Below, piece by piece: positions 1 through 64,000 of a stretch of 64,000 nucleotides of DNA (within the stretch, counting starts at the first letter, position 1; the number at the start of each line of letters is the position of its first letter). The DNA is from Carnobacterium divergens (GTDB lineage: Bacteria; Bacillota; Bacilli; Lactobacillales; Carnobacteriaceae): assembly GCF_900258435.1 (NCBI RefSeq), contig NZ_LT992558.1, forward strand, positions 1,827,518 through 1,891,517. Reading direction: 5' to 3'. The notes below the pieces were generated by a model that worked only from the letters and a program-made list of their open reading frames with translations, did no database searches and was not told the DNA's origin. Position numbers and translations under genes: made by a program.

Positions 1-425
1 TAAAAAGTGGAATTGCTGCTGACATTATTCAAGAAAATAATATTAAAGAGTACGTTATTGGCGGTCATTCGCTAGGAGGCGTTATGGCGAGCCGTTTTGC
101 AGAAAGCCATCTTTCACCCAACCTAAAAGGTGTTTTCTTTTTAGCCAGTTATCCTGATGAAAAAGGGTCGCTAGCAAAAACAAATTTACCCGTTCTTTCA
201 ATTGTGGCAGATCATGACGGTGTTTTGAATTGGGATCGTTATAAAGACGCAAAAAAAGACTTACCTCCCACAACGACATACCAGACAATCACAGGAGGCA
301 ATCACGCTGGATTTGGTAGCTATGGACCACAAAAAGGAGATACTTCAGCTTTAATCTCCAACAATGAACAGCAAGCGATTATCTCTGATTTACTGCTTAA
401 CTGGTTAGATGCACTTCCTAAGTAA
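1..425 (+). CDS. alpha/beta hydrolase, 3'-terminal part
   Basis: This open frame runs in from the window edge, with codons starting at base 3, and ends at a TAA. It is the C-terminal ~140 residues of an alpha/beta hydrolase. A nucleophile elbow GGHSLGG is encoded near base 60. It is followed by an acid-turn VADHDG and a final GGNHAGFG. These supply the expected Ser-Asp-His triad in the right order. It resembles the small Abhydrolase_5 (dienelactone hydrolase-like) group. The substrate cannot be told and the start lies outside the window. An internal ATG at 84 has no Shine-Dalgarno sequence and falls after the nucleophile, so it is not the start. Confidence 0.85.
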   Translation, partial: KSGIAADIIQENNIKEYVIGGHSLGGVMASRFAESHLSPNLKGVFFLASYPDEKGSLAKTNLPVLSIVADHDGVLNWDRYKDAKKDLPPTTTYQTITGGNHAGFGSYGPQKGDTSALISNNEQQAIISDLLLNWLDALPK

Positions 426-430
426 TCCGA

Positions 431-460
431 AAAACAGGTGATTCAGTCACCTGTTTTTTT
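431..460. terminator. bidirectional Rho-independent terminator
   Basis: An inverted repeat AAACAGGTGA / TCACCTGTTT with a short loop is flanked by A and T runs. It lies between the hydrolase gene and the convergent phosphatase gene and overlaps the stop codon of the latter. Confidence 0.85.
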
Positions 461-1264
461 TAGAATCAACTCATGGATAGCATGGGCAACCCCATCTTCA
501 TCATTTGATTTCGTAATAAAGGTTGCTAGTGCTTTCATTTCTTCTGTGCCATTTTCCATTACGACTGCATGTCCGGCATACTCTAGCATACTCCGATCAT
601 TTTCCGCATCTCCAATCGCCATCACTTCATCTACTTGCAATTGCAACGATTCCGCAAGGCTTTGTAGTGCCTTTCCCTTACTGGCTTGTTTATTTAAAAA
701 TTCAAAGTTATAAGGTACGCTTCTAACCATATAAAAGTCATCCTTAAACAAAGCTGGAAGTTCTTGAATCAATGTATCCATTTCTGTTGGATCTCCTAAA
801 AACATTCCTTTTGTCACTAAGGTATCTGGCGTTAATTTATCCACATCAAGATACGTTAAGTGCGTATGTAGCAATTTAGCATCATCTACTACAAGCTGTG
901 ATGGTTTAAGGGCTGTGTGGTACATTTCCGACTCATCAAAAAAAGTTAATTGGGCTTTTTGATTGTTCGAAAATTGATAAATGCGCTTCACTTGATCGGC
1001 TGTTAGAGTTAAGTGATTCAACACTTTTTTTGATTGGGTCTCTTGTACTAAAGCACCGTTTTGTGTAATGGCTATTGTTGTTGAATCGAGTAAACCCAAT
1101 TTTTCCAAATACGGAGTAATTCCGACAAGCGGTCTGCCTGTACATAATACAATTGTAACACCACTGTTTTTTGCTAATTCGATTGCCTCACAAACATTTT
1201 GAGTTAAGCGATGGTCACTCGTTAAAAGTGTTCCATCAATATCAATAGCTACTAATTTGATCAT
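443..1264 (-). CDS. Cof-type HAD-IIB phosphatase
   Basis: The 273-residue product is a haloacid-dehalogenase hydrolase of the Cof/YidA type, which usually dephosphorylates sugar phosphates or related metabolites. Motif I is DIDGTLL near residue 8, a CTGRP motif II lies near residue 41, a conserved Lys is at about 193 and the metal motif is GDAENDRSM near 217. Length is normal for the family. The start has a good Shine-Dalgarno (AAGGTGG). The gene is convergent with the hydrolase and divergent from birA. A second member of the family lies near 56 kb. The precise substrate cannot be deduced. Confidence 0.9.
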   Translation of the reverse strand: MIKLVAIDIDGTLLTSDHRLTQNVCEAIELAKNSGVTIVLCTGRPLVGITPYLEKLGLLDSTTIAITQNGALVQETQSKKVLNHLTLTADQVKRIYQFSNNQKAQLTFFDESEMYHTALKPSQLVVDDAKLLHTHLTYLDVDKLTPDTLVTKGMFLGDPTEMDTLIQELPALFKDDFYMVRSVPYNFEFLNKQASKGKALQSLAESLQLQVDEVMAIGDAENDRSMLEYAGHAVVMENGTEEMKALATFITKSNDEDGVAHAIHELILKKTGD

Positions 1265-1404
1265 TTTAATTATCCACCTTTTGATTGTTTACTCTTAGCA
1301 TACCATAAAATCAATTTATTTAATTCTTGAAATGATTGCATTTATGTAGTTAGAATGCTATTTTAAAAGTAATCAATTTTCAGTTATGAAGAAAGGATGT
1401 TTAA

Positions 1405-2397
1405 ATGTCCACTACAAAAGAAAAAGTACTTAGTTTTATTCAAAAAGCGTATCCAAATCCAATTTCTGGTCAATTAATTAGTTCAGAATTAGCGATTTCT
1501 AGAACAGCTGTCTGGAAAGCAATTCAGCGATTAAAGGAAGAAGGGTATGAAATTGACTCGATTGGTAGAAGCGGGTATCAATTTAAAGAGCCGCCAATTA
1601 GTAAAGCTTTACTTCAAGAACAATTAACAACTACCCTCATTGGAAAAGAACTTTTAGTTTTCCCTACCATTTCTTCTACAAATACGAGAGCTAAAGAATT
1701 GGCAGATCAAGATTTAATTGGAGATGGCGCTGTTTTAATTTCAGAAGAACAAACAGCTGCCAGAGGACGCATTGGCCGAACATGGAATTCACTAAAAGGA
1801 AAGACTATCTCTCTTTCCATCGTTTTAAAACCAGATCTTCAACCAGCAAAAGCCAGCCTACTTACTCAGTTAATGGCAGCCGCTTTTATCAATTCATTGC
1901 CTGAAAATGATTCTGTCAAAGTGAAATGGCCAAATGATATTGTGGTGAACGGCAAAAAAATCTGTGGGATTTTAACAGAAATGAGCTCTGAATTAACAAA
2001 AATTCATTATGTAGTTGTTGGCATTGGCATCAATACCAATTTATTAGTCGAAGATTTTCCAGAAGATATTTCAAGCAAAGCTACTTCTTTAGCTATTTTA
2101 CAAAATCAAACAATCGAACCGAATCATTTGATCTCTCAGTTTTTAAAAGAATTTGAAACCTTATATTTAAATTTTATTGAATCAGAAGATCCAACGCCTT
2201 TTTTAGATAGTTGTCGTAAGGCTTCTGCTGTTATCGGGCAAGATATTTATCTTTTAAAAGGAAACCAGCGGCAATTAGCCCATGCTGTTGAAATTGATGA
2301 TGAGGGACAGCTGTTGGTTCAATTAGCTGGGGAAACTGACTTAACTCCTGTTTTTGCTGGGGAAATTTCAATTAGAGGCTTAGATGGGTATATTTAA
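1405..2397 (+). CDS. birA: bifunctional biotin operon repressor / biotin-protein ligase
   Basis: The 330-residue product is a class II biotin ligase. An N-terminal winged-helix domain (about residues 5-65) precedes the catalytic core, which carries the biotinoyl-AMP loop ARGRIGR (about 119-125) and KWPNDI (about 174-179). A C-terminal SH3-like domain follows. It attaches biotin to carboxylases. Within this window the obvious client is pyruvate carboxylase. The HTH implies that it also represses biotin uptake or synthesis genes, none of which lie here. The Shine-Dalgarno GAAAGGATG supports the start. The gene is monocistronic, ending in a strong terminator shared with pnp. Confidence 0.95.
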   Translation: MSTTKEKVLSFIQKAYPNPISGQLISSELAISRTAVWKAIQRLKEEGYEIDSIGRSGYQFKEPPISKALLQEQLTTTLIGKELLVFPTISSTNTRAKELADQDLIGDGAVLISEEQTAARGRIGRTWNSLKGKTISLSIVLKPDLQPAKASLLTQLMAAAFINSLPENDSVKVKWPNDIVVNGKKICGILTEMSSELTKIHYVVVGIGINTNLLVEDFPEDISSKATSLAILQNQTIEPNHLISQFLKEFETLYLNFIESEDPTPFLDSCRKASAVIGQDIYLLKGNQRQLAHAVEIDDEGQLLVQLAGETDLTPVFAGEISIRGLDGYI

Positions 2398-2403
2398 AAA
2401 TAG

Positions 2404-2440
2404 CAAAAAGCACTGAATTTAAAAATTCAGTGCTTTTTTA
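2404..2440. terminator. bidirectional Rho-independent terminator
   Basis: AAAAGCACTGAATTT pairs with AAATTCAGTGCTTTT, giving a long perfect stem flanked by A and T runs, between convergent birA and pnp. Confidence 0.9.
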
Positions 2441-2444
2441 TTAC

Positions 2445-4577
2445 CTATTTTGTTTCTTTATCTGTTGTTTCTTCTTCGTCTTTTTTAAGCAAGGCTTTAC
2501 GAGAAAGGTTGATACGTCCTTGGTTATCGATTTCAGTAACTTTAACCATTACTTCATCATTTAATGCAAGAATGTCTTCTACTTTACCAACGCGCTCATT
2601 TGCAAGTTCAGAAATATGAACTAAGCCATCTTTTCCTTTAATAATTTCTACAAAAGCACCGAATTTTTCAATACGTTTTACTTTACCATTGAAAATTTCA
2701 CCAATTTTAATTTCTCTTGTTAAATCTTCAATAATTGTTTTCGCTTTTTGAATCATAGCGGCATCCGTTGAAGCAATGCTGACATTTCCTTCTTGATCGA
2801 TATCAATTTTAACGCCAGTTTCTTCAATGATTGCATTGATTTGATCGCCACCACGACCAATAACCACTTTGATTTTTTCTGGTTTAATTTTAATCATTTC
2901 AATCTTAGGAGCATATTCGCTAAGCTCTAAGCGTGGTGCAGAAATTGTAGAAGTTAATTCATCTAAAATTTCTAAACGGGCTTTTTTAGCTTGTGTTAAA
3001 GCTTCTTCTAAAATTTGTTGAGTAATTCCGTCAATCTTAATATCCATTTGAAGAGCTGTAATTCCAGCAGTCGTTCCAGCAACTTTAAAGTCCATGTCGC
3101 CTAAATGATCTTCCAATCCTTGAATATCCGTTAACACCGTATAGTTTTCGCCATCTTTAACAAGTCCCATTGCAATCCCTGCAACTGGTGCTTTAATTGG
3201 AACACCTGCATCCATTAATGCTAACGTTCCAGCACAGATACTTGCTTGAGAAGAAGAACCATTTGATTCTAATACTTCAGCAACCAAACGAATAGTGTAA
3301 GGGAAGTCCTCTTCACTTGGAATTACTTGAGACAAAGCACGTTCTCCTAATGCACCGTGACCGATTTCACGACGACCAGGACCACGACTTGGGCCAGTAC
3401 TTCCTACTGAATATTGAGGGAAGTTATAATGATGGATGAAACGTTTGCTCTCTTCAATTCCTAAGCCATCAATAATTTGATGTTCTCCAAGAGGTGCTAA
3501 TGTTGCAATGGATAAAGCTTGTGTTTGTCCACGAGTAAACAATCCAGAACCATGAGTACGCGGCAACATGCCTACTTCAGAAGCTAAGTGACGAATCTCA
3601 TCAATTTTACGGCCATCTGGACGGACTTTATCAACTGTGATTAAACGACGTACTTCATTTTTTTCTAAATCTTCCACAATTTGTTTCACTTCTTTAAAAA
3701 TACGGGCCGCTTCTTCATCTGCAGCATATTTTTCTTCAAAATGAGCAATCGCTTCTTCTTTTACTGATTCAATATTTTCTTCACGAGCTAATTTTTCTTC
3801 TGTTTGAATAGCGTCAATCATTTTTTGTTTAAAGGCAGCATTTACTTCTGCATCTAACGCTGCATCAATTTGTAACAATGCTATTTCCATTTTTTCTTTG
3901 CCAACTGCTTGAGCAATTTCTTCTTGGAAAGCAACTAATTCTTTAATGGCGTTATGACCAAAAAGTAACGCGCCTAACATATCTTCTTCTGAAACTTCTT
4001 TAGCACCACTTTCAACCATGTTAATAGCGTCTTTTGTTCCTGCAACGGTTAAATGAATATCTGATAATTCGTTCTGTTCAACTGTTGGGTTAATCACGTA
4101 CTCGCCATTAATACGACCAACATCAACACCTGCAATTGGGCCATTAAACGGAATATCTGATATACAAAGTGCTAATGAAGAACCAAACATTGCAGCGAAT
4201 TCTGGTGAGCAATCTTGTTCTACTGACATCACAGTATTCGTAATTTGAACTTCATTACGGAAACCTTCTGCAAACATTGGACGAATTGGGCGGTCAATCA
4301 AACGAGCAGTCAAAGTTGCTCTTTCACTTGGACGCGCTTCACGTTTAATAAATCCTCCTGGAATTTTACCAACTGCATACATTTTTTCATCATAGTTCAC
4401 TGTTAATGGGAAAAAGTCAACATCTTTTGCTTTTTTACTAGCTACTGCGGCTGTTAATACAGCAGTGTCGCCATAACGGATTAAAGCAGCTCCATTTGCT
4501 TGTTTTGCTAATTGGCCCACTTCAACCTTTAACGTGCGGCCAGCCCACTCTTTTTTAAAAATTTGTTTTTCTGTCAT
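2445..4577 (-). CDS. pnp: polyribonucleotide nucleotidyltransferase (PNPase)
   Basis: The 710-residue product is the phosphorolytic 3'-5' exoribonuclease of mRNA turnover, which forms a trimer in the cytoplasm. Two RNase PH-like domains (about 1-220 and 310-545) flank a helical linker. A KH domain (about 555-615, with VIGRGG) and an S1 domain (about 620-690) follow, and a short charged tail ends the protein. Length and domain order are normal. The Shine-Dalgarno AAAGGAGAA precedes the ATG. It lies downstream of rpsO in the conserved rpsO-pnp order, separated by 224 bp with a probable terminator. Confidence 0.97.
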
Positions 4578-4751
4578 ATTTTATAGTTCTCCTTTGTTGT
4601 TCAAAGTCGAAAATCTTATTATCACACAGATACACACAAGCTACTAAACAAATGTGAACACCTAACTTAGTTTAGATACTCGCATTTGCATAGTAGGATA
4701 CCTTTTTTTAGACAATCGATTTCTTCCTTGACAAGTTGATTTGATTCCAAA

Positions 4752-4795
4752 CAAAATGAAGCGAGATTCCTATGAACCTCGCTCCAAAAGATACA
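4752..4795 (-). terminator. probable rpsO terminator
   Basis: An inverted repeat AGCGAG / CTCGCT with a 12-nt loop lies directly after rpsO. On the minus strand it is followed by a T-rich stretch. The stem is short, so read-through into pnp is likely. Confidence 0.5.
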
Positions 4796-4801
4796 CGAAA
4801 A

Positions 4802-5071
4802 TTAACGACGTAAGCCTAGGCTTTGAATTAATTCACGGTAACGAGCTACATCTTTGTTACGTAAGTATGCAAGCAAGTTACGACGGTGACCAATTTTTTT
4901 CATTAATCCACGGTATGAATGATGATCTTTTTTGTGAACACGTGCATGCTCATTTAAGTGATTGATTTCTGCAGTTAATACAGCAATTTGTACTTCTGGA
5001 GAACCAGTATCTCCTTCGTGAGTTGCATATTGTTTCATGATTACGTTTTTGTCTTCTTTAGAAATTGCCAT
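4802..5071 (-). CDS. rpsO: 30S ribosomal protein S15
   Basis: The 89-residue product matches S15 over its whole length, from MAISKEDKN to [11 protein letters not shown]. It binds the central domain of 16S rRNA early in 30S assembly. The frame is open further upstream, but the ATG at 5071 has the Shine-Dalgarno AGGAAGAGGTG and gives the family's usual length, so I chose it. The leader contains a structured element that could mediate S15 autoregulation. Confidence 0.97.
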
Positions 5072-5102
5072 TTCTAAACACCTCTTCCTATTAGATTTGC
5101 CG

Positions 5103-5143
5103 CTTACTGAGTAATCCGTTGGTGACTCGAGAAACCAAGTAAG
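5103..5143 (-). promoter_or_regulatory. candidate S15 autoregulatory leader structure
   Basis: In the rpsO 5' leader, CTTACT pairs with AGTAAG and encloses an inner TTGGT / ACCAA stem, giving a compact junction-like fold ending about 30 nt before the ATG. Known Firmicute rpsO leaders bind S15. That this one does so is inference from position and shape only. Confidence 0.4.
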
Positions 5144-5167
5144 GGTCATGTGTTATACACAATTTAA

Positions 5168-5196
5168 ACTTTACACGATTTCACTTGAAATTGCAA
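5168..5196 (-). promoter_or_regulatory. rpsO promoter
   Basis: On the minus strand, TTGCAA and TAAAGT are separated by 17 bp, about 100 nt upstream of the rpsO start. A dyad CTTGAAAT / ATTTCAAG brackets the -35 box. Confidence 0.6.
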
Positions 5197-5224
5197 GAGA
5201 TTTCAAGCTACTTTCTGCTTCTTT

Positions 5225-5752
5225 TTAAGGGAGTGGAATCCAATATCTTTGAACGATATTTCCGTTATTCTCAACCACTTCATTTTCCATCTGACCACCA
5301 TTATGCTGAATCGTTTTTCTTGACCCTTCATTTTCTTTATCACAAGTGATTAACATTTTTTTAAGACCTAATTTCTGACATTCTTCTAGGCTCAGATTCA
5401 GTAAACGAGTCGCATGTCCTTTTCTTCTCATACTAGGCTTAATGCCATACCCAATATGTCCACCTGTTTGAAGCAACTCCTCAGTTAAATAATGGCGAAT
5501 AGTTACAACCCCAATGAGTTCATTTTCAGAACTACAGTACCAAAAGGTTGATGCCGGTACCCAGTTTTTCGGAATATTTTCACCTCGTACCTCTTCTTCA
5601 AAAAGACTAATCATTTCTTTAAAATGAGTTGGATCTCTTTCAATCACCCATGGAACCATTTTTTTTTTCGATTTTTCCCAATCGTTTAAAAAAGAACAAT
5701 AACTCGATTCTAATGCTTCGATCGGTTTCGTTAAGTAATAGTGTTCTTGCAT
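5225..5752 (-). CDS. GNAT family N-acetyltransferase
   Basis: The ~175-residue product has the GNAT fold: a beta4 GVVTIRHYL segment, then the acetyl-CoA pyrophosphate loop as RRKGHATRLL (Q/RxxGxG/A type) and a C-terminal NEGSRKTIQHNGG segment. This is the pattern of YjcK/RimJ-like acyltransferases of unknown substrate. Two ATG codons lie close together. The first directly abuts the Shine-Dalgarno AGAGGG, whereas the second (5752) is spaced 9 nt from it, so I took the second. The gene stands alone upstream of rpsO. Confidence 0.85.
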   Translation of the reverse strand: MQEHYYLTKPIEALESSYCSFLNDWEKSKKKMVPWVIERDPTHFKEMISLFEEEVRGENIPKNWVPASTFWYCSSENELIGVVTIRHYLTEELLQTGGHIGYGIKPSMRRKGHATRLLNLSLEECQKLGLKKMLITCDKENEGSRKTIQHNGGQMENEVVENNGNIVQRYWIPLP

Positions 5753-5814
5753 CCTTATCATCCCTCTATTTTAAAACTAAATGATCCTAACTTTACATTA
5801 ACGGAAAATGAAAA

Positions 5815-7899
5815 TCAAGATTGAAGTTGCTGAGTTGCCGCTTGAAAAGAGGCTGTTTTTATTAGTATTTCATAAAAATTAGATTGCAATAAATGATCCA
5901 ATTCAAATAATAAGGGGACATGTGCCATTGTTTCTTCTGTTGCCAAGAAAACAATCAACTGGACCTCTTTATTATTCTTCACTATAAGTGGCGATTTTAA
6001 AAATAGAAAACTACACCCCGGTTTGATTGAACCAAAACGATAATCTGTATGCACTAGTAAGATTTTGGAATATAAAAAAATAAGCTGTCCTTGATTAAGC
6101 TCTTCTTTTATTTGTTCTCTATAACTCACTTGAATATAATGCTCTTCAATTAACGGCTTACTCATTTTATCTAATAAAGTAGGCAAACTGTCCTCTTGAT
6201 CTTCCACAAAACAAAACTCTGAGTTCTTCAAAAAATCAACCAGCTTTACTTGATATTTTTTAGGCAACTCTCTTTTTGGACTTTTTACTAGTTTTTCCAA
6301 TTCCAAGATAAATGCATCTTGATTCTCTATATACTGAAACTCAGTCAGAAGCAATTTAATCTTTTCTCTTTTTTTCAACGTCAAAGGTCGCTTCTTTCCT
6401 AATTCTTTCATCCGTTTTTTATCCTCAATTGTTAAAATTGGCGAAACATAAACTGTTTCTCCTTGAGGATGAACATAATTTAGATTGGTTGAAATGCAGT
6501 AGTCTACTTTGCCAGGATAATAATACGCACTTTTTGATTTTAAATTTCCAACAACTAAACTTTCTGGTAATAATTGTTGTAAATGAGCCTCAATCACGTT
6601 ATTTAAAACAGTTGAACAATCAGAAACAACCAATACTTGTAAAACATCTCTTCTAGTCTGTTCCTTTAAAATCGCTTCCTCAAAATAAATGGCAATTTCA
6701 GTGATTTCTGTTTTCGTCAATCCTTTTGAAAAACTTGTTTGAAAAACAATATCCGATTTCATAATAATACTCACTTTTTCAGTTAACTTAAATGCTTTTT
6801 CATAACGATCGCTTAGATCTTTTACTAAATAATTAGGCATCTGAACCTCGAAAACATGTCGATAATAGAGTACTTTCATATGGGTTTGAATTTTTTCAAT
6901 CAAGCGATCGCGGTTATGAAAATGAATCCCTGCAATTTGTTCAAACAAACGGACAAAATTTTTGGTTACATAAACTAAATTTTCAAAGGGATTGCTTAGA
7001 AAATGAGCATCCACATTCTTTTCAATACATAACAGTAAGACACTGTAGTAATAAGCTTCTTTTTCAAGGTGGTCTATTCCAAAATATCCATTAAGCTGTT
7101 GCAAAAGTTGAACAACAATTTTAAATTCCAAACGTTCTTCTATGAGTGCCGCTTCTTTTTTTGTCCATTCTACAATCCAACCATTTTTACTTCTATTTTG
7201 TACGATCACTATCATTTTTGCTAAAATATGAGTGTCTAATTCCGTAATCTCCTTGGCTAAAGAAGTTTTTGTTTGATAAATAGCTGCTTCAATAGCCTGA
7301 ATAGCTTGATTTAGTTCTTGAGGTGTTTTTACTATTTCCAATTCGTGTACCAATAAATAATAAATTGCATCCATCTGAGCAATTTCCATTAGATAAAGTT
7401 GTTGATAAATTAACTGTCTTCGATTTAATTCACTAATTGTTACAAAATAGCCTCTTTTTTTATTGCTTTCAATCGTTACACCAAAAGTTAATAACCATTC
7501 TTTAACTAATTGAACATCCTTTATAACAGTATTCCTAGAGACATGAAAAAAATCTTGTAGATGTTGCAACTGCCATTTTTTATTTTCAATTAAAATAAGC
7601 AACCCTATTAATAAATGCCGTTCATTTTGAGTTAATACATAATCTGTCGTTTCTTGAGCCTTCATCCATAGTTGAATTTCTTGCTGTTGTATTTTTGAAA
7701 TTTCGAATCCTTTTCTTTTTTGTCTTTGAAGAGTTGGTCTTTTTTTTTCTTTCAAAAAATCATTTAATTTATCAACATAATAATAAACCATTCTTCTAGA
7801 AACACCTAAATTGAGAGCTAATTCTGTTATACTTCGAATTTCTTTTTGTCTACTAATCATACTTAAAAATTGAATGAACTTTGTATCCAGCTGCTCCAT
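5815..7899 (-). CDS. PRD-containing transcriptional regulator (BglG/MtlR type) of the ula operon
   Basis: The ~694-residue product has an N-terminal helix-turn-helix (SITELALNLGVSRRMVYYYV), an Mga-like second HTH, two PTS regulation domains with conserved His (around ELDTHILAKM and IQTHMKVLYY), an EIIB-like domain with VSDCST, and a C-terminal EIIA-like domain. Such proteins activate PTS operons when phosphorylation by HPr and the cognate EII signals substrate. The frame opens with a TTG at 7953 abutting its Shine-Dalgarno. The ATG at 7899 with TTGGAG is better. It follows ulaF, so it probably senses ascorbate uptake by UlaABC. That target is inferred from position. Confidence 0.85.
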   Translation of the reverse strand: MEQLDTKFIQFLSMISRQKEIRSITELALNLGVSRRMVYYYVDKLNDFLKEKKRPTLQRQKRKGFEISKIQQQEIQLWMKAQETTDYVLTQNERHLLIGLLILIENKKWQLQHLQDFFHVSRNTVIKDVQLVKEWLLTFGVTIESNKKRGYFVTISELNRRQLIYQQLYLMEIAQMDAIYYLLVHELEIVKTPQELNQAIQAIEAAIYQTKTSLAKEITELDTHILAKMIVIVQNRSKNGWIVEWTKKEAALIEERLEFKIVVQLLQQLNGYFGIDHLEKEAYYYSVLLLCIEKNVDAHFLSNPFENLVYVTKNFVRLFEQIAGIHFHNRDRLIEKIQTHMKVLYYRHVFEVQMPNYLVKDLSDRYEKAFKLTEKVSIIMKSDIVFQTSFSKGLTKTEITEIAIYFEEAILKEQTRRDVLQVLVVSDCSTVLNNVIEAHLQQLLPESLVVGNLKSKSAYYYPGKVDYCISTNLNYVHPQGETVYVSPILTIEDKKRMKELGKKRPLTLKKREKIKLLLTEFQYIENQDAFILELEKLVKSPKRELPKKYQVKLVDFLKNSEFCFVEDQEDSLPTLLDKMSKPLIEEHYIQVSYREQIKEELNQGQLIFLYSKILLVHTDYRFGSIKPGCSFLFLKSPLIVKNNKEVQLIVFLATEETMAHVPLLFELDHLLQSNFYEILIKTASFQAATQQLQS

Positions 7900-7929
7900 G
7901 TTCTCCAACCTACTTTCTTCAATTATGTA

Positions 7930-7966
7930 CAAAAAAGTAAAGAAGTTAAACAACCTCTTTACTTTA
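7930..7966 (-). terminator. terminator between ulaF and regulator gene
   Basis: AAAGTAAAGA pairs with TCTTTACTTT, followed on the minus strand by a T run. It should end most ula operon transcripts, letting only some reach the regulator gene. Confidence 0.75.
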
Positions 7967-8000
7967 AGAATATCAAATTTATAAAGTTGATTACAGTTAA

Positions 8001-8720
8001 TTATTGACTTTGCCCATAGTATGCATTTTCACCATGTTTTCTTAAATAATGTTTTTCTAACAAATACTGGGATAGATTTGGGGCTTCTTGACGAGTAAAA
8101 TATGCTGTTTCCGTATGCATAGCCATCTCTGCTACTTCTTCTAAAATCAAACTATTTTCCACCGCTTTTTTTGAATCTTCTCCCCAAGTAAATGGACCAT
8201 GCCCTTTGACAATTACCCCTGGAATTGCATGAGGATCTAGCTGATTTTCTCGAAAAGTCTCAATAATGACGTTTCCGGTCTCAACTTCATAGGCTGATTC
8301 AATTTCTTGTTTGGTCAATTCTCGTGTACATGGGATACTCCCATAGAAAGCATCTGCGTGAGTCGTCCCGTAAGCAGGAATTGATCTGCCTGCTTGTGCC
8401 CAACTAACAGCCCATTTTGAATGAGTATGCACCACCGATTTAATTTCTTTAAAAGCTTGATACAAAATAATATGAGTTGGCAAATCAGAAGAAGGATTTA
8501 GCGTGCCACTGATTTTATTGCCTTGTAAATCCGTAACGACCATATCTTGCGCCGTCATCATATTATAAGCAACTCCACTAGGTTTAATGACTACGACACC
8601 TAATTTTCGGTTAATTTGACTAACATTTCCCCAAGTTAATTTTACTAACCCATGCTTTGACAATGCTACATTAGCTTTGTAAACATCTTCTTTCATTTTT
8701 TTTATCACATCATTCGTCAT
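8001..8720 (-). CDS. ulaF: L-ribulose-5-phosphate 4-epimerase
   Basis: The 239-residue product is a class II aldolase-fold, metal-dependent epimerase that converts L-ribulose 5-phosphate to D-xylulose 5-phosphate, the last step of ascorbate catabolism. Zinc-ligand motifs are VHTHSKWAV (about 96-98) and the later GHGPFTWG. The phosphate-binding region KPSGVAY and the substrate motif NPSSDLPTH are also present. Sequence alone cannot separate UlaF from AraD/SgbE; the ula context decides it. The gene overlaps the end of ulaE by 11 bp, which suggests translational coupling. Confidence 0.93.
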   Translation of the reverse strand: MTNDVIKKMKEDVYKANVALSKHGLVKLTWGNVSQINRKLGVVVIKPSGVAYNMMTAQDMVVTDLQGNKISGTLNPSSDLPTHIILYQAFKEIKSVVHTHSKWAVSWAQAGRSIPAYGTTHADAFYGSIPCTRELTKQEIESAYEVETGNVIIETFRENQLDPHAIPGVIVKGHGPFTWGEDSKKAVENSLILEEVAEMAMHTETAYFTRQEAPNLSQYLLEKHYLRKHGENAYYGQSQ

Positions 8721-9576
8721 CTATACAGAAACCTCCTTCTTTTAACAACGGCCGTAAGAACGTTTGCGCTTTTTGAATATCTGAAATGAAGTCCAGCTTA
8801 TCCTCACTCCACATTTCAATTAAAAAAACCCCTTTATAATCTAAGCGATTTAGCGTTTTAAAACAGCCTTTAAAGTCAACGCATCCCTTGCCAAACGGAA
8901 CTTTTTTAAACTTACCAGGAAATGTTGGCGTTACGGCTAATGTATCTTTTAAATGGATGGCAACTATCTCTGAAATTCCTATTTCCAATTCAAGACCAAC
9001 ATCATTTTCTGCCCATGCTGTTAAATTCCCCAAATCAGGATAGACTTTTAACCAAGGGGACGAAATCTCTTTTTTTATTTCTAAAAAGCGAGTGATTGAA
9101 TTGATAAATGGATCATCCATAATTTCAATCGCTAAAATCACTTGTTTTTCGCTAGCAAAAGTGACTGCTTTTTTTAGATTTCGAATAAAATTTTCTCTTG
9201 TTTCAACACTTTTTTCTTCATAATACACATCATATCCCGCCAGTTGAATAACACGAACTCCTAAGTCAAACGCTAAATCAATTGCCTTTTCCATCATAAT
9301 TAATGCCTTTTCTTGCACCATAGGGTCTTTTGATCCTAAAGGATAGCGACGGTGGCCACTTAAACAAATGGACTTAATCGAAACACCACTTTCCCAGATA
9401 GATTTTACTATCTCCTGGCGTTCAGCAACACTCCAATTTAATCGTGATAATCGCTCATCGGTTTCATCAATCGACATTTCTACAAAATCAAAGTCTAGTT
9501 GTTTGGCAAGCGTTAAACGTTCTAACCAAGTTATGTTTTTTGGCAATGCTTTTTCATATATTCCTATTTTCACCAT
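8710..9576 (-). CDS. ulaE: L-ribulose-5-phosphate 3-epimerase (L-xylulose 5-phosphate epimerase)
   Basis: The 288-residue product is a TIM-barrel epimerase that converts L-xylulose 5-phosphate to L-ribulose 5-phosphate. Recognisable segments are FVEMSIDE near the start, CLSGHRRYPLGS, AIEIMDDPF, YPDLGNLTAW, AIHLKDT and LIEMWSED. These carry the metal-binding Glu, Asp, His and Glu residues expected in this family. The frame is open upstream, but the ATG at 9576 follows GGGGTGA and starts one base after the ulaD stop codon, giving the normal length. Confidence 0.93.
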   Translation of the reverse strand: MVKIGIYEKALPKNITWLERLTLAKQLDFDFVEMSIDETDERLSRLNWSVAERQEIVKSIWESGVSIKSICLSGHRRYPLGSKDPMVQEKALIMMEKAIDLAFDLGVRVIQLAGYDVYYEEKSVETRENFIRNLKKAVTFASEKQVILAIEIMDDPFINSITRFLEIKKEISSPWLKVYPDLGNLTAWAENDVGLELEIGISEIVAIHLKDTLAVTPTFPGKFKKVPFGKGCVDFKGCFKTLNRLDYKGVFLIEMWSEDKLDFISDIQKAQTFLRPLLKEGGFCIDDE

Positions 9577-9577
9577 T

Positions 9578-10219
9578 TTATTCACCCCAGATACGCTGGA
9601 TTTCTGCTTTAAATTCTTTTGCTGCAGTAGCAGGGTCCTCAGCTTGCGCAATTCCTCTTCCTGCAATAAAGGTGTACACATCAATCCCTTTAAATAAGTC
9701 TAATGATTCTTTCGTTAAACCACCAGTAACAGATACTTTAAATCCCATTCTACTTAATTTACGAAGCTTTAATAAATCTTCTTCTCCCCAACTCTCGCCA
9801 GCTAAAAGCGCATCACGACTTTGATGGTAAATGACTTGACTAATTCCCGCTTCCAACCATTGACTAGCTTCCTCAAAAGTCCAATTCCCGTATAATTCTA
9901 CTTGCAAATCATGAACTTCTTTTAAAGCTGCCTTCATGGTTGGAATCGTTGCACAGCAGATTACTGTCATCCAGTCAGCTCCGGCATCCGTACAATTTTT
10001 CGCTACTGTTCCTCCAGCGTCCGCACATTTTGTATCAGCTATAATAATTTTTTTAGGAAACAATGCTCGTAAACAACGAATGGCTTCTACTCCTTCTTGA
10101 AGACAAAGAATTGTTCCTACTTCTACAATATCAACAAACGGTCCTGCTTTCGAAATAGAAGAAATAGCTTCGCTTAATGAATTGTTATCTAACGCTATTT
10201 GTAAATTGGGTATCGTCAT
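9578..10219 (-). CDS. ulaD: 3-keto-L-gulonate-6-phosphate decarboxylase
   Basis: The 213-residue product is an orotidine-decarboxylase-superfamily enzyme that converts 3-keto-L-gulonate 6-phosphate to L-xylulose 5-phosphate and CO2. Active-site features match: VDIVEVGT near residue 32, DTKCADAGG in the DxKxxD position near 60, and IYHQSRDA with the His/Arg pair near 135. The phosphate loop is VTGGLT...FIAGRGI. The ATG at 10219 with AAGGAGAG gives the family length. The upstream extension of the frame has no good ribosome binding site. Confidence 0.95.
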   Translation of the reverse strand: MTIPNLQIALDNNSLSEAISSISKAGPFVDIVEVGTILCLQEGVEAIRCLRALFPKKIIIADTKCADAGGTVAKNCTDAGADWMTVICCATIPTMKAALKEVHDLQVELYGNWTFEEASQWLEAGISQVIYHQSRDALLAGESWGEEDLLKLRKLSRMGFKVSVTGGLTKESLDLFKGIDVYTFIAGRGIAQAEDPATAAKEFKAEIQRIWGE

Positions 10220-10235
10220 GACATTCTCTCCTTTT

Positions 10236-10703
10236 TTAAATGTACTGACTAAAATCAGCTTCATCAATTAATTCCAAAACTTCCTCGCTGGTTTCGACTT
10301 TTAGCAACCGTTCAACAATATTAGGCAACTCAAAGACTGCAATAATTTGCGGAATTGCTATACTAGTATGAATGGCACTTGAGGTTGCAGCTAAGGTGAT
10401 TAAGATAGAAATTTCTTTCCCGTCTGAAAAAACAACAGGTTCTTTTAGGACTACTAAACTAAAAGCATCCTGATTCACTCCGTCAGAGGGTCTAGCATGA
10501 GGCATTGCAAGACCTGGCATTAAAATATAGTAGGGTCCGTAATGTAAGGTGGAGGCAATAATTGCATCGCTATATTTTTCTTCAACAGCATGACTGTCTA
10601 CCAATGGTGCTGTTGCAATCTTGATGGCTTCTTGCCAATTTTGAGCATGTTGATTTAATCTAATTGAATTATTTTCTATTAAAGAATTTTTCAATGAAAG
10701 CAC
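10236..10703 (-). CDS. ulaC: PTS ascorbate-specific EIIA component
   Basis: The 155-residue product is a mannitol/fructose-class EIIA protein. The phosphorylated His lies in MPHARPSDG near residue 71. It passes phosphate from HPr to UlaB. It sits between ulaB and ulaD with 16 bp to ulaD. Ascorbate specificity rests on the surrounding UlaA and UlaB genes. Confidence 0.93.
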   Translation of the reverse strand: MLSLKNSLIENNSIRLNQHAQNWQEAIKIATAPLVDSHAVEEKYSDAIIASTLHYGPYYILMPGLAMPHARPSDGVNQDAFSLVVLKEPVVFSDGKEISILITLAATSSAIHTSIAIPQIIAVFELPNIVERLLKVETSEEVLELIDEADFSQYI

Positions 10704-10736
10704 TATTCTCCACTCCCCTTAACTGGATTCACTTAT

Positions 10737-11018
10737 CTATGAGACAAGTGGCATTAATTTATTTTTAATTTCTATATCGTCCATTAAATTATCTAAACCT
10801 AACAAATGCCCTTTCGTTCTGCCATCTAATTCATGAATCAAATGATTAGAAGCCACAATGATGTCGTATCCTCCTGCTTGTGATTTAGCTTCCCCTACGC
10901 TACAATACTCTACTTTAAAATCTGCAACTGCTAATTCCTTCAATATTTTTTCAATTTTCATTTTAATCACCATACTTGAGCCCATCCCATTTCCACATGC
11001 TGCTAAAACGTTTAACAT
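10737..11018 (-). CDS. ulaB: PTS ascorbate-specific EIIB component
   Basis: The 93-residue cytoplasmic product carries the phosphocysteine loop AACGNGMGSSM at its N-terminus, typical of the ascorbate/galactitol EIIB group. It receives phosphate from UlaC and phosphorylates ascorbate during transport through UlaA. A GTG three codons upstream lies inside the Shine-Dalgarno GGAGTG, so the ATG at 11018 is the start. Confidence 0.93.
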   Translation of the reverse strand: MLNVLAACGNGMGSSMVIKMKIEKILKELAVADFKVEYCSVGEAKSQAGGYDIIVASNHLIHELDGRTKGHLLGLDNLMDDIEIKNKLMPLVS

Positions 11019-11042
11019 TCTATTCACTCCATTTCTATTTAA

Positions 11043-12467
11043 TTACTCTAACCCATCGTTATAATCCTTTTTATTTTTTGAAAAATGATACTGTAGTTGC
11101 GGAATTGCTAAGAAAAAGAAGCAAATAATAACAAAACCAATGAATCCAAGATATTTCATTAAAACACCTGCCCACGGCCAGAAAAGTTCAAAATCTATGT
11201 TTCCATGCCATCCTCCATACTTATATAGCCCAAATAACATTACAGCAAAAGCGCTGATTGAAACTTGTAATACCCCTGAGACAAAAGAGCAAATCATTGC
11301 AGCTTTGGTTCCACCTCGTTTATTTGCAAAAACGGCAATCGTCGCATTGTCAAAAAAAACAGGTACAAATCCTGTAATAATTAACACAGGTGATTTAAAT
11401 ACAACTAAGCTTAAAATTGTTATAAACTGACCTATAGCTCCAAAGATAAAACCAAATAATACCGCATTATTAGGCGCAAAATTGTAGGTTGCTGCGCAAT
11501 CAACTGCTGGCAATGACCCAGGTAAAATCCGATTGGATATCCCTTGAAAACTATTAGTTAATTCCGCTACAAACATCCGAACGCCTTGCATCAAAATGGC
11601 TAAATAAACAGCAAAATAGAGAGATTGAGAAATAATATACATTGGGAAAGAAGTCGTTGCTGTAAACGCTGGATTGATTTCCCTTAAATAATCTTCTCCA
11701 AGGATTGTCATAATCACACCAAAGAAAAAAAGCATTAACGTTCCTGTTGCTACGATATTATCATGAAAAATAGACAACCATTTTGGCAACTTAATATTCT
11801 CTAAATTCTTCTCAGGATTTCCTAGTTTCCCTGCAACCTTGTCAGTTAACCAAACAGCAAACATTTGTTGATGACCGATTGCAAATCCAGCATTTCCTGT
11901 AAGTCGCTGAGTTGGTCCCACTGTTAAGTTGGAAGATACTGCCCAATAAAGACCAACAAGAATCCCGACCATAATTCCTCCAGTTAAATTACGAAACTCA
12001 GGGAATAAGAAAAAGACAATCCACGTAACAGTCGTTGCTTGTTGAACCATAATATGACCGGTAATAAATAAAGTTCTTAACTTTGTTAACTTTCTAAATA
12101 AAACCAATACAATATTTAACGAAAATCCTAGAAGTAATGAAATCATAGTCCATGATGTTGAAATCCCAATATTTTCTAAAGCTGCATTTACTGCATTTAA
12201 ACCAAAATAGGGGTCAATAACCGCAGCATCCAAATTAAAACGATCATTCAAACCTGCTAATATTGGTCTAAAAGTTGTCACTAAGCCTCCAGCACCTACA
12301 TTCAAAATCATATAACCAACGGTTGCTTTAACAAAACCTGCAAAGCATTCATAAAGAGGTTTTTTTAATAATACATAACCAATAAAGACAATTATCCCAA
12401 TAAAAAATTCTGGTTTTTGCAATATATTATTCGCAAACCATTCAAACAGTCCTAAAAATAATGTCAT
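11043..12467 (-). CDS. ulaA: PTS ascorbate-specific EIIC permease
   Basis: The 474-residue product is a polytopic membrane protein with about 11 hydrophobic segments, close to the 465 residues of E. coli UlaA. It has the family's hydrophobic N-terminus, a conserved YMILNVGAGGLV segment (about 52-63), NAGFAIGHQQM in the middle and a TGFVPVFFDNATI loop toward the C-terminus. It translocates L-ascorbate, which is phosphorylated to L-ascorbate 6-phosphate by UlaB. The Shine-Dalgarno AAAGGAG supports the start. ulaG lies 74 bp upstream in the same operon. Confidence 0.95.
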   Translation of the reverse strand: MTLFLGLFEWFANNILQKPEFFIGIIVFIGYVLLKKPLYECFAGFVKATVGYMILNVGAGGLVTTFRPILAGLNDRFNLDAAVIDPYFGLNAVNAALENIGISTSWTMISLLLGFSLNIVLVLFRKLTKLRTLFITGHIMVQQATTVTWIVFFLFPEFRNLTGGIMVGILVGLYWAVSSNLTVGPTQRLTGNAGFAIGHQQMFAVWLTDKVAGKLGNPEKNLENIKLPKWLSIFHDNIVATGTLMLFFFGVIMTILGEDYLREINPAFTATTSFPMYIISQSLYFAVYLAILMQGVRMFVAELTNSFQGISNRILPGSLPAVDCAATYNFAPNNAVLFGFIFGAIGQFITILSLVVFKSPVLIITGFVPVFFDNATIAVFANKRGGTKAAMICSFVSGVLQVSISAFAVMLFGLYKYGGWHGNIDFELFWPWAGVLMKYLGFIGFVIICFFFLAIPQLQYHFSKNKKDYNDGLE

Positions 12468-12541
12468 CTTTTTTTCTCCTTTTGTTAGATTTTAAAAGAA
12501 AGACTTAATTTTACTATCCGCCATTTTTGAAGTTTTCATTT

Positions 12542-13606
12542 TTATAAGAAGGAAGGAAATGGTAAATCTGGTTCTACGGCAAAAACATCTTGAAATCCCC
12601 TATTAAAATTAAACTCTAACTTATCCTGATCGTCTGGGTAGACAAATTTCCCACCCACTTGCCAAATAAACGGTTTAAATTGATAATTCAGGCGGTTCCT
12701 TTTACTGTTCCAAAGCAACATAATTTCTTTTGGATCTGCTTGGAAATTAGACCAAATATCATAATGGACTGGAATCACAACATTCGTGTTCAACGATTCA
12801 GCCATCCGAAGCATGTCAACAGAAGTCACTTTATCCGTAATCCCTCTAGGATTCTCGCCATATGCTCCTAATGCTACATCAATTTGATACTCATTTCCAT
12901 GCTTTGCAAACTGATTGGAATAATGCGAATCGCCTGCATGATAAAGTGTACCGCCTGATGTCACAAACAAATAATTTACAGCAATGTCATCCATATCTTG
13001 CGGAAGTTGATTTTTCAACATCATCTTAACTGGTGCCGTGATTAATGCAGTTCGATCAAAAGCTTCTAACGCAATAATTTCAATGTCTTTTACTTTTACT
13101 CGGTCCCCTGGTCTCACAACAACACAACGTTCACTTGGCACTCCCCAAGAAATCCATAAATCAACTACACCTTGCGGACCAATAAAAGGGACTTCGTTTG
13201 AACAATTTTGTAAAATAGCAGCAGCAGTGTTAATATCTACATGATCTGAGTGAATATGAGTGACAACTAGAGCATCCAATTCTTTGATAGCGAATGGATC
13301 GATAACAAATGGTTGTGTTCTTAAATTGGGTTGTAATTCTTCACACCCACTCATTCGTTTCATTTGATGGCCGTCTTTCATTTTTCCATTTCCGTGACTT
13401 CGTTTGCCACTTCCACACCATAAATCACAAAGTATATTAGTGTTCTCATGACTTTTCAACCAGATTCCCGTACACCCTAACCACCACATCGCATAGGTTC
13501 CTTGTTTAACCTTTGTTTGTGAAATTTCCTCGTTTAACCATGTGCCCCATTCTGGAAAAGTGTCCAAAATCCATGATTCTCTTGTGACTGAATCAATTTT
13601 TTTCAT
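12542..13606 (-). CDS. ulaG: L-ascorbate-6-phosphate lactonase
   Basis: The 354-residue product is a metallo-beta-lactamase-fold hydrolase that opens the lactone ring of L-ascorbate 6-phosphate to 3-keto-L-gulonate 6-phosphate. The metal motif is [10 protein letters not shown] (about 115-124), followed by the later HAGDSHYS and PVHYDIW histidines. Length equals that of E. coli UlaG. It is the first gene of this ula operon, whereas in E. coli ulaG is a separate divergent unit. The Shine-Dalgarno AAAGGAG is clear. Confidence 0.96.
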
Positions 13607-13621
13607 AGTACCAATCTCCTT

Positions 13622-13635
13622 TGTAAGCGTTTTAT
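13622..13635. promoter_or_regulatory. catabolite-responsive element (cre) of the ula operon
   Basis: TGTAAGCGTTTTAT matches the CcpA consensus TGWAARCGYTWNCW at 13 of 14 positions. It lies 16 bp upstream of the ulaG start, just downstream of a likely -10 box (TATAGT, 13648-13653). Bound CcpA could block elongation when preferred sugars are present. Confidence 0.75.
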
Positions 13636-13647
13636 CTTTCTTCCTTT

Positions 13648-13676
13648 ACTATACTGAGAATTAAATAAGTTAAAAA
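13648..13676 (-). promoter_or_regulatory. probable ula operon promoter (weak -35)
   Basis: A TATAGT -10 box on the minus strand has only a T-rich, poor -35 region about 17 bp away. A weak -35 fits a promoter that needs the PRD regulator for activation. Confidence 0.5.
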
Positions 13677-13720
13677 GTCCATCTTTAGCACATTGATTAT
13701 GTACAAGAATGGACTGGATC

Positions 13721-13757
13721 AAAAAAAAACAGAACTAGGATGTTTCTTCTAGTTCTG
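13721..13757 (-). terminator. uvrB terminator
   Basis: CAGAACTAG pairs with CTAGTTCTG and is followed on the minus strand by nine T residues. It separates uvrB from the ula operon. Confidence 0.9.
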
Positions 13758-13765
13758 CTCGGCTA

Positions 13766-15748
13766 TTATTTTGCTTTTAATTCAAGAACAATATCTCTTA
13801 GATTTGCTGCTTTTTCAAAATCCAATTCTTTTGCTGCAGCTCGCATTTCCATCTCCATTTTAGTAATCAACTCTTTGCGTTCAGCTTGAGTCAGTTTATC
13901 TACCATTGAAGCGGCAATATCGTAATCTTCCGGATCATCCACTGATTTCGTAATTGAAATCAAATCGCGAATCTCTTTAATAATCGTTTGAGGTTCAATG
14001 CCATGCTCTTTATTGTACGCAATCTGAGTAGCCCGACGTCGTTCCGTTTCACCAATCGCGCCCTTCATTGATTCCGTCATATTGTCTGCATACATAATAA
14101 CTTTTCCGTTTGAATTCCGTGCTGCTCGGCCAATTGTTTGCACAAGAGAACGTTCACTTCGTAAAAAGCCTTCTTTATCTGCATCTAATATTGCTACTAA
14201 TGAAACTTCTGGGACATCGATTCCTTCACGTAATAAATTGATTCCAATCAATACATCAAATTCACCTAAACGTAAATCACGAATAATCTCAGTTCGTTCC
14301 AATGTTTTAATATCACTATGCAGATATTTTACTTTGATTCCTACTTCTTTTAAATAATTTGTTAAATCTTCTGACATTTTTTTAGTTAATGTCGTGATAA
14401 ATACACGTTCATTTCGTTCACTTCGCTCATTAATCTCACCGATTAAATCATCAATTTGTCCAAGAATTGGACGCACTTCAATCACTGGATCAAGCAATCC
14501 AGTTGGACGAATAATTTGTTGAACAACCTCTGGGGTACGTTCCAGTTCGTACGGACCTGGTGTTGCCGAGATGTACATAATTTGATTAACATGTTCTTCA
14601 AATTCTTCCAATCTCAATGGACGGTTATCTAACGCACTTGGTAAACGGAAACCATAATCAATCAAACGTTGCTTTCTAGCTTGGTCCCCATTAAACATTC
14701 CTCGAATTTGCGACATCGTGATGTGTGACTCATCAATCACAATTAGAAAATCATCTGGGAAGAAGTCAATCAACGTATAAGGTGGCTCACCTTTTTCACG
14801 ACCATCCATATGTCTAGAGTAATTTTCAATTCCTGAACAATAACCCATTTCCAACATCATTTCAATGTCATACTTTGTTCGTTGCTCTAAGCGTTGAGCC
14901 TCTACTAGCAAATCTTGACTTCTTAATTCGACTAAACGTTCTTCTAACTCTGCCTGTATTTTTGCAACGGCCTCTCGTGTTTGATCTTCATTTTTAATAA
15001 AATGAGTTGCTGGAAAAACAGGAACGTGCTCAATATCCGCTTTTACTTCTCCCGTTAACACATCTACTTCACGAATCCGTTCAATTTCATCGCCAAAAAA
15101 TTCAACCCGAATGGCTTCACTATCTCTTGAGGCTAAAAAGATTTCGACTACATCACCCCGCACTCTAAATCTCCCACGTTGAAAGTCGATATCATTTCGT
15201 TCAAACTGCATTTCTACTAAACGGCGTAACAATTCGTTGCGGTCCATTTCAGCACCTTGTCTTAGCGAAAGAACATGCTCCTTATAATCAACAGGATTTA
15301 CTAGTCCGTAAATACAAGAAACTGAAGCCACCACAATAACATCTCGTCGTTCTAATAAAGCGCTCGTTGCTGAGTGACGCAACTTATCAATTTCATCGTT
15401 TACACTTGATTCTTTTTCAATGTAAGTGTCGCTTGAAGGTACATACGCCTCTGGTTGATAATAATCATAGTAGCTGACAAAATATTCAACTGCATTGTTG
15501 GGGAAAAACTCTTTAAATTCTCCGTATAATTGCCCCGCTAATGTTTTATTATGCGCAATTACCAACGTAGGCTTGTTTACTTCTTGAATCACATTGGATA
15601 CAGTAAATGTTTTTCCTGTTCCTGTTGCCCCTAGTAATGTCTGCTCTTTTTTTCCAGCATGGATTCCTTCTGTCAACAGTCGAATCGCTTCGGGTTGGTC
15701 CCCACTAGGTTGATATTTTGAAACTAATTCAAATGTGTCTTTTGGCAT
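13766..15748 (-). CDS. uvrB: excinuclease ABC subunit B
   Basis: The 660-residue product is the damage-verifying helicase-like subunit of nucleotide excision repair. It has the Walker [11 protein letters not shown] (about 40-49), the beta-hairpin [12 protein letters not shown] (about 93-104), a DESH box, helicase motif [11 protein letters not shown] (about 538-546) and a C-terminal UVR motif. The Shine-Dalgarno AAAGGAGG is strong. uvrA, the usual downstream neighbour in Lactobacillales, is absent; the ula operon follows instead. proC lies 42 bp upstream, and I see no convincing LexA box in that gap. Confidence 0.97.
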
Positions 15749-15790
15749 TAAAATGAACCTCCTTTTATCTGTACATGGTTCTATCTGGGG

Positions 15791-16579
15791 TTAATGTTTA
15801 TGATTTGTTGAGGCACTAATTGCTTTAATAACAGCATTTCTAAACCCATATTCTTCTAAGGCTACAACGCCTTGAATCGTTGTCCCACCTGGAGAACAAA
15901 CATCATCTTTAATGGCTCCTGGATGTTTTCCAGTTAACAATGCCATTTTGGCGGTTCCAATCAATGATTGTTCTGCTAATAAATAAGCTTCTTCTCTAGA
16001 AAGGCCATTCAATACACCTGCATCCGCTAATGCTTCAATAAAAATAGCAATGAAAGCTGGCGAACAACCCGATAATGTGCTGGCACTATTGATTTTAGAT
16101 TCCTCTAATACTACCGTTTCTCCAACTGACTGGAACAAACGATTGACTACTTCACATTCAGCTTCTGTTAGATTTTCTCCAAAAGTAATTGCTGTCATTC
16201 CTGCTTTGATAGACACTGGTGTATTAGGAATGGCTCTTACAATTTTTTTATCTGCACCTAGAATAGCTTGATATTCTTGCAATTCCATGGATGCTGCTAA
16301 ACTAATAACTAATGTATTTTCAGAAATGACGTCTTTAATTTCAGTTAAAATAGTTGGCATTACTTTAGGGGTAACGGCTAAAATAACCATATCCGCTTGA
16401 GCAACTTCTACATTGGATTCTCCCAATACAAAATGTAATTCTTCTTGTAATGCTTGTGCCGTTCCACTTTTCCCACCACTCACAATAACTTCTTCTGGTG
16501 AAATAGTCTTTGTTTCTAATAATCCTTTTAATAGCGCTCCACCCATTTGCCCTGCACCAATCAATCCAATTTTTTTCAT
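15791..16579 (-). CDS. proC: pyrroline-5-carboxylate reductase
   Basis: The 262-residue product catalyses the last step of proline synthesis, the NAD(P)H reduction of 1-pyrroline-5-carboxylate. The N-terminal Rossmann motif is IGLIGAGQMGGAL. The conserved C-terminal dimer and active-site region includes LSGCSPAF and DVCSPGGTTIQG. The start at 16579 with GAAGG is preferred over a codon six residues upstream. No proA or proB is nearby. It is probably co-transcribed with uvrB. Confidence 0.95.
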   Translation of the reverse strand: MKKIGLIGAGQMGGALLKGLLETKTISPEEVIVSGGKSGTAQALQEELHFVLGESNVEVAQADMVILAVTPKVMPTILTEIKDVISENTLVISLAASMELQEYQAILGADKKIVRAIPNTPVSIKAGMTAITFGENLTEAECEVVNRLFQSVGETVVLEESKINSASTLSGCSPAFIAIFIEALADAGVLNGLSREEAYLLAEQSLIGTAKMALLTGKHPGAIKDDVCSPGGTTIQGVVALEEYGFRNAVIKAISASTNHKH

Positions 16580-16669
16580 AAAAGAACCTTCTTTCATTAT
16601 CGTTTATCTATTCCTCCATTTTAACACAGAACATTTGTTCCGTAAATAAAGACTGACTATTCTTTTAAC

Positions 16670-16706
16670 ATAAAAAAACACCACTCATAAATGAATGGTG
16701 TTTCCC
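16670..16706 (-). terminator. rpsT terminator
   Basis: AAACACCATTCAT pairs with ATGAGTGGTGTTT, followed by T residues on the minus strand. A weaker stem (CGCTCAT / ATGGGCG) lies between it and the rpsT stop codon. Confidence 0.85.
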
Positions 16707-16754
16707 AAAAAATAAAGCGCCCATCTTATAAAAGAATGAGCGTTCCAAGTCTAA

Positions 16755-17009
16755 TTATTTAGCTAATTTAGCAGTTAAACGAGATTTGTCACGGTTAGCT
16801 TTATTTTTATGAATCAATCCTTTTGTAGCAGCCATGTCTACAGATTTGATTGCTTCGTTGTATAATGTTGTTACGTTTTCAGAACCAGCTTCTACAGCTT
16901 GTTCGAATTTTTTAATTGCAGTACGCATTGCGCTTTTTTGAGCACTATTTTGTACAGCTGATTTTTCGCTTGTACGTACACGCTTGATTGCAGATTCGAT
17001 ATTTGGCAT
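16755..17009 (-). CDS. rpsT: 30S ribosomal protein S20
   Basis: The 84-residue basic helical protein, beginning [12 protein letters not shown] and ending [10 protein letters not shown], is S20, a primary 16S rRNA binder. The GTG three codons upstream lies close to the GGGGTGA Shine-Dalgarno, so the ATG at 17009 is the start. It has its own promoter and terminator. Confidence 0.96.
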
Positions 17010-17036
17010 TTGATTCACCCCACTTTCAATTATTTA

Positions 17037-17063
17037 TAACTAAAATAGCTTTTATTTCAGTTA
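17037..17063 (-). promoter_or_regulatory. hairpin in the rpsT leader
   Basis: TAACTGAAATA pairs with TATTTTAGTTA around a 5-nt loop, about 28 nt upstream of the rpsT ATG. It could stabilise the message or take part in autoregulation; neither is shown. Confidence 0.4.
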
Positions 17064-17078
17064 TCTCCAACATGAACT

Positions 17079-17107
17079 ATTATACATAATGCAGAGCGTC
17101 ATTGCAA
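17079..17107 (-). promoter_or_regulatory. rpsT promoter
   Basis: TTGCAA and a perfect TATAAT are spaced by 17 bp on the minus strand, about 70 nt before the rpsT start. Confidence 0.75.
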
Positions 17108-17190
17108 TATAAAGTGTAAAGTTTTTTTACTTGATAGCTATAAAATTTGAACTAGTTTACGTTACTTATTAAAATTACCGTCTGATGATT

Positions 17191-18216
17191 CTATTTTAAT
17201 GCCGAAAACTGTAAGACAAATAGCTCAAATTGCATTTCTTTATCGCCTTTTCCTGTCTTTAAACGATACTCCGTTTCAATCAACCCATGAAACGCATCCT
17301 TCAATCCTTTTTCTTCAAATTTTCTAGCTTGTTGTATCGCCAATTTTACTCGGTAGGGGTGGACTTTTAATGCACTCGCAATATCTCCTTGCTGATAGCC
17401 TTTTTTTTCTAAAATTTTAACTTGAACTAACAACCGAAATTGGGTCATTAAAATGGCGTTGATTTTGATTGGATCTTCTTTTTGCAATAACAAATCTTGG
17501 TATAAGCTTAATGCATCTGAAACTTTCTTATTTAGCACGTATTCAACTAACGCAAAAATATTTTGTTCCAATGATTTTGGTACCAAATCGTTTACTGCTT
17601 GTTTCGTAATGGTTTGACTGTCACCTGCAAATAAAAATAATTTAGGTAATTCCCCCATTGCCAAGGAAAGTTTGGCATCTGTCAATTGAATAAATAATTC
17701 AAAGGCTTCAGGGCTAATTTGGAAGCCTTCATTAGCAATCGTATCTTTTAAAAAAGCACGCGTTTCTTTTTCAGAAAGTGCTTTTACATCAATCGTTGTT
17801 GCGACTTTTTTTACAAGTTTTGTTATTTTTTTTCGTTCATCTAATTTTTCATAGGGAGCAAAAAAAGCAAGAACAGTAAATTCAGGTGGATTTTTCAAAT
17901 AATTTTCCAACCATACTAAATCATGTTCTAATTTTTGTTTGTTTTTTTCAGCTGTTAAAAAAGTTGGTCTATCAATCATGACCAAACGTTTTTCGCCAAA
18001 AAACGGAACGGATTCTGCATCGTCTAATGCTACGCCGACTAAAACTTCCTCCATGTCGTAATTCCCGAAATTCAAATCCATTTCATCTGGTTTTAATACT
18101 GCATCAATAAGTGTTTGTTTAGCAGAATCAGCTAAATAAGATTCTGTTCCTAAAAACAAATACACTGGAGCTAATTTGCCTTGTTTTAATTTTGCAATTT
18201 CACTTGCATAATTCAC
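17191..18216 (-). CDS. holA: DNA polymerase III subunit delta
   Basis: The 341-residue product is the clamp-loader delta subunit, which opens the beta clamp at the replication fork. It begins with the expected LAPVYLFLGTESYL segment, continues through DLNFGNYDMEE, and ends in the helical collar domain. It lacks a functional Walker motif, as expected for delta. It lies downstream of comEC and upstream of rpsT, the conserved Bacillus-type order. A gap of 71 bp separates it from comEC. Confidence 0.93.
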   Translation of the reverse strand: MNYASEIAKLKQGKLAPVYLFLGTESYLADSAKQTLIDAVLKPDEMDLNFGNYDMEEVLVGVALDDAESVPFFGEKRLVMIDRPTFLTAEKNKQKLEHDLVWLENYLKNPPEFTVLAFFAPYEKLDERKKITKLVKKVATTIDVKALSEKETRAFLKDTIANEGFQISPEAFELFIQLTDAKLSLAMGELPKLFLFAGDSQTITKQAVNDLVPKSLEQNIFALVEYVLNKKVSDALSLYQDLLLQKEDPIKINAILMTQFRLLVQVKILEKKGYQQGDIASALKVHPYRVKLAIQQARKFEEKGLKDAFHGLIETEYRLKTGKGDKEMQFELFVLQFSALK

Positions 18217-18287
18217 GCCTATCCACCACTTTCTTATCCTACACTTATGTTACAAATCCTCTCTATCAATTGCAAGCTAAATTTTAT

Positions 18288-20621
18288 TTATTTTAAAATC
18301 GTTTCGAATACATTCGCTCCAACGGTCTTGCCTTTCTTGTTAAATTGATAGTGAATTGCTCCGCTTTTATCAGTTCGGTAAATGTTGACTTTATATTTTT
18401 CAAGTCGCTGTAACACTTCTGGTCTAGGGTGTTTAAATCGATTGTTTAGGCCACAAGAAATTAACCCGTATTGCGGGTTTAATTGGTGTAAAAAAGGGTC
18501 ATGACTTGATGTATTGCTTCCATGATGCCCGATTTTTAATACATCAACTTTTAAAGATGGGTACATCGCAATTAACTGCTCTTCCCCTTCTTTTTCCAAA
18601 TCTCCTGTAAAAAGCCAGTGAAATTCTCCAATTTTCCCATATGCTACAATGGAATCATTATTTTCGCCAATCCCTTTTTCAAATGGATACACTACTTTTA
18701 AATAAGTAGTTTTGGTTTGAAACAAGACATCCCCCTTTAAAGCTTCTGTCACTTTAACCTCTTTTTTTACCAACTGATGGACTATTTCTTTAAACGCTTT
18801 TTTTGCAGTTCCGCCCTTTGGAAAAACAAGCTCTTTTATTTTAATTTCTTTCGATAAATCTATTAAAGCCCCCATATGATCCATGTCACTATGAGTGATA
18901 ATTACTTTTTCTAAGCTTGAAACTCCTTCTGCTTTTAAGGTAGGAATCACTATTTTTTCAGCTATTTTCTGATTGGAATCTTTTTTTTGTTTCCATTTTT
19001 CTTGTTTAAAATGAACAGCACCACCAGTATCAATTAAATAGTTTCCTTTATTAAAAGGGTGCTTAATTAGCAAGGAGTCCCCTTGCCCCACATCGATGAT
19101 TACTACTTTACCATAGGGTTGCAAGAACGGTTGTAGGCTTAGTAAAAGGAAACTACTTAACACTAAAAGACTTGTGGTCAATGTCCATTTTCGACTTTCC
19201 CAAGCTAAGAAAAACACTACTAAGCTACTAAACGTAATTAAAATCAAATAAAAAGAAGGAACACCTGTCACAATTAAATAAAAAGAACGAAAGCTAACTT
19301 CATCAATTAGTCTTTCAAATGTCACTAAAAAAAATTGAACTATACTAATAAACCCCGTGTAAAGTAACGTACGCCCTATCAAAAATAAACCAACTAATAA
19401 AACAACTAAAAGAGGAATTAACCCATGTACTACTAGTGGAACCAACATGATATTCGCAAAGATACTGAACCAGGAAAACTCATTAAAGTGACAAACTAAG
19501 ACAGGAACTGAAACCAGCATCGCAACCAAAGAAATCCAAATGGATTCAATAATAGGTGTCTGTTTCTTCTTAAGTGGATTTTGATTTAATAAAATCATCA
19601 CAAAACTAAGCAAATAACTTAATTGAAAGCCTAACGTCATTACGGAATTAGGATTAAGCCAAATTGCAAAAAGCACAACAATACTCCACGAATCTAAAGA
19701 TGACCATTTTAATCTTAATTTTTTAGCAATCAACGAGATAAGAAGCATCAAAATTGCTCTAAAAACACTTACCGTCCATCCTGCAAAATAGCCATAAATT
19801 GGAATAAATGCAATCAAACAATATCCTGTTGTCTCCAACGTAAAACCAAGTCTCACTAAAAAATAGTTCACTCGACTCAATAAAAATTGCAAATGGACAC
19901 CTGAGATGCTTAACAAGTGCACGACACCTAATGCTTTTAAATTCTTCACTACATCCTCTGATAATTCAGTCCTCTCAGAAAATAACAACGCTTTTAAATA
20001 ACTCGCTACCTTTGTAGGTAGCCTTTGATCTATAAAACGAAATAACTTTTTTCGATAGCTAATCGTTCCAATGTTCTTTTGTTGCAAGCGACTCTCTTTT
20101 TGGGCGCTTATTCGCAAAATCCAATGACACTTTTCTTGAGCTAGATAGCGACGATAGTTAAATTGTCCAAGATTTCGATTGTTTTCAGGGACAATCAATT
20201 CTCCGTCAACCACGAGCCTTAATTTAGACACAATTCCCAGCCAATAACGTTGTTCTGCTTCATTTTTCAAACGATAAAACGCCATTACTTTTTCTGTTTT
20301 CTTCGTTTGATCACAAGCTAATTCCCCATAGAATTGGACTTGATCCCCATTGATTCGAATAGTATCTGGTAATACAGTTAATTGCGCATGCTTTTCTCCC
20401 CCAGAAAGGAATGTCTGATTCGCACCTTCATATAAATAAAAAAACGCGATTGTTAACACTCCTATCATGCAAGATGTTAAAAAAAGCGTATTTTTTTTTA
20501 AGAAATACAGACGTATTAAAAAAATTAAACTTAGTACTAGACTAAGCCAATTGAACTTCGTCACTAAAACAACTTCGATTAATAACGAGAAAATAGCAAT
20601 AAAACACAGATATCCCCTCAT
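18288..20621 (-). CDS. comEC: competence protein ComEC, DNA-uptake channel
   Basis: The ~777-residue membrane protein imports single-stranded DNA during transformation. It has N-terminal hydrophobic helices, an OB-like extracytoplasmic domain (about 60-175), the competence-domain membrane core with LLSISGVHLQFL (about 232-243) and a C-terminal metallo-beta-lactamase domain with HSDMDHMGAL and HHGSNTSSH. It looks intact, with no internal stops. A TTG one codon earlier is possible. The Shine-Dalgarno is weak and only 11 bp separate it from comEB, so coupling is likely. Confidence 0.95.
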   Translation of the reverse strand: MRGYLCFIAIFSLLIEVVLVTKFNWLSLVLSLIFLIRLYFLKKNTLFLTSCMIGVLTIAFFYLYEGANQTFLSGGEKHAQLTVLPDTIRINGDQVQFYGELACDQTKKTEKVMAFYRLKNEAEQRYWLGIVSKLRLVVDGELIVPENNRNLGQFNYRRYLAQEKCHWILRISAQKESRLQQKNIGTISYRKKLFRFIDQRLPTKVASYLKALLFSERTELSEDVVKNLKALGVVHLLSISGVHLQFLLSRVNYFLVRLGFTLETTGYCLIAFIPIYGYFAGWTVSVFRAILMLLISLIAKKLRLKWSSLDSWSIVVLFAIWLNPNSVMTLGFQLSYLLSFVMILLNQNPLKKKQTPIIESIWISLVAMLVSVPVLVCHFNEFSWFSIFANIMLVPLVVHGLIPLLVVLLVGLFLIGRTLLYTGFISIVQFFLVTFERLIDEVSFRSFYLIVTGVPSFYLILITFSSLVVFFLAWESRKWTLTTSLLVLSSFLLLSLQPFLQPYGKVVIIDVGQGDSLLIKHPFNKGNYLIDTGGAVHFKQEKWKQKKDSNQKIAEKIVIPTLKAEGVSSLEKVIITHSDMDHMGALIDLSKEIKIKELVFPKGGTAKKAFKEIVHQLVKKEVKVTEALKGDVLFQTKTTYLKVVYPFEKGIGENNDSIVAYGKIGEFHWLFTGDLEKEGEEQLIAMYPSLKVDVLKIGHHGSNTSSHDPFLHQLNPQYGLISCGLNNRFKHPRPEVLQRLEKYKVNIYRTDKSGAIHYQFNKKGKTVGANVFETILK

Positions 20622-20632
20622 CAATACCTAAC

Positions 20633-21130
20633 TTAATGAAGTCTTTCTGTTGAAGAATTTGAATCTGTTTCACCAAAATGGAGTTGAGAAAAATAAGATT
20701 TATCTAATGTCACTTTTTGACACTGTACCTGAGCTTTTTCAATTAAATTTAAAGCATAAGGATCATTATGGTAATCTTCTAAATAGTGGATTTTTTTAAT
20801 TCCTGCTTGTAAAATCATTTTAGTACATGGTAGGCACGGAAAATGGGTTACATAGATTTCTGCATTTTCAGTTGCAACACCAAATTTGGCACACTGTAAA
20901 ATGGCATTCATTTCAGCATGAATGGTTCTGACGCAATGTCCATCAATCACATAGCAGCCTTCATCGACACAATGAGCGTCTCCAGTCACTGAACCGTTGT
21001 ACCCACCTGCAATAATTCGCTTGTCACGCACAATCGTTGCTCCTACTGTTAATCTAGTACAAGTGCTTCTTAAAGATAACAATAAACTTTGTGCCATAAA
21101 ATATTGGTCCCACGGAATTCTTTCTACCAT
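20633..21130 (-). CDS. comEB: ComE operon protein 2 (dCMP deaminase family)
   Basis: The 165-residue zinc-dependent deaminase has the metal and catalytic motifs TIHAEMNAILQ (about 69-79) and FPCLPCTKM (about 97-105), and is of the dCMP/CMP deaminase type. It converts dCMP to dUMP. In the comE operon its role in transformation is uncertain, since it is dispensable in B. subtilis. It lies between comEA and comEC. Confidence 0.93.
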   Translation of the reverse strand: MVERIPWDQYFMAQSLLLSLRSTCTRLTVGATIVRDKRIIAGGYNGSVTGDAHCVDEGCYVIDGHCVRTIHAEMNAILQCAKFGVATENAEIYVTHFPCLPCTKMILQAGIKKIHYLEDYHNDPYALNLIEKAQVQCQKVTLDKSYFSQLHFGETDSNSSTERLH

Positions 21131-21193
21131 AGTCTCTCCCCCTAACGCTAATTTCTTTAAGTATACAAAAGCCTGTATAAACTTTCAACGCTT

Positions 21194-21877
21194 TTATTCA
21201 TCCACTGTTAGTTGATCTTTTAATGCCTCGTAGGTTTTTTCTCCAATTCCTGAAACTTTTTTTAATTCTTCAATTTGTTGAAATGAGCCATTTTCTTCGC
21301 GATACCGAACGATGTCTTCTGCTTTTTTCGCTCCAACACCAGCCAGCGTTTGCAATTCTGTACTACTTGCCGTGTTTAAATTAACTTTTGTTTCATTATT
21401 GCCTCCTTCTTCATTCATTTCTCCACTTGATTTAGCAGATTCTTTTAATCGTTGTTCCATCGTTAGTTCTTCACCTTCTTTAGGAACATAAATCATTAAT
21501 TGATCCGTTAAACGTAAGGCTAAATTCATCTGGGATTGGTCTGCTTCTTCATTAAATCCTCCTGCTAAATTAATGGCATCAATCAAACGCATATCGCTTG
21601 TCACTCCGTAAACACCTGGGTTCTTAACTGCTCCTTTTATATCGATTACTGCTTTTTCTGGTGAAGCTAGATTCTTTTTTGCTGGGTCTTCTTTTTTTGA
21701 TTTAAGTTCTTCTTTACTGACAGCTTCCTCAAGTGATTCTGTCACTCTACTTTCAGAGGATGGTGTAGCAAGTAATAAAACAATTATGGTACAAACAATA
21801 AGTACAATCGCTAAACTTGAAATTAAAACCGTTAAAAACACCCGATTTTTTTGCAGCCATTCTTTTACATCGTTCAT
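21194..21877 (-). CDS. comEA: competence protein ComEA, DNA receptor
   Basis: The 227-residue membrane-anchored protein has one transmembrane segment (about 13-38), a low-complexity linker, an SLBB beta-grasp domain (about 75-140, VIDIKGAVKNPGVY) and a C-terminal helix-hairpin-helix DNA-binding domain (VNLNTASSTELQTLAGVGAK). It binds double-stranded DNA outside the cell and hands it to ComEC. The ATG at 21877 with GGGAGAA is chosen over an upstream codon that would put 15 polar residues before the anchor. Confidence 0.93.
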   Translation of the reverse strand: MNDVKEWLQKNRVFLTVLISSLAIVLIVCTIIVLLLATPSSESRVTESLEEAVSKEELKSKKEDPAKKNLASPEKAVIDIKGAVKNPGVYGVTSDMRLIDAINLAGGFNEEADQSQMNLALRLTDQLMIYVPKEGEELTMEQRLKESAKSSGEMNEEGGNNETKVNLNTASSTELQTLAGVGAKKAEDIVRYREENGSFQQIEELKKVSGIGEKTYEALKDQLTVDE

Positions 21878-22037
21878 CTTATTTCTCCCTTCTTCTTCCC
21901 CCCTTATCTTTATTATTTGCAAAAACGTTCTTTTTTCTTTTTTTAAGGGTTATCTTTATTCATTTTTTTTAAAATAAAGTATAGTGATAGTATAAAATGT
22001 TACGTTACACGGCTATAAAAAAAGAGGAGGAATTAAA

Positions 22038-22799
22038 ATGCGTTTAACAAGAATCATTAAACTGTATTTAGCATTTGGGGTTACGTTACTAATTAATGCT
22101 TTAGCAACTATTATTCCAATCAATGGGTTAACTACTGGTGAAATTTCGAATCAATTTACGGTTTATTTTACACCGGCAGGGTATGTATTTAGCATTTGGG
22201 GCATTATTTACTTGGCTTTGTTTTTATGGCTTTTAAGTTTTTCACTAAAACGACAAGTTCTCACAACGAACCTTTACTGGGGATTTTTAATGAGTTCTCT
22301 TGCCAATAGTTTATGGATTTTATTTTGGCAGTATCGCTTTCCTGGCGTTTCAATTTTAGTTATCCTATTTTTATTCGTTTCATTATTATGGTTGTACCGT
22401 AGTCAACTGGAAACAGGGAATTCTTGGATTTACCTTCTTCCAATCTCAATTTATCTTGGTTGGGTCAGCGTTGCAACTTTAGCAAATATCAGTTATTGGT
22501 TGGTTGCCGTTGTTGGAATCCATCCCTTCTTCCAAGGAATTGTTGCTTTGATTTTCTTAGTTTTAACAACCGTGATTGGTTTTGGTGCACTTCATTATTT
22601 ACGAAATTGGGCAATCGTTGGCGTTTATTTATGGGCCTTATACGGAATCTTTATTCACAACCTAGCAATCAATTGGTTTATCGCTATTGTAGCCTTAGGT
22701 TTAACAATTCTCTTGGCTGTGGTAACGATTGGTTATGTGATTGAAGCAATAAAAAAACGACCTAAAGAATCTTCAAAAAAAGAAAAAAGAGTCCTTTAG
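22038..22799 (+). CDS. TspO/MBR-like tryptophan-rich membrane protein
   Basis: The 253-residue protein has about seven hydrophobic helices, is rich in Trp, and carries the PAGYVFSIWGIIYLAL segment (about 46-61) that typifies the TspO/MBR superfamily (consensus PxxxFxxxWxxIY). It is longer than classic TspO (about 160 residues, five helices) and belongs to the extended group found in Firmicutes. Function is unknown; porphyrin or lipid binding is only a family-level suggestion. The C-terminus is Lys-rich. The gene is divergent from comEA, with the Shine-Dalgarno GAGGAGG. Confidence 0.75.
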   Translation: MRLTRIIKLYLAFGVTLLINALATIIPINGLTTGEISNQFTVYFTPAGYVFSIWGIIYLALFLWLLSFSLKRQVLTTNLYWGFLMSSLANSLWILFWQYRFPGVSILVILFLFVSLLWLYRSQLETGNSWIYLLPISIYLGWVSVATLANISYWLVAVVGIHPFFQGIVALIFLVLTTVIGFGALHYLRNWAIVGVYLWALYGIFIHNLAINWFIAIVALGLTILLAVVTIGYVIEAIKKRPKESSKKEKRVL

Positions 22800-22802
22800 C
22801 AT

Positions 22803-22849
22803 AAAAAACCTCGAAAAAATGAGTGCATCATTTTTTCGAGGTTTTTTAT
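22803..22849. terminator. strong bidirectional terminator
   Basis: A perfect 20-bp stem, AAAACCTCGAAAAAATGA with its complement around a 5-nt loop, lies between the convergent TspO-like gene and sepM, overlapping the sepM stop codon. Confidence 0.92.
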
Positions 22850-23880
22850 TTTTCTAAATACGTAATGGCATCTTGGAACGTTTTAATTGGTACGATTTTC
22901 ATTTTTGTATTTATTTTCTCAGCTGCGAGTTTAGCTTCTTCATAGTTTGTTTTAATTTCGGGATATTTCTTTTTGATTGCTGGATCAATCTCGTCGTTTG
23001 GAGCAAAAAAGATGGTAGCACCTTCTTTACTTGCTGCTACAACTTTTTTATCAATTCCTCCAATACGCCCAACTGTTCCATCAGGTGCAATGGTTCCAGT
23101 TCCTGCAATTTCTCTGCCTCTCCGCAAGTCTTGTTGTTTTAATTGGCTATAAATTTCCAAAGTAAACATCATTCCTGCTGAAGGTCCGCCAATTTTATCC
23201 GTGTTCACATCGACTGGAATAGCTGTTTTAATCGTCGTATCATCGACTAAACTAATTCCAAGTCCAGCCTTTTTATCAGCTTCCATTTCAATTAAGGGGG
23301 CTTTTACTGTTTTTTCAACACCTTGACGCTTAAATTTAACTTGAATCGTTTCGCCAATTTTCTGTTTTTTTACATAATCAATGAATTCTTTAGAACTTTT
23401 GAATTTTTGATCATTTAAAGAAACAATTGTATCTCCTGGTTGCAACAACTCTTTAAATTTAGAATTTTTAGTAATGGACATCACATAAACACCGTTGTAT
23501 TCCGTTTGATAGCTTTCCCCAGCCGTTTTAAAGGCTAGCTCTATCGCGGAATTAACGGAACTTGTCATATAATACTGTTGCAAATTGTTAAATTCTTGGT
23601 TCGATTCGACCTCTCCGTATAATTCCGCCTTCGTTACGCCTTCATGAAAAGGCAAGAAGCGCATAAAGTATAAAAGTGGCGTAGCCCGTCTAATAGCAAC
23701 GGTTGTCAACATAAAACGACCTTTTTCTTTATCCTCTTGATGATTCACCGTCACCATTTTTGATAAACTGACCGCATCTCCTGGCGATTCAATATAATAA
23801 GGAATCGGCACTGCTACACCAAGAACAAGAACTACTAAAATTAATGGTAAAACCCAATTAAGTCGCTTCTTTTGTTTCAT
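22846..23880 (-). CDS. sepM: SepM/YlbL-family membrane-anchored serine protease (PDZ-Lon)
   Basis: The 344-residue protein has an N-terminal transmembrane segment (about 9-29), a PDZ domain (about 125-205) and a C-terminal Lon-type proteolytic domain. That domain carries Ser234 in GGPSAGM and Lys279 in GGIDKK, the expected Ser-Lys dyad. In streptococci SepM trims competence pheromone outside the cell, while B. subtilis YlbL is a checkpoint-recovery protease. Which role applies here is unknown; no pheromone gene is in the window. It follows coaD by 22 bp. Confidence 0.93.
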   Translation of the reverse strand: MKQKKRLNWVLPLILVVLVLGVAVPIPYYIESPGDAVSLSKMVTVNHQEDKEKGRFMLTTVAIRRATPLLYFMRFLPFHEGVTKAELYGEVESNQEFNNLQQYYMTSSVNSAIELAFKTAGESYQTEYNGVYVMSITKNSKFKELLQPGDTIVSLNDQKFKSSKEFIDYVKKQKIGETIQVKFKRQGVEKTVKAPLIEMEADKKAGLGISLVDDTTIKTAIPVDVNTDKIGGPSAGMMFTLEIYSQLKQQDLRRGREIAGTGTIAPDGTVGRIGGIDKKVVAASKEGATIFFAPNDEIDPAIKKKYPEIKTNYEEAKLAAEKINTKMKIVPIKTFQDAITYLEK

Positions 23881-23902
23881 CTCATTTCCTCCATCAAGCC
23901 TT

Positions 23903-24388
23903 TTAAGGCTTATATTTCAGTTTAATGGCTTGATTAATAGCCGCTGGTACAAGTTCTGAAACGTCCCCACCAAATTTTGCAACTTCTTTGATTAAACTTG
24001 AACTCAAAAAACGGTAGCGTTCATCTGCTAGTAAAAAGACTGTCTCAATTTGACTATTTTGTAATTTATTCATTGAGGCTATACTAAATTCATACTCAAA
24101 ATCAGTCACATTACGCATGCCACGCACCATTGCACTGACTCCTAGTTTCGTAGCCAGATCAATTGTTAAACCACCTACATGCGCAATCACCTCAACATTA
24201 GGAATGTGTTTTGTTGCTTCTTTAATCAACGAAATTTTTTCATTTGAATCAAACAGGGATACTTTAGATGTGTTGGTCAGTACAGCTATAATTACTGTAT
24301 CAAAAAGCTTTGCCGCGCGTTCAATCGTGTCGACATGTCCATTGGTCAATGGATCAAAACTCCCAGGAAATAGGGCCTTATTCGTCAT
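23903..24388 (-). CDS. coaD: phosphopantetheine adenylyltransferase
   Basis: The 161-residue nucleotidyltransferase makes dephospho-CoA from 4'-phosphopantetheine and ATP, the penultimate step of CoA synthesis. Motifs are [12 protein letters not shown] (T/HxGH, about 7-18), VRGMRN and the terminal [10 protein letters not shown] (ISSTxxR-like). It overlaps rsmD by 4 bp, the conserved rsmD-coaD arrangement. Confidence 0.97.
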
Positions 24389-24951
24389 TCTTTTTCACCT
24401 GCTTCAATTTCATAAATCATAATTTTTGTAATGCCGTATCTTTCTTGACGAATTAACGTGGCGGTTTGAATTTTATCTGGTAAATCGACTTTTTTTTCTA
24501 CTTCACAGATAATTAAGCCCTTATCTACAATCAAATGACCTGTAATTAATTTTTCGATTTGATTCACAATTTCTTGTTTTAGATAAGGTGGGTCTAAAAA
24601 AACCAAATCAAACGTTTGTTGTTTGGAACGGAGTAAATCAATGGCCCGATTGGCATCGTTACGATAAACCGTGAATTTATGACTTTCTTTCGTCATCTCA
24701 ATATTTTCTTTAATTGTTTTTAATGCTAAAGGGTCTTTGTCAATCAAAACGGCCGTATCCATCCCTCTTGAAACCGCTTCAATAGAGAGCCCTCCGCTTC
24801 CTGCAAATAAATCTAAACAACTTCCACCATCAAAGTAAGGGCCAATAATATTAAATAGCGATTCTTTGATTTTATCGGTTGTCGGTCTGGTATTAGTACC
24901 AGGGACTGCTTTTAAACGTCTCCCACCATATTCTCCTGAAATTACACGCAT
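24385..24951 (-). CDS. rsmD: 16S rRNA (guanine966-N2)-methyltransferase
   Basis: The 188-residue SAM-dependent methyltransferase has the SAM motif [14 protein letters not shown] (about 44-57) and the N6/N2 methylase motif DPPY (about 120). The N-terminus [12 protein letters not shown] is typical of RsmD. It modifies G966 of 16S rRNA during 30S assembly. A promoter (TTGACA, 18 bp, TAAACT) lies upstream. It heads rsmD-coaD-sepM. Confidence 0.95.
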
Positions 24952-25011
24952 TGATTGTGACTTCCCTTCTTATTTAAACATTCATTTATCAACTTTTTTC
25001 TTTACTTGTTT

Positions 25012-25043
25012 AGTTTAGTTGACTGGAGTTGTTTTTGTCAATA
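25012..25043 (-). promoter_or_regulatory. rsmD-coaD-sepM promoter
   Basis: On the minus strand a perfect TTGACA is followed after 18 bp by TAAACT. The 8-bp palindrome CAATATTG overlaps the -35 box. Confidence 0.6.
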
Positions 25044-25060
25044 TTGTTTTCAGCTAAACC

Positions 25061-25092
25061 AAAAAGAGGCCACCGAAATGGCCTCCTCTTTT
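25061..25092 (-). terminator. ylbG terminator
   Basis: GAGGCCA pairs with TGGCCTC, followed by a T run on the minus strand, just after ylbG. Confidence 0.85.
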
Positions 25093-25102
25093 AATCTACT
25101 TA

Positions 25103-25447
25103 TCACACGACTTCTAGTGGGTCTTTTAACAACAACTCATTTTTCCCTTCAATCATGTTGATTTCTTCAATTTCTTCTACTTCTTTACGTGTTTTTCGGT
25201 GACCAATTCGTTCACTGAAATTCATATTAATCAACGGGCGGTATGACACTTCCACTTTGCGAACAAAGTGCAACCCATTTAACTTTTTCTCAGCAACTTC
25301 CACATCGTCACGATCAATGTAAATCACAACATACTTCATTTTTTTTGACACGTAATGAATTAAACCAAAGCGCTTCAAGGTTTTGAGATGGCGGAGGCTA
25401 TATACCCAAACAATCATTCCTTGTCGTTCATTTAGAGTCAATTCCAT
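25103..25447 (-). CDS. ylbG: YlbG family protein (DUF2129)
   Basis: The 114-residue cytoplasmic protein matches the YlbG family, with RQGMIVWVYSLRHLKTLKRFG at the N-terminus and YVVIYIDRDD in the middle. The function is unknown. It is found beside ylbF and rsmD across Firmicutes, as here. The Shine-Dalgarno AGGAGGATG is strong. Confidence 0.9.
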   Translation of the reverse strand: MELTLNERQGMIVWVYSLRHLKTLKRFGLIHYVSKKMKYVVIYIDRDDVEVAEKKLNGLHFVRKVEVSYRPLINMNFSERIGHRKTRKEVEEIEEINMIEGKNELLLKDPLEVV

Positions 25448-25458
25448 TCTTCATCCTC

Positions 25459-25893
25459 CTATCCACAACCGCAACTTCCCCCACTACTACAACCACTTTT
25501 GCCAGTTGTAAAAAACGGATTGCCTGCAGGAACTTTTATTGTATCAGAAACTGCTTTAGCAAGCGTTAGACTAATTTCATCTAATATCGTTTGTAAATCC
25601 GTTTCTAGTAAACGATAGCGATACACAGCTTCATCTGTATCCATTTCTCGCTTTAGACGTCGTACTTCACGATTCAATTCTTTGTAATCTGGCGCGTACT
25701 TTCCATATGCTTCAATCGCTTCAAAAGCTGATTTTGCTTTATTAAATGCATGTATTTTTTGTTGAGCTATCGTGTCTTCTTTCAGAGTAACTTTTGCTAA
25801 ACAATAATCGATTCCAATTTTACTTTCCATAATGTTTTTCACTAAAGTCAATGCCTCTGTTTCTACTTCTAGATATTCTTGAGTTACAATCAT
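25459..25893 (-). CDS. ylbF: YlbF/RicF family regulator
   Basis: The 144-residue helical protein is of the YlbF/YmcA superfamily. In B. subtilis YlbF forms the Y-complex with YmcA and YaaT, which carries iron-sulfur clusters and directs RNase Y-dependent mRNA processing. Here the helical body (about 1-125) ends in a Cys-Gly tail, SGCSSGGSCGCG, whose three cysteines are plausible cluster ligands. The Shine-Dalgarno AAGGAG is close. It lies 11 bp upstream of ylbG. Confidence 0.88.
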   Translation of the reverse strand: MIVTQEYLEVETEALTLVKNIMESKIGIDYCLAKVTLKEDTIAQQKIHAFNKAKSAFEAIEAYGKYAPDYKELNREVRRLKREMDTDEAVYRYRLLETDLQTILDEISLTLAKAVSDTIKVPAGNPFFTTGKSGCSSGGSCGCG

Positions 25894-25946
25894 TAGACTC
25901 CTTCTTTCTACATTATTACTTATAGTATAATCGGAAATACAATTCG

Positions 25947-27005
25947 TTACAAGTCGCTATTCAATAAAAGTAACGCTTCATGTTTCTGGTAGCCCATTCC
26001 TATCGAATTAAATTGTTTGCTCATCAATAGCTCTCTTTGACTTTCTATGCTAAATAGCGAACCTATCGCCCAAGTAACATCGGTGGTTTGATTGAAATAG
26101 ATTGGTTGAAGTTCTTTAACATCGGATTGGTTTTTTGATAAAAATTCTCCGATTTTCTTTTCGGATAACGTATTACTGGTTGTTGCTTCTTCTAAAGGTT
26201 TGGTGTATGTTGCAAAAATCTGACTAGCCAACGCATTTAAATCAGGATTCATTTCTAAAATTGGTACTTTATTTCGCCTTCTCAATACATTAATAATTTC
26301 AAAGGCTTCTTGTTGGTTGCCTTGATTTACTGCATTCCAATCTAAATTATCTTGACTAACTGAAGGGGTAGGTGTTTTTGACACCACTTCATAAAGATTT
26401 AAATACATCAGGATGGATACATCTAAATAACGTATCCCAATGACTTTGTTTGTAAATTGATCCAATATCAAAATAGCAAAAGTACCGTTGTCAAACGCAA
26501 TCAACGGATGATTGTTCATGTCGCTTTCAGATAACTCTAGCTCGTAAGTATCTTCATTATATTCCACTTCAAAGTTAGGGTAAAGCGTTGCTGTGCTATA
26601 GATAGAATCAATCGTCATTCCTATTTTGAAAGGCGCGACATCTAAGTTGGTTCCTAAAGCAAAAATAGTCACAATTTTTCCATCTTTAACGCCTACTTGT
26701 AGATAATCTTTATCTTTTTGATTGTAAATCCACCACTGAAAATCGTACGCCGTCTCATCTTTACGAACGGGCTCACCAAATTGTTGCGTAAATAAGTCGA
26801 TTGATATTCCAATGTAATCTGCCAAGCCATCAACAGGAACCGTTTTTTGAACCATTCCTGTTTTGGTTTTTTTCGCAACTTGTTCGTTCGTTTTTTGTTG
26901 ATTTTTATTCGTCGGTGTTTGTGTAGCAGAGTTAAAAACAGGTAAAGCATAGACAATTACCATGGCAACAATAAATAGTGGAATTGTTCTTAAAAATGTC
27001 TTCAT
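25947..27005 (-). CDS. CAP-associated N-terminal domain protein with degenerate CAP domain (YlbC-like)
   Basis: The 352-residue protein has an N-terminal hydrophobic segment (about 5-25), a Lys/Thr/Gln-rich spacer, a CAP-associated domain (about 55-205, with two GxxxDxI-type repeats) and a C-terminal region resembling a CAP/SCP domain (about 235-350). The CAP region keeps FEIINVLRRRNKVPIL but lacks the usual His, GEN and SxGHRxNIL motifs. If it is a CAP fold, it has lost the metal-binding tetrad. Position between pyc and ylbF matches ylbC of Bacillus. It is likely extracytoplasmic and membrane-anchored; its function is unknown. Confidence 0.75.
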   Translation of the reverse strand: MKTFLRTIPLFIVAMVIVYALPVFNSATQTPTNKNQQKTNEQVAKKTKTGMVQKTVPVDGLADYIGISIDLFTQQFGEPVRKDETAYDFQWWIYNQKDKDYLQVGVKDGKIVTIFALGTNLDVAPFKIGMTIDSIYSTATLYPNFEVEYNEDTYELELSESDMNNHPLIAFDNGTFAILILDQFTNKVIGIRYLDVSILMYLNLYEVVSKTPTPSVSQDNLDWNAVNQGNQQEAFEIINVLRRRNKVPILEMNPDLNALASQIFATYTKPLEEATTSNTLSEKKIGEFLSKNQSDVKELQPIYFNQTTDVTWAIGSLFSIESQRELLMSKQFNSIGMGYQKHEALLLLNSDL

Positions 27006-27051
27006 GTGTTTTTAACCCTCATTTCTTTAACCCGTTTCTTCTATTATCCAC

Positions 27052-30000
27052 TTATCTGGCTTTCATTTCAATCAATAAATCACCAGTCTCAATCAAATCA
27101 CCATTTTGAACGTAAATTTGATCAATCACGCCCTCAAAGTTTGCTTGAATCGTTGTCTCCATTTTCATCGCTTCAGTAATTAAAATAGGTTCTCCACTCT
27201 TAACTCGATCCCCTTTTTTAACTAATACATCTAAAACAGAACCAGGCATTGTTGCTCCCACATGTTCCTTGTTAGTTGGCTCCGCTTTTTTACGAAGAAT
27301 TGCCGTACCGGTTACACTCATATCTTTAACAACAACTTCTCGACCTTGACCATTTAATTCAAAGTAAATAATGCGCATCCCTTCAGAATCCGGTTCACCA
27401 ATTTGAATCAGTTTTACAATCAGTGTTTTTCCTTTTTCAATTCGAACTTCAACAGATTCTCCTGTCCGCATTCCATGGAAGAATGTTGGCGTATCTAATA
27501 ACGTCACATCTCCAAACTGATCGTGCATTTTGCAATAATCTAAGAAAACTTGAGGATACATAATATAACTTAGAACATCTTCTTGAGTAGGTTCACTGCT
27601 TATTTTTTCAGCTAATTCTTTTTTCACAGCTTCAAAATCAACTGGCGCTGCCAAGGCACCTGGACGTACAGTGATTGGTGTCCGATCTTTAACAATTATT
27701 TTTTGCAGCTCTTTTGGAAATCCTCCTGTTGGTTGACCTAAGTCTCCCATAAAGAAGCCAATTACAGAATCAGGGAAATCAATTGTTGAACCTTTTTCAT
27801 AGACATCTGCTTCACTTAGCTCATTTTGAACCATAAACAAGGCCATATCTCCAACAACTTTTGAAGAAGGTGTTACTTTAACAATATCCCCAAACATTAA
27901 GTTAACGGTAGCATACATGGCTTTAACTTCTTCCCAACGCTCGCCTAATCCTACTGCTTTAGCTTGCTGTTGAAGGTTTGAATACTGACCGCCTGGCATT
28001 TCATGCTGGTAAACTTCTGTTTGCGGCGCGCTGATTCCATTTTCAAAATCACTATAATAAGTACGCACGTCTTCCCAATAATGATTTAATTGTTGCACAT
28101 TTTCAATAGCAATGTCTGGTGTTCGATCGCCATTTACTAAAGCATAATACAAACTACTCATACTAGGTTGACTAGTCGCACCACTCACAGCACTCATCGC
28201 AACGTCAACAATATCTACGCCTGCTTTAACTGCTGAAGCGTAGGTGAAAATACCGTTACCACTAGTATCATGAGTATGCAAGTGAATCGGTAAATCAATG
28301 GCTGCTTTCAGCTCACTGATCAATCGATAGGCAGCTTGCGGCATCAATAACCCTGCCATATCTTTCAACGCAATAATATGCGCTCCTTGTCGTTCTAATT
28401 CTTGTGCCATATCAATGTAATATTGCACGGTATATTTATCTCTGGTTGGGTCATTGATGTCCCCCGTATAACAAATAGCCGCTTCTGCAATTTTACCCGT
28501 GTCACGCACAACTTGAATGCTTTTTTCCATTTGTGGAATCCAGTTTAAGCTATCGAAAATACGGAATACATCCACACCATTTTGAGCCGCTTGTTGGATA
28601 AAGGCTTCAATGACATTATCTGGATAATTTTGATAACCCACTGCATTTGAACCTCTAAATAACATTTGGAATAACGTATCTGGCATTCTACGACGTAATT
28701 TTCTTAATCGCTCCCAAGGATCTTCTGTTAAGAATCGGTACGCAACGTCAAATGTAGCCCCACCCCACATTTCTTCTGAGAATAATTGTGGAATTCCAGC
28801 TTGAGTTTCTTCTGCAATCGTTACAAAATCCTGCGTTCTCACTCTAGTTGCTAATAAACTTTGATGGGCATCTCTAAAGGTTGTATCTGTTAATAACACT
28901 TGATTTTGCTCTCTAACCCAATCAACGACAGCATCTGCCCCATCTTTATCTAGAATATTTTTAGCACTGACATAGGGTTCATTTGGTAAAATCAATTTTT
29001 GTGGTTTACGAGCTGCTGCTAAGAATTTCTTCTCATTTTTTTCAATTCCAGGAAACCCATTTACGGTAATATTGCTAATGTATTTCATCGTTTTATTTCC
29101 ACGGTCACGAATTTTTGAAAATTTAAATAGTTCAGGGGTTGTATCAATAAATGTTGTTTTGGCATTTCCAGATAAGAATATCGGGTGTGAAATAACATTT
29201 TGCATAAACGGAATATTTGTTTTAACTCCACGAATTCTAAATTCTTTTAGTGAACGTTCCATTTTTTGAACCGCTAACTCAAACGTCATTGCTTGCACAC
29301 ATACTTTGACTAGTAATGAGTCAAAAAATGGCGAAACTACACTCCCTTGGAACCCGTTTCCTGCATCTAAACGAATGCCAAAACCACCTGGTGAGCGATA
29401 CGTGTCAATTTTTCCAGTATCTGGTAAGAAATGATTCATCGGATCTTCCGTTGTAACACGGCATTGAATTGCTGCGCCGATGATTTTAATATCTTTTTGT
29501 TGAGGCAACTGCATTTCTGTGAACAGATTTTTGCCCATCGCAATTTGCAACTGAGATTGAACGATATCAATTCCAGTAATCATTTCAGTAATGGTATGTT
29601 CTACTTGAACACGTGGATTCACTTCAATAAAATAGAATTTTTCGCCTTCCAACAAAAATTCAACGGTTCCCGCATTGACATAGTGAACATGTTCCATTAA
29701 TTGTACGGCAGCTTGACACATTGCCTCTCTCAAATTATCTGGAATGGATACACAAGGAGCTACTTCTACTACTTTTTGATGACGTCTTTGAACCGAACAA
29801 TCACGTTCATATAAATGAATGACGTTTCCATGTTGATCCCCTAGAATTTGAACTTCAATATGTTTTGGATTGGAAATGTAACGTTCTACATAAACTTCGT
29901 CACTTCCAAAAGCCGCTTTAGCTTCACTTTTTGCGCGATCATAACTATCTTTTACTTCTCTTTGAGAATGAGCCACACGCATTCCTCGACCTCCACCACC

Positions 30001-30483
30001 TAAAGCAGCTTTAATCATAATAGGATAGCCATGTTCGTTAGCGAATTCTTCTACTTCTGCAAGACTTGAAACAGGTCCATCTGTTCCTGGAATGGATTGA
30101 ATATTGGCAGCAATAGCTGCTTCTTTTGCTTTTATTTTATCACCAAAAATGTCTAAATGATGTAAGTCAGGTCCAACAAAGGTAATGCCTTCTTCTTTAC
30201 AGCGTTTTGCAAATGAAAGATTTTCTGATAAAAATCCATATCCCGGATGAATGGCGTCTGCTCCAGCATATTTAGCAATGCGGATCATATCTTCAATATC
30301 TAAGTATGCTTCAATAGGTTTTTTCCCTTTTCCTACTAAATATGCCTCATCTGCTTTAAAACGGTGAACAGAACTTGCATCTTCTTGTGCATAAACTGCT
30401 ACTGTATCTAAATGTAACTCCGTACAGGCTCTAAAAATTCGAATCGCGATTTCTCCACGGTTAGCCACCAATACTTTTTTCAT
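27052..30483 (-). CDS. pyc: pyruvate carboxylase
   Basis: The 1143-residue single-chain enzyme carboxylates pyruvate to oxaloacetate using ATP, bicarbonate and biotin. The order is a biotin carboxylase domain (1 to about 450, with GGGGRGMR ATP loop), a carboxyltransferase TIM barrel (about 530-800, TFRDAHQSL), an allosteric linker (about 870-1060) and a C-terminal biotin carrier domain with the AMKME lysine near 1108. BirA is the likely modifying ligase. It feeds oxaloacetate to citrate synthase encoded nearby. The Shine-Dalgarno AAGGAGTG supports the start. Confidence 0.97.
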   Translation of the reverse strand: MKKVLVANRGEIAIRIFRACTELHLDTVAVYAQEDASSVHRFKADEAYLVGKGKKPIEAYLDIEDMIRIAKYAGADAIHPGYGFLSENLSFAKRCKEEGITFVGPDLHHLDIFGDKIKAKEAAIAANIQSIPGTDGPVSSLAEVEEFANEHGYPIMIKAALGGGGRGMRVAHSQREVKDSYDRAKSEAKAAFGSDEVYVERYISNPKHIEVQILGDQHGNVIHLYERDCSVQRRHQKVVEVAPCVSIPDNLREAMCQAAVQLMEHVHYVNAGTVEFLLEGEKFYFIEVNPRVQVEHTITEMITGIDIVQSQLQIAMGKNLFTEMQLPQQKDIKIIGAAIQCRVTTEDPMNHFLPDTGKIDTYRSPGGFGIRLDAGNGFQGSVVSPFFDSLLVKVCVQAMTFELAVQKMERSLKEFRIRGVKTNIPFMQNVISHPIFLSGNAKTTFIDTTPELFKFSKIRDRGNKTMKYISNITVNGFPGIEKNEKKFLAAARKPQKLILPNEPYVSAKNILDKDGADAVVDWVREQNQVLLTDTTFRDAHQSLLATRVRTQDFVTIAEETQAGIPQLFSEEMWGGATFDVAYRFLTEDPWERLRKLRRRMPDTLFQMLFRGSNAVGYQNYPDNVIEAFIQQAAQNGVDVFRIFDSLNWIPQMEKSIQVVRDTGKIAEAAICYTGDINDPTRDKYTVQYYIDMAQELERQGAHIIALKDMAGLLMPQAAYRLISELKAAIDLPIHLHTHDTSGNGIFTYASAVKAGVDIVDVAMSAVSGATSQPSMSSLYYALVNGDRTPDIAIENVQQLNHYWEDVRTYYSDFENGISAPQTEVYQHEMPGGQYSNLQQQAKAVGLGERWEEVKAMYATVNLMFGDIVKVTPSSKVVGDMALFMVQNELSEADVYEKGSTIDFPDSVIGFFMGDLGQPTGGFPKELQKIIVKDRTPITVRPGALAAPVDFEAVKKELAEKISSEPTQEDVLSYIMYPQVFLDYCKMHDQFGDVTLLDTPTFFHGMRTGESVEVRIEKGKTLIVKLIQIGEPDSEGMRIIYFELNGQGREVVVKDMSVTGTAILRKKAEPTNKEHVGATMPGSVLDVLVKKGDRVKSGEPILITEAMKMETTIQANFEGVIDQIYVQNGDLIETGDLLIEMKAR

Positions 30484-30518
30484 GACCCCACTCCTTATCC
30501 ATTCATTATTATTTCCCT

Positions 30519-30552
30519 TAAAAAAAAGACTTCAAAAACAGAAGTCTTTTCT
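30519..30552 (-). terminator. ftsW terminator, or promoter-proximal hairpin of pyc
   Basis: AAAAGACTTC pairs with GAAGTCTTTT, followed by a run of T on the minus strand. It stops transcription from ftsW, but a TATAAT box at 30565-30570 lies just upstream, so it may also be the first hairpin of the pyc transcript. Confidence 0.8.
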
Positions 30553-30564
30553 AATCATATTTTC

Positions 30565-30570
30565 ATTATA
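30565..30570 (-). promoter_or_regulatory. probable pyc -10 box
   Basis: A perfect TATAAT on the minus strand sits upstream of pyc with no clear -35 hexamer at the right distance. The hairpin at 30524-30550 would begin within about 10 nt of the transcript start. Confidence 0.4.
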
Positions 30571-30620
30571 CACAATCCAGCAGGAACTTAATATCAAAAT
30601 TGTTTAAATTTACAATATTT

Positions 30621-31796
30621 CTATCTCGCTAATTTTTCTAAACGCATTTTTTCACGTTTCATTTTTTCAGTCGCGCTGACGTTCAACACTAAACCGATTG
30701 AAATCGTCAAAACAAGGGTACTAGAACCACCGTAACTAATAAATGGGAATGTAACCCCAGTGATTGGTAAAAGCCCTACAACGCCTCCTAAATTAATGAA
30801 TCCTTGCACTAATAACATTGTGGCAATTCCAATACAAAGCAATGAACCAAAAGCATCTTTTGCACGAATACCAATTAAATAAATTCTTAAAATTAAAAAG
30901 ACAAAGAGTGTCACTACAACAAAAATTCCCAAAAGACCAAACTCTTCACCTAAAATAGACATAATAAAATCCGTGTAAGGCTCTGGTAGATACCCTGTCT
31001 TTTGAACACTTTGACCAATTCCTACACCAAAAAGTCCGCCGCGACTTAACGCATAGTAAGAATTTACAAGTTGATTCCCTACAGTTTCAGACACTGAAAA
31101 TGGATCCCAAAAAGCTACAAAACGTTGGTATTGATATTTATCTAAAAAGGGAGTGTTCTCTCCAAGTTTTTGAACCATTTCTAAAACACCAAAAATAACA
31201 CCAATCCCCAGCAAACCGGATCCAATCCCTAAAGAAACGGACACCCCACTTGCAAAAATCATGACAACCCCGATAACTAATATAATTCCAGCGCCACCAA
31301 TATCAGGCTGCATGGCAATCAATAGTAAGAAAAATAAGAAAATCGTTAATGGCGGGGTTACTGTATTTCTAAAATCATGCACAATACTTCGTTGTTTTTT
31401 AGAAAAAATAAATGCAAAATACCAAATAATAACAATTTTACAAAATTCAGCTGGTTGTAAATTAAATCCAAAAATACTTAACCAACCTGCTGCTCCATTT
31501 AAAGCTTTTCCAAAGAAAAACAAGTACAATAAGGAAAGTGCAATTACTAATAGAGCAAACATAACTAAACGTTTATTTTTTAACATTTCATACTTAAAGG
31601 ACATCACCAAAAATGAAACGAAAAGCCCCATCAGCACAAATGCACTTTGTAATTTAAAAAAATGATCTGGCGTACTACTAATTGGTGGAATAGTTGCCAC
31701 AAAACTACTGGCACTGTATACCATTAAAATGCCAAGTACGGATAGGATTAAATATGGTATAAAAATATAATAATCAAGATATTTTAATTTTTTCAT
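30621..31796 (-). CDS. ftsW: septal peptidoglycan polymerase FtsW (SEDS family)
   Basis: The 391-residue SEDS protein has about ten transmembrane helices. It polymerises lipid II at the division septum with its partner class B PBP. Typical segments are LQPAEFCKIVIIW (about 115-127), QPDIGGAG, YALSRGGLFGVGIGQSVQK (about 245-263), PEPYTDFIMSILGEE and the terminal FPFISYGGSSTL. The pyc neighbourhood and the sequence indicate FtsW rather than RodA. The Shine-Dalgarno is poor, so the start is less sure than the frame. Confidence 0.92.
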   Translation of the reverse strand: MKKLKYLDYYIFIPYLILSVLGILMVYSASSFVATIPPISSTPDHFFKLQSAFVLMGLFVSFLVMSFKYEMLKNKRLVMFALLVIALSLLYLFFFGKALNGAAGWLSIFGFNLQPAEFCKIVIIWYFAFIFSKKQRSIVHDFRNTVTPPLTIFLFFLLLIAMQPDIGGAGIILVIGVVMIFASGVSVSLGIGSGLLGIGVIFGVLEMVQKLGENTPFLDKYQYQRFVAFWDPFSVSETVGNQLVNSYYALSRGGLFGVGIGQSVQKTGYLPEPYTDFIMSILGEEFGLLGIFVVVTLFVFLILRIYLIGIRAKDAFGSLLCIGIATMLLVQGFINLGGVVGLLPITGVTFPFISYGGSSTLVLTISIGLVLNVSATEKMKREKMRLEKLAR

Positions 31797-31839
31797 ATAG
31801 TTGGCTAAATCTCTAGTAGCCCATAACCTCCCTTATGAA

Positions 31840-32127
31840 CTAAACTTGCTCTCTTTTTTCGTCATACATTTCAGTGTAAACGTCATTTAGTGTTTTTTCT
31901 AAGTCGCTTAATATCCGATGGCCTTCATCCTCTGAAACAATGCCAATTTTACTAGCATAGGCGATTTCTCTGGAAAAACCATACATTTGTGTATCAACAA
32001 CTTCTTCAAATGCAGGACATTGCGCTAAACATAAATGCTTTTTTTGACTACTTATTAACGTATATATTCGTTCTGCGTCTTCCATCAATGCAGTTAATGC
32101 CATCTCTTTTTGGACAAATTCTGACAT
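31840..32127 (-). CDS. ylaN: YlaN family protein (DUF1507)
   Basis: The 95-residue helical protein matches YlaN along its full length (MALTALMEDAERIYTLI near the start, FSREIAYASKIGI in the middle). Work in B. subtilis and Staphylococcus aureus links YlaN to iron homeostasis through Fur. A single Cys pair region (CLAQC, about 33-37) is visible. Its place between typA and ftsW is conserved in Bacilli. The Shine-Dalgarno GGGAGGG is strong. Confidence 0.92.
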   Translation of the reverse strand: MSEFVQKEMALTALMEDAERIYTLISSQKKHLCLAQCPAFEEVVDTQMYGFSREIAYASKIGIVSEDEGHRILSDLEKTLNDVYTEMYDEKREQV

Positions 32128-32224
32128 GCCTTAATCCCTCCCATAAACTTACTCATTGTTTATTATAGCATAAATTAAGCAAACACAAAGACTAAAGATG
32201 ATTAAATTTAGCTTTTAAATAAAA

Positions 32225-32260
32225 AAAGTTAGCTAAGTAAAATTCCCTTAGCTAACTTTT
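32225..32260 (-). terminator. typA terminator
   Basis: AAAGTTAGCTAAG pairs perfectly with CTTAGCTAACTTT, followed by T residues on the minus strand, between typA and ylaN. Confidence 0.9.
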
Positions 32261-32268
32261 TAAAACTT

Positions 32269-34113
32269 TTATTCTGTAGCAGTTAAACGGCTTTTCTTAG
32301 CTGCTTTTTCACGTTCGTTTTTGTTTAGTACTTGTTTACGTAAACGAATGCTTTCTGGTGTAATTTCACAATACTCATCATCGCCTAAGAATTCTAATGA
32401 TTCTTCAAGAGATAATTTACGAGGACGTTTGATGACATTTGTTTGGTCTTTATTAGCAGAACGGACGTTAGTCATTTGTTTTGCTTTTGTAATATTAACC
32501 GTAATATCATTTTCACGTGAGTTTTCACCAACAATCATACCTTCATAAATTTCAGTACCTGGTTCAATAAAGATCGTTCCACGGTCTTCAACACCCATTG
32601 TTCCGTAAGTTGTTGTTTTACCTGTTTCAGTTGAAACAAGTGCACCATTACGACGTCCGCCAATTTTACCACTTAATACAGGTAGGTATTGGTCAAATGT
32701 GTGGTTCATGATTCCGTATCCGCGAGTCATTGATAAGAATTCTGTTGAATACCCAATCAATCCACGAGCTGGAGCTAGGAAAGTTAAACGAACTTGTCCG
32801 TTTCCGTTGTTTTGCATATCTTGCATTTCGCCTTTACGTTGGCTTAATGATTCGATAATTGAACCCATGTACTCTTCAGGTGTGTCGATTTGAACTAATT
32901 CAAATGGCTCACATAATTTTCCTTGGAATTCTTTAACGATTACAGATGGACGTGAAACTTGTAATTCATAGCCTTCACGACGCATGTTTTCAATTAAGAT
33001 TGATAAATGTAATTCGCCACGTCCAGAAACAACCCAAGCGTCAGGAGACGGAGTGCTTTCAACACGTAATGAAACATCTGTGTGTAATTGAGACATTAAA
33101 CGTTCTTCGATTTTACGAGAAGTAACCCATTTACCTTCGCGTCCTGCGAATGGTGAGTTATTTACAAGGAAAGTCATTTGTAAGGTTGGTTCATCAATGT
33201 GTAACACTGGTAGTGGTTCTTGATGGTCAACAGGTGTTACTGTTTCTCCAACGAAGATATCTTCCATACCTGAAACAGCAATTAAATCGCCCGCTTGTGC
33301 TTCTTGGATTTCTAAACGTTGCAAACCAAAGAAACCGAATAGTTTAGTGACACGGAAGTTCTTAACAGAACCATCTAATTTAGTTAAGGCAACATTATCG
33401 CCAACTTTAATGGTTCCACGGAACACACGTCCAATACCGATACGTCCAACGTAGTCATTATAATCTAATAATGATACTTGGAATTGTAAAGGCTCATCGC
33501 TATTGTCAATTGGAGCAGGAATTGTTTTAACGATTGTATCGAAAACATTATCCATTGTTGCTTCTTGATCATTTTTATCATCAGACATACTAGAAGTTCC
33601 GTTCATAGCTGAAGCATAAATTACTGGGAATTCTAATTGATCATCATCTGCGCCTAATTCGATAAATAATTCTAAAACTTCATCAACAACTTCAGCAGGG
33701 CGAGCTGCATCACGGTCAATTTTGTTTACAACTACGATTGGAATTAGTTTTTGTTCTAAAGCTTTTTTCAATACAAAACGTGTTTGAGGCATTGTTCCTT
33801 CATATGCATCTACAACAAGGACTACTCCATCAACCATTTTCATGATACGTTCTACTTCACCACCGAAATCGGCATGTCCTGGTGTATCCATGATGTTGAT
33901 GCGTGTACCTTTATAGTCAACAGCAGTGTTTTTAGCTAAGATAGTGATTCCACGTTCTTTTTCAATATCGTTAGAATCCATCGCTCTTTCTGCTAGTTCA
34001 TTATGAGAATCTAATGTACTTGATTGTTTTAATAATTCATCAACTAATGTTGTTTTACCATGGTCAACGTGGGCAATAATTGCGACGTTTCTGATATCAT
34101 TTCTTCTTTTCAT
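32269..34113 (-). CDS. typA: ribosome-associated translational GTPase TypA/BipA
   Basis: The 614-residue GTPase has an EF-Tu-like G domain (G1 [10 protein letters not shown]2 RGITI, G3 DTPGHADF, G4 NKID), a domain II beta barrel, EF-G-like domains III and V and the BipA-specific C-terminal domain. It acts in ribosome assembly and stress or cold adaptation. The Shine-Dalgarno GGAGGAA is clear. The 5' leader region carries two perfect inverted repeats. Confidence 0.96.
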
Positions 34114-34495
34114 AAATATATTCCTCCGAGACTCTTTGAGAGTTATTTCAATGCTACTGATTCGCTATCCACTCTACGTGTAAAACAGTTCACTTATCAA
34201 GTTGAAATTCAACTTGCGGAACTTTTCTCATAAGTTTTTTGCAAAATCCGATTTGAAAACGCACTGAAAACTTATGACGACAACTATCAACTTATCTAGT
34301 CTAACACTATTTTGCCTCTTTGAAAAGAAAAAAATCTTGGTTTTTGCAGTTTTTTTTAAGAAAACGTTTCAAATTGAAGAATAGCGACACTCATTCTCTC
34401 TGAATGTTTTCTGTAATTGTTATTTTTCAATTAAAAACAGCGTCATTTTACATCGTTTTCTACTTTGTCGTTTCAATTTTTTAGTTATTCTATTT
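34114..34495. other. icd-typA intergenic region with typA leader repeats
   Basis: This 382-bp stretch has no gene. It contains the palindrome CAAGTTGAAATTCAACTTG (34198-34216), an 11-bp inverted repeat TCATAAGTTTT / AAAACTTATGA (34228-34238 and 34267-34277), and a cre-like AGAAAACGTTTCAA around 34360 (12 of 14). I found neither a convincing promoter nor a good terminator for icd. Confidence 0.5.
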
Positions 34496-35779
34496 TTATT
34501 GAACAGCCTTTTTTATTTCTTGAATCACTCCATTAGCAAATGCTGAACAACTCACTTCTTGGCTTCCTATCATTAAACGATGAAAATCAAAGGTCACTTG
34601 TTTTTTTTCAATCATCTTTTCAATCCCTATTTCAATTAATTTTGCTGCTTCCTGCCAACCTAGGTACTCAAAAAGCAACGCGCCTGATAATAAAACAGAT
34701 GACGGATTCATTTTATTTAGCCCTTTATATTCAGGCGCCGTTCCATGGGTGGCTTCAAAAATGCCGTGTCCCGTTTGCAAATTATAATTCCCTCCAGGAG
34801 CAATCCCAATCCCTCCAACTTGTGCTGCTAAAGCATCTGAAATATAATCTCCATTTAAATTAAGGGTTGCGATGACATCATACTCTTCAGGATTAATTAC
34901 TATTTCTTGTAAAAAGATATCCGCTATTCGATCTTTGATTATTAATTTTTTTTCATCAAGCGCCATTTGATATGCTTTAGTTGCTGCCTCAATTCCTTTT
35001 GATTTTTTTATTTCATCATAGCTACGCCACGTGAAGACTTGTTCTTGAAACTCCTCTTCAGCAAGATCATATCCCCATTTTTTAAATCCTCCCTCGGTAA
35101 ATTTCATAATATTTCCTTTATGAACGAATGTAACTGAGGTTCTTTGATGTGTTAAAGCATAGGTGATTGCCGCTCTGATCAGACGTTGTGAGCCTTCAAT
35201 CGAAACAGGTTTAATGCCAATGGCAGACGTTTCAGGAAACCGAATTTGAGTCACGTGAAATTGCTCTTTTAAAATCGAAATCAATTCTTTAACAGCTGGA
35301 CTTCCTGCTTCAAATTCAATGCCTGCATAAATATCTTCTGTATTTTCTCTAAATAGTATCATATTTGTTTTTTCAGGATGTTTTAGTGGCGAAGGAGCCC
35401 CTTTAAAATAACGAACTGGTCGATAGCAAACATACAAGTCTAATGTTTGTCGTAACGAGACATTAATGGACCGAATTCCTTCTCCTATCGGTGTCGTCAA
35501 AGGGCCTTTAATTGCAATTAAATGTTCTTTTAAAACCTCTATCGTTTCTGTTGGCAACCATTCCCCCGTTGCAAGAAAGGCTTTTTCACCTGCCAGCACT
35601 TCAAGCCATTGGACTTCACGTTGCCCATCATACGCTTGAAAAACAGCCTCGTTAAATACGTTTACCGCTACTCGCCAAATTTCAGCACCAATTCCATCTC
35701 CTTCTATAAAAGGAATAATTGGTTTATCTGGTACCACTAATAGCTGGTTTTCAAAACGAATTTTCATTCCTAACTCCAT
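34496..35779 (-). CDS. icd: isocitrate dehydrogenase, NADP-dependent type
   Basis: The 427-residue enzyme oxidatively decarboxylates isocitrate to 2-oxoglutarate. The substrate loop [10 protein letters not shown] (about 106-115) with the Ser of bacterial ICDs, the [10 protein letters not shown] segment and the [22 protein letters not shown]-terminal motifs match the dimeric bacterial family (CitC in Bacillus). The frame opens with TTG, but the ATG at 35779 follows AAGGAGGG at ideal spacing. It overlaps the citZ stop by one base (TGATG), so translational coupling is likely. Confidence 0.95.
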
Positions 35780-36918
35780 CAATATCCCTCCTTTATCGTT
35801 GATTCTTTCATTTCTTGATAGGTTTGATTTTGTAAACCGACATAACTAGACTGTGGCCGAATTAAGCAGTTCTCGTTTTTCTGCTCGTTGATATGCCCTA
35901 ACCAACCCGCTATTCGGCTCATTGAAAAAAGTAAAGTAAACAAATCATGATTGATTCCTAAAGAATGGTACACCGTTGCCGAATAAAAATCGACATTCGG
36001 AATCAAACCTTTTTTTTCTTTTAAATAATGCTCTACCTCACAAGATTTTAGATACCATTTTTCTTGCTTTGTTTTATCCGTCAATTCTTTTGCTAATTTC
36101 TTTAAATGTTTTTTACGCGGGTCTTCTGTCTTGTATATTCGATGACCGAACCCCATAATTTTTTCTTTACGATCAAGTTTTTCATCTAAATAGGTTGAAA
36201 CCGCACAATCTTGACGATCCATTTCCAGGAGCATTTCAAAAACCTGCTCATTAGCCCCACCGTGAATTGGGCCTTTTAAAGTTCCAATTGCTGCTGTGAT
36301 ACACGAATACACATCTGATAAGGTTGACGCACACACGCGACTAGCGAAAGTAGACGCATTTAACTCATGATCTGCATGAAGAATCAGCGCTTGATTCATA
36401 GCAGCTACCTCGACTGAATCCGCTTCTTCTCCTGTTAACATATATAAAAAATTCGCCGCAATAGAAAGGTCTTTACGTGGAGAAATTGGATCTAGCCCAA
36501 CCCGCAGTCTCGAAAAAGCCGCTACGATTGTTGGTATTTTTGCTTGCAACGATAAGCTTTGTTCATAGTAAGCACGTTTGTCAATCGCCTCAGCGTGTTC
36601 ATCAAAAACGCCCAATAATGAAATCGTACTTCTTAGCACACTCATGGGATGCAGCTTTTGGTGACACTGAATTTTTAAACAGGTAATAATCGTATCAGAT
36701 AGTGCCATCCGATCGCCTAATTCATAAATAAAGTCGTTGTATTCAGTTAAGTCAGGCATTTTTAAATGCCATAATAAATAAATAACTTCCTCAAATGAAA
36801 CCTTTTTTAAAATTAATTCATCAATATTGTAACCTGCGTATAACAATTGATTATTCACAATCGAACTGATTTTTGTTTCACTTACAACAACGCCTGCCAA
36901 CCCCTTATGAATTTCCAT
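35779..36918 (-). CDS. citZ: citrate synthase
   Basis: The 379-residue enzyme condenses acetyl-CoA and oxaloacetate. Active-site features are the His in [12 protein letters not shown] (about 180-191), [11 protein letters not shown] (about 217-227) and [13 protein letters not shown] (about 256-268), with the late catalytic Asp in [15 protein letters not shown]. Length fits the Gram-positive CitZ group. It lies second in acn-citZ-icd, 23 bp after acn. Confidence 0.95.
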
Positions 36919-36941
36919 CTTCTGATTCCCCCTTCTTGACG

Positions 36942-39644
36942 CTACGTTCCCTCTTTTGAAGCAAGTTTCTTCCGTACAACCATAGGCAAAATCCCGCCAT
37001 TTTGATAGTAGGTAAGATCCATGGGTGAATCAAAACGAACAATAGCTTTAAATTGAATTATTTCTCCAGCTTCATTCGTAGCTGTTACTAAAACTTCTTC
37101 TCCAATCTTTGGCTCATCACTCAACGCAACCTCGTAGCGTTCACTCCCCGTTAACCCTAGTGAATCTGCATTTTCCCCCAACCTAAATTGCAAAGGAAGA
37201 ACACCCATCATCACTAAATTAGCGCGATGAATCCGCTCAAAACTCTCCGCTAATATGACTTTCACGCCCAACAACTGAACACCTTTTGCTGCCCAGTCTC
37301 TTGACGAACCCATCCCATAATCTTTTCCTGCTAAAATAATTAAGTTTTGCTTTGCTGCTTGATACCGCATTGCTGCCTCGTAAATAGACAATTGCTCCCC
37401 AGTAGGCCAATAAATCGTGACGCCACCTTCAATCGATGGTACAAGCTGATTTCGAATTCGAATATTCGCTAAAGTCCCTCGTAACATGACTTCATGATGG
37501 CCTCTTCTTGCTCCATAAGAATTAAAATCTGTTACAGCCACTCCTTTTTCAAGCAAATAGCGACCGGCTGGTGAATCTGGCGCAATACTTCCAGCAGGTG
37601 AGATATGGTCGGTTGTAACAGAATCTCCAAATTTCCCTAAGACTGCTAAATGGGTTAACTGAGTCGGATTTTCTAGTTTTAACGGTAGATCATTAAAGTA
37701 AGGTGGCTCTGCAATATAAGTTGAGTCCCCCCATTGATACAGAGGATTTTCCGAGGTTTCAATCTGATTCCATTCCAAATTATTGGTAAAAATATCTTGG
37801 TATTCAGTTTGAAAAATAGCGGGAGTGACATACTTATTAATAAGGGTTTCTACTTCTTTTCGAGTTGGCCATAAATCTTTTAAATACACCGCTTGCCCGT
37901 TTTCTCGGTAGCCAATAGGTTCTGCTGAAAAATCAATTTCAACCGTACTAGCTAAGGCAAAAAGAACCACTAAAGGGGGTGCTGCTAAATAGTTGGCTTT
38001 TACCAATGGATGAATACGACCTTCAAAATTCCGATTGCCACTCAATACAGCCGAAACGACTAATTTTTCTTTTTCGATTCCTTCACCAACAACTGGCAAT
38101 AGCGTCCCTGAATTCCCAATACAAGTCGTGCAACCGTACCCAACTAAATGAAAACCTAACGCTTCAAGGTAAGGCATTAGACCCGCCTTTTCTAAATAGG
38201 CTGTGACTACTTTTGAACCTGGCGCCAAGGATGTTTTGACGAATTTAGGAACTTGAAGACCGGCTTCAACTGCTTTTTTGGCAACTAGACCTGCACTAAG
38301 CATGACAAATGGGTTCGATGTATTTGTACAACTTGTAATTGCAGCAATCGCTAAACTACCTGTTTTCATCACCACTTGTTCCCCATCAATTGTAATCTGC
38401 GCATTCTTTTTAAGATCATCCTCTGTTAACCCAAACCCTTGACTGCCTTCTTTTAATCTTAATGATTTTTGAAAAGACTCTTTTATATGCGAAAGAGGAA
38501 TCAAATCTTGAGGTCTTTTTGGTCCTGCTACGTTGGCCTCAATTAAACTCAAATCTAATTCAATTACATGTGTATAGGCTGGTTCTATTTGATTCTCTTG
38601 GTAATACAATTGATTTTCTTTAAAGTAACAATCCACTAATGCCACCTGCTGTTTTGTTCGCCCTGTTAATTTCAAATAACGAATGGTTTCATCATCTACT
38701 GGAAAATAGCCACAGGTTGCTCCATATTCTGGCGCCATATTAGCGACTGTGCCTCGATCAGCTAAACTAAGGTTTTTTAAGCCTTTTCCAAAAAATTCAA
38801 CAAATTTTCCAACCACATTTTCTTTTCGCAACAATTGCGTTACTTTTAAAGCTAAATCTGTTCCAGTTGCCCCATTAGCTAGATCGTTAATAAGTCGAAC
38901 GCCAATGACTTCGGGAATTGGAAAATAAGAAGGCTCCCCTAACATACTCGCTTCTGCTTCAATTCCGCCAACGCCCCAACCCAGCACCCCAAGGGCATTA
39001 ATCATCGTTGTATGAGAATCCGTCCCCACCAATGTGTCTGGATAAATTAGCGCATTGTTTTCATCCAGCGGCTGAGTCCTTACAACCGTTGCCAGATATT
39101 CTAAATTGACTTGATGAACAATTCCAGTTGCAGGAGGGACAACACGATAATTGTCAAATGCTTTTTCTGCCCACCTTAAAAATTCATACCGTTCCTGATT
39201 GCGGTAAAATTCCATTCGCATATTCGTTAGCATGGCGTTGTGACTACCAAACGCATCCACCTGCACGGAGTGATCAATCACTAAGTCTACAGGTATTTGA
39301 GGGTTAATGCTTGTTGGATCCCCACCAAAATCTGCAACCGTTTGACGAATTGAGGCCAAATCAACAAGCGCTGGTACACCAGTAAAATCTTGCAGCAAGA
39401 CTCTTGCTGGAAAAAAAGGCACCTCACCTTTATTTTTTTTATCACTAGCCCACTGTGTTAAGCGATACAACTGGTCAGCCGTAACTCCCGTTCTTCCTTC
39501 TTGTCTTAAAAGAGCCTCTATTAAAATCCGAATGGTATATGGCAATCTGTGTACGTTAATTTCTGCCTCTTCTTCTAGTGCTTTCAGTGAATAATAATGA
39601 TAAGTGACTCCCTCTAATTGAAAACAGTTTTTAGTTGTGTTCAT
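36942..39644 (-). CDS. acnA: aconitate hydratase A
   Basis: The 900-residue iron-sulfur enzyme isomerises citrate to isocitrate. The [4Fe-4S] ligands are in [10 protein letters not shown] (about 436-445) and [10 protein letters not shown] (about 504-513). The early [10 protein letters not shown] segment and the C-terminal swivel domain with [15 protein letters not shown] are present. Length is normal for AcnA/CitB. It is the first gene of the citrate branch operon, with a good promoter and the Shine-Dalgarno TTAGGAGGAG. Confidence 0.96.
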
Positions 39645-39676
39645 TCCACTCCTCCTAACACTTCATATTCCCAGAA

Positions 39677-39705
39677 ATTATACAGACAATCAACCTAGTT
39701 GTAAA
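39677..39705 (-). promoter_or_regulatory. acnA-citZ-icd promoter
   Basis: TTTACA and a perfect TATAAT are spaced by exactly 17 bp on the minus strand, about 35 nt upstream of the acn start. Confidence 0.8.
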
Positions 39706-39757
39706 CAATATCGTTTGCTTTTGATTAGTATTCACCCTGTATAATAGCTACTTGAGA

Positions 39758-39777
39758 ATGTAACGTTCATGTTACAT
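39758..39777. promoter_or_regulatory. inverted repeat upstream of acn, candidate operator
   Basis: ATGTAAC and GTTACAT form perfect 7-bp arms around GTTCAT. The arms resemble a GlnR/TnrA box (TGTNA-N7-TNACA), but the spacer is one base too long for that consensus. Confidence 0.4.
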
Positions 39778-39957
39778 ACATTTTTTAGTTTTTAATCCGA
39801 TTAAATGAGAAAACTCTCATTTTTATTATGTTTTTCTATCCATAAAATGACTGTACTGACTTAGACCTATTTTACACACCTTCTTTAAAAAAAAATTTAG
39901 AACCTTGCTAAAGCTTTACAAATCACATTCTCCTGTTATTTGTGACAAAAATAAAAA

Positions 39958-39995
39958 AACATCAAAATAAAAGAAAAATTCTCTTATTTTGATGC
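39958..39995 (-). terminator. suhB terminator
   Basis: CATCAAAATAA pairs perfectly with TTATTTTGATG, followed by a T run on the minus strand. Confidence 0.88.
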
Positions 39996-39998
39996 CTT

Positions 39999-40778
39999 CT
40001 ATTTTTTTAATAAGTATTCGGTTAAAATTTCTTGATATGCTTTTGGCGTTGCTACAATAATGCCGTTGTTATTCAATAAATCAACGGCTTCTCCATTTAA
40101 CTTTTTGTAGACTAACCCAACCTCTTCTGCAATGACTTTTCCTGCTGCGATATCCCACGGACAAAGTGAATAAGAAAGATAGGCGGCTAATCGCCCACTG
40201 GCTACATGAACTGTTTCAATCCCAGCAGACCCAACCATTCTTACACCAGAACTAGCTAAGCCCATTTCTGTTGTATGGTAGCGATTTGTAGCAAACATTC
40301 CACTGTTAATCGCAACCAATCCTTCTTTTAAGGAAACATCTTCTACCACAGGTAATTTTTCTTCGTTGCAAAAAGCCCCCTGGTCCTTCATTCCCCAATA
40401 AAGTTCCTTTTCGATTACATCATAAATATAACCCATTTGGCCTATTCCATCATGGTAAACGGCTAGCATAATCGCAAAATTTCGTTTTTGTTTCACAAAA
40501 TTTAGCGTTCCATCTATCGGATCTAGTATCCAAATAGTTCCTTTTAAATCTTGAAATTGATTGCCAAAACCTTCTTCACCCATAATTCTTTCAGATGGAA
40601 AAGATTGCTGAATTTTCTTGATTAAAAACAGTTCAATTGCTTTGTCCATATTTGTCACTAAATCATTACGATGGGTTTTTACTTCCACCGTTAGTTCCTC
40701 TTGAAATGACGCTAAAATCATCGAAGCGGCTTCTCTCATCCATTCTTTGATTAAAGCATGTCGTTTTTGAAAATCCAT
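39999..40778 (-). CDS. suhB: inositol monophosphatase family protein
   Basis: The 259-residue Mg-dependent phosphatase has the metal motifs MGEEGFG (about 66-72, GEE), WILDPIDGTLNF (about 84-95) and CPWDIAAG (about 207-214). It hydrolyses inositol phosphates or related sugar phosphates. B. subtilis YktC occupies the same position. The frame opens further upstream, but the ATG at 40778 follows GGAGGACC and gives the family's usual length. It follows the UPF0223 gene. Confidence 0.92.
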   Translation of the reverse strand: MDFQKRHALIKEWMREAASMILASFQEELTVEVKTHRNDLVTNMDKAIELFLIKKIQQSFPSERIMGEEGFGNQFQDLKGTIWILDPIDGTLNFVKQKRNFAIMLAVYHDGIGQMGYIYDVIEKELYWGMKDQGAFCNEEKLPVVEDVSLKEGLVAINSGMFATNRYHTTEMGLASSGVRMVGSAGIETVHVASGRLAAYLSYSLCPWDIAAGKVIAEEVGLVYKKLNGEAVDLLNNNGIIVATPKAYQEILTEYLLKK

Positions 40779-40852
40779 TGGTCCTCCACTCCTTACGTTA
40801 TGCACTAACTCCATTGTACCAAATGAAGCGCTAAATAAGGAACAAAAGACTA

Positions 40853-40892
40853 AAAAAAGAACCTCATTACAGTAAATCGTAATGAAATCCTT
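40853..40892 (-). terminator. weak terminator between the UPF0223 gene and suhB
   Basis: CATTAC pairs with GTAATG around an 8-nt loop, followed by AGGTTC and then seven T residues on the minus strand. Confidence 0.5.
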
Positions 40893-40904
40893 ATGCAAAT
40901 TGAC

Positions 40905-41177
40905 TTATAAACGTATATTTTTTTTTGTACTTTTTTTCGCCTCTTGAACGACTGCATACAAGGAATAAGAGGATAATTGCTGAAATTCACGACTCCATTT
41001 TTTTTCTTCACCTGTTGCTGGAATCACTTGTTTAAATGCTTGGTATTTAGTTAAAAACTCTTCTCGGTTAATGCCTGTTTCATATGCCAATTCCACTGCT
41101 CGCCAAAGGTCAATTACTTGCACCATTTCGGCTCTAGACCACTCTAAATCAATGGGGTAACTGTAACTTTTTTCCAT
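40905..41177 (-). CDS. UPF0223 family protein (YktA-like)
   Basis: The 90-residue protein matches UPF0223 from end to end (SYPIDLEWSRAEMVQVIDLW near the start). The function is unknown. The pairing of this small gene with suhB and pdh is conserved in Bacilli. The Shine-Dalgarno AGGTGG is adequate. The C-terminus is Lys-rich. Confidence 0.88.
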   Translation of the reverse strand: MEKSYSYPIDLEWSRAEMVQVIDLWRAVELAYETGINREEFLTKYQAFKQVIPATGEEKKWSREFQQLSSYSLYAVVQEAKKSTKKNIRL

Positions 41178-41200
41178 GTTTTTCCACCTATGTCTTTCGA

Positions 41201-42148
41201 TTATTTCCCTTGTTCAATAATGTCTAATTGTTCTCTAATTTGTTTTGCAACACCTAAAATCTCTTGGCGTTCATCATCTGAAAATCCAAGTTCATAAGAA
41301 GCACTAATCCCGTTCTCACCTAGTAAAATCGGTAAAGATAGCGGAATGGCTTTGTAATCGTCCATATCTACTAGATGAACTAATGGAACGATTGCTTCTT
41401 CATTGTTGCTGATTAGTTGAACTAATTTTGCCAATGTCGCAGCGTTTGTGTACCCTGTTTGGCAAAGCATATTGTCGTCATAACGTTTTAATATCATTTC
41501 TTCCATTTTAAACATTGCTTCTTGATTGAACGCATTTTCGGAATTAACTGTTAAACCTAAGACAGGCGTTCCACCAACGTAAGAGCGACTCCAAATCGCT
41601 ATTTTCTGGTTTTTTTGACTGCCCCCAACAATATACCCTTTTACATCATGAACTGAAATTTTAAAAAATTTACTCAACATATTTTGGAAATAAATTGTAT
41701 CAAAATAAGTACCCAATCCAAATATGCGCTCTTTTGGCAATCCTGAAAACTTCCAAATCAAATAGGTGAAAATATCCGTTGGTTCCGTTGCAATAATCAC
41801 CATGCCATCAAAACTGTTTGCCATGGCTTGATTAATGATTTTTCGAACTAGTTTAATGTTACGCTTGAGATATTCTTTATCCGTTTCATCTTCTTTGCGC
41901 TCTTCGCACGCTGTAATAATTAATAAATCGGTATCGTGAAATTCTTTTTCATTGCCAATCTTTAAAGTAGTATGTGGAAAAATGGCTTCTGTATAAGTTA
42001 AATCCTTAAAAATCGCCATATCCAGCTCAGGTACATCTAATAAAACCAACTCCTTGATTTTCATGCGTAACATACTTAAAAAAGTAAAATCATACGCGGT
42101 TCGATTGTTACCGGCTACCATTACTTTACTTAGATGACCTCTACCCAT
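41201..42148 (-). CDS. L-lactate dehydrogenase-like protein lacking catalytic residues
   Basis: The 315-residue product aligns with the LDH/MDH fold. TEPTDIFTYLIWKFSGLPKERIF (121-143, positions of the NPVD...GLP segment) is convincing. The catalytic residues are not conserved: the Arg109 position (ETR) is Asp90 in ETD, Arg171 (DSARF) is Tyr153 in DTIYF, and His195 (GEHGD) is Ser177 in GGSQK. Asp168 remains as Asp150. The NAD-binding glycine loop is degenerate (VAGNNRTA). The frame is intact and has a strong Shine-Dalgarno (AGGAGGG), so it is expressed rather than decayed. It is probably a pseudoenzyme or an altered-function paralogue. Confidence 0.8.
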   Translation of the reverse strand: MGRGHLSKVMVAGNNRTAYDFTFLSMLRMKIKELVLLDVPELDMAIFKDLTYTEAIFPHTTLKIGNEKEFHDTDLLIITACEERKEDETDKEYLKRNIKLVRKIINQAMANSFDGMVIIATEPTDIFTYLIWKFSGLPKERIFGLGTYFDTIYFQNMLSKFFKISVHDVKGYIVGGSQKNQKIAIWSRSYVGGTPVLGLTVNSENAFNQEAMFKMEEMILKRYDDNMLCQTGYTNAATLAKLVQLISNNEEAIVPLVHLVDMDDYKAIPLSLPILLGENGISASYELGFSDDERQEILGVAKQIREQLDIIEQGK

Positions 42149-42472
42149 CTAACACCCTCCTGTATTTCAACCACTGTTGCAAAGTTTTTTTGTAGCTAAA
42201 AACTTTACTCTCCATCTCTTATTATACTAAATTTGCTGTCCGATACTTCTTTTTGTAACAAAGTCATCAATTTGTCATTATAATGTAATGAATCTGTTTT
42301 TTTAAATCAGTTCATAAAAAAAGAACTTCTACAAAATTAATGACGAATCATTAATTTTTAGAAGTTCTTTCAATAAAATCAAATTGATTTTCAGTATAAG
42401 CACGTCTCCTTATAAAAGCAGACGACTTAGCGTCTGTGCGCCAAGATTTTTATATTTTGTAGAATGCTCTAA
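42149..42472. other. intergenic region downstream of pdhD
   Basis: This 324-bp stretch holds two hairpins after pdhD, the palindrome AAAATCAAATTGATTTT (42375-42391) and a TATAAT-type -10 for the LDH-like gene without a clear -35. No ORF is supported. Confidence 0.5.
42316..42370 (-). terminator. pdh operon terminator
   Basis: AAAGAACTTCTA...TTAATGA pairs with TCATTAATTTT...GAAGTTCTT over about 20 bp, followed by a T run on the minus strand. A weaker stem, GCAGACG / CGTCTGC (42418-42437), precedes it directly after pdhD. Confidence 0.9.
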
Positions 42473-43879
42473 TTAAATGTGGATTGGCATACCTAATGCT
42501 AATTCAGCAGCATCCATAACTGTTTCAGCTAATGAAGGATGAGCATGAACTGTAAGAGCGATGTCTTCAGCATTCATACCTGATTCAATTGCTAAACCTA
42601 ATTCAGCAATAATATCACTTGCGCCAACGCCGGCAACTTGTGCACCAACAAGAACGTTATCTTCTTTAGTCGTTACTAAACGTACAAAACCTTCAGTAGC
42701 ATCCAGAGATAAAGCACGTCCATTTGCTTGTAGAGGGAATTTAGATGCTTTAACATCCATTCCTTCAGCTTTTGCTTCTGCTTGAGTAAGACCAACAGAT
42801 GCTAATTCAGGATCCGTGAAACATACTGCAGGCATTGCTTTATAATCAACTGCTACTTTTTTACCAGAAATAGCTTCTGCAGCAATTTTAGCTTCATAGC
42901 TTGCTTTGTGTGCTAATGCAAGACCAGGAACGATATCGCCAATTGCATAAATATTTGGTTTATTTGTACGGCCTTGTGCGTCAACTGTGATTAATCCACG
43001 TTCGCCAACTTCAACACCCGCTTGTTCTAAACCTAATTCATCTGTATTTGGACGACGACCAACTGTTACCATCACATAGTCGGCATCAATTGATTTTTCA
43101 GCACCATTTACTTCATATTTAACGGTTACGCCATCTGCAGTTTCAATTGCTTCTTTAGCCATTGCACCTGTTTCAATTGTAACGTTTTTCTTTTTGAAGT
43201 TATCTGTTACAAATTTAACCATATCTTTTTCAAAGTTAGGCAAGATAGAAGGAGAACCTTCTAAAATGGTTACTTCAGCGCCTAAGTTTGCGTAAGCTCC
43301 AGCTAATTCGCTTCCGATATATCCGCCACCGATAACCACTAATTTTTTAGGCACTTCTTGAAGTGCTAAACCACCAGTTGAATCAATGATACGTTTGCCA
43401 AATTTAAATCCTTTGATTTCAATCGGACGGCTACCAGTTGCTACAATTGCGTTGTTGAATGTATAGCTTTGTGCACTTGTTTCAGTCATTACGCGTAGGT
43501 CATGCTCATCAACGAAGAAAGCTTCACCACGTAAAATTTCAACTTTGTGTTTTTTCAATAACATTTCAACACCACTAGTTAGTGATTTGACAACTTTATT
43601 GTTTTTCCATTCTTGAGTTTTAGCAAAATCTAAAACCACATTTTCAGCTGTTACACCAAATACTTCTGAGTGCATAGCGTCTTGGTAGTGATGTCCAGCA
43701 CTGATTAGTGCTTTTGAAGGAATACATCCAACGTTTAAACAAACTCCACCGATATTTTCTTTTTCAACGATTGCTACTTTTTGGCCTAGTTGAGCTGCAC
43801 GAATAGCGGCAACATATCCTCCAGGGCCTGAACCAATAACAACTGTATCTAATTCGATTGCGAAATCTCCTACTACCAT
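42473..43879 (-). CDS. pdhD: dihydrolipoyl dehydrogenase (pyruvate dehydrogenase E3)
   Basis: The 468-residue flavoprotein reoxidises dihydrolipoamide with NAD. The FAD motif [14 protein letters not shown] (about 17-30), the redox-active disulfide [13 protein letters not shown] (about 44-56), the NAD motif [17 protein letters not shown] and the C-terminal HAHPSLAE with the active-site His all match. It is the last gene of pdhABCD, with the Shine-Dalgarno GAAGGATG. Confidence 0.96.
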
Positions 43880-43886
43880 TTTATGA

Positions 43887-45530
43887 TCATCCTTCCATTA
43901 ATAATAATTCTGGATCTGCTAGTAATGCTTTCATATCGTTCATTGCTTTTTGAGCAGTCGCTCCATCAATGATACGGTGATCAAAGCTTAATGATAATTG
44001 CATAACTGGTGCTACAACAATTTCATCATCAGCATTTACAACTGCTTTTTTAGCGATTTTACCAACACCTAAAATAGCAACTTCTGGGTAGTTGATAACT
44101 GGAGTGAACCAGCCGCCACCGATTGAACCAATGTTGCTAATTGTGCAAGATCCGCCACGCATATCTGCTGCTGCTAATTTACCTTCAGCTGCTGCTTTTG
44201 CATGAGTTGTAATTTCACCTGCAATTGAGAAAATACTTTTCGCATCTGCATTTTTAATGTTAGGAACAAATAGACCGTGATCTGTATCTGTTGCGATTCC
44301 AACGTTTACATAGTGTTTGTAAACAATTTCTTGAGTCGCATCATCAATTGAAGCATTTAATGCTGGATATTTGCGTAAAACAGATACCAATGCTTTTACA
44401 ACATATGGTAAGAATGTTAATTTAACGCCTTTATCTGCTGCGATATCTTTGAAACGTTTTCTGTGAGCCATTAATTTAGTAGCATCTACTTCATCGAATA
44501 GCGTAACGTGTGGTGCTGTTGCTTTACTGTTAACCATTGCTTTAGCAATTGCTTTACGAGTTGGAGACATTTTTTCTCTTGTTTCCATTTCGCCCATTGT
44601 TGAAGTAAATGGTTGTGCTGGTGCAGCTGGTTTAGAAGCTGGAGCTGATGCAGTTGTTGTTGAAGCTGCTGCTTCTTCTTTAGCTGCAGGTGCTGCTGTT
44701 GCGCCACCCGTTGTAAAGTTTAAGATATCTTCTTTTGTGATACGTCCGCCTTTACCAGTTGCTGATACTAAACTGATATCAATTCCTTTTTCACGTGCTA
44801 ATTGACGTACTGAAGGCATTGCTAAAATGCGTTTTGATGGATCACTTGTTGCAACGACTGAACCTGCGCCAGTAGCAGCAGGTGTTGCTGTAGTTTCACT
44901 TGTTGGAGTTACTGCTGGGCTTGCTGGAGTTTGTTCAGTTGCAGGTGCACTGTGATCAACGAAGTCTGGTGCATCAATTTCAACTAAAACATCACCAACA
45001 TTGGCAACTGTTCCTTCTGAAACAAGAATGTTTTTAACAGTACCTGTTACTGGAGATGGAATTTCTTCAACTGATTTGTCATTTTGTACTTCTAATAACG
45101 TATCGTCTTCATTGATTGTATCGCCTGGAGCTACAAACCATTTAACGATTTCGCCTTCTGCAATTCCTTCCCCAATATCTGGTAATTTGAATTGGAATAA
45201 AGCTGAAGCACCACTTGCTGCAGGTGCAGCTGTTGGAGCTGGAGCTGATTCTTTAGCAGGAGCAGGAGCTGCTGCTTCGTCTTCTTCATGCCCTGGAGCG
45301 TCGATTTCAACTAAAACATCACCAACTACGGCAACTGTTCCTTCTTCAACTAAGATACTTTTCACAGTACCTGTTACTGGAGATGGAATTTCTTCAACTG
45401 ATTTGTCATTTTGTACTTCTAGTAAAGTATCATCTTCATTGATTGTATCGCCTGGTTTTACAAACCATTTAACGATTTCACCTTCATGGATTCCTTCACC
45501 GATATCTGGTAATTTAAATTTAAAAGCCAT
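43887..45530 (-). CDS. pdhC: dihydrolipoyl acetyltransferase (pyruvate dehydrogenase E2)
   Basis: The 547-residue E2 core protein transfers acetyl groups to CoA. It has two N-terminal lipoyl domains (about 3-78 and 112-188) with lipoyl-lysines at 43 and 152 in the motif QNDKSVEE. These are joined by Ala/Pro-rich linkers. An E3-binding domain (about 235-272, [14 protein letters not shown]) and the catalytic domain (about 310-547) with FDHRIIDGA near the end follow. The two lipoyl domains are almost identical, suggesting recent duplication or gene conversion. It lies between pdhB and pdhD. Confidence 0.96.
44967..45512 (-). repeat. duplicated lipoyl-domain coding segments within pdhC
   Basis: The segments at about 45294-45512 and 44967-45188 encode lipoyl domains that differ at only a few residues (for example IHEGE versus IAEGE, VKPGD versus VAPGD). 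They form an in-frame direct repeat of roughly 220 bp separated by the linker. Confidence 0.85.
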
Positions 45531-45589
45531 TTTCGATAACTTCCCTTCTATATTAACTAGTCTGTCTTTTACAAAATAGTTTGTTCAAG

Positions 45590-45655
45590 TGCTTTAGAAA
45601 TGAAACAAATGCAACCAATCCATAACTCTCAGAGATGTGATTGCATTCGTTTTAA
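45590..45655 (-). other. intercistronic hairpin between pdhB and pdhC
   Basis: The 138-bp gap between pdhB and pdhC is unusually long for this operon. It holds an imperfect stem AATGCAATCACAT / ATGGATTGGTTGCATT without a T run. It may be an RNA processing or stability element; this is inference. Confidence 0.4.
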
Positions 45656-45668
45656 TCTTGGAAATAAA

Positions 45669-46646
45669 TTAGAAGTTGTATACTTCTTTAATTTTTTCTT
45701 CAATATCTGTTGCATTTGGTAACCAGATGTTTTCTGCTTGACCGAATGGGAAAATTGTATCAGGAGCTGCAACACGTCCAATTGGAGCTTCCAATGAAAG
45801 AATTGCGCGTTCTGAAATTTCAGACATAACCATTGCACCAACACCTGCTTGACGTTGTGCTTCTTGAACCACTACTACGCGACCAGTTTTTTCAACTGAA
45901 GCAATAATTGTTTCAATATCTAATGGTGAAACTGTTCTAAGATCCACGATTTCAACTGAAATGCCTTCTTTTTCAAGTTTTTCAGCTGCTTTTAACGCTT
46001 CACGAACCATAGCGCCATAAGTGATAACTGATACATCTGTACCTTCTTTAGTGATAGCTGCTTTGCCTAGTGGAACAGTGTATTCGCCATCAGGAACTTC
46101 ATCACGGAAAGAACGGTATAATTTCATGTGTTCTAAGAAGACAACTGGATCGTTATCGCGAATAGAAGAAATCAATAAGCCTTTAGCGTCATATGGGTTA
46201 CTTGGAATAACAATCTTGATACCAGGAGATTGAGCAATCAATCCTTCTAAGTTATCTGAGTGTAATTCTGGAGTGTGAACTCCTCCACCAAATGGTGCGC
46301 GGATTGTGATTGGCATATTACGAGTGCTACTCATACGGTAACGTGTACGAGCTGCTTGTCCTACGATTGAATCCATTACTTCAAATACGAATCCGAAGAA
46401 TTGGATTTCTGGAACTGGACGGAAGCCTTCTAATGCTAGACCTACTGCAAGTCCACCAATACCTGATTCTGCAAGTGGTGTATCGAATACGCGGTCTTCA
46501 CCGAATTGTGCTTGTAAGCCTTCAGTAGCACGGAATACCCCACCATTGTTCCCAACGTCTTCACCGAAAATCAAAACGTTTTCGTCTTTGCCAAGTTCAA
46601 CTGCAAGCGCATCTGTGATGGCTTGGATCATTGTTTTTTGTGCCAT
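45669..46646 (-). CDS. pdhB: pyruvate dehydrogenase E1 component, beta subunit
   Basis: The 325-residue subunit pairs with PdhA to form the thiamine-diphosphate-dependent E1 that decarboxylates pyruvate. Family segments include [15 protein letters not shown] (about 27-41), the E1-beta [10 protein letters not shown] motif (about 54-63) and the C-terminal transketolase fold with [14 protein letters not shown]. It begins 2 bp after the pdhA stop. Confidence 0.96.
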
Positions 46647-46648
46647 GA

Positions 46649-47779
<1,131 letters not shown>

Positions 47780-47860
47780 TCATCACAATCTATTTTTGTT
47801 TGTAAGATGCTGTTTTATACAGTTATTGAAACTGTATTAGTGTAATCTCTTTACTCATTT

Positions 47861-47889
47861 AATTTAACACGCTTTCATAGGATATGCAA
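47861..47889 (-). promoter_or_regulatory. pdhABCD promoter
   Basis: TTGCAT and TAAATT are spaced by 17 bp on the minus strand, about 100 nt before pdhA. The spacer contains TGAAAGCGTGTTAA, which matches the cre consensus at 12 of 14 positions. Confidence 0.6.
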
Positions 47890-47971
47890 GGGATACGAGT
47901 CATTTTTGATGTTAGGAAATCGTAAAAAGTCTAGGGTTCACATAGAAAATATGCTTAACACGCTATCATAG
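47864..47971 (-). repeat. two copies of a 17-bp operator-like repeat upstream of pdhA
   Basis: TTAACACGCTTTCATAG (47864-47880) and TTAACACGCTATCATAG (47955-47971) differ at one base and lie 91 bp apart in the same orientation. The first overlaps the promoter spacer and -10 box. Confidence 0.75.
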
Positions 47972-48320
47972 TGAAAACATTCACTTTATACTTTTTTAAG
48001 AAGAATAATGAATAAATCAAGATTTAAAAATGACTTGATTTCAATGAATTGCGTCGAATCAAGTTCAATCTGTTACATTCTAATTGAAAAACTGTATTAT
48101 TATTTCGCCTTTTTCATGAAACAGTTCCCGCATAATATTTTTTTCACAATTCAAAAAAAGTTGATTAGATTTTTCTCATAATACGTTTTTGCCAAAAAAT
48201 CTAACGAATACTTCTTTTTAGCAAACAATATTGTTTTTATCTTTCTTTTACTACGATAACTTTTTCCCTATGCTTTCCCTATTCAAAAATTTGTCTTTCT
48301 TCCTATAATATAGGAAGCAC

Positions 48321-48360
48321 AAAAGAAGACTTTATCTTATCAAAGATAAAGTCTTCTTTT
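48321..48360. terminator. mgtA terminator
   Basis: AAAAGAAGACTTTATCTT pairs perfectly with AAGATAAAGTCTTCTTTT around a 4-nt loop directly after mgtA. Confidence 0.9.
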
Positions 48361-50972
48361 TAAAGCCACTCTTTATTTATTTTAATATAAATTGTTTTAA
48401 CCAGTTGCACTGCAATCCCATAAGCCAATACAATCAGAACCATCCATTTCCAATAAGCTGTTGGCAAGGCTACAAAATTAAAGAACCCACCTAAAGCTGT
48501 ATCAGGAATAAGAATTGCAATCACAATCACACAAATTGTCGAAATGGTTACAGGGATGCTCGCCATACTTTGAATAAACGGAATTTTCTTAGTTCGAATA
48601 ATATGAACAACTACTGTTTGAGTAATCAATCCAATAACGAACCATCCAGAATGGAATAGGGCTTGATTGCCTATTGTATTGGCGTGGAAGACAAAATACA
48701 TTAACAAGAACGTCAAAATATCAAAAATCGAACTAATCGGTCCAATGGATAAGGTGAACTTCATCAAGTTTCCAGTGTTCCATTTAGCTGGCTTCATTAA
48801 GTCTTCTTCATCCATTCGATCCCATGGAATCGTTAATTGCGCAACATCATAAATCAAATTTTGAACAAGAAGTTGGATAGAAAGCATTGGTAAAAAGGGT
48901 AAGAACGCACTTGCTACTAACACACTAAATACATTCCCAAAGTTCGAACTAACCGTCATTTTAATGTATTTCATCATGTTACCAAAAACCGTCCGACCTT
49001 CTAACACACCATCTTCTAAAACCGTTAAGCTTTTTTCTAGTAAAATAATTGAACTTGCTTCCTTCGTAATGTCTGCTGCCGTATCCACAGAAATGCCGAC
49101 ATCTGCTTTTCGTAAAGCAGGAGCATCATTGATTCCATCTCCCATAAAGCCAACAGTGTGACCTTTTTTCTGAAGAAGAGCAATAATTCGTGCTTTTTGC
49201 ATCGGGTTTAACTTAGCAAAAAGATTGACTTTTTCTGAAGCTTCCATTAAGGCTTCGTCACTCATTGTTTCGATTTCATTGCCTAATAAAACTTGTCCTA
49301 CTTCAATACCGACATCTTTACAGACTTTTTGTGAAACAATTTCGTTGTCTCCAGTTAAAACTTTTACCGTTACACCATGCTCGTGTAGCGATTTAATAGC
49401 TGTGATGGATGATTTTTTTGCTGGGTCAAGAAATCCCATAAAACCAGCTAAAATCATTTCATTTTCATCTTCAATACTATAGATGGCTGTATCATGAACC
49501 TCTTTTTTATAGGCTACACCTAGCACACGCATGCCATCTTGATTCATATCCACACTAACGGTCAACATTTTTTCTCGCAATGAGTCGGTTAAGGGAATCA
49601 CTTCATCGTTAATTTCCACATGGGAACAGATTTTCATCATTTCTTCTACGGCGCCTTTTGTAATCATTAACTGATGACCTTCGTTATTGACTGCTACTGT
49701 TAAGCGCCGTCTAGAAAAATCAAATGGAATTTCATCGATTTTTTCAACATGTCCTATTTTCTGTGCCAAATTGTTTTCTTCATAGTAATTAATAACTGCG
49801 TGATCCATTAAATTCTTCCAACCTGTTTGATAATTGGAATTCAAAAAGGCTAAATCTAGAACTTTTTTACAGTTATCACCAATTGGACTAACGTGTTTAA
49901 CAAGTACAACATGGTCTTCTGTGATTGTTCCAGTTTTATCTGTACAAAGAATATCCATTGCCCCTAGATTTTGAATAGCATTGAGTTCTTTAACAATTAC
50001 TTTTTTCTTAGACATTTTAATGGCGCCTTTTGCTAAATTACTTGTAATAATCATTGGCAACATTTCAGGCGTCAAGCCAACTGCTACAGCAATCGCAAAG
50101 AAAAATGCTTGGCCCCAATCGCCTTTAGTCAAACCATTCAGTAGAAAAACAATCGGAACCATGATAATCATAAAACGAATTAACACTTTACTGACGTTCT
50201 TTACTCCGCGATCAAAACTAGTCTCTCCTCTTTTTTCAGAAACATTAGACGCGATATCGCCAAAGAAGGTATCATTTCCTGTTTTTAAAATAATTGCTCG
50301 ACCTTGTCCACTTAAAACATCGGTTCCCATAAACGCTAAATTGGCCAAATCTAAAGCCGTATCTTCTGCTGTTGGTTCTTCTACTTGAACTAATTTTTCA
50401 ACTGGCATTGACTCGCCGGTTAAAGATGCTTGATTCACAAACAAATCTTTTGTCCAAATGAAACGTGCATCTGCAGGAATCATATCCCCCGTTGATAAAT
50501 TAACAATATCACCTGGAACAACTTCATCAATTGGGATTTCAGTTGTTACTCCGTCTCTTGTGATTCCACATGTTGTTTCAATTAATTCTTTTAAAGCTAA
50601 ACTGGCTTTTTGTGAGCGGTATTCTTGAATAAAACGAATGCCAACACTCAGTAAAATCATCACACCCATTACAAGACTTGCTTCAAAGTCATTGGTTAGT
50701 GCAGATACTACCATTAAAAGAGCTAACACATACACAAAAGGATCTTTAAAAGCTTCTATTAATAGAATAAACCATGGGGTTGGTCTTTGTGTTGCCACTT
50801 CATTTAGACCGTATTCTGCTAACCGCTTGCTTGCCATTTCTTCACTTAAACCATTTGGGCCTGTTTGGTAATTTATCATTACTTTTTTTTCAGATAAACG
50901 AGCTAATTTTTTTAAATCGTTATCTTTTGATTTTTTTTCAATTTGAATTTTTTTTTTTCGATTCATCATCAT
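48360..50972 (-). CDS. mgtA: magnesium-translocating P-type ATPase
   Basis: The ~870-residue P3B-type ATPase imports Mg2+. It has a cation-ATPase N-terminal domain, the actuator motif SLTGES, the phosphorylation site CTDKTGTIT, the nucleotide-binding domain and hinge motif GDGINDAPAL, and about ten transmembrane helices. The frame begins at 50987, but that ATG overlaps the Shine-Dalgarno GGAGG. The first ATG of the following ATG triplet (50972) is ideally spaced from it. It lies behind an M-box riboswitch and a 36-codon ORF, so Mg2+-dependent control is well supported. Confidence 0.96.
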   Translation of the reverse strand: MMMNRKKKIQIEKKSKDNDLKKLARLSEKKVMINYQTGPNGLSEEMASKRLAEYGLNEVATQRPTPWFILLIEAFKDPFVYVLALLMVVSALTNDFEASLVMGVMILLSVGIRFIQEYRSQKASLALKELIETTCGITRDGVTTEIPIDEVVPGDIVNLSTGDMIPADARFIWTKDLFVNQASLTGESMPVEKLVQVEEPTAEDTALDLANLAFMGTDVLSGQGRAIILKTGNDTFFGDIASNVSEKRGETSFDRGVKNVSKVLIRFMIIMVPIVFLLNGLTKGDWGQAFFFAIAVAVGLTPEMLPMIITSNLAKGAIKMSKKKVIVKELNAIQNLGAMDILCTDKTGTITEDHVVLVKHVSPIGDNCKKVLDLAFLNSNYQTGWKNLMDHAVINYYEENNLAQKIGHVEKIDEIPFDFSRRRLTVAVNNEGHQLMITKGAVEEMMKICSHVEINDEVIPLTDSLREKMLTVSVDMNQDGMRVLGVAYKKEVHDTAIYSIEDENEMILAGFMGFLDPAKKSSITAIKSLHEHGVTVKVLTGDNEIVSQKVCKDVGIEVGQVLLGNEIETMSDEALMEASEKVNLFAKLNPMQKARIIALLQKKGHTVGFMGDGINDAPALRKADVGISVDTAADITKEASSIILLEKSLTVLEDGVLEGRTVFGNMMKYIKMTVSSNFGNVFSVLVASAFLPFLPMLSIQLLVQNLIYDVAQLTIPWDRMDEEDLMKPAKWNTGNLMKFTLSIGPISSIFDILTFLLMYFVFHANTIGNQALFHSGWFVIGLITQTVVVHIIRTKKIPFIQSMASIPVTISTICVIVIAILIPDTALGGFFNFVALPTAYWKWMVLIVLAYGIAVQLVKTIYIKINKEWL

Positions 50973-51020
50973 TTTCTTTGCCTCCATTTCTTGTCAAAAG
51001 AAAAGAGGAACAGTTCCTAA

Positions 51021-51131
51021 TCAATCCAACTTCGTTAAATGGTCAGTATCACTAGGAGGTTTATTCACCTTTTCCTTCGACTTCTGACTTCCAGGGTCAC
51101 TATTTTCACTTGCTTTAGTCGTACTTTTCAT
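51021..51131 (-). CDS. 36-residue ORF between the M-box terminator and mgtA
   Basis: A small ORF starts MKSTTKASENSDPGSQ and ends HLTKLD, with the good Shine-Dalgarno GAGGTGAG at normal spacing. It lies downstream of the riboswitch terminator and 48 bp upstream of mgtA, so it should be induced together with mgtA at low Mg2+. The peptide is hydrophilic, with Ser, Lys and Asp, a PP pair at 28-29, and no membrane segment. I do not recognise it. It could be a small regulator of MgtA, a leader peptide coupling translation, or chance. Confidence 0.55.
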   Translation of the reverse strand: MKSTTKASENSDPGSQKSKEKVNKPPSDTDHLTKLD

Positions 51132-51227
51132 GATACTCACCTCACTTTGAATGGTTAGGAACCCAGAGAACAAGAGATCTACTTGAACTGATTTCCATTG
51201 AAAATTAAACCCGTTTTGTTTAGATGC

Positions 51228-51268
51228 ATGCAAAAAAGCACATACTCAAAGAACAGAGTATGTGCTTG
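51228..51268 (-). terminator. riboswitch expression-platform terminator
   Basis: A 12-bp perfect stem AAGCACATACTC / GAGTATGTGCTT with an 8-nt loop is followed on the minus strand by TTTTTT. It lies directly downstream of the M-box. Confidence 0.92.
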
Positions 51269-51324
51269 GAAAGTTTCATCTAAACCATCACATCACAAGA
51301 TAAGCGCAACAAAATAAGCTACTT

Positions 51325-51485
51325 ATACTTTCTCCATCATCGAGCTTTAGCACTATATGGCGTAGATTATTCATCAGCTACGTTAAAAATGACCTTAATT
51401 CGATCAAACTTGTTGACCCATTGGCATCTCTCGATGTTTTTGGGCAGCAGCATATTTCCATATAGGAGCCTCACCTAACAGAAGC
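51325..51485 (-). ncRNA. M-box (ykoK) magnesium riboswitch
   Basis: On the minus strand the sequence contains the hallmark segments of the M-box aptamer in order: GTTAGGTGAGGCTCCTATATGG, then GCTGCTGCCCAAAAA, then GCCAATGGGTCAACA, and finally CCATATAGTGCTAAAGCTC. The outer helices pair (CCTATATGG with CCATATAG). M-box RNAs fold on Mg2+ and terminate transcription. Here a terminator and mgtA follow, which fits low-Mg2+ induction of Mg2+ import. Confidence 0.95.
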
Positions 51486-51511
51486 GTGTATTTAATTTTC
51501 TTTACGTGCTC

Positions 51512-51540
51512 AGTATAGTGTTCAGAAATTGATTCGTCAA
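51512..51540 (-). promoter_or_regulatory. M-box/mgtA promoter
   Basis: TTGACG and TATACT are spaced by 17 bp on the minus strand, about 25 nt upstream of the aptamer. Confidence 0.8.
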
Positions 51541-51665
51541 GACATTTATTAATTTTTTAGAATCAACTTCAACTTTTAGTGAACCTTTTGACACTCGTAC
51601 AATAATAGCTAAAACTTGTCGTGACAACTTTTTAAAGGTTCAATTAGGGAACAGTAGCAAGGCAA

Positions 51666-51703
51666 AAATAAAACCAATTGCTAAAAGCAATTGGTTTTAT
51701 TTT
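51666..51703 (-). terminator. gdhA terminator
   Basis: AAAATAAAACCAATTGC pairs with GCAATTGGTTTTATTTT around a 5-nt loop, flanked by A and T runs, directly after gdhA. Confidence 0.9.
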
Positions 51704-53074
<1,371 letters not shown>

Positions 53075-53304
53075 TCACGTTAAATTTTAATTATTATCTC
53101 ACAAAAAACTCATTTTTAAAAGAAATTTATTGTTTTAAAAAAATGATTTCGCTTACATTAAAACCATCGTCTTACCCTCTTTAAATTTCATTAAAATTGT
53201 TCTTGAAGTTCGTGCAATTTAATGACAATACTGTTAAAATGGATAGGACGAAAGAAAATAATTGATGCAATTTAATTAAACAAGATTAGTAGGAGTGACG
53301 ATTT

Positions 53305-53865
53305 ATGATAACAATGGATACTATTATTAGGGAGGGCAACCCTACGTTACGTGAAATTGCTGACGAAGTAACTTTTCCTCTTTCTAATGAGGAACAAACT
53401 TTATGCAAAGAAATGATTGAATTTTTAAAAAACAGTCAAGATCCTGAATTAGCTGAAAAATATAATTTACGGGGTGGTGTTGGTTTAGCCGCACCGCAAT
53501 TAGACATCAAAAAAAGAATTATCGCTGTTCATATTCCTAGTGATGAACAAGATGCAGAGCCGATTCTTAGTAGTATTATGATTAATCCTAAGATTATTAG
53601 CCATTCTGTTCAAAGCTCTTGTTTAGCAGAAGGCGAAGGCTGTCTTTCAGTGGATCGCGAAGTACCTGGTTACGTTGTTCGTCATAGTAGAATTACATTG
53701 ACTTACTTTGATACCGAAGGAACTTCCCATAAAATTCGCTTAAAAAACTACCCAGCAATCGTTGTGCAACATGAGATTGACCACATCAATGGCATTATGT
53801 TCTACGACCATATTAATTCACAAGAACCTTTTAAGGTTGAAAATGATGTTACAGTCATTTCTTAA
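53305..53865 (+). CDS. def: peptide deformylase
   Basis: The 186-residue metalloenzyme removes the formyl group from nascent proteins. The three family motifs are present in order: GVGLAAPQ (about 58-65), EGCLS with the metal Cys (about 112-116) and HEIDH with the metal His pair (about 153-157). The type II insertions fit Gram-positive Def. The Shine-Dalgarno AGGAGTGA supports the first ATG. It is monocistronic between its own terminator and the convergent side of gdhA. Confidence 0.96.
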
Positions 53866-53870
53866 CAACT

Positions 53871-53907
53871 AAGACGAAGCGCGTTTCTGGCTTTGTCTTT
53901 TTTTTTA
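53871..53907 (+). terminator. def terminator
   Basis: AAGACGAAGC pairs with GCTTTGTCTT (one G-U), followed by nine or more T residues. Confidence 0.88.
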
Positions 53908-54049
53908 TTTCAAAATATAATACTTAGATTCTCACTCTCTTCGTACATTTATCAGATTTTCTTTTATTTACTTATAACTTTCTCCTTGCTCTCTTCACCT
54001 ATTTACTATTTTTTTAGATTAAAAGCCTTTTATCAGAAAGTTGTTTAAG

Positions 54050-54078
54050 TTGACTTCACCATTAAAAGAGAATATGAT
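54050..54078 (+). promoter_or_regulatory. promoter of the GT8 gene pair
   Basis: TTGACT and TATGAT are spaced by 17 bp. An inverted repeat ATTAAAAGA / TCTTTTAAT (54061-54069 and 54094-54102) spans the -10 and start region and could be an operator. Confidence 0.7.
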
Positions 54079-54147
54079 TAAACAAATAGATGTTCTTTTA
54101 ATCTAATTTTAATAATTAAAAATAAAATTAAGTGGAGGTGAATTCTA

Positions 54148-54999
54148 ATGACTAACAATACCGTTATTCCAATAGTTTCCGCGTCAGATGAAACATACGC
54201 TCCTTACCTTGGTGTAATGATACAGTCATTACTCAACCATCTTCCTGATAAGTACTCTGTTATTTTTTATATCATTGACGATCATATTTCAGAACAAAGT
54301 AAAGAACACTTAAGTTCACTTGGTCAAATTCAGTATCTTTCAGTTAATAAAGCTCTTTATCAACATTTTTTGGAAAGCGATCATATAACCAAAACTGCCT
54401 ATTATCGAATCTCTATTCCTGATTTATTCGTTGATTTAGATTATGAAAAAGTGCTTTACTTGGATGCTGACATGTTGATATTAGATGATATTTCAAAGCT
54501 CTTTCAGACTGATATAGGAAATGCCATTGTTGGCGCCGTGATTGATCCGGGACAAGCTAAAACTTCTTCTCGTTTAGGCATCACGACAAACGATTATTAT
54601 TTTAATTCTGGCACACTCTTAATTCAGCTCCAACAATGGCGTAAAAGTCATATTACAAAAAAGACAATTAACTATTTAACCAACTTTCCTGATAAAATCA
54701 TCTATCACGATCAAGATGCTTTAAATGCCACTCTTTATGAAAACTGGTTCCCCCTTCATCCAAAATGGAACATGCAAACTTCTCTTATTTTCAGAAAACA
54801 CACACCCCCTGATGCCTATTACGCACAAACTTATGAAGAAGCCATCGCACTCCCTTCAATCATTCACTTTACCGGACACGACAAACCTTGGAATACCCTG
54901 AAAAATCACCCGTATACCCAAGCTTATTTAGCGCAACTTCATGCAGGACCTTTCAAAAGAACGTTATACCAAACTAAAGAAACGGAGGAAATACTATGA
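54148..54999 (+). CDS. glycosyltransferase family 8 protein (first of a tandem pair)
   Basis: The 283-residue GT-A fold enzyme is of family GT8. The nucleotide-sugar-binding N-terminus is PIVSASDETYAPYLGVMIQSLL. The metal-binding DxD motif is VLYLDADMLILDDI (about 104-117), and conserved YFNSGTLLI and HDQDALNA follow. The C-terminal IHFTGHDKPW is typical. No signal or membrane segment is seen. Targets could be cell-surface glycans or glycoproteins, but none is indicated. Its stop overlaps the next start by 4 bp. Confidence 0.9.
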   Translation: MTNNTVIPIVSASDETYAPYLGVMIQSLLNHLPDKYSVIFYIIDDHISEQSKEHLSSLGQIQYLSVNKALYQHFLESDHITKTAYYRISIPDLFVDLDYEKVLYLDADMLILDDISKLFQTDIGNAIVGAVIDPGQAKTSSRLGITTNDYYFNSGTLLIQLQQWRKSHITKKTINYLTNFPDKIIYHDQDALNATLYENWFPLHPKWNMQTSLIFRKHTPPDAYYAQTYEEAIALPSIIHFTGHDKPWNTLKNHPYTQAYLAQLHAGPFKRTLYQTKETEEIL

Positions 55000-55871
55000 C
55001 ATCGTTAACTAATCATGATAAACCTATTTCGATCGTTTCTTCAACAAATGAAAATTTTGCTCCTCACTTAGCAACACTACTTTGTTCCTTATTAGATAAA
55101 AACAATACTCCTTTTCATTTTTATATCATTGATGACGGACTGAGTTTGCGTTCGAAACTTCTTTTAAACCGAACCATCAGTGCCTACAATCAAGCGGTTA
55201 TTTCTTATATTTCAGTAGATGCCAGCCTTTTTGAAAATATGGTAGAAAGCAACAGAATCCCTCAAACAGCATATTATCGCATTGCAATACCCAATTTAAT
55301 TACAGATCCAGACGTGGAGCGTGTGATCTACCTTGACTGTGATATGTTGGTAATGGATTCTATCAAAGAATTATGGGAAATGAATTTAGGCGAACATTTA
55401 GTAGGGGCCGTTGAAGATGCCGGATTTCATCATCGACTTGAAACTATGGGAATTCCATTTCAATCTAGTCGCTATTTCAACTCTGGTTTAATGGTCCTAG
55501 ATTTAGCAAAATGGCGACAAGAACAAATTTCAGAAAAAGTGTTACAATTTGCCCATGATTTTCCTAAAAAATTAAAATTTCATGATCAAGATGCTTTAAA
55601 TGCCATTTTGCATGATCGCTGGACGCCACTTCATCCAAAATGGAATGCTCAAACCTACATGATGTTAAAGGAAAAAGTTCACCCCTCCTTACTTGGTCAT
55701 TTACAATATCGCGAAGCTAGAAAAAGCCCAAGCATCATTCATTTTTGTGGACATGAAAAACCTTGGATGGGTATTTCTCGTCACCCATTTGCTTCTTATT
55801 ACCATCACTATCGCAGTAAAACAGCTTTTGACTATGAACCCATAACAATCCAAGACTATGTGGAGGGCTAA
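54996..55871 (+). CDS. glycosyltransferase family 8 protein (second of a tandem pair)
   Basis: The 291-residue paralogue of the preceding protein has SIVSSTNENFAPHLATLL at the N-terminus, DxD as VIYLDCDMLVMDSI (about 109-122), YFNSGLMVLDL, FHDQDALNAIL and C-terminal IHFCGHEKPW. The Shine-Dalgarno CGGAGGAAA lies within the end of the first gene and the overlap is ATGA, so the two are translationally coupled. The pair probably arose by tandem duplication and may act in sequence on one glycan. Both catalytic motifs look intact. Confidence 0.9.
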   Translation: MTSLTNHDKPISIVSSTNENFAPHLATLLCSLLDKNNTPFHFYIIDDGLSLRSKLLLNRTISAYNQAVISYISVDASLFENMVESNRIPQTAYYRIAIPNLITDPDVERVIYLDCDMLVMDSIKELWEMNLGEHLVGAVEDAGFHHRLETMGIPFQSSRYFNSGLMVLDLAKWRQEQISEKVLQFAHDFPKKLKFHDQDALNAILHDRWTPLHPKWNAQTYMMLKEKVHPSLLGHLQYREARKSPSIIHFCGHEKPWMGISRHPFASYYHHYRSKTAFDYEPITIQDYVEG

Positions 55872-55917
55872 TAAACGTGGCTACCAATCAGGTACTTCTC
55901 GCAACTAAAAAAGAATG

Positions 55918-55960
55918 AAAACGACGATTTCTACCATAAAAGGGAAATCGTCGTTTTTTA
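55918..55960. terminator. bidirectional terminator
   Basis: AAAACGACGATTTC pairs with GAAATCGTCGTTTT, flanked by A and T runs, between the GT8 pair and the convergent phosphatase gene. Confidence 0.9.
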
Positions 55961-55968
55961 TTGTTTCA

Positions 55969-56748
55969 TTAAATTAAGTTTAATTTCGTCAACGCTTTGG
56001 CAATCCCATCTTCATTGCAATTATCAGTTACGTAGGTTGCTTGTGATTTTACCAATTCTACAGCATTTCCCATCGCAACTCCTGTTCCAACCATCGTTAA
56101 CAATTCTAAATCATTTAGACCATCACCAAAAGCAATGGTGTCTTCTACTGAAAAGCCTTGCATTTTAGCAATCTTTAAAGCTGTATTTGCCTTAGAACCA
56201 TCATAGGGCAAAATATCTACTCCCACATCGTGCCAACGCACAAAACGAAACTTAGGAAATTGCCCTTGTTCATAATGTTTTTTTTCTAGTTCTGAATAAA
56301 AAATCAAACTTTGGTACAACTTATTTGACTGATAGAATTCACGGTCATAGTCTGGAACGCCAAAATCTATGCTATTCATCGCTTCTTCAATCGATTTTTT
56401 ACTGACTTCATCACGACTTCTTAAAAGATCAGCTGATTGATAGACAATTTGATGTCCTTGTAAATCGGCTACTTGTAGCAGTTCTTCATATGCCACTGGA
56501 TCTAACGAATTTTCAAAGACTAATTCATGATGATAATAACCAGCTGCTCCATTACATACAATATAACTATTAAAATCCAACTCTTCAATTACTTTTTGTG
56601 CTAAGAATAAATTTCTACCTGTCGCAATTGCAAGCTCATGCCCATTCTTTTTAAGCGTTTTCAAAGCATCCCTTGTACTAGCTAAAACTTCTTTATTCTC
56701 ATCCAACAACGTACCATCAATATCGAAAAAAATCATTTTTTTGTTCAT
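55969..56748 (-). CDS. Cof-type HAD-IIB phosphatase
   Basis: The 259-residue product has motif I FFDIDGTLLDE (about 6-16), motif II IATGRN, a conserved Lys in YDGSKANTALKI and the metal motif FGDGLNDLELL (about 206-216). It is a HAD sugar-phosphate phosphatase of unknown substrate, paralogous to the gene near 1 kb. The upstream TTG in frame is rejected, because the ATG at 56748 follows AGGAGAG at good spacing. Confidence 0.9.
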   Translation of the reverse strand: MNKKMIFFDIDGTLLDENKEVLASTRDALKTLKKNGHELAIATGRNLFLAQKVIEELDFNSYIVCNGAAGYYHHELVFENSLDPVAYEELLQVADLQGHQIVYQSADLLRSRDEVSKKSIEEAMNSIDFGVPDYDREFYQSNKLYQSLIFYSELEKKHYEQGQFPKFRFVRWHDVGVDILPYDGSKANTALKIAKMQGFSVEDTIAFGDGLNDLELLTMVGTGVAMGNAVELVKSQATYVTDNCNEDGIAKALTKLNLI

Positions 56749-56820
56749 TTGCTTCTCTCCTACTTTCAACTCTTCTTTACCTCTATTAGTTTACCGATAA
56801 TTGAAGCAAAGTGCAAAACA

Positions 56821-56857
56821 AAAAAAAGAAATTCAACGAAATTGAATTTCTTTTTTT
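56821..56857. terminator. terminator after the 59-residue ORF
   Basis: AAAAAAAGAAATTCAA pairs with TTGAATTTCTTTTTTT around a 5-nt loop. Confidence 0.85.
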
Positions 56858-56862
56858 GTTTC

Positions 56863-57042
56863 TTAACGAGGCTGGCTCCATTTTTTAGGACTCCAAATCT
56901 CCCCTTCTAAAGCCACTTGTAAGCTTTCGTTATCTGAATTTAATTCATTTATATATTCAATTGTAGCATCTACAATAAACTGATCTTGATCACTTTTTAC
57001 TAGTTTTTGTAACTCTTCCTTGACCCATTCTCTCGTTTCCAT
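56863..57042 (-). CDS. 59-residue hypothetical protein
   Basis: A short ORF encodes METREWVKEELQKLVK at the start and ends EIWSPKKWSQPR. The Shine-Dalgarno is GTGAGGAA at good spacing, and a terminator follows immediately, so it looks like a real small gene. The peptide is acidic and amphipathic, probably helical, with no membrane segment. It lies between the exporter genes and the phosphatase. I do not recognise the family. Confidence 0.65.
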   Translation of the reverse strand: METREWVKEELQKLVKSDQDQFIVDATIEYINELNSDNESLQVALEGEIWSPKKWSQPR

Positions 57043-57115
57043 TTTCTATTCCTCACTTTCCTTGCCAATTCAGTTTACTACATGAATTAAAAAAAGAATA
57101 CTAAAGTGGTTTAAA

Positions 57116-57145
57116 ACAAAAAAGACAACCTGTTAAGGTCGCCTC
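57116..57145 (-). terminator. ABC exporter operon terminator
   Basis: AGGCGACCT pairs with AGGTTGTCT (with G-U pairs), followed by a T run on the minus strand. Confidence 0.75.
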
Positions 57146-57149
57146 TTTG

Positions 57150-58928
57150 CTATTCTGCTTCTTCGCTGAATTGGCTATTGTATAATTTTTCATAGAAACC
57201 ACCCTCAGCTAAGAGGCTTTCATGGGTTCCTTGTTCGATAATCTCTCCTTGATTCATTACAAGAATTAAATCAGCATCACGAATGGTTGATAAACGGTGG
57301 GCAATTACAAAACTTGTTCTGCCTTCCATTACGCGCTTCATCGCTTTTTGTATCAACGCTTCTAAACGGGTATCCACAGAACTCGTCGCTTCATCTAAAA
57401 TGAGAATTTTAGGATCAGAAATGATCGCTCGTGCAATTGTTAGCAATTGCTTTTGTCCCAGTGAAATATTGGATGCTTCTTGGTTTAACACCATCTCATA
57501 CCCATCTGGCAACGTACGAATAAAATGATCCACATTGGCAGTTTTAGCTGCATCCACCACTTCATACTCAGTCGCATCAAGCTTACCAAACCGAATATTG
57601 TCTGAAATACTCGCATTATACAACCAAGCATCTTGCAACACCATACCAAATTGAGATCGAACATCTGCTCGTGACATTTCTTTTGTATCAATGCCATCAA
57701 TTTTTATAGCGCCATGATCCACATCGTAAAAACGCATTAGTAAATTAATCAAGGTTGTTTTCCCTGCCCCAGTTGGACCAACAATTGCAACTGTTTGACC
57801 GCTTTTTACTTCCACATTTAAATCTGTAATCAATGGATTTTTCTTATCATAACCAAACCCTACATGTTCAAAGGTAACATCACCTCGAACTTTTTCAGGT
57901 AAAGGGTATTGAACTAAATCTGGTTTTTCTTCTGGCTCATCTAAAATTTCAAAAACTCGACCGGTTGCTGCTGCTGCACTTTGTAAGACACCAGACAACT
58001 GTGTAATTTGTGAAATAGGTTGATTGATTTGCCAAATGTATTGGGTGAAGGCTTGTAAATTCCCTAGAGTCAACATACCATGAATCACAGAATAACCACC
58101 AAAAACAGCAATCCCAACATAAGCTAAATTTGAAGCTAAACCAACTAATGGCATCATTAAACCTGAAACAAAAGCAGCTTTAAAACCAAAACCTGCTAAT
58201 TTATGGTTGATTTCTTTAAAGTTGGACAACGTGTCCGCTTCTTTACCGTATAATTTAATGACCGAAAAACCGCTATAACTTTCTTGAACAAAACCGTTTA
58301 GTTCACCTAACGCTTTTTGTTGGCCTTTAAAATAAGGTTGTGATTTTTTGACAACTGCTTTTGAAATAAAAATCGAAGTCGGAATAATCAACAAGATAAT
58401 AATCGCCAATGGGATAGAAATATATAACATCATTCCTACTGCAAATACAATTCCCATCACTGAATTCACAATTTGAATCAAGCTTTGTTGCATTGCATTA
58501 CTAATCGCATCCACATCATTCGTCACTCGACTTAAAATATTCCCTTGTTGATTTTTATCAAAATAAGAAACTGGCAAGCGATTGATTTTATTGTCAATAT
58601 CACTTCTTAAATCACGCATCGTATGTTGAACGACATTCGTCATAATGAAACTTGCTGACAACATTGTTATTTGGTAGATCGCTGCAGCCCCTAGCATATA
58701 TAAAAGCACTTTTTGAACATAAGGGAAGTTCACCGCTGCTGCTGGCACATGGTTAGCGATATCTTTCATATTGTTTCCAACTTCTGTAATAATCAGTCCC
58801 ATAATAAAAGGCTGTAAAGCATTGGCCATCATACAAATGATCGTAAGAAGGATAGCTGAAATAAAACCAATTTTATAGGGTTTTACATAAGCACTTAAGC
58901 GTTTAATTGATTGAATCGAGTCTCTCAT
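57150..58928 (-). CDS. heterodimeric ABC exporter, canonical subunit (EfrB/YfiC-like)
   Basis: The 592-residue half-transporter has six transmembrane helices (about 1-320) and a C-terminal ATPase domain: Walker A GPTGAGKTT (about 377-385), signature ISLGQ and Walker B ILILDEATSSVD with the catalytic Glu. The signature ISLGQ departs from LSGGQ, as in asymmetric heterodimers, so this chain supplies the catalytic Walker B while its partner supplies the good signature. It is likely a multidrug or lipid exporter. It overlaps the upstream partner gene by 4 bp. Confidence 0.9.
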   Translation of the reverse strand: MRDSIQSIKRLSAYVKPYKIGFISAILLTIICMMANALQPFIMGLIITEVGNNMKDIANHVPAAAVNFPYVQKVLLYMLGAAAIYQITMLSASFIMTNVVQHTMRDLRSDIDNKINRLPVSYFDKNQQGNILSRVTNDVDAISNAMQQSLIQIVNSVMGIVFAVGMMLYISIPLAIIILLIIPTSIFISKAVVKKSQPYFKGQQKALGELNGFVQESYSGFSVIKLYGKEADTLSNFKEINHKLAGFGFKAAFVSGLMMPLVGLASNLAYVGIAVFGGYSVIHGMLTLGNLQAFTQYIWQINQPISQITQLSGVLQSAAAATGRVFEILDEPEEKPDLVQYPLPEKVRGDVTFEHVGFGYDKKNPLITDLNVEVKSGQTVAIVGPTGAGKTTLINLLMRFYDVDHGAIKIDGIDTKEMSRADVRSQFGMVLQDAWLYNASISDNIRFGKLDATEYEVVDAAKTANVDHFIRTLPDGYEMVLNQEASNISLGQKQLLTIARAIISDPKILILDEATSSVDTRLEALIQKAMKRVMEGRTSFVIAHRLSTIRDADLILVMNQGEIIEQGTHESLLAEGGFYEKLYNSQFSEEAE

Positions 58929-60655
58929 GCTAACTCCTCCTTCGATAATTGTGAAGCCGCAATATCATAATAAACGTCACATGTTTTTAATAATTCTTTG
59001 TGGGTACCCATACCGATAACTTCTCCTTCATTTAAGACAAGAATTTTATCTGCATGCATAATCGTTCCCACTCGTTGTGCTACAATCAACACGGTAGCTT
59101 CTTTTGTTTCAGATTTTAGACGCGCACGTAATTTTGCATCGGTTTGATAATCTAATGCAGAAAAACTATCGTCAAAGATATACACATCTGGTTTTTTAAC
59201 AATTGCACGCGCAATAGACAAACGTTGCTTTTGACCACCTGACATATTGCTTCCACCTTCGGCTAAAAGCTCATCGTATTGAGCTGGTTTTAATGAGATA
59301 AACTCTTTTGCTTGAGCAATATCAGACGCTTCTTCTAATTCTCCAGTTGTCGCATTCCATTTTCCATAGCGCATATTTTCAGCAATCGTCCCTGTAAAGA
59401 GCAAGGCTTTTTGTGGAATATAACCAATCTTCTTACGTAAAGCACTTAGTTTATAGTCTCGTACATCCACGCCATCTAATAAAATACGCCCTTTTGTTAC
59501 ATCGTAGAAACGCGGAATCAATTGAATTAAAGTTGATTTCCCACTTCCGGTACTTCCGATAAAGGCAATTGTTTCACCTGGTTTTGAAGAAAAACTAACA
59601 TCCCGAATAATCGGCGTTTCTGTATTTCCAGGATAAGCAAACGTCACATTTTCAAAAGTTAAATACCCATGCGTTTCTGTTTCTGTAATGCCATTTTCAT
59701 TTTCTGTAATAACTGGCTCCGTTGCTAATACTTCTTCGATACGGTGAGCAGAAACAGCCGCTCTTGGATACATCATAAAGACATTTGCAAATAACATAAA
59801 TGAGAATAACGCGTGGAAAATATATTCAATAAATGCTATTAAATTTCCAACTTGTAAATCACCTGTATTGATTTGACTTACACCTAACCAAATGACAACG
59901 GCAAAAATGATGTTGAAGACAACCGAAAATCCTGGTTGCGCATAGGCCATTAATTTAAAGAGCTTTTTTGAAACAGTTGCATAGGCATCGTTGACTACTT
60001 TAAAACGTTTTTCTTGAAATTTTTCATTTACAAAAGCTCGAATCACTCGTAGACCTGTTAAATTTTCACGTAAATTTAAGTTAATCGCATCCAAATTCGA
60101 TTGCTGACTTTCAGAAAGTGGTTCTGATTTCTTTCCTATTAATAGAACCCCAATCAATAAAAATGGAATGGCTGCAAAAACGACCCAAGATAATGAGGGG
60201 CTTGTTCGTACAATCATGATAAAGCTCGAGATGAACATTAATGGCGTCATCATTCCCATTCTTAAAATCATCTGCATAAATTGCATCACTTGAAACGCAT
60301 CATTTGTTGTTCTAGTGACCAACGAAGACACGCCGAACTGGTCATATTCACGATGCGAAAACGATTGCGTTTTTTCAAAAATATCGTCACGAATATCTCG
60401 TACAATACTTGTTGTGATCTTACTTCCACAATAAGCTAGAAACATCAGTGCGACTAAACCAATCAAGCAAATCGCAATCATAATCAGGCCATAATATTTA
60501 ACCTCGCCAAAATCATTCACGGCGATGCCATTATCGATCATTTTTGCCAATAACGTCGGCAGTCCTAACTCGATTAAAATAAAGCCAAACACACTTAAAA
60601 AATTTAAAAATACCAATCCCTTATATTTCATCGTGTAACGCCACATTAATTTCAA
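58925..60655 (-). CDS. heterodimeric ABC exporter, degenerate-site subunit (EfrA/YfiB-like)
   Basis: The ~576-residue half-transporter has six membrane helices and an ATPase domain with Walker A GSTGSGKST, signature MSGGQ and Walker B VYIFDDSFSALD, where the catalytic Glu is Asp. This marks the degenerate ATP site of heterodimers such as EfrAB, BmrCD and TM287/288. The start appears to be a TTG at 60655, 8 nt after GGAG. The first ATG is 17 nt from the Shine-Dalgarno, which is too far, and upstream in-frame codons would read through the operator. Confidence 0.88.
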   Translation of the reverse strand: MKLMWRYTMKYKGLVFLNFLSVFGFILIELGLPTLLAKMIDNGIAVNDFGEVKYYGLIMIAICLIGLVALMFLAYCGSKITTSIVRDIRDDIFEKTQSFSHREYDQFGVSSLVTRTTNDAFQVMQFMQMILRMGMMTPLMFISSFIMIVRTSPSLSWVVFAAIPFLLIGVLLIGKKSEPLSESQQSNLDAINLNLRENLTGLRVIRAFVNEKFQEKRFKVVNDAYATVSKKLFKLMAYAQPGFSVVFNIIFAVVIWLGVSQINTGDLQVGNLIAFIEYIFHALFSFMLFANVFMMYPRAAVSAHRIEEVLATEPVITENENGITETETHGYLTFENVTFAYPGNTETPIIRDVSFSSKPGETIAFIGSTGSGKSTLIQLIPRFYDVTKGRILLDGVDVRDYKLSALRKKIGYIPQKALLFTGTIAENMRYGKWNATTGELEEASDIAQAKEFISLKPAQYDELLAEGGSNMSGGQKQRLSIARAIVKKPDVYIFDDSFSALDYQTDAKLRARLKSETKEATVLIVAQRVGTIMHADKILVLNEGEVIGMGTHKELLKTCDVYYDIAASQLSKEELA

Positions 60656-60682
60656 TTTATCATCTCCTTTTCCCCGTAACCA

Positions 60683-60708
60683 TTGTGTTTTAATATTATA
60701 AAACACAA
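60683..60708. promoter_or_regulatory. palindromic operator in the ABC exporter leader
   Basis: TTGTGTTTTA and TAAAACACAA form perfect 10-bp arms around ATATTA, about 11 to 36 nt downstream of the predicted transcription start. The size and symmetry suit a dimeric repressor of the MarR or TetR class. No such gene is in the window. Confidence 0.7.
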
Positions 60709-60725
60709 AAAAATTGAATAATTTC

Positions 60726-60755
60726 ACTATACCATAATTTTTGCGGATATGTCAG
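60726..60755 (-). promoter_or_regulatory. ABC exporter operon promoter
   Basis: CTGACA and TATAGT are spaced by 18 bp on the minus strand, with an extended -10 TGG directly before TATAGT. Confidence 0.7.
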
Positions 60756-61246
60756 ATTTTTTTCTCTTTAATCAGTATTTATTGAAACAAACCATTCATA
60801 AAAACTTATTGTCCATTAGAAAACGCCTTTTATTTTTATCGCTACTCTTCCCTAATTTATCTTGATTTCATGGATTCTTCCAATTTGATTGTTTTAGAAC
60901 CATTTACTTTCTATACTTCACTCAATAATTATGGTAAAATACAGTTACAATGTTGTGATTAAAACACAGCCACCTGTTCGGGAAAAAATAACAACTTTTC
61001 AAAGTTTGTTATTAAAAGTATCGTTAACACTAGTTGAACCTTATTTTAACAATGGTACCTTTCTGTTTTCATTTAGTCAGCTACTTCTTGTTCTCAAAGG
61101 AACCTATCTGATTACCGAATAAATCAATTTACAGGGCAAATCTGGCCCTTTATTTTGTATGGTTATGACTATCACAACAATTGAATTAAGTTTTAGCTTA
61201 TTTAGATAAATTCACTGCATTTGCAGTTATATAAGGAGAGAAAAAT

Positions 61247-61459
61247 ATGATTTTTAAAGTCACTTATCAAGTAACAAAAACCAGAAATCCAAAACGTGAG
61301 GACACTCAAGCCCTTTACGTAGAAGCAGAAACAGCGGTAGCAGCCCGAAAACTAGTTGAAGAAAACACCCCTTACAATATTGAATTTGTTCAACCAGTAG
61401 AAGGAAAGCACTTAGCTTACGAACAAAAAAATCCTGACTTCAAATTAACGGAGTTTTAA
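61247..61459 (+). CDS. rpoY: RNA polymerase epsilon subunit
   Basis: The 70-residue protein matches RpoY (formerly YkzG, DUF1447), beginning [18 protein letters not shown]. It is a small accessory subunit of Firmicute RNA polymerase. It sits 3 bp upstream of rnjA, the conserved pairing. The Shine-Dalgarno AAGGAGAG is strong. Confidence 0.95.
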
Positions 61460-61462
61460 GCA

Positions 61463-63133
61463 ATGAAACCAACTATAAAAAACAATGAAGCTGCTGTCTT
61501 TGGTATCGGGGGGCTAGGGGAAATTGGGAAAAATACGTACGGTGTTCAATTTCAAGACGAAATTATCATTGTAGATGCTGGTATTAAATTTCCTGAAGAC
61601 GACTTATTAGGAATTGATTATGTGATTCCTGATTATAGTTACATTGTTCAAAATATCAATAAAGTAAAAGCACTCGTGATTACTCATGGGCACGAGGATC
61701 ATATCGGTGGGATTCCCTTCCTATTGAAACAAGTAAACATTCCAGTCTATGCAGGTCCGCTTGCACTAGCTTTGATTCGTAATAAATTAGATGAGCACGG
61801 CCTTTTACGTGATGCGGAACTACATCAAATTGGTGAAGATTCTGTATTAAAATTCCGTAAAACAAGTGTAAGTTTCTTTAGAACCACACATAGTATTCCA
61901 GACGCACTAGGAATCGTTGTTAAAACACCACCAGGTAACATTGTTTTAACGGGTGACTTCAAGTTCGATTTCACACCTGTTGGTGAACCTGCTAACTTGC
62001 ACCGCATGGCAAAAATTGGAGAAGATGGTGTATTAGCACTCTTGTCTGATAGTACAAATGCGGAAGTTCCAAACTTTACTCAATCTGAACAAGTTGTTGG
62101 CGAATCCATCACTAGTATTTTCCAAAAAGTAGAAGGTCGAATTATTTTTGCGACTTTTGCATCAAATATTTCACGTCTCCAACAAGTTGCAAATGCAGCG
62201 GTAAAAACCGGTCGTAAAATTGCTGTTTTTGGTCGAAGCATGGAAGCTGCTATGGTCACTGGGCGTCAATTAGGTTATATCACTGCACCTGAAGATACAT
62301 TTATCGATGCTCATGAATTAAATCGTTTGCCTGCAAATGAGGTAACGATTTTATGTACCGGCTCTCAAGGTGAACCAATGGCAGCGCTAAGCCGTATTGC
62401 CAACGGAACTCACCGTCAAATCTCCATTCAACCTGGCGATACAGTTGTCTTTTCAAGTTCACCTATCCCAGGCAATACAACTAGTGTAAACCGCGTAATC
62501 AACTTGCTTTCTGAAGCTGGTGCCGAAGTGATACATGGAAAAGTAAATAATATCCACACTTCAGGACATGGCGGACAACAAGAACAAAAATTAATGCTTC
62601 GTTTAATGAAACCTAAATATTTTGTTCCTGTCCATGGTGAATTTAGAATGCAAAAAATTCATACGACACTTGCCGAACAAGTTGGGATTCCAAAAGAAAA
62701 TTCCTTTATCCTTGCAAATGGTGATGTTTTAGCATTAACGGCTGATTCTGCTCGCTCTGCTGGTCATTTCAATGCAAGTGATGTTTATGTTGATGGAAAA
62801 GGAATTGGCGATATCGGCAACGTGGTCTTACGTGACCGTAGAATCCTCTCTGAGGAAGGTTTGGTTGTGGTCGTTGTGACCTTAGATTATAAAACAAAAG
62901 ACGTTTTAGCTGGTCCAGATATCCTTTCTCGTGGTTTTATCTACATGCGTGAGTCTGGTGATCTAATCAATGAAGCGCAACGTGTTATCTTTAAAAACTT
63001 AAAAGAAGCATTAAAAGAAGAAAATGTAACTGAACAATATATTAAAGAAACGATTATTGGCAGTTTGCAACCTTTCTTATTTGAAAAAACAGAGCGTCAT
63101 CCAATGATTTTACCCATCATTATGCCTGTTTAA
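61463..63133 (+). CDS. rnjA: ribonuclease J1
   Basis: The 556-residue metallo-beta-lactamase/beta-CASP nuclease has 5'-3' exonuclease and endonuclease activity on mRNA and rRNA precursors. The metal motif is [11 protein letters not shown] (about 73-83), with later TGDFKFD and GHGGQQEQK beta-CASP motifs, and the C-terminal domain is present. Length matches RNase J1. It is translated from the end of rpoY (Shine-Dalgarno CGGAG). With pnp it supplies much of the RNA-decay machinery seen here. Confidence 0.96.
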
Positions 63134-63141
63134 CCATTCTA

Positions 63142-63182
63142 TAAAAAGGATTGTTCTAATTACTTAGAGCAACCCTTTTTTT
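63142..63182 (+). terminator. rnjA terminator
   Basis: AAAGGATTGTTCTAA pairs with TTAGAGCAACCCTTT (a few mismatches), followed by a T run. Confidence 0.85.
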
Positions 63183-63408
63183 GTTGCGTTTTCGAATAAA
63201 AAATTGAATGAGTTAACAAAATTAAATTTATTCAGATAAATTTAATTTAACCATTTCTACCTTCTCTTCCCACCTTTTTTATGTAATGCATCTCTTTAAA
63301 ACCACTAATACAACTATTTTATTAGTTAACTATTCACATGAACTATAACAATACATTGATTTTTTTACTAAATTCATTAAAAAAAATAGGCATGCGTATC
63401 TGTTCGCC

Positions 63409-63437
63409 TTTACTTATTGAACGTATGTTCGTATAAT
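63409..63437 (+). promoter_or_regulatory. SOS-regulated promoter with LexA box
   Basis: TTTACT and a perfect TATAAT are spaced by 17 bp. The spacer contains TGAACGTATGTTCG (63418-63431), matching the Gram-positive LexA/DinR consensus CGAACRNRYGTTYG at 13 of 14 positions and placed to block RNA polymerase. Confidence 0.85.
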
Positions 63438-63477
63438 AGGATTATCTTATTAAAACGAGAGGTGAACTGTTACGGAA

Positions 63478-64000
63478 TTGGAATTGGACTATTCTAACGA
63501 ACCACGTTCGGATATGTTATGTATCGACATCAAAAGTTTTTACGCTAGTGTTGAATGCGTTGAACGTGGCTTAGACCCACTTAAAACCATGCTCGTTGTA
63601 ATGTCTAACGCCGAAAGCAACGGAGGGTTAATTTTAGCTAGTTCACCTGCTGCAAAAAAACAACTAGGGATTTCTAATGTGATGCGTAAATTTGATTTGC
63701 CTCACCACCCTCAACTAATCATCGTTCCCCCTCGTATGAGTTTATACATCGAGAAAAACAAACAAATTATCGCTATTTTTAGAAAATATGCAGCTGAAGA
63801 AGATATTTTAGTCTATTCAATCGATGAAGCTTTTTTGAAAATAACCCCTGTCAAAAAACTGTTTCATGCTACTCCTTATGAACTTGCGCGAAAAATCCAG
63901 TACGATGTCTACCGTCAGCTGGGCTTGTACACTACCATTGGGATTGGGGATAATCCGTTGTTAGCCAAACTTGCTTTAGATAATGAAGCCAAAGATGCCC
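63478..64000 (+). CDS. Y-family DNA polymerase (UmuC/UvrX-like), 5' part
   Basis: The frame reads LELDYSNEPRSDMLCIDIKS and continues off the window edge. The metal-binding DIKSFYASVE (about 17-26) and the catalytic YSIDEAFLK (about 115-123) identify a Y-family lesion-bypass polymerase of the UmuC/UvrX group. SOS control fits. No ATG lies at the start: an in-frame stop is at 63463-63465 and the best start is the TTG at 63478, 12 nt after the Shine-Dalgarno AGGTGA. An ACG at 63472 has better spacing. The 3' end is missing. Confidence 0.88.
   Translation, partial: MELDYSNEPRSDMLCIDIKSFYASVECVERGLDPLKTMLVVMSNAESNGGLILASSPAAKKQLGISNVMRKFDLPHHPQLIIVPPRMSLYIEKNKQIIAIFRKYAAEEDILVYSIDEAFLKITPVKKLFHATPYELARKIQYDVYRQLGLYTTIGIGDNPLLAKLALDNEAKDA

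Follow-up and report, generated by a model that had tools for sequence, protein, structure and literature searches.

A candidate Mg2+-sensing leader peptide between the M-box riboswitch and mgtA of Carnobacterium divergens and its relatives

A 36-codon open reading frame (ORF) lies between the M-box riboswitch and mgtA of Carnobacterium divergens. It is probably a cis-acting, Mg2+-sensing leader peptide of the MgtL/MgtQ type that would act as a second gate behind the M-box. The assignment to this type was made by layout, acidic start and an RNA model; the peptides are too short and too variable for homology. Direct support comes from the layout, its recurrence, an acidic bias of the N-termini, predicted alternative RNA structures and compensatory pairing. 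The leader ORF would be translated, ribosomes would fail on it at low Mg2+ and the output of MgtA would change.

The whole stretch of DNA analyzed (the window) comprises 64,000 nt of C. divergens. A promoter-like site, the M-box, its terminator, the ORF and mgtA are arranged consecutively on the minus strand (Table 1). A preliminary description of the region had proposed this order, with the ORF downstream of the switch and preceded by a good Shine-Dalgarno sequence (SD) of its own, and all of this is borne out by the family models and the SD duplex energy.

Table 1. Features of the M-box–mgtA locus, with positions in the window
Feature	Position	Strand	Basis or remark
Promoter-like sigma-70 site, TTGACG-17-TATACT	51512..51540	-	Consensus scan
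M-box (ykoK) Mg2+ riboswitch aptamer, RF00380	51324..51489	-	135 bits, gathering 44, E 3e-30
M-box intrinsic terminator	51236..51267	-	12-pair stem, then TTTT
36-codon leader ORF, SD GAGGTGAG	51021..51131	-	ATG 51131, stop 51021; SD duplex -9.1 kcal/mol
RNA arm A, leader-ORF codons 18-24	51062..51081	-	Partner of arm B in the 'aborted' state of the model
RNA arm B, leader-ORF stop to mgtA SD	50993..51012	-	Alternative partners: arm A or SD region
mgtA SD region, GGAGG at 50985-50981	50981..50992	-	Masked if paired with arm B (model)
mgtA, Mg2+-importing P-type ATPase	48360..50987	-	ORF list; TIGR01524, 1266 bits

The aptamer scores above the gathering threshold of its family and is followed by a terminator, as expected for an M-box riboswitch. 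Both parts are ordinary with respect to RF00380, while the leader ORF and the RNA arms lie outside the family model. Seven promoter-like matches are found in the region compared with a mean of 5.6 in shuffled sequences, and the site listed is weak alone. Terminator-like matches amount to one, compared with a mean of 1.1 in shuffles; the terminator is meaningful because of its position directly behind the aptamer and not because of this count. The 36-codon ORF is nested in a longer frame starting from TTG 51233. For mgtA, the strength of the GGAGG sequence makes ATG 50972 the more likely start, 15 nt downstream of the longest-ORF start at 50987. The stop codon of the leader ORF is located 48 nt before this inferred start. 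Simple stop-start coupling is unlikely because of this distance and was rejected as the mechanism. The idea of a leader that couples translation, also raised in the preliminary description, holds in so far as the best explanation is a leader ORF with an effect on the expression of mgtA. A match to the Listeria sRNA rliD (73 bits, gathering 50) is present at 4400-4684 of the window on the plus strand.

The leader peptide of the window (MKSTTKASENSDPGSQKSKEKVNKPPSDTDHLTKLD) contains an acidic/proline stretch formed by E9 and S11-D12-P13-G14. It matches no family in Pfam or NCBIfam and had correctly been called unrecognized. The 36 residues show no hydrophobic stretch on direct reading and hence no transmembrane helix of the MgtS or MgtR type, in agreement with the earlier view of a hydrophilic product that differs from the membrane peptide MgtS. 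As in MgtL and MgtQ, the ORF has its own SD and is situated upstream of a Mg2+ P-type ATPase gene.

Of 295 sampled genomes of the window's order, 209 contain an M-box. The leaders examined are those of 26 M-box-bearing MgtA loci and of 90 additional M-box loci; 52 of the latter encode an MgtA-like protein within ~1.5-2 kb of downstream sequence. In each leader, the upstream ORF (uORF) of 8-60 codons with the best SD was chosen regardless of its peptide sequence, and an SD of -6 kcal/mol or better was regarded as strong. By this rule, a strong-SD uORF is found in 65 of 76 M-box–mgtA leaders, which are related by descent and therefore are not independent events. The background is 14 of 124 ordinary 5' regions of the window's own genome (one genome, genes chosen mechanically; one of the 14 uORFs contains masked letters). 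The 76 leaders were taken from 78 after L138 and L185, for which no start was found, had been dropped; L019-L022 had been excluded beforehand as having no nearby M-box. The count of 65 of 76 retains mis-picked cases with a hydrophobic ORF (L126, L158), an 8-aa ORF (L188) or a weak candidate (L011, L112, L114, L144). Application of the rule gave nothing convincing in L011, L179, L190 and L194, and no such uORF is present in L032, L033 or the mgtA loci L019-L022, which have no M-box within 1.5 kb upstream. Of the nine families encountered, eight include carriers of the uORF (f1-f4, f6-f9); the sole f5 genome among those listed has no M-box.

Where the gene next to the M-box is not mgtA, a strong-SD uORF is found in 3 of 33 loci, or in 2 of 20 if the control is limited to leaders of at least 150 nt (13 of the 33 are shorter). 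One of these three matches, L189 (MEPVPIW..), has an acidic start itself. This control represents 33 of 38 loci, with L199 excluded for a masked stretch and L187, L191, L197 and L200 for having no ORF of 150 aa. The uORF therefore accompanies mgtA and not the M-box.

Several other M-box arrangements were observed. A tandem pair of aptamers precedes mgtA in L179 (G155:C16:177527-178040). In L123, L129, L136, L155, L181 and L182, the M-box is located directly before a membrane protein that is FtsW/RodA-like by eye (KIDWLLLLPYLxxSxIGLL). In L113, L115-L121, L142 and L143, the M-box is followed by a conserved membrane protein whose N-terminus resembles MxTxKEKKFTPAxLS. Enterococcus plasmids contain M-box-like stretches (matches H2-H9 and H18), and three of the records have two such places.

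The modelled output of the leader is access to the mgtA SD. A genuine leader peptide with transcription termination as its output, by Rho or by an intrinsic terminator, is unlikely for the window. Rho is present in the window's own genome and Salmonella MgtL acts through Rho (sections of PMC11282234), but six genomes carry the uORF without a match to Rho (PF07497; G019, G040, G047, G054, G028 and G058), and Rho was accordingly rejected as a general output. Furthermore, a simple scan of the stretch between uORF and mgtA detected an intrinsic terminator in 0 of 70 leaders of the window's order, where this output was rejected as well. Six leaders of Bacilli outside this order (L228-L233) consist of M-box, first terminator and acidic uORF, and a second intrinsic terminator follows between uORF and mgtA in five of them (L229-L233; in L233 the ORF with the best SD differs from the acidic ORF). 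For these five leaders, tandem transcription attenuation is the likelier output.

The acidic uORF peptides are 12 to 43 residues long and their C-termini differ among genera. Acidic or proline-containing starts recur, such as MDDSSQ.., MEDSSH.., MDDSSS.., MDESPV.., MGDDPQ.., MDHPAPER.., MEAPSPEP.. and MIQIDDHPEPH.., and the motifs ..SDPGS, ..EPGS and ..NDSPGDD are found in the MgtA group of the window. In 50 non-redundant peptides, Asp or Glu occupies 53 of 150 positions at residues 2-4, compared with 19 of 302 beyond residue 24. The mean number of acidic residues at positions 2-8 is 1.68, whereas 2000 shuffles within the peptides reach 1.32 at most. Of the 50 peptides, 39 contain a di-acidic or acid-proline motif between residues 2 and 15 (strict motif); shuffles yield 17.7 on average and 28 at most. 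Together with E9, D12 and P13 of the window, these early residues correspond to those of MgtL and MgtQ. The strict motif is absent in L009, L013, L015, L124, L126, L137, L154, L158, L163, L188 and L192; in L126 and L158, a hydrophobic ORF had been picked by the uORF rule. In the six genomes without a PF07497 match, the uORFs are of the IDDHPEP type (L028-L031) or acidic without the strict motif (L013, L015).

A hydrophobic stretch of ~25 aa, apparently one transmembrane helix, occurs near the start of mgtA in some genomes. It is a separate small ORF in L126, L138 and L158 and is fused to MgtA as an N-terminal extension in L122, L146, L156, L159 and L160. A single query with this stretch gave matches in 5 of 98 genomes.

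The composition of the N-termini makes it quite improbable that charged tRNA, for proline or a different amino acid, is what the leader ORF senses instead of Mg2+. Salmonella mgtP would be the precedent, being responsive to proline shortage according to sections of PMC3641672, and proline is located in or near the motif of several members (DPGS, EPGS, DHPAPE, HPEP). However, many others have no proline near their start (MDDSSQ.., MEDSSH.., MDDSSS..), and proline accounts for 4 of the 150 residues at positions 2-4, where acidic residues prevail.

A sister genome shares 111 of 111 nt of the ORF and 2426 of 2625 nt of mgtA. Since stretches of the M-box are likewise identical between the two genomes, the identity of the ORF alone is no proof of coding. 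The pN/pS ratio of the ORF is 0.63 over equal-length pairs (16 of 20 close pairs); for a subset of eight pairs it is 0.67 in frame compared with 1.05 and 1.22 in the other frames. These ratios suggest weak to modest purifying selection on the leader peptide. The ORF is above chance, given its identity in the sister genome and ORFs of the same kind in most of the M-box–mgtA leaders examined. The preliminary description had named conservation of the frame and a synonymous bias among relatives as checks. The reading frame is indeed kept in relatives; the synonymous bias is present but modest.

It is very unlikely that the ORF encodes a stable small protein with a binding or regulatory role at MgtA like that of enterobacterial MgtS or MgtR. 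Conservation of the frame in close relatives and the in-frame pN/pS would agree with such a protein. On the other hand, the N-terminal acidity alone recurs, the window peptide is devoid of a hydrophobic segment and selection is weak. A small partner of MgtA, which had been considered for this ORF, is rejected as the main reading because length and C-terminus vary and codons 18-24 also serve as an RNA arm.

The preferred reading, a leader peptide acting through the RNA, was modelled through the energy cost of opening the mgtA SD while parts of the ORF are covered by a ribosome. For the window, opening costs 2.9 kcal/mol with no ribosome, 0.8 kcal/mol if the first seven codons are covered and 5.5 kcal/mol if coverage extends over the whole ORF. 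In this model, pairing of arms A and B frees the mgtA SD, whereas arm B pairs with the SD region once arm A is covered. Results for all 69 leaders are mixed. A comparison of whole-ORF and early masks gives 29 fitting and 24 reversed cases, and a ribosome placed only at the stop codon gives 23 fitting and 33 reversed cases. Coverage of the whole ORF was therefore rejected as a general 'completed' state, although it separates the states in the MgtA group of the window.

In this group (23 leaders; L003, a near copy of L002, was left out of the shuffle test), the whole-ORF minus early difference averages +2.67 kcal/mol, compared with -0.96 to -2.53 kcal/mol in 20 shuffled sets. The free minus early difference averages +2.21 compared with -0.08 to -1.16 in shuffled sets. 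The differences are in the top tenth of the leader's own shuffles for 15 and 17 of the 23 leaders, respectively; L007, L008, L010, L014, L023, L184, L193 and L201 are outside the top tenth for the former. In the second MgtA group (31 of 33 leaders), a single-ribosome mask performs better than the whole-ORF mask. With this measure, which was picked after the mixed result for the 69 leaders was known, the change in opening energy from a ribosome at codon 2 to one at codon 9 averages +3.30 kcal/mol (-0.25 to -1.15 in 15 shuffled sets) and free RNA minus codon 2 averages +2.15 (-0.47 to -0.98). Here, 25 and 22 of the 31 leaders reach the top tenth among shuffles of the same leader, and L028, L122, L125, L137, L141 and L177 are outside for the codon-9 comparison. 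About a quarter to a third of the leaders fail the test in this model.

Additionally, helix A:B shows compensatory changes at five pairs, read directly from an alignment of five leaders of three genera on a shared core. These pairs form in 3, 4, 4, 5 and 5 of the five leaders. In silico, the progress of a ribosome along the ORF decides which of the alternative structures forms, with part of the leaders not fitting. That the arms control mgtA as an RNA-only element, for instance by direct Mg2+-dependent folding, with an incidental ORF is highly improbable, since the excess of strong SDs over the background and the acidic bias, which is a peptide-level feature, speak against it, even though pairings beyond shuffles, compensatory changes and modest selection on the peptide would suit it.

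For the proposed leader peptide, a single modelled ribosome was also walked along the ORF in 56 leaders, after exclusion of 17 near-duplicate or mis-picked rows and three without a usable uORF. The SD is often open while the ribosome passes the acidic/proline stretch and closes afterwards. The opening energy rises from 2 to 10 after MEAPSPEPLQ in L016, from 1 to 8 after MEHPSPSRQK in L017, from 0 to 4-7 after AEPSEP in L172, from 1 to 4-9 after KENP in L195 and from 2-3 to 8 around MIQIDDHP in L029. In the window, modelled values are ~1-3 at codons 1-12 and 5 at codons 14-24, and the SD is reopened at codons 25-33. The profiles of L004 and L006 are nearly flat. A jump of at least 3 kcal/mol is present in 32 of the 56 loci. 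The fraction of Asp, Glu and Pro is 0.49 in the six residues before this jump and 0.21 after it (0 of 5000 shuffles); for the window's group alone, the fractions are 0.36 and 0.17 (5 of 5000 shuffles). The result is weaker in the second group, because both motif and jump are N-terminal there anyway. Across loci, the positions of motif and switch are not correlated (Spearman ~0 overall, negative in the second group), and a locus-by-locus match between RNA switch and acidic motif was rejected. In the model, their coincidence is regional and not position-exact.

The following sequence of events would fit the locus. If Mg2+ is scarce, the M-box aptamer would remain unformed and the polymerase would read through the terminator (gate 1). 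Ribosomes would then initiate on the leader ORF (gate 2). At sufficient Mg2+, they would move past the acidic/proline stretch at codons 9-14 and onto arm A, which they would cover, and the mgtA SD would be closed by pairing with arm B. At scarce Mg2+, the acidic nascent chain would slow or destabilize the ribosome near the N-terminus; failure before arm A would allow A:B pairing and release the SD. Most likely, an open SD requires ribosomes that dwell at early codons or repeatedly reach them, as proposed for MgtQ, because the mRNA is free after drop-off and fairly closed in many loci.

Mg2+ sensing via destabilization of the ribosome is established in enterobacteria, and counteraction of this destabilization by L31 or EttA belongs to the criteria for leader peptides of the MgtL/MgtQ type. 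If the proposed mechanism is true, the same principle operates in Gram-positive bacteria in series with the M-box. A single mRNA would test Mg2+ twice: the M-box would read free Mg2+ by RNA folding during transcription, and the acidic leader would read the Mg2+ state of the ribosome, by its stability, during translation. This would account for the presence of the uORF at mgtA yet seldom at other M-box genes, assign a testable function to small ORFs of a class that has been overlooked and offer a possible reading of the mycobacterial M-box uORF. With a chance slightly short of even, mRNAs of Mg2+ P-type ATPases may be double-gated in this way across much of Bacillota, and mgtA of several phyla may generally be accompanied by acidic leader ORFs, with sensing kept and the output (SD masking, intrinsic terminator or Rho) swapped between lineages.

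The preliminary description had set the ORF apart from MgtL. This is appropriate in that the ORF lies behind the sensing RNA, but the acidic/proline stretch and the alternative RNA structures are MgtL/MgtQ-like. MgtL is not known to be preceded by an M-box. As described in sections of PMC11282234 and PMC11552253, ribosomes drop off MgtL at EPDP, by which mgtA is switched on at low Mg2+; sections of the former confine the effect to the first 20-30 residues. The leader peptides of mgtA in Salmonella and E. coli and those reported here share the acidic/proline start. According to the same sections, however, MgtL acts on transcription, in Salmonella via Rho, whereas the modelled output here is the mgtA SD and some carriers are without a Rho match.

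MgtQ of Salmonella is an 8-aa leader ORF between mgtC and mgtB. It is under PhoP control and its mechanism has been shown by experiment; Asp2 and Glu5 are its acidic residues and alternative stem-loops mask the mgtB SD (sections of PMC8092293). The window resembles MgtQ, as portrayed there, in a short, strong-SD ORF immediately upstream of the gene for a Mg2+ P-type ATPase, in the acidic N-terminus and in alternative stem-loops that mask or free the SD of the transporter. Differences are the length of 36 aa, the position behind an M-box terminator instead of mgtC and the Gram-positive host. Furthermore, the arms of the window form a three-way arrangement (A:B or B:SD) instead of the four arms described for MgtQ, so mutation of the start codon need not lower the output of the window, unlike in MgtQ. 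The order in L147 (M-box, two ORFs with the first MgtC-like by eye, acidic uORF, mgtA) resembles mgtC-mgtQ-mgtB of Salmonella. In L135 and L138, the acidic uORF is located directly before mgtA, with one other ORF between M-box and uORF.

In Mycobacterium tuberculosis, the small ORF uORF2 (Rv1805A) is likewise conserved between an M-box and the genes it controls, and its conserved N-terminus includes a proline (sections of PMC12810186). These sections call its role unclear and propose no destabilization of ribosomes; what the M-box controls there is access to the uORF's own SD, and the genes are pe20-ppe31-mgtC. By analogy, it may be of the same kind as the leader of the window. In the accessible parts of the open-licence literature, no report of an acidic leader ORF behind an M-box and before mgtA in Bacillota was found. 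Among ribosome-profiling studies, the main text of PMC9426450 contains no match to the locus under the terms searched, and PMC13009471 yielded two unrelated passages and nothing on the locus; the available sections of PMC9495176 do not mention such an ORF.

As an outgroup and positive control, 80 MgtA loci, mostly of other phyla, were collected with an MgtA alignment. By the uORF rule, 32 of the 80 pass -6 kcal/mol, and 14 of the 32 have the strict motif in residues 2-10 of the best ORF. In enterobacteria, MgtL-like ORFs before mgtA are detected in this way, e.g. in Lelliottia (MDPDPTPLLNGRMRSIR). Acidic starts before mgtA are also present in Providencia, Xenorhabdus, Pseudomonas, Variovorax, Romboutsia and an M-box-bearing Rhodococcus; outside Bacillota, such candidates for acidic leader ORFs are only a lead.
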